DNA of 35,832 nucleotides from Candidatus Bathyarchaeota archaeon (GTDB taxonomy: Archaea > Thermoproteota > Bathyarchaeia > Bathyarchaeales > Bathyarchaeaceae), in the NCBI GenBank assembly GCA_029879825.1, contig JAOUPL010000002.1, positions 1 through 35,832 on the forward strand, written 5' to 3'. Position 1 is the first letter of the stretch; the number at the start of each line of letters is the position of its first letter. The position numbers were made by a program, and so were the translations under genes. The notes under the pieces are model-generated. The model ran no database searches and had not been told where the DNA came from. It saw only the letters and a program-made list of their open reading frames with translations. This document shows positions 1-35,832 of this stretch, in pieces.

Positions 1-267
1 TCGAAGAGAAAAGGAGAACCAACAGGTGCTAAGGTTGATAACCGTTTACTCGCTGAGGCTCTAAAGAAAGCGGGATTAAGAAGCCTTCTGCCCTCAAGGA
101 TTGACCGCCACAAACAGGCGGATGCCGTTGAAGCTTTAATCGTATATGCCTGGGTACGAGGTTTGATGACGATGCAAGAGGGAGTTAGCATTCTGGAACA
201 AGGCGAAGACACGGTCGAAGCCTTCTGCTCCTTCCTCCTCACAGCAAAGAGAAAGCTTGACTTATGA
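1..267 (+). CDS. C-terminal fragment of a conserved archaeal protein, possibly RNase III-like (5' end outside window)
   Basis: Frame 1 is open from the window edge to TGA at 265-267: SKRKGEPTGAKVDNRLLAEALKKAGLRSLLPSRIDRHKQADAVEALIVYAWVRGLMTMQEGVSILE... The pattern resembles archaeal RNase III-like helical proteins; family call is tentative. Confidence 0.45.
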   Translation, partial: SKRKGEPTGAKVDNRLLAEALKKAGLRSLLPSRIDRHKQADAVEALIVYAWVRGLMTMQEGVSILEQGEDTVEAFCSFLLTAKRKLDL

Positions 268-298
268 AACGGGCATAGATGAAACAGCTAGATTCGAT

Positions 299-592
299 CT
301 ATTTCCGTTGCCAATCTTTAAGCGCTTTCTTAAAGGACTTTCTGAACTCCTTGTTTCGGCTCAGAATTTTTTCCGTTGCTTCTTTTAAAGCGGCTTCCGG
401 CCTTCGCTTTCCCTTTGTGTGAACATACACTATTGTGCTGTCGAAGAGCGGATGCGGCACATTGTACCCAGCCATCTCGATGGTGTCGTCCTCCAGAAGC
501 GCTTTTTGTAGCACGTTGCAAAGGGTGTGACCTTCTCCTTCGACTTCGATTTTCAATTCGTTGGATGTTCTTTTCAGAACCTTAACTTTCAT
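299..592 (-). CDS. rpoL: DNA-directed RNA polymerase subunit L (Rpo11)
   Basis: 97 aa with the archaeal RpoL pattern EGEGHTLCNVLQKALLEDD...AGYNVPHPLFDS. Confidence 0.93.
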   Translation of the reverse strand: MKVKVLKRTSNELKIEVEGEGHTLCNVLQKALLEDDTIEMAGYNVPHPLFDSTIVYVHTKGKRRPEAALKEATEKILSRNKEFRKSFKKALKDWQRK

Positions 593-604
593 TTCTGCCC
601 CCTC

Positions 605-1177
605 TTACGCTGCTTCTCCGTAGTCTGGTGGTACTTTCCGCCTTTCAATGTTTCCACATCTGGAGCATTGCATCTCTTGTTTTCCCAATCGTAATACGTG
701 CCCACATCTTGAGCAGAGGGCGTAGATAACTCCCAAATTTTTCTCCGCTGTCGACAAATAGAATGTTCTGTTTTTGTCGCTGATGACCTTTGCTTTCATT
801 ATGTCACCTGTTTTGCACACACTAAACATGGTATCGACGTAGCTTGGACTCACGTCAGAGATGTGTAAAACGCCTGTGAAAAAGCCGGATAGTGGTCTTT
901 TTCCTACCTGTGATATGCGTAAAACGGCTTTTTTGTTTTTCACGTCTAACACTTGTCCGGAGACTATGCTCCCTGTCTGCGGGACGTTTGCTGTTTGAAC
1001 AAGAGGGTACACTGAAACCTTTTTGTTCAGCATATCTAGAAGCGTACGTCCAGTGATTTTAGAATGTATGGTTCCATGTTCTACGTAGGTTCCGGGTCCC
1101 GGCGTAAACTCTTCGATAACGCCTAAACGGTCTCCGGGCACAACGAAAAGTCCACTTTTTCTTTCAGACCTACTCAT
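605..1177 (-). CDS. csl4: Exosome RNA-binding protein Csl4
   Basis: 190 aa: N-terminal VVPGDRLGVIEEFTPGPGTYVEHGTIHS, S1-like centre, C-terminal zinc ribbon CSRCGHVL...CSRCG. Confidence 0.9.
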   Translation of the reverse strand: MSRSERKSGLFVVPGDRLGVIEEFTPGPGTYVEHGTIHSKITGRTLLDMLNKKVSVYPLVQTANVPQTGSIVSGQVLDVKNKKAVLRISQVGKRPLSGFFTGVLHISDVSPSYVDTMFSVCKTGDIMKAKVISDKNRTFYLSTAEKNLGVIYALCSRCGHVLRLGKQEMQCSRCGNIERRKVPPDYGEAA

Positions 1178-1809
1178 AGGCTCTTCCCTTCTATTCGATA
1201 CAGGTCAACTTGGACACTACGCTTCTTTTTCGTGTGAAATTCAAACATCCTCGGAATATCCATTTTCATAGGAAATATACCCGTAACTTTTCCTCCATGC
1301 CTCTCAATAAACCTTTTGATAAATTCTCGGTTGCGCTCTCCACCCTTGTGAAGCGAGTATATCCTACGCCCCAACTCTAAAGATTTCTCTATGAATTTCC
1401 GATCCGCACTTCTTCTCTGCACACCAAATGGAGGATTCTGCAGAACCGTGTCAAAGGTTCCTTGTATAACGTCGATGTCTGCCACGAACCAATGAGTATT
1501 TTGCTTCATATTCCTTTTTTCCGCATTTTTTCGCGCCAAATTCACAGCTACTTTGTCCACATCAACCCCAAAGATTTCTCTCGCTCCGAGAAGAGCAGCA
1601 CCTATCGCAAGTCTCCCTGTGCCGCAACCCAAATCCACGACTGTCTTACCGATGATGTCATTGTAAACGTATGTTGCTACAAAGAGCACTTCCGAAGCGA
1701 CTCGCGAAGAAATTGTGTATTGTTCGAGGGAAGCCTTAGGCATCGGATGGGTTTCGATCTCTGAGATTGCCTTTTCTAGGTCTAGTTTTCGAACCAGCCT
1801 TTTCTGCAT
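1174..1809 (-). CDS. METTL5-like N6-adenine rRNA methyltransferase
   Basis: SAM-binding VVDLGCGTGRLAIGAALLG and catalytic NPPFG motif; next to csl4/dph2. Confidence 0.8.
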   Translation of the reverse strand: MQKRLVRKLDLEKAISEIETHPMPKASLEQYTISSRVASEVLFVATYVYNDIIGKTVVDLGCGTGRLAIGAALLGAREIFGVDVDKVAVNLARKNAEKRNMKQNTHWFVADIDVIQGTFDTVLQNPPFGVQRRSADRKFIEKSLELGRRIYSLHKGGERNREFIKRFIERHGGKVTGIFPMKMDIPRMFEFHTKKKRSVQVDLYRIEGKSL

Positions 1810-2789
1810 AGTTCTTCCCAGTCCATCTCTTCCAGCATCACAAGTGCTTCGCTTAGGGATAGAATTGGCTTAAGAAAATTCGGCGTATCGTCTAGGGAAA
1901 GTCGAGGGCAAGCAGTGTTCACAAACGCATCTATGTTTGGGAACTGCATGAACGCGTTAGATGTGATTTCTCTGAGCGCAAGCAAGGTAGCCTTTCTGCC
2001 ACTTTTCTGGAGCTTCTCTTTGATTTTCACGGCTTCCTTGAGCCTCTTCTGTCCACTTTTCAAGCCTATTAATACTCCAAAGTTCTCGGCCCCTTTTGCT
2101 TCAGAGATACTCGCCCATCGCTGTTTGAGTATCCTCGGAACTTCATCGTGAATAGGATACGCTCTTTTTTCGTAGGGATCAGCAATTATCGTCGGCTTTG
2201 CCGTGGCTAACGCCACGCCTATGGCGTGGAATCTGCCTCCTCCAATGAAAAGAAAAGCTTCAACCTCTTCTGAAATTGATTGGGCGTTGCTAAAATTACA
2301 GCCTATCACCTGTCCAGGATATTTAACTAGGCCAGCATCTCCTATTGCAACGGTTTTTCCAGCTTTGAGAAGTAAAATTTTTGCTTCATCGAGTTTGTGG
2401 ACGTGTTGAACCGTCGCTACTAAACCGATGTTACTCCAAGGCTCAAGGAGGGGTATCGCTTTCTCTACTGCCTCTTTAACGCTGATTTTTGCTCTTGCCT
2501 CCATGTAAATCGTTGGCACTCTTTCCTGTTTGGTTTGTGGACTGTGCCCGTAATGGACTATGAGATCCGCGCCTAGGTTTTCAGCGTCGGACAGAGCTAG
2601 GTCACAGGCGCCGTAACATGGATCGGCGGAAACTATTGCGAGGGCTCCAGCGTCTTCGATGAGGGCTGCGAGACGCGTTCCTTCGGCTTTTAATCCCTCT
2701 GGAAGCTGTACTAAGACGATCTTAGTCTTCCCTTTGCTTACTTCTTTCTTCAGTCTTTTCTCTTCAAGGTCAAAGGATGTTGTTTTCAT
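1782..2789 (-). CDS. dph2: Diphthamide biosynthesis enzyme Dph2 (2-(3-amino-3-carboxypropyl)histidine synthase)
   Basis: 335 aa; VQLPEGLK, DPCYGACDLA, FIGGGRFHAIGVALAT, NTACPRLSLDD with conserved cysteines. Confidence 0.9.
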   Translation of the reverse strand: MKTTSFDLEEKRLKKEVSKGKTKIVLVQLPEGLKAEGTRLAALIEDAGALAIVSADPCYGACDLALSDAENLGADLIVHYGHSPQTKQERVPTIYMEARAKISVKEAVEKAIPLLEPWSNIGLVATVQHVHKLDEAKILLLKAGKTVAIGDAGLVKYPGQVIGCNFSNAQSISEEVEAFLFIGGGRFHAIGVALATAKPTIIADPYEKRAYPIHDEVPRILKQRWASISEAKGAENFGVLIGLKSGQKRLKEAVKIKEKLQKSGRKATLLALREITSNAFMQFPNIDAFVNTACPRLSLDDTPNFLKPILSLSEALVMLEEMDWEELCRKGWFEN

Positions 2790-2857
2790 CTACATTTACC
2801 ACTGCACCATGAAAAAGGATGGTCACATAGGTTACTGGCGAAAACTTTCTGACGGAC

Positions 2858-5332
2858 TCATTCCCACATGGGAGTCCATTCCCAGTCCTGTTTAGGTTTC
2901 TGAGTTGCTTGACCCTTGCTGCGTTCGCGCAGTTCAGCTAACTCTACGAGTAGCATTTTCTGTTCGAGGCTTGCAACCAACTTTCTCGTGCTGATCACGG
3001 CATCGGCGTTCACAGAAATGCTGTCGATTCCACAGCGAACTAGGAATTCGGTAAAGTCTGGAAGGTTTGAGGGACCTTCCCCACAGATGGATACGGTGCA
3101 GCCATGTTCATGAGCCACTTTGATTAGGTGGGCGAGTATCCGCTTGATGGCGGGGTCCCTCTCGTCAAAGTATCCCATCAATCCTAGTCGTTCCGAGTCG
3201 CGGTCGATCATGAGGATGCCTTGAGTCATGTCGTTTGAGCCTATTGAGTAGCCGTCGCAGAGTTTCGAGAATTCGTCGGCCATTATGGCGATGGCTGGAG
3301 TTTCAGCCATAAACCATACCTGGAAGTCTCTAGACCTTTCAAGTCCCTCGTCCTTCATTATTTCTAGGCATTTCTTTGCTTCCCATACTGTTCTGATCAT
3401 TGGAAGCATAACCCACACATTTTTGAGTCCCCATTCTTCTCTGCATTTTTTGATGGCCTTGCATTCCAGTCTGAAGGCTTTTTCGTACCATTCGCTTATG
3501 TATCGGCTGGCACCACGCCAACCCAGCATAGGATTCGCCTCCACTATCTCGTATTTTTCCCCGCCCTTCAATTCTCTATATTCGTTTGTTTTGAAGTCGC
3601 TGAGCCTCACGACCACGGGTCGCGGCTGTATGACCCTTGCAACTGTGGCTATTCCCTCAGCCAACTTGTTTACAAACTTGTTGCCTTGTCCAATTTCTAA
3701 GAGATATAATGGGTGCTCTCCTATGTAGCTAGCTAGAATAAACTCGAGGCGCATGAGACCTATCCCATCGAAAGGAAGATCCTTATATTCTTCAATCATT
3801 TCGGGAACGCCTAAATTGAGGTGGATTTTGGTGGCTGTTATTGGAGCGGATGTAATCACTGTTGAAGCAGGCGCGGTCGCTGAGGAAGTTAGCTCCGTAA
3901 CTTCACTCATAATTCCTTCGTAAACAACGCCGCTTTTTGCGTCTATGGTGTATTCTTGACCAGTTACCATCAATTTTGTGGCATTTTCCGTTCCAACGAT
4001 ACAGGGGATGCCAAATTCTCGGCTCACTATAGCTGCGTGACAAGTGACTCCACCCTTGTCAGTGACTATGGCCCCTGACAACCTCATGAAGGGCACGTAG
4101 TCTGGGTTAGTCATGGGGGTTACAAGCACGTCGCCTTTTTTCACAAGTTTCGAAGCATCTTCAGGTGTGAGGACGACTTTTGCTAAGCCTGCTCCTACGG
4201 CTCTTTTGCCAGCCGCTATTCCTCTAACAACAACCTTCCGTTCTACTAGCTGGGCAGGAGCTGGTGGCTTTGGAGCCTCTATTTTTGGTGGCGCCTTTTC
4301 TAAACTCCACACGGTTTCGGGTCTTGACTGAACAATGAAAACATTCTCCGGGAAAGGAAGGCCGCTGTCAACGGCAAATTCAATGTCTTGAGGGTTACCT
4401 CCATAGTGTTCCTCGATGCGTTTGGCAAGTTCAGCGAGCCTAGTTATCTCTTCGTCTGTTAGGCACTGTTGTTCCTGCCTGTCAGCGGACACATCAGCAT
4501 GAATCGTTTTGCCTGTTTTTGGGTCACGAATATACTCCACCGCTTTCTTGGCTATTTTCTTTTCCAAGATTTTCAGTGTCTTCTTGTCCACCACGTAGTT
4601 GTCCGGGGTTACGGAGCCTGAAACGACCGACTCGCCGATTCCCCAGTTGGCTTCGATGACCATCTGGTCTGATTCTCCGGTAACGGGGTTTATGGTAAAC
4701 ATGACGCCGGCAGCCTTTGCGTTGACCATTTTTTGTACGCCAACGCTGATGAGAACTTGTTCATGTTTGAAGCCTTTTTCGGTTCGATAGAAGATGGCCC
4801 TCGGCGTGAACAAGCTTGACCAGCATTTTATGGTTTTTTCAAAAAGTTCCTTGGCTCCAATCACGTTTAGATAAGTTTCTTGCTGTCCGGCGAAGGAGGC
4901 ATCAGGTAGATCTTCAGCCGTTGCGCTTGATCGCACGGCCACGAGTGCTTCAGTTGATTTGGTTCTTTTACTGAGGGTTGTGTATGCTTTCTTGATAGCC
5001 GTTTCTATGTCGCGTGGCATAGGGGTTGCTTCGATGAGTTTCCGAATTTCTTTTGAAGCTTTCTCAAACTGCTGGGGGTTGCTCACGGCGGTAACGGTTT
5101 CCTCGATGGTTTTGTATATTTTTTCGGCGAGACCAGTTTTCGTTATGAATTTGTTATATGTATAGGCGGTGACAGCGAAGCCCGGCGGGACAGGTATTCC
5201 AGCTTGAAGCATTTCACCTAGGTTTGCGTTTTTGCCTCCAACAAGTGGAATGTCTTCTTTTCTCAAATCTTCAAACCATGCGATATGTTTCTTTTTCTTG
5301 GACTGTTTCGTCGTTTTGCTTGAACCCTGCAA
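2858..5332 (-). CDS. ppsA: Phosphoenolpyruvate synthase (pyruvate, water dikinase)
   Basis: 824 aa; N-terminal VGGKNANLGEM, swivelling-domain GGVTCHAAIVSRE, C-terminal GSNDMTQ and ICGEGPSN motifs. Confidence 0.95.
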   Translation of the reverse strand: MQGSSKTTKQSKKKKHIAWFEDLRKEDIPLVGGKNANLGEMLQAGIPVPPGFAVTAYTYNKFITKTGLAEKIYKTIEETVTAVSNPQQFEKASKEIRKLIEATPMPRDIETAIKKAYTTLSKRTKSTEALVAVRSSATAEDLPDASFAGQQETYLNVIGAKELFEKTIKCWSSLFTPRAIFYRTEKGFKHEQVLISVGVQKMVNAKAAGVMFTINPVTGESDQMVIEANWGIGESVVSGSVTPDNYVVDKKTLKILEKKIAKKAVEYIRDPKTGKTIHADVSADRQEQQCLTDEEITRLAELAKRIEEHYGGNPQDIEFAVDSGLPFPENVFIVQSRPETVWSLEKAPPKIEAPKPPAPAQLVERKVVVRGIAAGKRAVGAGLAKVVLTPEDASKLVKKGDVLVTPMTNPDYVPFMRLSGAIVTDKGGVTCHAAIVSREFGIPCIVGTENATKLMVTGQEYTIDAKSGVVYEGIMSEVTELTSSATAPASTVITSAPITATKIHLNLGVPEMIEEYKDLPFDGIGLMRLEFILASYIGEHPLYLLEIGQGNKFVNKLAEGIATVARVIQPRPVVVRLSDFKTNEYRELKGGEKYEIVEANPMLGWRGASRYISEWYEKAFRLECKAIKKCREEWGLKNVWVMLPMIRTVWEAKKCLEIMKDEGLERSRDFQVWFMAETPAIAIMADEFSKLCDGYSIGSNDMTQGILMIDRDSERLGLMGYFDERDPAIKRILAHLIKVAHEHGCTVSICGEGPSNLPDFTEFLVRCGIDSISVNADAVISTRKLVASLEQKMLLVELAELRERSKGQATQKPKQDWEWTPMWE

Positions 5333-5347
5333 CCTGATTCACCTCAG

Positions 5348-5845
5348 TTAGCCTCCAATTTTCTCAATAGTTATTCGGCAGGGTATGGGTAGTTTGGCGC
5401 CTCCCCGCTTTAAGGCCTCCTTTGCGACTTCGAGGCCATCCTCATTCACGTTAACCATTATGACCGCTTGGTCCGATTTCACTCGTGCCGCGGTTCCTAT
5501 GGGTTTCCCGAAGGCCTTTCTCATTCCGTCTTGAAGTCGATCTGCGTGCGCTCCAAAAATCATTTTGTTTTCACGCAACACGACATGGGGATAAGGCAAG
5601 ATTTGTAAAAGGTAACTGCTTCCCAATTTTTCTGAAAGCAGTCTATTTGTTGCTACGCGTGCTGCCTCCAAGGCGTTATGTCGAATTTGGGCTTCCTTCC
5701 GGGCGACCAAAAGAGCTTGATACTCAAAACTACCTGTGGGGTCTCCCATGGTGAATTTTGTTATTTTTGGCGAGGGAGAGCCTCGCATATACTCTTTCCT
5801 TGTGTAGGACTGGCCCTTTGCCTTTCGATAGTTGCGTGCCTTCAT
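5348..5845 (-). CDS. rpl10e: 50S ribosomal protein L10e (uL16)
   Basis: 165 aa; MKARNYRK...YTRKEYMRGSPSPKITKFTMGD and PYPHVVLRENKMIFGAHADRLQDGMRKAFGKP. Confidence 0.95.
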   Translation of the reverse strand: MKARNYRKAKGQSYTRKEYMRGSPSPKITKFTMGDPTGSFEYQALLVARKEAQIRHNALEAARVATNRLLSEKLGSSYLLQILPYPHVVLRENKMIFGAHADRLQDGMRKAFGKPIGTAARVKSDQAVIMVNVNEDGLEVAKEALKRGGAKLPIPCRITIEKIGG

Positions 5846-5960
5846 GGTTTATCCCTCAATGGCCTCCAACCATGATATTTAAGCCTTTGTTAATAAACCA
5901 TTCCTTACTGAAAGAATTGATTTGAAATCCGAATCATCAAAACAAAAGTTCTCGTAATTT

Positions 5961-6488
5961 CTATGGGTTTTCATTTTTGAACCATATTTTGGCTAATTCA
6001 TCAAAGTTTGGAAAAACGTTCTTCAGGATTGGAAGGTACATTTTTTTCTCGTCTTCGGTTACGTACTGGAATTGATATTGTCCCATGTAGGGGGATGGCT
6101 CGCCTTCTCTGGTTACGAACTCGATGTGCATGAAGGGGTCTCCTCTCTTAATCGTTATTGGTTGCCTGTCGTTGTTTAGGTTAACGAGTTCCAAGGCTAG
6201 TCTTCCAATGAAGCCGCTGTGAACCTTTGCAGCGTTGAGAAAGGATAATCCTCTCCTTCCATACTTACTCTTTGCTGTGAGATGAGCCACGTAGTCCGGT
6301 GGCGTGAACACAACTTCATAGGAAATGAGGTTTTTATGTTCAAGATAATGTAACGTGGTTTCTTCTTTCACGGTTAGGATGTAACTCTCGCCGTCTAGGA
6401 GATTGTAGTCGAAGGGATAAATTATCTTATACTTTTCGATAAGTTCCATCAGCTTGTCTTTGCCGAGAATACACATACAATTCTTCAC
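5961..6488 (-). CDS. dcd: dCTP deaminase family protein
   Basis: 175 aa; dUTPase/dCTP deaminase fold pattern TAKSKYGRRGLSFLNAAKVHSGFIGRLALELVN. Confidence 0.75.
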   Translation of the reverse strand: MKNCMCILGKDKLMELIEKYKIIYPFDYNLLDGESYILTVKEETTLHYLEHKNLISYEVVFTPPDYVAHLTAKSKYGRRGLSFLNAAKVHSGFIGRLALELVNLNNDRQPITIKRGDPFMHIEFVTREGEPSPYMGQYQFQYVTEDEKKMYLPILKNVFPNFDELAKIWFKNENP

Positions 6489-6503
6489 CTTACCTTAGCA
6501 ATA

Positions 6504-7364
6504 CTACGCCTTTACATTTATACTTCTTTTGGATATGCCATACCAAGGCTTTCGAACGATTTCGTTGGTTAGAATTCCGAAGTCTTCAGGCGCTAGTCCT
6601 CGCACCCGGTTATTATAAAAGGGCAAAGAATCCGCCAGTCTTACAGCATTTTCGCTTTTTACTCCCTGCTTATACAGGAAGGGAATGATGGCGTTTCTCA
6701 CCTTCTTGTTACGTTGAGTGAAGAGTGTTCGCACGAGTTCTAGAAAGGTTTCTTCATCTTCTACCTGGAAGGGAGGCTCCCTTGGCCTCAAACGCACGAC
6801 CATGGAATCCACGTCTGGCTGGGGGTAAAACATTTCTTTGGGCGCGTAGTCCAAAAGCTCCGCTTCAGCTCGGTAATAGGTGGTGACGGTTAACCTCCCA
6901 TAATCCTTGGTACCCACGGAAGCAACGAGCCTCTTAGCAAACTCCTTCTGGAAAGTTAAAACTGCGCAGTCAAATTTCCTTTCTAGAAGCCAGAACAGGA
7001 GTGGAGATGAAATCGAGTAGGGAGGGGTAGAAACAAACTTGCTAAATGGAGGAACATAAACCTTCATTATATCTCCCTCTATCAAGTCCACGTTCTGCAG
7101 GTCTTGAAGTTGCTTTCTCAGTATCCTTATCAGTTTAGGATCAACCTCAACCGCAATAACCCTTTTGCATTCACGAGAAAGAAGCTGCGTCAAAAAACCA
7201 AGCCCGGCTCCTACCTCCAAAACAACGTCATCGTCGGTTACAGACGCATACGATACCATTCTCTCCAACAGATCAGCGTTAACCACAAAATTTTGTCCCA
7301 AGCGTTTTTTAGGCAGAAACCTGTAAAGACGAAGGAGGCGCCTCGCCCTTTGAAGAAAACTCAT
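6504..7364 (-). CDS. rsmA: 16S rRNA dimethyladenosine transferase RsmA/KsgA
   Basis: KKRLGQNFVVN, EVGAGLGFLTQLL, STPPYSISSPLLF motifs. Confidence 0.93.
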   Translation of the reverse strand: MSFLQRARRLLRLYRFLPKKRLGQNFVVNADLLERMVSYASVTDDDVVLEVGAGLGFLTQLLSRECKRVIAVEVDPKLIRILRKQLQDLQNVDLIEGDIMKVYVPPFSKFVSTPPYSISSPLLFWLLERKFDCAVLTFQKEFAKRLVASVGTKDYGRLTVTTYYRAEAELLDYAPKEMFYPQPDVDSMVVRLRPREPPFQVEDEETFLELVRTLFTQRNKKVRNAIIPFLYKQGVKSENAVRLADSLPFYNNRVRGLAPEDFGILTNEIVRKPWYGISKRSINVKA

Positions 7365-7374
7365 ATGTCTACCA

Positions 7375-7938
7375 CTAGGGTGCTCTTGTAAACAGTCTAT
7401 ATTTGCTTTCGCCAGCTAACTCCTCCAGAACCCTTTTCGCGACGAGTTTGGCGGGGTTAGGCATGTTAGCGCGTTGCTGCAAATCGTCGAAGCTTTGGAA
7501 AGGCCTTTTCTCTCTTTCATCAAGAATCTGCCACATGTATTTTTTTCCAATTCCCGGAATCAATTCCAACGCATGCATTCTAGGCGTTATCGCCTGGGCT
7601 GTGTTAAAGAAAATCACAAACCAGTTCTCTCGATTAAACACCATTTTCTCCACCACCGCGGGGAGTTCCATCTTGGCGTTGCTTGTTAATTCATCATAGC
7701 TTATCCGACCAATGATATAGGCTATTTTTTCACGGGCATCTTTACCAACGTAAACTCTGTCATAAGTTTTGAGGACGAGACCTTCCTTCGCGATTGCTTC
7801 GAGAAGGGTGAAATATTCTTCTCCCACAACTTGAACAAGTGCGCCTGCTCGGTATCCTGGCCGGGATCCAGGCCTTCCATGGGGAAAATAATCGAGAACG
7901 TAAGCGTATTCTTCGTATCTTTTCTCGCTTTTTTCCAT
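7375..7938 (-). CDS. DUF655 family protein (helix-hairpin-helix, putative RNA-binding)
   Basis: 187 aa; EEYAYVLDYFPHGRPGSRPGYRAGALVQVVGEEYFTLLE and HhH ALELIPGIGKKYMWQILDER; conserved position between rpoF and rsmA. Confidence 0.88.
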   Translation of the reverse strand: MEKSEKRYEEYAYVLDYFPHGRPGSRPGYRAGALVQVVGEEYFTLLEAIAKEGLVLKTYDRVYVGKDAREKIAYIIGRISYDELTSNAKMELPAVVEKMVFNRENWFVIFFNTAQAITPRMHALELIPGIGKKYMWQILDEREKRPFQSFDDLQQRANMPNPAKLVAKRVLEELAGESKYRLFTRAP

Positions 7939-7982
7939 TCTTTCCCCATCCGAGCTGTAATAAATATGTTTAGAAGAAGACC

Positions 7983-8321
7983 TTATTCCCTCTTTCTATA
8001 CTCATCTAAGAAAGCCAGCATTCTTTTCAGCTTGGAAGTTTCCATTATCCTGCGTCCACTGGCTAAAAAAACTCTAATTTCTTGGATGCTTTCCGGCATG
8101 CAGTTTGTGATTTGAACAGCCTCTTCTTCTTCCAATTCAAACTGCTCCACGAGTTTGTTCACGAGGGTTTCTGCCATGCTAGGGTCGACTTTGGAGAATT
8201 TTGCCGCGTAATCCAGTGACCTTCTCTGGAATTGATCTAATCGTTCTTCGCCTACGGCTTCTAGGGTTTCTTTTACCTGCGGAATCGTGATGGGCCGTTC
8301 CTTTAAGGCCTTTCTTGACAC
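7983..8321 (-). CDS. rpoF: DNA-directed RNA polymerase subunit F (Rpo4)
   Basis: 112 aa, RPB4-like; conserved archaeal order L21e-rpoF-DUF655-rsmA. Confidence 0.85.
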   Translation of the reverse strand: MSRKALKERPITIPQVKETLEAVGEERLDQFQRRSLDYAAKFSKVDPSMAETLVNKLVEQFELEEEEAVQITNCMPESIQEIRVFLASGRRIMETSKLKRMLAFLDEYRKRE

Positions 8322-8323
8322 TT

Positions 8324-8623
8324 TTATCCCTCTGCATGGGGTATTATATGCTCTGGGCGAACAATTATCTCTTTAACTGCGTTCCCTTGCGTTACATTCA
8401 CGATATAACTTCTGCCTTTCTTATTAACTATAACGCCGATTTTTCCATGATACCTCCGATGAGGCATGCCTTTATGAACGCTGGGATCGACCTTAACCAC
8501 AACTTTCTCTCCGGGTTTATACTCATAAAGTATTTTGCTGAGCCCGACTTTTCCCCGTTCTCGAGGTTTTTTCTTTAAGAGGGAACGGGTTTTTCTGCGA
8601 TATCCTTTCGCCTTCCTTCCCAT
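8324..8623 (-). CDS. rpl21e: 50S ribosomal protein L21e
   Basis: KGYRRKTRSLLKKKPRERGKVGLSKILYEYKPGEKVVVKVDPSVHKGMPHRRYHGKIGVI. Confidence 0.95.
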   Translation of the reverse strand: MGRKAKGYRRKTRSLLKKKPRERGKVGLSKILYEYKPGEKVVVKVDPSVHKGMPHRRYHGKIGVIVNKKGRSYIVNVTQGNAVKEIIVRPEHIIPHAEG

Positions 8624-8625
8624 TT

Positions 8626-9954
8626 TCAGGATTCCCTCATAACGACGTTTAAAACGTCTAACTCGAGAGGTTTAGCTTCAGCGTTGACGATCTTGGCTAC
8701 GCAGGGATCTGTTCGGCCTTCATCTCCGGTTATTAACTCTTTGATATAAAGTCCTCCTTGACAACGTATCCTCATTTCTGCGCTGTTCGGCGTCAACCTC
8801 TTTATTTTCGCCTCATATATGTACTTTTCCCGAACTAGATCTGCCCTTCTATGTAGAACACGTAAGGGTGTTTGCTGACGAACAACAGTGTTTGTGAAGG
8901 TTTTCTCTACAGTCTCCAACTCTTCATCCGAAACGTTTCTGTCAAACTCAACGGTCGCCTTGTAAACCTTCTCGGATGCCTCTGCCTTCTTCAATTTTCT
9001 AACATCGTCTTTGCCAGCGAAACGAAGATTCAAAACCTCGACTTTACCCTGCGCTTGTTTATCGATGGTGTGCGCGAGATCCTGTAAATCTATGAATCGT
9101 CTCTTGGGTTTTTTAATTTCCACAATGAAGGGTCTCCCCGGTCCCAGCATGCGAGCATCTACGTCTTCTCGTCCAGCCGCGTGGAATGCAATATCCTCTC
9201 CCCCAGTTTTTTCTAACGTGGGTCCTGCAACGATTTCTTCAACGGACTCTGGATACATCTTTCCAGTCCAGTTGCATCTTGGGCATCCATTTCCCCTACA
9301 TTTTCTGCAAACCCATTTTGACTGGGGTATCCCGCGAAGCAGTTTCCTGTATCTTCCTTCAACGTAGAGTGGGTTCGCTTGAAGTGTAACTTGTCCAGTG
9401 AAGGGGTTGAGGAGAACCACGACATCCGGTTTGTTGTATTCAGCCGCCTTCTTTGTGATTTCGGAGATTTCTTTTCCGATATCCCGGCTGAACTCGTTCC
9501 GCATGCTTTCTCCGTGTCTCACCTCAAACTCAGCCTTAAACTCGTCTTCCCTTTCCTCCGTGTCGGTTGGCAATTCTACGCCAACGAGGAACGTGGTATA
9601 TTCGTAAGGCTTCAGTTTTTCCAACGCGGTGTCTACTACCTCTTCTAGGTGTTTGAATCGTCCCTGACAGAGGTAACATTCCCACTTTTTCCCCATCCTC
9701 TTCCTCATTTTCCTCAATATCTCAGCGGCCATGTCGAAGGACCCATTTGTTGCTATGGTTTTGAGGAGTGAGAACCCAGCTTTCTTTCCGGATAACGCTA
9801 GCTGATGACCTCTCATGGTTAGGAGAAGTTTAAGGGCTTCGCCTCGCTTCTGATTGTCCAGTCCGTAGCCTAGAAGGGCAAATTGCCTCCCCAAGCAGTG
9901 ATTGCAAAGGGGGTATTTTTCAAGCATTTTTTGCGCCTTTTTAAGCATCTCCAT
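8626..9954 (-). CDS. pus10: tRNA pseudouridine synthase Pus10
   Basis: 442 aa; N-terminal CNHCLGRQFALLGYG, Cys-rich CRKCRGNGCPRCNWTGK, catalytic region GREDVDARMLGPGRPFIVEIKKPKRR. Confidence 0.93.
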   Translation of the reverse strand: MEMLKKAQKMLEKYPLCNHCLGRQFALLGYGLDNQKRGEALKLLLTMRGHQLALSGKKAGFSLLKTIATNGSFDMAAEILRKMRKRMGKKWECYLCQGRFKHLEEVVDTALEKLKPYEYTTFLVGVELPTDTEEREDEFKAEFEVRHGESMRNEFSRDIGKEISEITKKAAEYNKPDVVVLLNPFTGQVTLQANPLYVEGRYRKLLRGIPQSKWVCRKCRGNGCPRCNWTGKMYPESVEEIVAGPTLEKTGGEDIAFHAAGREDVDARMLGPGRPFIVEIKKPKRRFIDLQDLAHTIDKQAQGKVEVLNLRFAGKDDVRKLKKAEASEKVYKATVEFDRNVSDEELETVEKTFTNTVVRQQTPLRVLHRRADLVREKYIYEAKIKRLTPNSAEMRIRCQGGLYIKELITGDEGRTDPCVAKIVNAEAKPLELDVLNVVMRES

Positions 9955-10012
9955 AGAAGATTTCCTCTTTCCTCACCGTGTATTCTGTGGCGTTGAGGTT
10001 TCGATTCTTTAC

Positions 10013-11341
10013 TTAGGTTAATGGAAGTCCCTTTTTTCCAAAAAAGGGAAGTCTTTTCCTCCTCAATGTCTTCATCATCTTTCTCAACATGTTGTATCGT
10101 TCCAGCAATTCCTTCACTTCCTTTTCTTTGGTGCCTGATCCGCGGGCTACCCTCCGAATTCTGGATGCTGAGAGAATCTTGGGTTTCTCTCTTTCTTCCG
10201 GTGTCATGGACTGGATGATTACTCGCCATTTTTTAAGGGCATCCTCAGCCATCTCCATCATTTCTTCAGGTATATTATAGGTCATTCCCGGAATCATTTT
10301 TAGGACATGTCTTAGCGGTCCCATGCTTTTCATGGATTCAAACTGTTCGTACATGTCCGTGAGGGTAAATCTTCCACTTAGAAAGGCGCGCATTTTTCTT
10401 TCAGGCACCTTCACTTCTGCCTCGCGCACTTTCTCGATGAGACTTTGGAGGTCTCCCATGCCTAACAGTCGGCCAACAAATCTGGATGGAACGAAGGGTT
10501 CTATGTCACCGATTTTTTCGCCCGTGCTGATGAATCTTATAGGTGCTCCGATGGCAGCGACTGCTGAGAGGGCGCCTCCTCCCCTTGCAGAGCCGTCGAG
10601 TTTTGCCACTAAAATGGATCCTATGGGGGTGGCTTCGTGAAACGCTTTAGCTTGCAGAGCGGCTTGTTGGCCAATGGTCCCGTCGATGACCAAAATCACT
10701 TCGTTGGGTTGTATGGCTTTTTCTAGCTTCTTCATTTCTTCGATTAGACTCTTCTCTTCTTTATGTCGGCCCGCGGTGTCGATTATGACAACGTCATGGT
10801 CGCTAAATTGTTTCAATCCGTTCAAGGCGATTTTTGCAGATTTCTTTTCTTTTGGATCTCCGTATACGGGAACGTTTGCGCGCTTTGCCAGTTGTTGTAG
10901 TTGAGCGTAGGCTCCTGGTCTGTAGGTGTCTGTGCAAACTAGGGCTGGTTTTAACCCTCTTTTTTGGAAGTATTTTGCTAATTTTGCGGAGGCGGTAGTT
11001 TTGCCTGACCCTTGGATTCCCACGAGCATAAGGACTTTTCTTTTCCCGGGTTCTGTTTTTAATGGAGCTGGCTTTTCGCCTAGAAAACGCGTTAATTCTT
11101 CGTAAACCACTTTTGTTATGTGTTCTCTTCTGGAAATTCCCGGCGGAACCTTCTCTTTTAACGCTCTCTCCTCTATTCTCTTTGAGGTTTCGAGAACCAG
11201 CTTTACGTTGACATCTGCTTGGAGAAGTGCTCTTTGGATGTCGCGAACCAGTTCCTTGACGGTTTTCTCATCCATAACTGGGGCTTTCAAAACCTTCCTT
11301 AGTGCTTCGTATAGTGAAGAGCCGAGACGTTCCATAGCCAT
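10013..11341 (-). CDS. srp54: Signal recognition particle protein SRP54
   Basis: 442 aa; G1 [48 protein letters not shown]-type motifs, Met-rich M domain. Confidence 0.96.
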
Positions 11342-11445
11342 AATTTTTCTCCAACTTAAAACTAGATTTGCCCTTTAATAGATATTTAGTTTGTTACCGT
11401 AACTCTTTTTTCTCAGTCAACGAAATTTAGGTAGAGGAACGATCT

Positions 11446-12189
11446 TTGTCGGAATTAGTTAAAATTGTGGAGAAGAAGCCTATACCTTCTGGGGCTACGA
11501 TGCTTTATGGGCTTCCTGACGTAGGCCTCGTGGGCCTCATAGCAACTTCCTACTTAATATCTGAACTTGATTCAGAAGAGATAGCCTACATGGACTCAGA
11601 CCTTCTTCCTCCAGTCGTCGTCTTACACGAAGGTCTTCCCCATGCTCCTCTGCGAATCTATGGAAACAAAAACTTTATCGCAGTGATCTCTGAGTTGGCG
11701 ATCCCCACCCGAGCCCTTCACAGGGTCATGCGAAAACTTGTCGATTGGGGGCAAGCAAAAAAGGTTAAAATGATGGTGTCGATGGGAGGGATTCCCATAG
11801 AAAATAGGCAGGTCATTGCGGAACCTAAGGTTTATGGTGCCGCTTCCACCAAGGAGCTTCTTGACATGCTAAGCAAAAAGGGACTAAGCACACTGAATGA
11901 AGGCTACATGGTTGGTCCCCAAGCCCTTACCATGCGATACTGCGCCGAGAAGAAAATTCCAGCCATAGCTCTCTTAGCCCAATCATTCTATAACTATCCC
12001 GACCCGGAAGCAGCCGCTATGGTGCTAAAAGAACTCTCAAAAATCACCGAAACTAAGATAGATGTTTCCAAACTCCTTGAGAAGGGAGAGGAAATTCGAT
12101 TGAAGGCAAGAGACATAATGAAGCGAACTCAGCAAGAAATGACCCACATGAAAAAGTCGCAGGAGTACGACCTTCCGCTGTACGTTTAG
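11446..12189 (+). CDS. PAC2 family protein (archaeal proteasome assembly chaperone-like)
   Basis: 247 aa; GLPDVGLVGLIATSYLI...; TTG start. Confidence 0.82.
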   Translation: MSELVKIVEKKPIPSGATMLYGLPDVGLVGLIATSYLISELDSEEIAYMDSDLLPPVVVLHEGLPHAPLRIYGNKNFIAVISELAIPTRALHRVMRKLVDWGQAKKVKMMVSMGGIPIENRQVIAEPKVYGAASTKELLDMLSKKGLSTLNEGYMVGPQALTMRYCAEKKIPAIALLAQSFYNYPDPEAAAMVLKELSKITETKIDVSKLLEKGEEIRLKARDIMKRTQQEMTHMKKSQEYDLPLYV

Positions 12190-12198
12190 GAGAGAGCC

Positions 12199-12651
12199 TT
12201 GATGTATAAGAAACGGAGAAAACGTTCAATTTTTGACCTAATGAGCGAATACATGGAAGAGTTCGAGACCCTAGCAGACGAACTAATAGAGTCCACCTTC
12301 GCTGAACGCCCCAGCTGGAACACAGAATCCTGCTGCCTTGAACCACTCTGCAATGTTTTTGTCACTCCTGACGAAGTTGTAATCACCGCTGATCTTCCCA
12401 ACGCCGAACACGAATCTGTAAAGGTTGAAGCGTTAAGCGAAGACCTTATCGAAATCACGGCGAAAATGAAAAGAAAGATGCGATTTGACGATTTCGGCAT
12501 AACCCATCGAGAGGGAGAGTTTTCCTTCCTTCGTTGCCAACCCCGCATGCCAGTACCCGTTGACACCAAACGAATGAAGATCTCCTTCAAACACGGCATT
12601 CTAGAGATACGTTTCCCGAGAAAACGAGGTCACGAGATTCAAGTTGAATAA
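12199..12651 (+). CDS. Hsp20/alpha-crystallin family small heat-shock protein
   Basis: 150 aa; EVVITADLPNAEHESVKVEALSEDLIEITAKMKR and C-terminal FKHGILEIRFPRKR; ATG at 12202 likely preferred. Confidence 0.85.
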   Translation: MMYKKRRKRSIFDLMSEYMEEFETLADELIESTFAERPSWNTESCCLEPLCNVFVTPDEVVITADLPNAEHESVKVEALSEDLIEITAKMKRKMRFDDFGITHREGEFSFLRCQPRMPVPVDTKRMKISFKHGILEIRFPRKRGHEIQVE

Positions 12652-12741
12652 CCACAGAAGCCTCAGCCCTCATAAAGGGTCTTCATAAATCCGACGGCTC
12701 TTCTTGCATCATCGGCTTCACTAAAACTGCCCTTCAACTTC

Positions 12742-13677
12742 CTAATGAATCTTTCCGAGACTTTCCAACGCTGAGGCAACTATCAAGGGAAAAGCTATAG
12801 TCACGTCGCAGATGACCGTCACCGCTTTTCCCTCAGGCTTTACCTTTCCCCAGCTGACCGCCTCTTCCAAGGTAGCTCCGCTCAGGCCTCCGGGCTCCGG
12901 CCTATCCATGGTGATTTGAATTGCAAGGTCTACGCCTTCTCGAAACGTGTTGGCAAATAAGGCGAAGTGTTTAGGCCAGCCTCCCCCGAGAATGATGACG
13001 CCTACCTTTTTGGCTTCATAAACCTTGTCCATCAGCTTGTTCACATCAAGGAGTGGGTCTATTCCCATCTTTTTGTCTTGCCCAAACACCCAGAGGTGGA
13101 AACCAGCTATGGAATCTATGAAGCCTGGACTTATGATGGGAACTCCTTTCTTTGCTGCTGTAGCGAGTATAGATTCTGGGTCCTGGATTTGTTTACCTAC
13201 CTCAAACAGAAGATCTACTGTGGATATGCGTTCCCTTTTCTCTTCAGGAATATTTTCTAGTATTTTGTACATCCATTTTTCTAAACTCCTGAACGCCTTT
13301 TGCTCGATGTAAATGTCGCCTATTCTCCCAATGTCTTTAGCCCTAAGCTCCTTGTCTTCAGCAAGGAAGGTGCCTACCAAGTGTTTGTAGCCAAGGGCTT
13401 CAACCATATCGTGCACCATGTTAGCCCCGGTGGTGACAACCACTTCCACGTACTCTTGATCGATTAAATCGCTGATGATTCGTCTCAGTCCTCCCGGAAC
13501 CATGGGTCCGGCTAGGGTTAGGAACACCGTGTAGTCTTTGTCACCAAACATTTCAGCCGCCAGTTCGGCTGCCTTACCAATTTTTCCAGCGCCAAGTACG
13601 CCACATTCTTTCATCTCAGAGACCAGATCGCCTACGGTTAATCCCCGCCTCAGCCGCATCTGTTTAACGCGCTTCAA
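12742..13677 (-). CDS. dhs: Deoxyhypusine synthase
   Basis: 311 aa; VVTTGANMVHDMVEALGYKH, PIISPGFIDSIAGFHLW, ILGGGWPKHF motifs. Confidence 0.93.
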   Translation of the reverse strand: MKRVKQMRLRRGLTVGDLVSEMKECGVLGAGKIGKAAELAAEMFGDKDYTVFLTLAGPMVPGGLRRIISDLIDQEYVEVVVTTGANMVHDMVEALGYKHLVGTFLAEDKELRAKDIGRIGDIYIEQKAFRSLEKWMYKILENIPEEKRERISTVDLLFEVGKQIQDPESILATAAKKGVPIISPGFIDSIAGFHLWVFGQDKKMGIDPLLDVNKLMDKVYEAKKVGVIILGGGWPKHFALFANTFREGVDLAIQITMDRPEPGGLSGATLEEAVSWGKVKPEGKAVTVICDVTIAFPLIVASALESLGKIH

Positions 13678-13777
13678 TCCTTCACCCCGTAATTACAGAC
13701 CACTCTAGCGATTCAAGGATGTAGATTAACGTTTTAAAAGGTAATTGCAGAAACTGAAAATTTCAACCAGAAGGAAG

Positions 13778-14170
13778 CTAACCTTTCGTTCGCATTATTC
13801 TTGTTCTGCCCAAAATGCGCCAGTACTCAACCTCGATGCCGGAAGCGAGTTTAGATGTTATTTCTTCTTCAGGTAAGGGCGCCTCGAGTATTTCGTATGT
13901 TTCTAGGTCCATCACCTGAACAGCCGCTGGCAACAGCGCTATGACTTGGCCGCCTCTTTTCTCGATAATAGGCACTTCAACCTGTGCATCCACTGGCTTC
14001 ACAAGGGTTCTTTTCGCTTCGTCAAAAACGCCTACGGCAACAATTCGAGCCTTTGCAGAGCCGTGTTTTCCTGGCTTTGATTTGGTGTAGTCCATGACGC
14101 GGCATGGTTCACCGTCGATAATTATGTAACTTCCAACCTTCAGGGCTCTCAAATCCATGGGTTTGCTCAT
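13778..14170 (-). CDS. eif5A: Translation initiation factor IF-5A
   Basis: 130 aa; hypusine-loop [20 protein letters not shown]. Confidence 0.95.
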
Positions 14171-14346
14171 TTTACCTCGCCTCTCTTGAACAGCAGACTT
14201 TCACGCAATTCATGGTTAATAAGTTATCGTCTAAATATCTCTAACAGTCCCAGAACACCTAGTCAAATGTAAAATAGCCAATTTATACATTTCTCTTATA
14301 TCGGGCTTAGGCAGTAAATGTTATCGTTGCTGCTGGAGGAATAGCA

Positions 14347-14538
14347 CTGTTTAACGCTGTTGGTGTAGTCGCACGGGTCGATCGTGAAGAAGCATTGAAG
14401 TTTGTAACAAAACTGATAGCTCTTTTAGGAGATAAGGGGCTCTCCTTGCTTCTTGAGCAGAAGTTGGCGGAGCACGTCAAAAAAATTGAGACGGCTTTTG
14501 TTCGATTGCGCGCGCGCGCACCAACGCCTGAAAGGTAG
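14347..14538 (+). pseudogene. Short ORF resembling the isolated N-terminus of archaeal NAD kinase; possible truncated remnant or small derived protein
   Basis: Manual translation from CTG 14347: (M)FNAVGVVARVDREEALKFVTKLIALLGDKGLSLLLEQKLAEHVKKIETAFVRLRARAPTPER*. Resembles archaeal NAD kinase N-termini (pattern xGIVARxDxEEAL...). GGAGGA at 14335-14340 precedes CTG by 6 nt. No ATG/GTG/TTG upstream in frame; in-frame stop at 14308-14310. Confidence 0.45.
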
Positions 14539-14565
14539 ACTTCTCTTCTCAGGAGGTGAAAGCTT

Positions 14566-15087
14566 CTGACAACGAGGGCCATCGTTCTGGACACATCCGC
14601 TTTAATCGCGGGCTTTAATCCCCTTTCAATCACTGAGACACAATATTCTGTTCCCGCAGTTAAGAAGGAGCTTGCTCCAAACTCCATGCCTTGGACGCGA
14701 TTCAGCGCCGCGGTGGAGAACAGGAGGTTGATGGTTAGGACACCGAGAAATTCCTCTCTCCAAGAGGTTAGGGAAGCTTCTAGAAGGGTTGGCGATGCGC
14801 GTTATCTTTCCGAGGCGGATTTGCAGGTCTTGGCTCTGGCTTTAGAGTTAAAAAGGGCGGGTTTGCACCCATTAATTGTTACAGACGATTATTCCATCCA
14901 AAATGTAGCCAACCAAATTGGCGTAAACTTCACCTCGCTTATGACTTATGGGATAAGGTTTCGCTTTAACTGGATTCTATATTGCCCTGCGTGCCATCGG
15001 AAATATCCTTCAGACTACAAGTTCAAGTCTTGCGAAGTCTGCGGCACCAAACTTAAGAGAAAGCCCCTGAGAAAAACTCCGCTATGA
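14566..15087 (+). CDS. nob1: rRNA maturation endonuclease Nob1 (PIN domain + zinc ribbon), apparent CTG start
   Basis: Manual extension of the 14686-15087 ORF gives LTTRAIVLDTSALIAGFNPLSITETQYSVPAVKKELAPNSMPW..., restoring the PIN motif LDTSALIAG; zinc ribbon CPACHRKYPSDYKFKSCEVCG. GGAGGTG at 14552-14558 lies 7 nt upstream of CTG 14566. Confidence 0.85.
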   Translation: MTTRAIVLDTSALIAGFNPLSITETQYSVPAVKKELAPNSMPWTRFSAAVENRRLMVRTPRNSSLQEVREASRRVGDARYLSEADLQVLALALELKRAGLHPLIVTDDYSIQNVANQIGVNFTSLMTYGIRFRFNWILYCPACHRKYPSDYKFKSCEVCGTKLKRKPLRKTPL

Positions 15088-15101
15088 ACGGAGGTCTTGA
15101 A

Positions 15102-15671
15102 ATGATTGAACGGAAAATCGTCTATTTTGAGGCTCCTGGAAAACAGAATACAGAATCTGTGCTGGAATTGGTAAAGAATTACGCTCAAGCTAAGGGGATA
15201 AGGGACATCGTGGTTGCCTCCACCACCGGCGAAACTGGAGTAAAGGCTTCTAAAATTTTTAGGACCTTCAACGTGGTGGTGGTTTCCCATCATGTAGGCT
15301 TTCAAGAGCCCGGAGTGTGGGAATTGAAAGAAGAGAATCGTAGGAAGATTTTGGAGAATGGAGCCAAGATCTTGACGGCAACCCATGCCCTTAGCGGCGT
15401 GGAGAGGGCCGTCCGAAAGAAGTTTGGAACCATCATGCCCCTCGAACTCATAGCTCACACCCTTAGGTTATTCGGCGAGGGAACCAAAGTCTGCGTCGAG
15501 ATTACTATCATGGCCGCTGACGCCGGCCTCATCCCAGTGGACAGGGAGGCCATAGCCGTAGGAGGAACTGGCAGAGGAGCAGACACCGCCTTGGTTATAA
15601 AGCCAGCAACAGCGTCCCGCTTTTTCGACCTTGAAATCAGAGAAATAATAGCCAAACCAAGAAGCATCTAG
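15102..15671 (+). CDS. Conserved protein with a pyruvate kinase C-terminal (alpha/beta) domain
   Basis: ASTTGETGVKASKIF...VVVSHHVGFQEPGVWELKEENRRKILENGAKILTATHALSG. Start placed at ATG 15102 behind GGAGGT instead of the 15084 of the ORF track. Confidence 0.75.
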   Translation: MIERKIVYFEAPGKQNTESVLELVKNYAQAKGIRDIVVASTTGETGVKASKIFRTFNVVVVSHHVGFQEPGVWELKEENRRKILENGAKILTATHALSGVERAVRKKFGTIMPLELIAHTLRLFGEGTKVCVEITIMAADAGLIPVDREAIAVGGTGRGADTALVIKPATASRFFDLEIREIIAKPRSI

Positions 15672-15691
15672 AGATTAGCCTTGTATTAAAA

Positions 15692-15802
15692 TGGCGCCGG
15701 GGAAGGGATTTGAACCCTTGAGGCGCAAAGCGCCACCGGCTGTCTTCTGACCCCATATTTGTACATCTCGAGGCCGGCACATTACCGCTCTGTCACCCCG
15801 GC
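15692..15802 (-). tRNA. tRNA-Ser(CGA) with a ~25-nt intron and encoded CCA
   Basis: Reverse strand: GCCGGGG acceptor pairs with CCCCGGC; D arm ACA-GAGCGGTAA-TGT; anticodon stem CCGGC/GCCGG with loop CTCGAGA (anticodon CGA); long variable arm GGCGCTTTGCGCC (class II); T arm AAGGG-TTCAAAT-CCCTT; 3' G-CCA. Intron about 15742-15766 at the canonical 37/38 site. Confidence 0.85.
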
Positions 15803-16072
15803 GCCTAATTTTGTTAGAGCCTATTGCCATTAATAAAAGTGCTCTCACCAGAGTGGCGCATCAGCCTTCATTTGGGTCCCAAAAGATTACTATCTTTCAT
15901 GAAACATACCTGCTCCGCTATTTCCTCCAGAAACTTCCCTTCGCTATCCTCGGTCAAGGAATAGAGAGGTTGCAGTGATCACAAAAAGTAATGTAACACG
16001 ATCGGTTGCTGCTTTGTCTAAAAACGCAACCTAAATAAGCGACAAAAATCATGCAACCAGAATGGTGAAAAC

Positions 16073-16636
16073 ATGACGAATAAGGCAGTTATAATCGTTG
16101 ACATGTTGAACGACTTCGTCACCGGCGATTTAAAAACCGAACGCGCCGCAAGAATAGTTCCAAACCTCAAGAAACTAATTGAAGCAGCTAGAAAGCATGG
16201 CGTGCCAGTGATATATTCCAACGATGCCCACTATAAACATGATTTTGAAGTTGTTCACAAGTGGGGTGGCCACGCTATAAAGGGAACGCCAGGCGCTCAG
16301 GTTATTCCAGAACTCGCGCCAAGAGAAGAAGATTTTATCGTTGAGAAGAGAGCCTACAGCGGCTTTTACGAAACTGGCCTTGAACCACTTCTCCGAAGTC
16401 TTTACAGAGGCAAGGGCGTGGAAACGGTTATTTTGGGCGGATTGCACACCCACATATGTGTCAGACACACGTCTGCTGACGCCTTTTTCAGAGGCTACAA
16501 AATAATAATAACCAGCGACGGCGTGGAAGCCTTCACCCAAAAAGACCATGAAGAAGGATTGAAATACCTTAAAGACGTCTACAATGCAGAAATAAAGACC
16601 GTGAACGAAATAATAGAAGATTTCGAGAAGAGTTAA
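16073..16636 (+). CDS. Isochorismatase/nicotinamidase family cysteine hydrolase
   Basis: VIIVDMLNDFVTGDL, VEKRAYSGFYETGL, VILGGLHTHICVRHTSADAFFRGY. Confidence 0.88.
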   Translation: MTNKAVIIVDMLNDFVTGDLKTERAARIVPNLKKLIEAARKHGVPVIYSNDAHYKHDFEVVHKWGGHAIKGTPGAQVIPELAPREEDFIVEKRAYSGFYETGLEPLLRSLYRGKGVETVILGGLHTHICVRHTSADAFFRGYKIIITSDGVEAFTQKDHEEGLKYLKDVYNAEIKTVNEIIEDFEKS

Positions 16637-16770
16637 TTTTCACTGCTTGAATCATGAGAGCTTGCCTTATAGAGAGTTTTAAGCACAGCTACTGGAAAGT
16701 TTCTTGCAAGGCATTTAGCAGCCTAACCGTTTCTCATTTGCCCTTAAGAACGATTAATTGAAGCCGATTC

Positions 16771-17766
16771 TTACAGAAGCTCTGGCATGACAAGGTCGGC
16801 TATGTCTAGACTATTGTCGTAAATTCGGTTTATTGAGGAAGCAACGGCAAGAATGTGAGGACCAACCTCCGCAGGCTGGTCACGAACGGCTGTTTCAATC
16901 TCATGAAACATAGCTGCGACCTTCTCTCCTTCATCTCTCACAGATTCCGCCATAGAAACATCACGAGAAAACACGGCGTTTATGGCATTTTCGTGAGATC
17001 CATAAGCAACTGTGTGAAATTTTAGGATACGTTGCGAAAGGTTTTCTGCTATTTTTGTGCCCCCTAATTTTATTGCCTTTTCACCGATGCAAGCAGATTG
17101 ATCGCCTATGGACTCAACCAAACTCGCTGTTAAGCGGTAGTCCAAACAATCAATGGGAAGAATCCCAAGTTTTTCACTCAAGCCCGGATTTTGAATCACT
17201 GTCCGAAGAATACGTACCAAAAGAAAATACAAGCGGTTGACCTCGTTGTCCCTCGCAACCACATTTTTAGCTAGCTGTACGTCGCTCTCGATCAGGGCAG
17301 TCGCAGCATCACGATGCATCCCTGAGGCAATAGAGTACTCACGTCGAAGAATCTTTTGAGGCGGAAAAGTAGAGGGCTCTAAGAGACATTGCATAACGAT
17401 TTTGGAATAATTTTCCTCGATAATCTCTAGACCAACCAAGTGACTTGATGCCTGTTTGACACGTTCACGATTGACGGGGCTTATTCTTTCCTTCGCTTCA
17501 ACTTGGATGATGTCGTAGCCCAGCAGATACTTCTCAACGATTTCACGATCCAGAAGGGGAGTGGGTTTAATCACCGCCACCCGCAGAGCCCGTTCTACAC
17601 CATATTTTGGGTTAATGGCAAGCTGTCCATCAGCCGTCTCAGTGACAGAAACAATGGATCCACGGTCAAGTCCGTTTCGCACAGCCCAGTCTTTAGGGAC
17701 ACAAACGAAAAAGGTTCCGCCACTCGTTCTTTGAATCTTGCGGAGATCCATACTCTGAACTCTCAA
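16771..17766 (-). CDS. AbrB-type DNA-binding plus PhoU-domain protein
   Basis: N-terminal MDLRKIQRTSGGTFFVCVPKDWAVRNGLDRGSIVSV (SpoVT/AbrB-like) followed by PhoU-like helical repeats. Confidence 0.85.
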   Translation of the reverse strand: MRVQSMDLRKIQRTSGGTFFVCVPKDWAVRNGLDRGSIVSVTETADGQLAINPKYGVERALRVAVIKPTPLLDREIVEKYLLGYDIIQVEAKERISPVNRERVKQASSHLVGLEIIEENYSKIVMQCLLEPSTFPPQKILRREYSIASGMHRDAATALIESDVQLAKNVVARDNEVNRLYFLLVRILRTVIQNPGLSEKLGILPIDCLDYRLTASLVESIGDQSACIGEKAIKLGGTKIAENLSQRILKFHTVAYGSHENAINAVFSRDVSMAESVRDEGEKVAAMFHEIETAVRDQPAEVGPHILAVASSINRIYDNSLDIADLVMPELL

Positions 17767-17828
17767 CAGACATATTAACTCATCTAAATAAAAATGTATT
17801 ATTAAAAGTTGGGCAGAGAATATCAGAA

Positions 17829-18416
17829 ATGCAGGAAAAGGTTATAATAGGTATAGACTTGGCCGGAGTGGAAAAAAATCCAACCGGATGGGCTTTGTGG
17901 AAAAACAAATTTATCTCCACCTGTCATCTTTACGAGGATCAGGAAATCTTGGAGCATCTAACAAAGTTTGAACCAACCTTAATCACGATAGACGCCCCTC
18001 TAAGCCTACCTAAAAAGGGAACCATGAGAAAAGCGGACAGAGAAATGTATAGACAAGGATATCCGGTTTTTCCCCCACGTTTTCCAACCATGGAAAAGTT
18101 GACCTTACGCGCCATCAAAATAACTCAACAATTTAAAAGAGAGAAAGTACACATAATCGAGGTCCACCCAACATCCACCCGTAAGGCGCTAAAGATTCCT
18201 ACGAAAAATTGGAAAAGAATTCAAGGCATCTTCATACATATGGGTCTGAAAGGGGACCTAGAAACGCGTGCTTTAACGTCCCATGAGATTGACGCTGTAA
18301 CGGCGGCGTTAACAGGATATCTTTACCTGCAGGAAAAAACAGACTTAATAGGAGATGGAGAAGAAGGCTATATTGTTGTTCCAACGAAGGGAGACTGGAG
18401 GAGGCTGAAGTTGTGA
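17829..18416 (+). CDS. DUF429 family protein
   Basis: IGIDLAGVEKNPTGWALW...ITIDAPLSLP...IIEVHPTSTRKAL...SHEIDAVTAALTGYLY. Confidence 0.75.
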   Translation: MQEKVIIGIDLAGVEKNPTGWALWKNKFISTCHLYEDQEILEHLTKFEPTLITIDAPLSLPKKGTMRKADREMYRQGYPVFPPRFPTMEKLTLRAIKITQQFKREKVHIIEVHPTSTRKALKIPTKNWKRIQGIFIHMGLKGDLETRALTSHEIDAVTAALTGYLYLQEKTDLIGDGEEGYIVVPTKGDWRRLKL

Positions 18417-19954
18417 GTGAAGACGAGAGGCTTCAAAGAGCCGTTTCCTTCACGATAGCATCCGGCTATCAATTGAATAAAGAAGCCTTCGAGTTTTTGA
18501 ACACAATTTCTAAAACAGAAGACCCCCTCAGTTTGATGGAAGAAACCATCAGAAAAATCGAGGGTCTGCCTGAAAAACCGCTGTTCATAAATCGAAGTTT
18601 TCTGGAGGAGATGATGAAAGAAACGCTCCCTGAAGAGGAGAAGCCGTCTCCGCCTTTTTCTCCCTCACCTATCTTTGATGCGAGGAAAGTTTTTCGGGCC
18701 TATGCAAAAGACGTTGATGCTGACATAAAAGTGATTGACGACCCAACGGATAAAATCTGTACAACAGGATCTGTTGAGGAATATTTAGAATACTTTCAAG
18801 ATCGCTTCAAAAGAATGAAGAAAATTCTCAGAAGTAGGATAGACGCCAAGAACGCCATATCCATCTCAGAGGCTCTTAAGTTGTCAGTTAACTCAAAAGT
18901 TAAAATCATCGGCATGGTCACGGAAAAAAGAGAATCTAAAGGAAGAATCTTCTTGAGATTCGAGGATCTAGAAGCCAGCGTCACCGTGCTTGTACCCCAA
19001 AACGTAAGCAAAGAGGGCATGGCAAAAGCCCGGTCTTTGCTACTAGACCAAGTTGTTTGCGTAAGCGCCATAAAAGGAAGGAATGACCTGCTTATCGCAG
19101 AAGACTTCATCTGGCCAGATGTGCCTCAGAAAACCCCCCGCAAGGCTCCAATACCAGTCTACGCAGCTCTCATATCGGACTTGCACGTAGGAAGCAAAAT
19201 GTTTATGGAAAAGGAATTCAACCGATTTATGCTCTGGCTAAACGGAAAATTTGGAAACGAAAACACGCGGAACATAGCTGGCCACGTCAAATACGTAGTT
19301 ATCGCCGGCGATCTCGTGGACGGGATAGGTGTCTATCCAGGACAGATGAAGGAACTGGCGATAAAAGACATTTATGAACAATATCGAGAAGTGGCAAAAC
19401 TCATCGAACAAATTCCAGATTACATCGAACTAATAATCATACCGGGCAATCACGACGCGGCTCGAAAGGCGTTACCACAACCAGCCATACCGCGAAAATA
19501 CGCAGAACCGTTATACGAAGCGCGAAGGATGTACTCGCTAGGAAATCCTTGCACAGTTAGCCTCCACGAAGTGGAACTACTTCTATACCATGGGCGCAGC
19601 TTGGACGACGTCGCTGCTGTTGCTCCAAACGTAAGTTTCCAGACCCCAGACAAAGCCATGAAGCTCCTGTTGCAGAGCAGACACCTTGCGCCTATTTATG
19701 GAGAAAGAACTCCTATCGCCCCGGAAAACCGAGACTTCACAGTCATAGAAAGAGTACCAGATATCTTTCACGCCGGCCACGTACATGTACTAAAATGCGA
19801 CACATACAGAGGAACTCTCATAGTGAACTCAGGTGCTTGGCAGGGACAAACAGAATACCAAAAGAAGATGGGACTCGTTCCCACGCCTGGAATCGCGCCA
19901 ATCGTAAATCTCCAAACAATGCAAGTTGCAACCATCAATTTTACAGCATCCTAG
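18413..19954 (+). CDS. polB: DNA polymerase II (family D) small subunit DP1
   Basis: 513 aa; OB-fold then calcineurin-like phosphoesterase motifs ALISDLHVGSKMF, VVIAGDLVDGIGVYPGQ, IIPGNHDAAR, AGHVHV. Confidence 0.94.
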   Translation: MSEDERLQRAVSFTIASGYQLNKEAFEFLNTISKTEDPLSLMEETIRKIEGLPEKPLFINRSFLEEMMKETLPEEEKPSPPFSPSPIFDARKVFRAYAKDVDADIKVIDDPTDKICTTGSVEEYLEYFQDRFKRMKKILRSRIDAKNAISISEALKLSVNSKVKIIGMVTEKRESKGRIFLRFEDLEASVTVLVPQNVSKEGMAKARSLLLDQVVCVSAIKGRNDLLIAEDFIWPDVPQKTPRKAPIPVYAALISDLHVGSKMFMEKEFNRFMLWLNGKFGNENTRNIAGHVKYVVIAGDLVDGIGVYPGQMKELAIKDIYEQYREVAKLIEQIPDYIELIIIPGNHDAARKALPQPAIPRKYAEPLYEARRMYSLGNPCTVSLHEVELLLYHGRSLDDVAAVAPNVSFQTPDKAMKLLLQSRHLAPIYGERTPIAPENRDFTVIERVPDIFHAGHVHVLKCDTYRGTLIVNSGAWQGQTEYQKKMGLVPTPGIAPIVNLQTMQVATINFTAS

Positions 19955-20525
19955 TGAGCCCACGAGCAACAAGTCTAGCCACCCTTATGGGTTCAGGAAC
20001 CCTGCAACAAACAGATGTAGCGCGGATCAACCTGCTCGCCCAGTTCATTTCGGCGCCAACAACCTCCACATAAACGGGCGGCTCAGCGGGCATCGAAACA
20101 ACTTCGTATACGGAACCAAGCTTCTCAAAGACCCTCCAGCGAATCCGCCAGTCTTCAAAATGCTGACGAAGGGCATTTTTTACAGCGATATTGTTTGGTT
20201 TCGTTCTCGAAATTACGATGACGGGGTTGCTGAACTCTTCGAAAACAATTGTGGGATCCACCAGATTGAAGCCTGCAAAAGAAACTCCCGCCAGCATAAC
20301 AGCGTCAAAAGACCATCGGTGCAGCATGGAGGTTAATTTCTCTGTAGCGTCCAAACCGTCTACGGTTATCATATCCGCTTGAAAATCGTTGATCCATTTT
20401 CCTCTTAGTAAAACACAAACGAAAAGGGCTTTCTGAATGCCACAACTTTGTAGTTTCCTAGAGAAACCTCCGTCTTCAACTCCTACTACCCGAAACTCCC
20501 GCCAAACATTTAGGGACATAATCAA
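19941..20525 (-). CDS. DUF99 family protein (endonuclease V-like fold)
   Basis: VVGVEDGGF..., DAVMLAGVSFAGFNLVDP, NPVIVISRTKPN. Overlaps the end of orc1/cdc6. Confidence 0.8.
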   Translation of the reverse strand: MIMSLNVWREFRVVGVEDGGFSRKLQSCGIQKALFVCVLLRGKWINDFQADMITVDGLDATEKLTSMLHRWSFDAVMLAGVSFAGFNLVDPTIVFEEFSNPVIVISRTKPNNIAVKNALRQHFEDWRIRWRVFEKLGSVYEVVSMPAEPPVYVEVVGAEMNWASRLIRATSVCCRVPEPIRVARLVARGLTRML

Positions 20526-21726
20526 TCAAACGCCCGAGTCTATCGTCAGTAGTAAATACTTCTCTAATAAGACTGCGGCCGATACCCAAACGAATTTTTT
20601 TCGTACGTCCATATCGTCCCATGCTTACAACCCTCGCGTTCAACAAGCCTATCATGTCTAATTCGTTAATCAGACCACTAACCCGCCTCTGAGTCAGCGG
20701 AGAAAGGCCAAACTGATCGCAGAGTTCACAATAAATTTCATAAATGTCACCAGTGATGGCACAGCCAACTTTCGCCTTGCCCAACAGATAAACGCTGCAT
20801 AAAACCAATTTTGAGTATAAGGGGAGGTTTACCAAAACTTCTACAATTCGATCATGCTCAACCCTCTTCTCAGCCTGCCTTACGTGATCTTCAGTAACAC
20901 AGGACGATCCCTCCCGCTCTGCTAACTCGCCTGCAACGCGAAGGAGATCTAAGGCCCGTCTAGCGTCACCATGTTCCGCGGCAGCTAAGGCAGCGCACAA
21001 ACTTACAGCACCATCAAGAAGCACCCCCTCAAAAAAGGCCAGTTGAGCACGTTCCCAGAGGATGTCCTGAAGTTCAGCTGCGTCGTAAGGTCTAAAAACT
21101 ATTTCCTCCTCGCTTAGGGAACTCAAAACTCTAGGATCTAGAAACTCCTTGAATCGAAGGTCGTTTGATATCCCCACTATCGCGGTTTTACCGTGGCGAA
21201 GAGTTTCGTTTACTCGGGTTAATTCGTAAAGCAACACATCGCCCCGAACCTTTATTAGCGCATCGATTTCGTCAAGGACAACGATGAAAATATTTTTCTG
21301 TAAGTCCAATCCTTCTTTAAATCTATCAAAAACTTCTCCCACAGCCAAGCCCGTGAAGGGAACCTTCACGCCTAAGGCATCACATAAGCTTGAAAGGACC
21401 CTGTACTCTGTGCCAGCTAAGCGACAGTTTACATAACAAACCTCAACAGGAGCCCCCAATTCACTTGCTTTAACAGAAAGCCTGTTCAGCATATATTTCG
21501 TAGCTGCCGTTTTTCCTGTACCAGTTTTACCGTAGATAAAGATATTGGAGCATCGAGAACTTTTCAAAACAGGAGCAACTATTTCGCCCAGACAATTAAT
21601 CTGTCTCTCACGATGCGGAAGCTTGTCGGGAACATAATCGTGCCGCAGCACTTCCCTGTCCTTAAAAATATGAGTGCCCCTTAGAAATCGTTCAAAAACA
21701 TCATCGAGCACGTCGAGTTCGTCCAT
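20476..21726 (-). CDS. cdc6: Orc1/Cdc6 replication initiator
   Basis: 416 aa; Walker A FIYGKTGTGKTAATKYML, Walker B IVVLDEIDALI, sensor GISNDLRFKEFLDPRVLSSL, C-terminal winged helix. Confidence 0.95.
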   Translation of the reverse strand: MDELDVLDDVFERFLRGTHIFKDREVLRHDYVPDKLPHRERQINCLGEIVAPVLKSSRCSNIFIYGKTGTGKTAATKYMLNRLSVKASELGAPVEVCYVNCRLAGTEYRVLSSLCDALGVKVPFTGLAVGEVFDRFKEGLDLQKNIFIVVLDEIDALIKVRGDVLLYELTRVNETLRHGKTAIVGISNDLRFKEFLDPRVLSSLSEEEIVFRPYDAAELQDILWERAQLAFFEGVLLDGAVSLCAALAAAEHGDARRALDLLRVAGELAEREGSSCVTEDHVRQAEKRVEHDRIVEVLVNLPLYSKLVLCSVYLLGKAKVGCAITGDIYEIYCELCDQFGLSPLTQRRVSGLINELDMIGLLNARVVSMGRYGRTKKIRLGIGRSLIREVFTTDDRLGRLIDYVPKCLAGVSGSRS

Positions 21727-21900
21727 ACAACAATCACCTACAGGTAAGTGCAGAGGTGATGCCTCAGTTTCAACTCCGACAGATAAAAACTCTCGTACAA
21801 AAAACTAGACGTACCACACACAAAAACAAAGAAAAACGACACTCTCTCAGCAAAAACAATTTGAAGCTGTTTTGTCGACGTAGGAGTCGACTCTCACACC

Positions 21901-22116
21901 CTCACACCCCTATATTTCTTCTGGAAATAAGTCTCGAAGAAATATGGTATGGCTATTCTTTTATAAGAATAAGTCTCCGCTTGGTTTTTGACTTTTCTAT
22001 ACTTAATGATTATTGTAAAAGACTTTTGAGTATATCCTACAAATTTTTATTTAAAAAGCCAGTCTACGTGTTGGTCACCAGTTCATGAGTCCAATGGAAA
22101 TAAAGGGGTAGGAGTG
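21901..22116. other. oriC: Putative replication origin core: inverted ORB-like elements flanking an AT-rich stretch
   Basis: Minus strand of 21901-21925: TCCAGAAGAAATATAGGGGTGTGAG. Plus strand 22090-22116: TCCAATGGAAATAAAGGGGTAGGAGTG. Both resemble the archaeal ORB core (TCCAnTGGAAAnnAAGGGG), in opposite orientation, with AT-rich sequence between; immediately upstream of orc1/cdc6. Confidence 0.65.
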
Positions 22117-22227
22117 TCAACTTTGACGGAGAATCCTGATGAAAAGACGCAAGTATGCATAACCTTACACTGGATACCTACGGTCAAGGGCAGCTTACAC
22201 ACTCTTTTAATGATTGTGTTAAACATT

Positions 22228-22524
22228 TAACTTGTTGTAGAATGTTGTGAAGTTAACTTCTAAATGCCTCCTTTTTTCCTCCTTTACTAGGAAAATTAAC
22301 TCCATTATGTGTCGTTGTGCGTTGAAATACGTCCCCTAGGCTTCTACTGGAAAAAGGAGTTCATCAACCGTCTATTCTCCATTTTGAGAAAGTAGGCCTA
22401 AGTGAAGTTTGTGAACCTAATAAACTGCAAATTTTCGTTGATTTCTGCTTTGCGTCGATTTTTCGGTTGTTTTATCGGCGCCCTCTTTACCGTAATTTCT
22501 ATAACTTGTGAAGTGTTAACTTGT
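22228..22524. promoter_or_regulatory. TAACTTGT-type repeats and palindromes upstream of the wHTH gene (candidate operators)
   Basis: TAACTTGT at 22228-22235, 22502-22509 and 22517-22524; palindrome GAAGTTAACTTC at 22249-22260; GTTAAA-CA-TTTAAC just before the first copy. Confidence 0.35.
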
Positions 22525-22544
22525 AAAGACTTTCGGGGTCATGG

Positions 22545-22976
22545 GTGCATGGAATGCCGGCTAGAAAAATGCGGGTGGAGATCTTCAACGGCAGCGGGGA
22601 CCGCTACACCATAACTTTTGAGGGCCAGGTGACGAGAGAAAAGGCTCTTCGCCTACTAGACCTCGTTGAGCTCTTAGGAGGTGTGCCCACGGGTAATCCT
22701 GGTTTGAATCGCCCCACATCCGAGTTGTCCAAAATTGACAAAATCCGCCTAGTCGTTGAAAAAAGTTTTCCAATCGGATGGTTTTCTTGTAGGGATGTTC
22801 AATGCACATATGAAGAAGAGTTTAAGGAACCCATCAGCCTGAGCACAGTTTCCACTTACCTGTCTCGAATGGCTGATCGCGGGGTCCTCACCAAAAGCAG
22901 GACTTCCAACCGCCGACGTTATAGGATCATGACTGAAGTGTCCAAAGTATCAAGTTTTATGAAAGATAATAAATAG
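22545..22976 (+). CDS. Winged-helix DNA-binding protein, putative regulator of the NurA/HerA cassette
   Basis: 143 aa; C-terminal SLSTVSTYLSRMADRGVLTKSRTSNRRRYRI is a typical wHTH. Start could also be ATG 22569. Confidence 0.65.
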   Translation: MHGMPARKMRVEIFNGSGDRYTITFEGQVTREKALRLLDLVELLGGVPTGNPGLNRPTSELSKIDKIRLVVEKSFPIGWFSCRDVQCTYEEEFKEPISLSTVSTYLSRMADRGVLTKSRTSNRRRYRIMTEVSKVSSFMKDNK

Positions 22977-23050
22977 CAGTCAGTTTTTATGATAAATGAC
23001 GTTTCGGTTCCGAATTAGAATCTTTGCATGTTTCTTGAGGGAGAACACAA

Positions 23051-24037
23051 ATGAGTAAAATAAGTGAGGACTTGGCAGAGATGAAGAAAAAACTTGGTGA
23101 ATATGTTAACAAGGGGCGCGTAATAGGTTTTCATGAAGTTAGGAAGGAGCCTGTTATAGCAGTTACGCCTGATAAGTCTAAAATAAAGCCTTTGAGAAAA
23201 ATGAAAAGTTGCGACGTACATTTCATGGCTGTAGACTGTTCAACGAGGACCTTGAAGAGGGCTAATAATTGGGGAATCTACCTATTTCGCACGGCATACG
23301 CTCTAGTGAGGAGACGCGACGTGCATTGGGACTACGAAGAGAGAATTCACACTGTAGTGGGGGATGCCTATGTACGTCGCAAGATATTGCAAGATGTTAG
23401 GCTTAATCTGGAAAGTGAGATAGCTTTAAGGTTGGTTCGTGATGCCGGTGAAAGTAATTACCTACTCCTAGATGGCGCTAGCTACTTTGGTGGAGAGAGA
23501 AAGTTCTGGGTGGAGTTATATGAAAAATGCAAAGAAGAAGGGCTCAAACTTTTAACAATAAGCAAGCAGTCTCCAATGCTTCATGATGAGAAAGGGCGGG
23601 ACTTGATGGCTGCGACGTGCATGCTTTCTCCTTCTTATCCGCTATGGGTCTACTACCCAGTCAAACCAGCAAACATACATGAACATCAGTATGGCGACGT
23701 ATCTATGGTCAAACTTAGTGGAGAAAGTCCACGCATTTTCCGATGCGATATAATGGAATATTTACGCAACTGTGAAATCACTGAGTTACTTTCTCCACTT
23801 ACCTTCGTATCAGAAGATCCTAGATGTCTTGGCTATCCAGTTACTCTTTGGCTGGCTCACGATTTTTCGACTCCATCCGACTCGATGCTTCTTCACTATC
23901 ATGATCAAGTTGAGGAAACGCTAGCCAGTGCCGGGTTGTTAAATGTACTTCGCGTTGAAGAACTCTCATGCAGCTTTCCAGACGAACTTCATGGGGTAAA
24001 ACACCCGTTTCAGCGGGAGTGGATTGAGCATGTCTGA
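23051..24037 (+). CDS. nurA: NurA-like 5'-3' nuclease
   Basis: 328 aa; NurA-type motifs FMAVDCSTRTLKRANNWGIYLFRTAYALV, LLLDGASYFGGE, TISKQSPMLHDEKGRDL; overlaps a HerA-like ATPase gene. Confidence 0.72.
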   Translation: MSKISEDLAEMKKKLGEYVNKGRVIGFHEVRKEPVIAVTPDKSKIKPLRKMKSCDVHFMAVDCSTRTLKRANNWGIYLFRTAYALVRRRDVHWDYEERIHTVVGDAYVRRKILQDVRLNLESEIALRLVRDAGESNYLLLDGASYFGGERKFWVELYEKCKEEGLKLLTISKQSPMLHDEKGRDLMAATCMLSPSYPLWVYYPVKPANIHEHQYGDVSMVKLSGESPRIFRCDIMEYLRNCEITELLSPLTFVSEDPRCLGYPVTLWLAHDFSTPSDSMLLHYHDQVEETLASAGLLNVLRVEELSCSFPDELHGVKHPFQREWIEHV

Positions 24038-25583
24038 GCCTGTAGGGTTTATTCGTGAGGTACGAGGGGATAAGGTTTCGTTCTTCCTTAATCGAGGAGT
24101 CAACCTTTCGTTTGGTCAGATGGTTAGAATAGACTCTGGCAACAGAAGCTTCTATGCCCGTGTGGTGGATGCCGGGAGTTGCTCTACATTAAAAACGGAT
24201 GAGCAACTTCGTGAAGCCGAAGGGAAGGAATCTTTTGGGCCTTACTCCAGCTATAGGCATGTTGACGCCATTCTTTTCCTTGAGAAGGATGCTGGAAGAA
24301 TTCGTTCTCCAACCTTTAATCCTGATTATATGGACAGGGTATACGCAACCAGTCAGGAAGACTATTCGGTTTTGAGGCTTGCAGGGGAGTTAGAGATAGG
24401 ACGTTTGCGTTCTGGAGAGCATGTGCTTGGCTCTGTAGGCATAAGTGTTGAAGCCATACCTTTGATGATGGGCATGTTTGGAATGACAGGCTCTGGGAAA
24501 ACGAATTGTGAATTAATGCTTAACGCACGGATCGTAGATTCTAGTCCAAGGACTGTCGGTCTAATTTTCGATTTTGCAGGTCAACTTCTAGAGGGAAAAG
24601 GAATAAGGCCTCAACAAGGTCTGCGGGATCATCCCCTTTTTCACACCAAGGTTCGCTACTACTCGGTTAGAGAACGGAAGATGCTTATTGGCTTGTATAC
24701 GATTCAACCCCAAAAACTTTACACATTTTTCCCCGACATAACCCATCATCAAGTCAGACTGGCTCATAAACTTTACAACAGATTGGGAAGCACTTGGATA
24801 GAACAGTCGCGAGAAGCCTATGGTAGAGACGGGTATAAAGGAGTGGCTGCGTTCACTGATTACAAAAGCAAAGCTGTGATAGATGCTCTTATGCTTAAGC
24901 TCTCCAGTTTATCCCCAGACCTCTTCCCGCCTTCTGACTACAGTTTTGTCGATGATGTGGTTCAGAATGTAAGTAAAGGCGTCACCTGTCTCATCGACAT
25001 TTCAGGAATCAGTTTTGAGGAGCAGCATCACGTGACTTGCCTTACTGCTTCTAGTGTGGCTTTCCACTACAAGCGGATGTGGGAAGGCAATTTTGAGGAG
25101 TGGAAAAAGCTTCCAACCCTCCTGATAACTCTTGAGGAGGCCCATGAATTCCTTGACCCCAACCTACCTAAAACCATATTTTCTGACATCGCCCTCACAT
25201 ACCGAAAGTATCGGGTCGGACTGAATGCTGTGACTCCGCGGCCTTCAAGAATAAACCCTAACGTCTTCGCCGAGCTTTGGACCAAGGTCATTATGAAGAC
25301 AGAATTGCGCCGCGACAGGGACTACCTTACCCAAAACACGCCCTACCTTGAATACAGCGACACCGAGATAAAAATGCTAGATGTTGGAGAAGCATTACTT
25401 ATCTCAGAACCGCAAATCCGATTCGCTGTTCCGATAAAGGTCATTCACTACCCTGACTACTTGGACGAGAGGGGACGGGTCGAATATGATTTGCCACCGT
25501 CAAAACCACTTTCTGAGATGGACGAAAAACTGAGGAGAATTCAGCAGGCTGGGAAGTCTCTCACTGCGAAAGGTGAAGGCTAA
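24030..25583 (+). CDS. herA: HerA-like ATPase/translocase
   Basis: Walker A GMFGMTGSGKTN, Walker B LLITLEEAHEFLD, Arg-finger-like VTPRPSRINPNVFAELWTKVIMKTELRRDRDYL, N-terminal HAS-barrel-like region. ATG 24030 overlaps the nurA stop (track start 24024 is TTG). Confidence 0.85.
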   Translation: MSEPVGFIREVRGDKVSFFLNRGVNLSFGQMVRIDSGNRSFYARVVDAGSCSTLKTDEQLREAEGKESFGPYSSYRHVDAILFLEKDAGRIRSPTFNPDYMDRVYATSQEDYSVLRLAGELEIGRLRSGEHVLGSVGISVEAIPLMMGMFGMTGSGKTNCELMLNARIVDSSPRTVGLIFDFAGQLLEGKGIRPQQGLRDHPLFHTKVRYYSVRERKMLIGLYTIQPQKLYTFFPDITHHQVRLAHKLYNRLGSTWIEQSREAYGRDGYKGVAAFTDYKSKAVIDALMLKLSSLSPDLFPPSDYSFVDDVVQNVSKGVTCLIDISGISFEEQHHVTCLTASSVAFHYKRMWEGNFEEWKKLPTLLITLEEAHEFLDPNLPKTIFSDIALTYRKYRVGLNAVTPRPSRINPNVFAELWTKVIMKTELRRDRDYLTQNTPYLEYSDTEIKMLDVGEALLISEPQIRFAVPIKVIHYPDYLDERGRVEYDLPPSKPLSEMDEKLRRIQQAGKSLTAKGEG

Positions 25584-26290
25584 GCCATAGCTTCCCTCTT
25601 CTTCAGGATTTTCTGCATTTCTTCCTTTAGGCGGTAAGTATAGGGCATTTTATGGGTGTCTCTCTCCAAATAGCCGTCTTCATAAAGCTTTTTCATTAGA
25701 CGAGCAGTGTGCTCCCTCGTAAGTTTTATTTTTTCTCTGATTTCAGGCGCCGTTTTTTCACCCTCTTTGGCGATGGTTTCAAGCGCAGTTAGTTCGGTTT
25801 CTGTTAGCGGAGCCAAGGCTTTTTCCTTTTTGATGGGAATAGCCGCCTCTATTCTCGCTTCAGGCACTTGGACTTTATATTTTAGTTTTTCAACCTCCTC
25901 AATTCTTTGTACTATCTTATTTTCCGTCGCTTTTATGTCGTCAACTTTCTTGTTCATCTCCTCGATCTGCGTAGACAATTTCTGTTCAATTGCGGGGGCA
26001 TCTTCAACTATGTTGGCAAGAGTCGCTAATCGCTTATCGTATTCTTCTACCTTCTTCACAACTTTTTCGTTCTCGGAAGAAATTATCTCTATTTTATGGG
26101 TGACTGCACGGAGGCCAGCCGCTTGTCTTTGAAATTGTCTGTTGACGCTCATGGTGATGTCACCCACGGTGTTCTTTGCCTCTTCGTATTCCTCGTGAAC
26201 CCTTCTTATTCGCTTATAGTAAAGGGCAGACGCACCCATTGTGACAAGCAATAGGGCTGTTACAACTATTAGAAGAAGATAGGTGTACAC
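25580..26290 (-). CDS. Membrane-anchored coiled-coil protein with C-terminal winged helix
   Basis: 236 aa; N-terminal hydrophobic helix TYLLLIVVTALLLVTMGASALYY, long charged heptad-like region, C-terminal LTETELTALETIAKEGEKTAPEIREKIKLTREHTARLMKKLYEDGYLERDTHKMPYTYRLKEE. GTG start preceded by GAGGAGGGGG. Confidence 0.72.
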   Translation of the reverse strand: MYTYLLLIVVTALLLVTMGASALYYKRIRRVHEEYEEAKNTVGDITMSVNRQFQRQAAGLRAVTHKIEIISSENEKVVKKVEEYDKRLATLANIVEDAPAIEQKLSTQIEEMNKKVDDIKATENKIVQRIEEVEKLKYKVQVPEARIEAAIPIKKEKALAPLTETELTALETIAKEGEKTAPEIREKIKLTREHTARLMKKLYEDGYLERDTHKMPYTYRLKEEMQKILKKREAMA

Positions 26291-26337
26291 TAAGCCCCCT
26301 CCTCTAATCGTTTAGAAAAAACGAGACGCGCGTTGTA

Positions 26338-26348
26338 AGGTATAAAAT
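26338..26348 (-). promoter_or_regulatory. TATA-box-like element for the 25580-26290 gene
   Basis: Minus strand TATTTTATACC about 50 nt upstream of the GTG start and just downstream of the TGTGAT repeats. Confidence 0.4.
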
Positions 26349-26364
26349 ACGGCGTTGACGCAAC

Positions 26365-26495
26365 TGTGATTCGAGTGTGATCCCTTGTGATCTGCATAAT
26401 GTGATCACACATCACATTATCGTATAGATGAACTTAAATTTTATGTTAGAATGGGGGAGAATAACGATAATCAAAATCGTGACATCACACGTCAC
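26365..26495. repeat. Phased TGTGAT/ATCACA repeat cluster with inverted repeats
   Basis: TGTGAT at 26365, 26376, 26386, 26400; ATCACA at 26404, 26411, 26484. Perfect IR ATAATGTGAT-CACAC-ATCACATTAT (26396-26420) and GTGAC-ATCACAC-GTCAC (26479-26495). Confidence 0.85.
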
Positions 26496-26725
26496 AACAC
26501 GGCCGTAAAAACTCTGCGAGTTCAAAGGACCACATAAGCGTAACTTCTCTTCAACGTTGCTCATTCTTCCTCCATCTACCAAACTGAATCAATGCGAAAG
26601 ATGCTTTGTTTATTTAAAAGGGGCTCAAATTCGAGCTTAAATTACTGTGGTGCGTGTTTACCCTGTGAAGCATCCCAATTCTGGTACTGTGGGATTAATG
26701 CGTCGCGTCTCCGCTGTTATACGGT

Positions 26726-26744
26726 TGTGATTTGTGATATCACA
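26726..26744. repeat. TGTGAT repeat plus perfect palindrome TGTGATATCACA
   Basis: TGTGAT 26726-26731; palindrome 26733-26744, overlapping the stop codon (26740-26742) of the 26740-27291 minus ORF. Confidence 0.85.
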
Positions 26745-27213
26745 GCTTTTCTGACATAGTTCTTGGTTTAGATAATTGTTCTAGACTCATTTTCAATTCT
26801 TCATGGAGCATGCTTATTATTCTTAAATGTTCATCTGTTGCTTTTTTCCCAAGGCCTCTATTCGCTTTCATGTAGGCTTGCAATTTGTTTGCAACTTCCA
26901 GATAGGGATCTAGGCGAGTATCCTCAAAAACTCCCAAATATCCTAGAAGAAGAATCGTGTAGATGGATTGAATGACGTTCCACCTAGCTTGCCTCAAAGT
27001 TCTGTTGAAAGCACCACGACTTACGGCTGAAAGCCTTAATCTGGCTTTTTCATCGTATTTTAATGACTTTCCGGATATATTCTCAGCCAAAATGTCAATT
27101 AAAAGTGTTTCTAACTGTGTTTTAGTCAAAATACTGTTTTTCGCTAGTGTTTTTACAATCGGGTCATCTAAAGAGCGTATTAACCATTTTTGCGCCTCCT
27201 CCTTCAAGCGCAA
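26740..27213 (-). CDS. Uncharacterised helical protein, possible DNA-binding protein
   Basis: ORF track gives 26740-27291 (TTG start). TTG at 27213 has GAGGTG spaced 6 nt upstream and leaves the 27248-27271 inverted repeat in the 5' region. Product contains LTKTQLETLLIDILAENISGKSLKYDEKARLRLSAVSRGAFNRTLRQARWNVIQSIYTILLLGYLGVFED. Confidence 0.6.
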   Translation of the reverse strand: MRLKEEAQKWLIRSLDDPIVKTLAKNSILTKTQLETLLIDILAENISGKSLKYDEKARLRLSAVSRGAFNRTLRQARWNVIQSIYTILLLGYLGVFEDTRLDPYLEVANKLQAYMKANRGLGKKATDEHLRIISMLHEELKMSLEQLSKPRTMSEKL

Positions 27214-27247
27214 TATTTCCACCTCAGAGCAGTGTCTAGGGGATACA

Positions 27248-27271
27248 CTTTTGTATACAAGCATACAAAAG
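27248..27271. promoter_or_regulatory. Perfect inverted repeat CTTTTGTAT-ACAAGC-ATACAAAAG (candidate operator)
   Basis: 9-bp perfect arms with 6-nt spacer, near the 5' end of the 26740 minus gene. Confidence 0.5.
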
Positions 27272-27588
27272 GTTTGTGGTTTCTTCCTCAACGGGCCGTA
27301 TGCATTTGTTTAACTCAATACTGTGAAAATATACAAATATGAAAAAACTTTGTACGGAAAAAATCGAAGTAACAAAAAGACTCTTTTTTTTCAAACACTC
27401 TCAAAAACGATCATGGAGCATCATGGCCTTTGTTGTTCATTATTCTTTCTTCCTCACGCAATGTGTTTTGGTGTTATTCGTCTGGGTTAGAATTGCGAAA
27501 CTCACAGGGCTTGGTGGTCCCCCTCGTTGGGGAAAGGAAACGCGGTCACGTTTTGTCCTGTGACTCGAACGTGTGGCGATGTTACAGG

Positions 27589-27700
27589 TGTGATGGTATA
27601 TTTGAGAAAAATGACTTTAGGGTATGCTGATGGTGTGATTTTTTTCTGATCACAGGAAGATCACGTGTGATTGTCACAAATGTCAAAACCGTGATATCAC
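27589..27700. repeat. Second TGTGAT/ATCACA cluster
   Basis: TGTGAT at 27589, 27634, 27666; ATCACA at 27649; ATCAC-GT-GTGAT (27660-27671); palindrome GTGATATCAC 27691-27700 directly abutting the stop codon of the 27701-28033 minus ORF. Confidence 0.8.
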
Positions 27701-28033
27701 TTAGATGGAGAGCTCCCCTCTTTCAAGAAGTTCTTTCAATTCTCTCTCCACCTTCTCGTTCTTTCTAGGCGTTTCAAGCAATTGATGCACAGCATACCCA
27801 TCTTTTCGTAGGTCCGCCGTTAACGTCCTCATTTCAAGCTCTTGGGCGCGAATACTCGGATGCGTCTTCACGGTTGTGTAAACCCGTAGGATGTTTGCTA
27901 TGGTGGCCTCTTGAAAAATTAGAACTAGTCCGTTTTTCAGTTTCATAGAGATCCGCAGGTGCTTATGACCTTCCGGCACTCCTACCAATATTTTGTTCAC
28001 GTCCTCGTTGCGAATTATGCGAATTTTGTTCAT
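27701..28033 (-). CDS. Conserved hypothetical protein
   Basis: 110 aa: MNKIRIIRNEDVNKILVGVPEGHKHLRISMKLKNGLVLIFQEATIANILRVYTTVKTHP...; 9-nt gap to the next gene on the same strand suggests an operon. Confidence 0.65.
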   Translation of the reverse strand: MNKIRIIRNEDVNKILVGVPEGHKHLRISMKLKNGLVLIFQEATIANILRVYTTVKTHPSIRAQELEMRTLTADLRKDGYAVHQLLETPRKNEKVERELKELLERGELSI

Positions 28034-28042
28034 GAAGGCGCC

Positions 28043-28876
28043 TCACAGTTTTTCTGCTTGTTCCCGTAAGGAATTGAATAGTTCGGGTCTTAAGTCGCGT
28101 AGTGTGGGCACAAAGGCTTCTGCGCGTTCCAAATCCGCGTAGTCGATGGTTCCTATGACTAGATCTTCTTCGTCGTAATTGGCTTTTGCAAGGATACTCC
28201 CGTCGGGGGCTATTATTCTGCTTCCCCCCCAAAATTGTAATCCATTTTCAACTCCAACGAGGTTCACGTAGGCTAGAAAAACAGTGTTTTCAAGAGCTCT
28301 CGCAGCAGTAAACACCTCAAAGAACCTGCTTCTCACAGCTGGCGAGGCTGATATGCAGACTATAAGTTGTGAGCCTTTCAATCTTAGCAAGCGGGATATT
28401 TCCGGGAAAAACATGTCGTAACAAATCGTCAACCCCATTTTTCCGATTTCTGTTTCGAAAACTGGCGCCTCGTATCCTAGTCGAAAATAGCGTTTCTCTT
28501 CAAAAACGCTGTGGGTTGGCAGATGCATCTTTCGGTACTTACCGATCAATCCGTCAGGACCCAACAAAACCGCTGTATTGTAGAGGACGGCGTGTGCCTT
28601 CTCGCTTTGTTCAGGCATTCCAAAAACTATGTATATGTTCTCTTTCTTTGCTGTCTCTTCCAAGGAGTAAATGGAAGAGCCTGGAATGGGCTCCGCCAAC
28701 TCATACGCGAGGTCCCGGTTTAAGTAGCCGGTTAATGAGAGTTCTGGGAAAATAACGAGGTTTGCGCCTTTTTCCTTTGCCCGTTTAATATTGTTCTTCA
28801 TGACGTTAATGTTGTGTTTCTTATCTCCAACTTTACAACTTATTTGTGCAAGAGCCACGTTAACTTTTTCTGGCAT
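28043..28876 (-). CDS. Carbon-nitrogen hydrolase (nitrilase superfamily)
   Basis: 277 aa; Glu FPELSLTGYL, Lys KYRKMHLPTH, Cys MGLTICYDMFFPE. Confidence 0.9.
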   Translation of the reverse strand: MPEKVNVALAQISCKVGDKKHNINVMKNNIKRAKEKGANLVIFPELSLTGYLNRDLAYELAEPIPGSSIYSLEETAKKENIYIVFGMPEQSEKAHAVLYNTAVLLGPDGLIGKYRKMHLPTHSVFEEKRYFRLGYEAPVFETEIGKMGLTICYDMFFPEISRLLRLKGSQLIVCISASPAVRSRFFEVFTAARALENTVFLAYVNLVGVENGLQFWGGSRIIAPDGSILAKANYDEEDLVIGTIDYADLERAEAFVPTLRDLRPELFNSLREQAEKL

Positions 28877-28920
28877 ACAGTCTCCCTCCTAGTTTAAATT
28901 TGCAGGGGTTTAGAAAAAGT

Positions 28921-29772
28921 TTAGTATGGTTTATGGGGAAGTCTGAAGTCTTTTCCAATGGTTCTGTATCCAAGTTTCGTTGTTAAAGGTAGTCGCCGCT
29001 TGTGTTCTGTGACTAGCCACCGTCTTTTAACGTCCTCAACGAGTTTTATGGGTAGCTTTAGTTGCTCGGCGATTTCTTTAGATTTCATAAAATGTTCTAA
29101 GCCGAACAGAATTAAATCTAGGGTCTCGTACTTAATGCCTAACTCTTTTTCTGCTAGTTGGTTTGGCCAAAGTCTAGGAGACGGAGGTTTCGCCACGATC
29201 TCGGCGGGAACACCTATATGTAGGGCCAGCTGCCTAACTTGAGTCTTGTAAAGGTCCATGATGGGTGAGATATCTGCGGCTCCGTCTCCCCACTTTGTGA
29301 AATACCCCACCATGATTTCAGACTTATCTGAAGCGCCGCACACTAGCCTGTTAAGTTTGTTGGCATAATAATACAGGTAAACCATTCTAATTCTCGCCTT
29401 TACGTTGCCCTTGCTAAGCTTGTCTGCGACATCATAAATTGGAAGAGATTGGAAGCATGCTTTCAATGTAGAGGAAATGTCAACTATCTGCAGATTGAAA
29501 TCGAATTTTTTTGCAAGAAGTTTTGCATGTTGAATATCGGTGACGTCGTACGTTTCCTCCTCGGGCATTGCGATACCTAGCACCTTATGACCTCCCAAAG
29601 AAAGGGAGGCGAGAGCCGCCGTTGCGGAACTGTCAAGCCCACCGGATGCCCCTAAAACTACCCCATCCGCTCCACATTTCTCCACGTAATCTTTGACGAA
29701 CCGCTTGATTCTGTTTTCAACTGATGGCAAGTCTAATTTTAGGACGTCACTCGTCAATTTCAACGTGCTCAC
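28921..29772 (-). CDS. nadE: NAD+ synthetase (NH3-dependent type)
   Basis: 283 aa; ATP-PPase P-loop VLGASGGLDSSATAALA; GYFTKWGDGAADISPIMDLYKTQVRQLA. Confidence 0.94.
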   Translation of the reverse strand: MSTLKLTSDVLKLDLPSVENRIKRFVKDYVEKCGADGVVLGASGGLDSSATAALASLSLGGHKVLGIAMPEEETYDVTDIQHAKLLAKKFDFNLQIVDISSTLKACFQSLPIYDVADKLSKGNVKARIRMVYLYYYANKLNRLVCGASDKSEIMVGYFTKWGDGAADISPIMDLYKTQVRQLALHIGVPAEIVAKPPSPRLWPNQLAEKELGIKYETLDLILFGLEHFMKSKEIAEQLKLPIKLVEDVKRRWLVTEHKRRLPLTTKLGYRTIGKDFRLPHKPY

Positions 29773-29942
29773 CCTGCATCTCTACTATTGAGTCCCCTCT
29801 TTAATAGCTCATATTTTTCTTCCATTTCTAGTTTCGTTAAATGCCGCGTTTAGGACAAATATTTAAGCCATTACGATGTACTTGGACACGTGTGGTTAAA
29901 GGTAGCAGCTTTAAATGTTATATTCATAACAGGGGACTTGAC

Positions 29943-30185
29943 ATGGGTAGAAGGCGAAGAAAAGTAGCTCGAATCCCTAAAACGAAGTTGCCCAAGGTTT
30001 ACCTATGCCCCAAATGTGGAAAAGAAGCAATTAGGGTTGAGATATCGCCAGGTAAAGAACGCGCTAGAGTGCGGTGTGGAAGTTGCGGCTTAACGGATGA
30101 ACTATCCATTAGACCTGCTTTTCGAGAAATCGACATATACTGTCAATTCACCGACAAATTCTACTCAAGAGCAATTAGTACCTAG
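29943..30185 (+). CDS. Elf1-like zinc-ribbon transcription elongation factor
   Basis: 80 aa from ATG 29943: [49 protein letters not shown]. The 29841 start of the track looks too far upstream. Confidence 0.8.
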
Positions 30186-30196
30186 TGGGGTCATGC

Positions 30197-30943
30197 ATGG
30201 TTGGGCAAGTGGAAAAATATCTGCTAGAAAAGATTGAGGAAGAAGGAACTATTCATATTACTCTCATCGATCCCGAAAAGGTAACTCCCTCCTCCGCATC
30301 CCATATAGTTCATGACGCGGAATCTTGCCAAACAGCAGCTATTATGGTTGGCGGATCAACAATTGTTTCAACTTCCAATCTGGACAGTGTTGTAAAAGCG
30401 ATAAAAACGACAGTGAACATTCCGGTAATTCTTTTTCCCAACAACGTAACCGGCATTAGCAAGTACGCTGATGCCATATGGTTCATGTCACTCCTCAATT
30501 CATCAGATCCCTACTTTATTATAGGCGCCCATGTTTTGGGTGCGCCCATCATCAAGGAATTCGGTTTGGAACCCATTCCCCTTGGTTATATAATCGTGGG
30601 AGAGGGCAGTGCAGCCAGCGTCGTAGGAAAGGCTGTTCCAATTCCATACGACAAACCTGAACTTGCTGTCGCCCATGCCTTAGTAGCAGAGTATTTTGGC
30701 ATGCGCTTCGTTTACCTAGAGGCGGGATCCGGCGCCAAACAATCCGTGCCTAGCGAAATGATAAGAATGGTGAAGAGTATTATCAGTCTTCCCTTGATTG
30801 TAGGCGGCGGCATAAAAACCGGTGAACAAGTGAAAGAAGTAGTAGAGGCTGGGGCAGACATAATTGTGACAGGCAACGTTTTAGAAGAGTATGACGTGAA
30901 AGACAAAATCAGGGAACTAGTGAAAAATATGAAACGCCCATGA
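30197..30943 (+). CDS. Geranylgeranylglyceryl phosphate synthase
   Basis: HITLIDPEKV, IMVGGSTIVS, VILFPNNVTGISKYADAIWFMSLLNS, YLEAGSGAKQSVPSEMI, LIVGGGIKTGEQ. Confidence 0.93.
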   Translation: MVGQVEKYLLEKIEEEGTIHITLIDPEKVTPSSASHIVHDAESCQTAAIMVGGSTIVSTSNLDSVVKAIKTTVNIPVILFPNNVTGISKYADAIWFMSLLNSSDPYFIIGAHVLGAPIIKEFGLEPIPLGYIIVGEGSAASVVGKAVPIPYDKPELAVAHALVAEYFGMRFVYLEAGSGAKQSVPSEMIRMVKSIISLPLIVGGGIKTGEQVKEVVEAGADIIVTGNVLEEYDVKDKIRELVKNMKRP

Positions 30944-31088
30944 GAGGATACACGAGGGGTCCTCAAACAGGAACCGTGTCAACTTTCATTTTTTTTGAAC
31001 TCACGAAGAGCCTTCTTCTCTTTTTATCTATTTTGTGTTAGAAAGACTCAATATCCGCTTCCGAGAATCGTAGTGAAGGAGGACGATT

Positions 31089-34000
31089 TTGGACATCGAG
31101 ATGAGCAAAGAGTATCAGCAATACACGGCTGTTTTAGAAAAAAGCCTCGAGAGCGTGTATGCTGTTGCAAGAAAGGCGAGAGAGAGGGGGCTAGACCCTG
31201 CCCTCAGTCCTGAGCCTGAAGTAGCGAAGGATCTAGCCGAACTCGTCGAAGGACTTGTTGGTCCTCCCGGAGTTGCTGAAAGTATACGAGATTTGAGCAA
31301 AAAGTTACCTCGAGACGAACTTGCTTTCAAGATTGCCGAGCAAATTGTTTATGGAAAATTTGGGCACATGGATGCACGTGAAGCAGCCGAGCAAGCGATA
31401 AGAACCGCCCTCGCCATATTAACCGAAGGAATTACTGCGGCTCCCCTGCAGGGTGTAGCGCGAGTAGCTGTCAAATCCAATCCTGATCGAACAAAGTATC
31501 TCGCAATTTATTACGCTGGTCCAATACGCTCTGCAGGCGGCACTGAGCAAGCCTTAACCTTGGTGATCGGAGATTTTGTTCGCCGCCTGCTCGGGTTGGA
31601 CCGTTATAAACCAACCGAGGAGGAGATTAGCCGTTTCATAGAAGAAGTGCGGTTATTTGAGCGGGCAGTAGCTAGATTTCAGTATCATGTTTCAGACGAG
31701 GAATTGAGAAGGGCTGTTCAGTTTATTCCAGTGGAAGTCACCGGCACAGAATCCGACCCAATTGAGGTTTCATCCTTCCGTAACCTACCTCGAATTGAAA
31801 CAAACCGAGTTCGAGGCGGGGCTCTTCGAGTTGTAAATGATGGGGTCGTGGGACGCTCTGCAAAAGTGTGGACGATCGTTGAGAAACTGGGACTCGAGGG
31901 ATGGGATTGGTTAGGAAGAATAAGGGAAATCGAGGAAAAAAGGACAGCTGGGTTTATGGAAGATGTCATCGCCGGCCGCCCAATTTTCTCATTTCCGTCT
32001 ACACGTGGGGGCTTCAGGCTTCGCTATGGGAGAGCAAGGAACACAGGCCTTGCAGCAGTGGGCATCCACCCCGCGACCATGATGGTTCTTGGAAACTTTC
32101 TCGCCGCAGGAACGCAACTGCGCATAGAAGGGCCTGGAAAAGCCGGAGTTGTTGTCCCTGTGGATACGATAGAACCCCCGGTTGTGCGTCTAAAAAATGG
32201 GTCCGTTGTCCGTGTTTCACTTCAAAATTTTAAACAAATCCAAAACGTGATTGACAAAATTCTATTTATTGGGGACATTCTCATCGGATTTGGCGACTTT
32301 TTATACAATAATAAACCTCTGCTTCCGTCTGGTTTCACCGAAGAATGGTGGCGTGAAGAGCTTCGCGCGGTCATCAAACAAGATTTTAACGGCAGTTTAG
32401 AAAAGGCTGCTGCAGCCGTCAAGATTCCCACCCTCCGTCTCGAAGGCATGTTAGGCGACCCGTTCAAAAACAAGCCAAGCGCCAAGGAGGCAATAGCGTT
32501 GTCTTCAACGTTCAAGGTGCCTCTTCATCCTTTTTTCACCTTTTTTTGGTCCAGCATTTCCTCTGAAGAGTTTCAAACGTTAAGGAAATGGCTCTTGAAT
32601 TCCGAAAGGCAAATCGACGCCAGTGTTGTCCAAGAAATAACTGGCGTGAAGAACGAAACGACAAAAGTTCTGCTTGAAAGAATTTTGGTTCCACATGAAG
32701 TCGTTGAAAACAAAATTAAGATAGAAAGCGATGAGGCGCACATCTTCGCTTTTTGCCTTGGGCTACACGCCCCCAAAACGACAGTTCATTCAAAAAGCGT
32801 TTTTGAAATCATGCAGAAACTCGCGGGGGTCCCTATCAGAAAAAAGGCTCCTACCTTTCTCGGGGCCAGAATGGGACGCCCAGAAAAGGCTAAGAGGCGA
32901 GAGATGAGGCCGCTCGTTCACGTCCTGTTTCCCGTCGGGTTGGCTGGTGGCTCTCGACGAAATCTTATAGCGGCGTTGAGCAAAGTTGCGATAGAAGTTG
33001 ACCTCGTTAAGCGTCGTTGTTTGGGGTGTAATGAGTTAACCTTCAAAGCGAAATGTCCTCGGTGTGGCGCAGAAACCGTTGTGGAGAAATTTTGCCCTAG
33101 ATGCGGGAGGCGTCTAAAAGAAAGTTTTTGTCCGGTTTGCAGGGTTCCAACGAGAAGTTACGAGAAACAATTGGTTAATCTTAAAGAGTTGATGGACGAA
33201 GCCTGCAGAAAGCTTAATCTTCCTATCCCTGAACTCGTGAAGGGTGTAAAGGGTTTAATGAATGAAACAAAGACGGCGGAAATCCTTGAAAGGGGGATTC
33301 TACGAGCGAAACATGATCTGTCTGTCTTCAAGGATGGGACAATACGGTTCGACGTTACAAACGCTCCATTGACGCATTTTAAGGCAACAGAACTCGGCGT
33401 GCCTGTTGAAAAGCTTCGGCAACTTGGCTACTCCTACGACTGCGATGGAAACAGCTTGACCGATTCTAATCAGGTATGTGAGCTTAAAGTGCAGGACGTG
33501 ATTATTCCGTTGAAGAGCGCAGAATACTTTGTTCGCGTTGCCAACTTTCTAGACGAGCTTCTAGAAAAGGTATACGCGCTTCCTCCATACTACAACATTA
33601 AACGAGTTGATGACTTGATTGGGCATCTTGTTGTAGGTTTGGCACCCCACACTTCCGTAGGCATCCTTGGGAGGATCGTCGGCTTTACTCGTCTAAATGT
33701 TTGCTATGCTCATCCTCTATGGCATTCGGCGAAGCGCAGGGACTGCGACGGCGACGAAGACACGCTAATGCTGGCTTTGGACACGATCTTGAGCTTCTCT
33801 AAATCTTATCTGCCTGCTCAGATAGGGGGAATAATGGACGCTCCGCTGTTCATCATCCCGGTGGTAAATCCATTGGAAGTGCAGCGGCAAGCTCATGAAG
33901 TCGATGTTGCTGCAACGTATCCATCCCTTTTTTATGAAAAAACTTGGCAGAAGGCAGCGCCCCAGAAAGTGAGCGGACTCATAGACCTCATTGAACATCG

Positions 34001-34499
34001 ATTAAACACCCCCGCGCAGTTTCAGGGTTTCAAGTATACGATTCCCGTTTCCGATATCAATATGGGCAATGATGAGAGTGTATATAAGAAATTGGGGCAG
34101 ATGATTAATAAGTTACATAGCCAGCTTACATTGGCAGAAAAGATCGAGGCTGTCGACGCTAAGAGGGTTGCGAAGAAGGTTCTAACTACACACTTTATCC
34201 GCGACATAGCTGGCAACTTAAGAGCTTTCACCACCCAAAACTTTCGATGCAAATCCTGCAACAAACGGTTTAGAAGGCTACCTCTCCGTGGAAAGTGTCC
34301 AGACTGTGGAGGCGCCGTGACCCTAACCGTTTATCGTGGAGGGATTGAAAAATACTTGGAGGCGGCGCATCAACTCGTTCAGAAGTATGGTCTCTCTGAG
34401 TATTACGCTCAACGGCTTTTGTTGGTTGAAGAAGAAATCAGATCGTTGTTCGAAGGTAATAGACCTAGACAAGTCAGCTTGGCAGATTTCGTCGCTTAG
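31089..34499 (+). CDS. polC: DNA polymerase II (family D) large subunit DP2
   Basis: 1136 aa; YYAGPIRSAGGTEQALTLVIGDFVRRLLGL, AHPLWHSAKRRDCDGDEDTLMLALD, Cys-rich zinc motifs; length consistent with no intein. Confidence 0.96.
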   Translation: MDIEMSKEYQQYTAVLEKSLESVYAVARKARERGLDPALSPEPEVAKDLAELVEGLVGPPGVAESIRDLSKKLPRDELAFKIAEQIVYGKFGHMDAREAAEQAIRTALAILTEGITAAPLQGVARVAVKSNPDRTKYLAIYYAGPIRSAGGTEQALTLVIGDFVRRLLGLDRYKPTEEEISRFIEEVRLFERAVARFQYHVSDEELRRAVQFIPVEVTGTESDPIEVSSFRNLPRIETNRVRGGALRVVNDGVVGRSAKVWTIVEKLGLEGWDWLGRIREIEEKRTAGFMEDVIAGRPIFSFPSTRGGFRLRYGRARNTGLAAVGIHPATMMVLGNFLAAGTQLRIEGPGKAGVVVPVDTIEPPVVRLKNGSVVRVSLQNFKQIQNVIDKILFIGDILIGFGDFLYNNKPLLPSGFTEEWWREELRAVIKQDFNGSLEKAAAAVKIPTLRLEGMLGDPFKNKPSAKEAIALSSTFKVPLHPFFTFFWSSISSEEFQTLRKWLLNSERQIDASVVQEITGVKNETTKVLLERILVPHEVVENKIKIESDEAHIFAFCLGLHAPKTTVHSKSVFEIMQKLAGVPIRKKAPTFLGARMGRPEKAKRREMRPLVHVLFPVGLAGGSRRNLIAALSKVAIEVDLVKRRCLGCNELTFKAKCPRCGAETVVEKFCPRCGRRLKESFCPVCRVPTRSYEKQLVNLKELMDEACRKLNLPIPELVKGVKGLMNETKTAEILERGILRAKHDLSVFKDGTIRFDVTNAPLTHFKATELGVPVEKLRQLGYSYDCDGNSLTDSNQVCELKVQDVIIPLKSAEYFVRVANFLDELLEKVYALPPYYNIKRVDDLIGHLVVGLAPHTSVGILGRIVGFTRLNVCYAHPLWHSAKRRDCDGDEDTLMLALDTILSFSKSYLPAQIGGIMDAPLFIIPVVNPLEVQRQAHEVDVAATYPSLFYEKTWQKAAPQKVSGLIDLIEHRLNTPAQFQGFKYTIPVSDINMGNDESVYKKLGQMINKLHSQLTLAEKIEAVDAKRVAKKVLTTHFIRDIAGNLRAFTTQNFRCKSCNKRFRRLPLRGKCPDCGGAVTLTVYRGGIEKYLEAAHQLVQKYGLSEYYAQRLLLVEEEIRSLFEGNRPRQVSLADFVA

Positions 34500-34552
34500 C
34501 AGAACTACTGGAAACCTTTTTTGTGTCAAAGAATAATTTGTTTTGAGGAACC

Positions 34553-34834
34553 ATGTTTAAAATGTCACACCATCCTAAGGCTTTTTTAACTCTAAAGAGA
34601 AATGTTCAAAGGGGCTTGTTGGCTAGGACACGGATAATTTTGATTCTTGAGAAGGAGGCGTCTAATGCCAAAAACCTTGCGCAAGAAACTGGTTTGAGCT
34701 ACGCTTCGGTTCTTTATCATCTTCATCTTCTCGAAGCTGAAAACATCCTCACCCGTAAGGGCAAGAGGTCTTACGTTTGGAAGTTAACTGGAGCTGGACA
34801 ACAGAGACTAACGGACGCAGGCAGCAAGAAATGA
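34553..34834 (+). CDS. ArsR-like winged-helix transcriptional regulator
   Basis: 93 aa; SNAKNLAQETGLSYASVLYHLHLLEAENILTRKGKRSYVWKLTGAGQQRL. Confidence 0.75.
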   Translation: MFKMSHHPKAFLTLKRNVQRGLLARTRIILILEKEASNAKNLAQETGLSYASVLYHLHLLEAENILTRKGKRSYVWKLTGAGQQRLTDAGSKK

Positions 34835-34870
34835 ATTGTCTGTAGGCCGTGAAGCTTTTAATCCACTAGT

Positions 34871-35353
34871 TCACAATTTTCGTAGTGCAACTCCAAACAG
34901 CAACACCAAAAGACTCCTAACAACAAGCGACAGCCCTATGAACACAATCAACCAACCAAGAAAACCGAACCACTCGAGGGCTTCAGCTGCCAACAGGTTC
35001 GAAACGAAACCCACACCCAACCAAAAAACTATACCCGAAAACGTCCCAATCACCCTATTTAGGGGGTCTCTAAAAAAGAACCTCAAAACCAAAATGACGA
35101 TCTGAAATAGACTGAAGACAAAACAAAACCGCGCAACAGCTGTATAAACTACTGGATGATGGTGCGCCGGTGAAGGCAAGAAAACGTTCGGAAAAACCTC
35201 CTTTTCGAGCGTGAAGCTGTTGAAGAAGTCAGCAACTGCTTGGGAGAGGTTTGGCGTAATTAGCCAAATCACGCCAATAAGCAGGAGAAAAAATCCAAGG
35301 GAAGCGAAGCCAAGTTTGTCTTGTTCCTCGTGTCGCCTTTCACGTCGGGGCAT
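34871..35353 (-). CDS. Multi-pass membrane protein, uncharacterised
   Basis: 160 aa with about four hydrophobic segments (LGFFLLLIGVIWLI; FCFVFSLFQIVILVLRF; GIVFWLGVGFVSNLLA; FLGWLIVFIGLSLVVRSLLVLLFGVAL). Confidence 0.65.
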   Translation of the reverse strand: MPRRERRHEEQDKLGFASLGFFLLLIGVIWLITPNLSQAVADFFNSFTLEKEVFPNVFLPSPAHHHPVVYTAVARFCFVFSLFQIVILVLRFFFRDPLNRVIGTFSGIVFWLGVGFVSNLLAAEALEWFGFLGWLIVFIGLSLVVRSLLVLLFGVALRKL

Positions 35354-35515
35354 CAGTCACTTCTCTCCAGTGTAAGTGAAAGATATTTGGCGTTTGCCCT
35401 ATTGAGTATTGGTTAAATTTTCCACGACAATTATCAACTTCCATATTTATAGAGAAGAACGAAAATGTAATCAGTAAAAGAACCGAGTTAGGATAATGAC
35501 GCATCGTTAATCGAG

Positions 35516-35832
35516 ATGGCTCAGGTGAAAGTGCTCTTCGTAGAACCTCCGAAGGATTACTGGTTTGTTATGGGAGAGTATCTGCCACCGCCCTATGGAA
35601 TTCTTCAACTTGCGGCTTTCCTTGAAAGCGAATGCAAGGATGTGGAGATAAATGTGTTGGATTGCAATGCCGAACGTTTGGATTGGAAGGGACTAGAAAG
35701 GCATGTTGAATCTTTTAACCCCGATGTTGTCGCTTCGAGCGCCCTTGCAACCTGCAATACTTACGTTGCCGTCCGAACCTTGGAAACAGCGAAAAAAGTG
35801 AAGCCAGATGTTCTGACTGTTGCCGGGGGGCA
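35516..35832 (+). CDS. B12-binding domain protein, probably radical SAM (3' end outside window)
   Basis: MAQVKVLFVEPPKDYWFVMGEYLPPPYGILQLAAFLESECKDVEINVLDCNAERLDWKGLERHVESFNPDVVASSALATCNTYVAVRTLETAKKVKPDVLTVAGG. Confidence 0.8.
   Translation, partial: MAQVKVLFVEPPKDYWFVMGEYLPPPYGILQLAAFLESECKDVEINVLDCNAERLDWKGLERHVESFNPDVVASSALATCNTYVAVRTLETAKKVKPDVLTVAGG

What the first reader, a model, noticed from the sequence alone, without database searches (positions are those of the whole stretch)
26365..27700. Dense TGTGAT/ATCACA half-site array over ~1.3 kb, partly phased at 10-11 bp
About fourteen exact TGTGAT or ATCACA hexamers fall in ~1.3 kb; uniform random sequence would give fewer than one. 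Four direct copies start at 26365, 26376, 26386 and 26400, followed by an inverted copy at 26411, so several lie on the same helical face. They build perfect palindromes TGTGATCACA (26400-26409), TGTGATATCACA (26733-26744), GTGATATCAC (27691-27700) and the 10-bp-arm IR 26396-26420. Two palindromes overlap or abut stop codons. This could be an operator array, an iteron set or a centromere-like partition site.
Basis: seen in the sequence. Interest (0 to 1): 0.7.

Follow-up and report, generated by a model that had tools for sequence, protein, structure and literature searches.

The report
Conserved origin-linked DNA-site array in archaea
Next to the predicted replication origin of this archaeon lies a cluster of short repeated DNA sites, kept at the same place across a large archaeal phylum beside a gene for a membrane-anchored DNA-binding protein; it may be where the chromosome is held to the cell membrane, though that function is untested.

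Summary
The window holds 23 TGTGAT/ATCACA, 14 of them in 26365-27671. Close pairs of these hexamers occur almost nowhere else in the genome. The hexamer is the most enriched 6-mer at this locus in the window plus 20 related genomes (268 seen, 10.3 expected). The half-sites are the conserved blocks in otherwise diverged intergenic DNA. The array lies beside a conserved gene pair: TM-wHTH (25580-26290: transmembrane helix, coiled coil, MarR-like winged helix) and p183 (26740-27291: helical, no known family). Both sit in a cluster with orc1/cdc6 and both PolD subunits, about 4-5 kb from a predicted oriC with ORBs. Array and pair persist to the genome matching Nitrosopumilus maritimus in length, about 1.5 kb from the ORBs of its single mapped origin. 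All 11 loci that keep p183 but lack TM-wHTH also lack the array. Best reading: the array is the binding platform of the adjacent membrane-anchored protein and tethers or marks the origin region, centromere-like. Binding by TM-wHTH is inferred with fair support; the tether or segregation role is inferred only. Main rival: an autoregulatory operator. No binding was tested.

The parts
26365..26416 (.). Array module M1: three direct TGTGAT (spacing 11 and 10), then TGTGATCACA and ATCACA
   Evidence: conserved block in alignment of 9 genomes
26478..26496 (.). Array module M2: CGTGACATCACACGTCACA
   Evidence: conserved block; sites
26726..26744 (.). Array module M3: TGTGATTTGTGATATCACA, overlapping the p183 stop codon; the most conserved element, also kept as GTGAYRTCAC in families where TGTGAT is reduced
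27545..27700 (.). Array module B upstream of p183: scattered TGTGAT/GTGAC half-sites and palindrome GTGATATCAC 27691-27700
   Evidence: counts in relatives
25580..26290 (-). TM-wHTH protein, 236 aa: N-terminal transmembrane helix, coiled coil, C-terminal MarR-like winged helix with conserved REHTARLMKKL; putative reader of the array
26740..27291 (-). p183, 183-aa helical protein of unknown family, conserved through much of the phylum beside TM-wHTH
20476..21726 (-). orc1/cdc6 replication initiator gene
   Evidence: NF001625, 518 bits
21727..22544 (.). Candidate oriC: ~800-bp intergenic region with ORB-like elements (CCAATGGAAATAAAGGGG at ~22091; CTTCTGGAAA at ~21918; CTACTGGA at ~22344)
22545..22976 (+). 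143-aa winged-helix protein (wH143), conserved cluster member; a second repeated motif (ACTTCACA, TGTGAA) lies in the intergenic region before it
23051..25583 (+). NurA-like (23051-24037) and HerA-like (24024-25583) genes between oriC and the array
18413..19954 (+). PolD small subunit (DP1), conserved cluster member
   Evidence: NF003118, 515 bits
31089..34499 (+). PolD large subunit (DP2), conserved cluster member
   Evidence: NF003103, 1454 bits

Best explanation
The array is the specific DNA-binding platform of the protein encoded next to it, a membrane-anchored winged-helix protein (TM-wHTH). Dimers or oligomers joined by the coiled coil bind TGTGAY half-sites through the conserved recognition helix, and many copies load on the modules around p183. 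Because the site is single-copy and lies a few kb from oriC, the complex fixes the origin region to the cytoplasmic membrane, as a centromere-like tether that positions or segregates chromosomes or couples initiation to the membrane. p183 is probably a partner. Shown: the array, its conservation and uniqueness, its location, the protein architecture by prediction, and the co-occurrence. Inferred: that TM-wHTH is the binder (about 0.75 likely). Inferred with less support: tethering or segregation rather than gene regulation alone (about 0.5).
For: Most enriched 6-mer at the locus in all 21 genomes, 268 against 10.3 expected. Half-sites are the conserved blocks in the intergenic alignment. TM-wHTH orthologues in 52 of 61 related genomes, p183 in 159 of 400 genomes of the phylum, and the pair adjacent with the array down to the Nitrosopumilus-like and Nitrososphaera-like genomes. 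Over 88 loci: 65 with both adjacent TM-wHTH and array, 12 with TM-wHTH but no clear TGTGAT excess, 11 with neither, 0 with array but no TM-wHTH. Loci that keep p183, wH143 and cdc6 but lack TM-wHTH (L153, L154, L155, L157) lack the array. Recognition helix REHT(A/S)RxxKKL kept in nearly all array-bearing lineages. N-terminal TM segment with few residues before it, then a long coiled coil, then the wH. The wH model matches MarR proteins and AspA, the archaeal plasmid centromere-binding protein (4rs8_A, TM-score 0.72 on the target). ORBs upstream of cdc6 place oriC 4-5 kb away, and in the genome of N. maritimus length about 1.5 kb away.
Against: No binding data. The AspA match is within a very common fold and MarR regulators match as well. 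The co-occurrence is phylogenetically clustered: the independent-pairs test has too few well-supported contrasts for significance. Lineages with a short TM-wHTH (143-163 aa) mostly lack the array, so the protein can exist without it. Family f16 keeps sites (GTGACGTCAC) but its protein has no TM segment, so the anchor is dispensable there. No ParA-like motor was seen in the cluster. GC/AT skew around the locus in two single-contig relatives is inconclusive.
Confidence: 0.5

Rival explanations
1. Operator array: the TM-wHTH protein (or another wHTH) uses the sites to control transcription of its own gene and p183; no chromosomal role.
For: M1 starts about 15-20 bp upstream of a TATA-like element (gtataaaata at ~26340) of the TM-wHTH gene (by eye). 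MarR-like wH. Paired sites flank only this gene pair and its neighbours.
Against: About 20 half-sites in modules over 1.3 kb, one over the p183 stop codon and others 250-400 bp upstream of p183, exceed what autoregulation needs. In the N. maritimus-length genome sites lie inside the 3' end of the p183 homologue and the 5' part of TM-wHTH. No sensor domain outside the membrane as in ToxR-type regulators. Constant linkage to orc1/cdc6 and PolD is not explained.
Confidence: 0.33
2. Replication-origin accessory element: sites bound by Orc1/Cdc6, p183 or another replication factor to control initiation or unwinding.
For: A few kb from ORBs, orc1/cdc6 and PolD genes; p183 is strongly conserved.
Against: Sites do not resemble ORBs, which exist separately upstream of cdc6. 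Loci keeping cdc6, wH143 and p183 but not TM-wHTH lack the array.
Confidence: 0.13
3. Chance clustering or a compositional artefact.
For: TGTGAT is mildly frequent in the window as a whole (23 against 14 in shuffles).
Against: Conserved in position and locally unique in many genomes.
Confidence: 0.01

Closest known systems
Bacterial parS sites with ParB (ParABS)
   Same: Clustered short palindromic sites near the replication origin, bound by a dedicated DNA-binding protein; serve chromosome segregation
   Different: Half-site TGTGAY rather than parS; putative reader is a membrane-anchored wHTH, not a ParB CTPase; no ParA seen in the cluster
AspA of plasmid pNOB8 (archaeal centromere-binding wHTH)
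   Same: wHTH fold, palindromic sites next to its own gene, archaeal; fold match 4rs8/5k5q. AspA binds a 23-bp palindrome upstream of its gene and spreads (PMC5120986)
   Different: AspA is a small soluble plasmid protein in an operon with ParB and ParA; here a chromosomal protein with TM helix and long coiled coil and no parBA
SegAB of Saccharolobus
   Same: Archaeal chromosomal system with palindromic sites upstream of its own genes
   Different: SegB is ribbon-helix-helix, motif TCTAGA-S-TCTAGA, scattered over the chromosome (PMC12284271); here one locus, another motif, wHTH
Archaeal oriC ORB arrays
   Same: Repeated sites next to replication genes
   Different: ORBs (TCCANTGGAAA..AGGGG) are separate, upstream of cdc6; the array has another motif
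KfrA-type coiled-coil DNA-binding proteins of plasmids
   Same: Coiled-coil DNA-binding accessory factors in plasmid maintenance (abstract of PMC7783346)
   Different: Bacterial plasmids; no homology tested; no oriC linkage

Membership tests
parS/ParB | ParB CTPase fold reader | tested here: not met
   neighbouring proteins give Orc1, NurA-like, HerA-like and MarR-like matches, none ParB
parS/ParB | origin-proximal cluster of palindromic sites | tested here: met
   array 4-5 kb from ORBs, locally unique; oriC itself is predicted, not mapped, in this genome
parS/ParB | ParA partner | tested here: inconclusive
   no ParA-like gene among the cluster genes searched; genome-wide search not made
AspA centromere | wHTH fold | tested here: met
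   AF2 model and Foldseek; MarR proteins match as well
AspA centromere | aspA-parB-parA operon | tested here: not met
   gene neighbourhoods
AspA centromere | DNA binding with spreading | not testable with these tools
   needs purified protein
SegAB sites | TCTAGA palindromes, RHH protein | tested here: not met
   array motif is TGTGAY, reader candidate is wHTH; SegB motif from PMC12284271
Archaeal oriC (ORB array) | ORB consensus in the array | tested here: not met
   top 6-mers of the array are TGTGAT-type; ORB-like elements lie upstream of cdc6
CRP/FNR operators | TGTGA-N6-TCACA spacing | tested here: not met
   dominant inverted offsets are 6, 7, 13, 15; the CRP layout would give offset 10 between hexamer starts, seen once; CRP consensus from general knowledge
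MarR-type operator (autoregulation) | sites regulate the adjacent promoter | not testable with these tools
   needs expression data

The most novel reading that the evidence does not exclude
The first chromosomal centromere-like, membrane-tethering site known outside SegAB in archaea: an oriC-proximal array read by a membrane-anchored wHTH protein with p183 as partner, inherited from the common ancestor of the window's class and the ammonia-oxidising archaea.
Probability: 0.38. Interest if true: 0.92.

Novelty: new variant of a known kind. Interest (0 to 1): 0.76.

Why it matters
How archaea outside Sulfolobales hold and segregate their chromosomes is open; a 2016 review lists the nature of archaeal chromosomal centromeres as an outstanding question (PMC5120986). 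A conserved origin-linked site array with an adjacent membrane-anchored candidate reader, present also in a genome that matches a cultured ammonia oxidiser, makes that question testable in vitro and by ChIP.

Tried and rejected
GC and AT skew around the locus in two single-contig relatives: contradictory, not used. p183 structure: low confidence (pLDDT 53) and no fold match. Pfam and PDB sequence search: nothing credible for p183; NCBIfam nothing for the window p183 and nothing significant for the homologue in the N. maritimus-length genome. Literature on guessed N. maritimus locus tags: none. CRP-like operator, ORB and iteron readings rejected on spacing, motif and co-loss.

Full report
Observation. 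The window has 23 TGTGAT/ATCACA, 14 of them in 26365-27671, and 21 half-sites when GTGAC variants are counted. Shuffles of the 2.4 kb around the central gene give 1.4 on average and 4 at most. In the whole held own genome (1.28 Mb, 76% complete) inverted pairs within 20 bp occur only here, and direct pairs occur here in 5 of 6 places.

Setting. The contig is archaeal. Around the array are orc1/cdc6 (20476-21726), PolD small and large subunits (18413-19954, 31089-34499), a NurA-like and a HerA-like gene, GGGP synthase and NAD synthase. The array surrounds p183 (26740-27291) and lies upstream of TM-wHTH (25580-26290). This gene order largely recurs in 20 related genomes.

Conservation. TM-wHTH is found in 52 of 61 related genomes and p183 in 53 of 61. 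In the window plus 20 relatives the hexamer is the most enriched of all 6-mers at the locus, 268 seen and 10.3 expected. Aligning the intergenic region of nine genomes leaves three clearly conserved blocks, each made of half-sites: M1 (26365-26416), M2 (26478-26496) and M3 (26726-26744), while the sequence between them has diverged. M3 overlaps the p183 stop codon. In families where TGTGAT counts fall, the palindrome persists as GTGAYRTCAC, with a copy at or next to the p183 stop in those inspected. Commonest spacings are 7 bp direct and 6, 7, 13 and 15 bp inverted, so 10-11-bp helical phasing describes only part of M1.

Depth. A profile search found p183 in 159 of 400 genomes of the phylum, and TM-wHTH lies beside it in most of the deeper genomes checked. 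The pair, linked to wH143, GGGP synthase and PolD, reaches two single-contig genomes, L170 and L171 (cdc6 follows across the sequence start in the second). There the array is about 1.5 kb from ORBs with G-strings upstream of cdc6, and another paper places the N. [quoted passage not shown] In the 22 loci of families f19, f48 and f51 fetched together (L180-L201) the same excess of TGTGAT is seen in nearly all, e.g. 14 against 2.

Origin. The ~800-bp intergenic region upstream of cdc6 (21727-22544) carries ORB-like elements in most relatives, in some the canonical form TCCAGTGGAAACTTAGGGG. This is the likely oriC, 4-5 kb from the array. It also carries a second, different repeat (TGTGAA/ACTTCACA), perhaps for the neighbouring wH143 protein. 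Skew analysis was inconclusive.

Who reads the array. All 11 loci that keep p183 but have no TM-wHTH lack the array; 65 loci have both; none has the array without TM-wHTH; 12 have TM-wHTH without a clear TGTGAT excess, of which four (L158, L160, L059, L143) belong to families with the GTGAC-type palindrome and most others carry a short protein. L153, L154, L155 and L157 keep cdc6, wH143 and p183, so the array follows TM-wHTH and not those genes. On a p183 tree TM-wHTH changes 7 times at least, but few of these lie on well-supported branches and the paired test cannot reach significance, so this is suggestive and not proof. L164 was left out of the count: in its genome TM-wHTH lies on another contig, and a site lies near it there as well as at the p183 end.

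Protein. TM-wHTH has an N-terminal hydrophobic helix with only a few residues before it, a long helix/coiled coil, and a C-terminal winged helix with the nearly invariant REHT(A/S)RLMKKL. The wH matches MarR regulators and AspA, the centromere-binding protein of archaeal plasmid pNOB8; this is a match in a common fold and not evidence of membership. p183 has no credible Pfam, NCBIfam or PDB match and only a low-confidence helical model.

Interpretation. The simplest account of conservation, uniqueness and co-occurrence is that TM-wHTH binds the array. With the membrane anchor and the oriC linkage, a tether or centromere-like role is my preferred function; an autoregulatory operator is the main rival, since M1 begins just upstream of a TATA-like element of the TM-wHTH gene (by eye). 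Family f16 has lost the TM segment but keeps sites, which shows that the anchor is not obligatory. Nothing here demonstrates binding, tethering or segregation.

Known systems. It is not parS/ParB (no ParB), not SegAB (other fold and motif; PMC12284271), not an ORB array and not an AspA operon (no parBA; PMC5120986). It looks most like an origin-proximal centromere site. I found no paper on this locus in the held library, which omits most subscription journals.

Noticed in passing
21727-22544: Intergenic region upstream of orc1/cdc6 with ORB-like elements and G-strings: probable oriC of this genome and its relatives
   Followed up: partly
22250-22540: Second repeated motif (AACTTGTGAAGTT, ACTTCACA) enriched in 18-19 genomes upstream of the 143-aa winged-helix gene
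   Followed up: partly
23051-25583: NurA-like/HerA-like pair between oriC and the array; the HerA-like protein is far below the HerA and CedD cut-offs
   Followed up: no
L158 and L160 (family f16): TM-wHTH homologue without a transmembrane segment, with sites changed to GTGACGTCAC
   Followed up: partly
L174, L175: Short TM-wHTH relatives (143-149 aa) with 6 TGTGAT near p183, unlike other short-protein lineages
   Followed up: no
G019:C1:240235 and 276606: The same 19-bp site TGTGATATGTGACATCACA in opposite orientation 36 kb apart in one relative; assembly duplicate or real second copy
   Followed up: no
G000:C137 about 5501-6300 (L220): The only other own-genome windows with 4 TGTGAT per 500 bp among those inspected
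   Followed up: no
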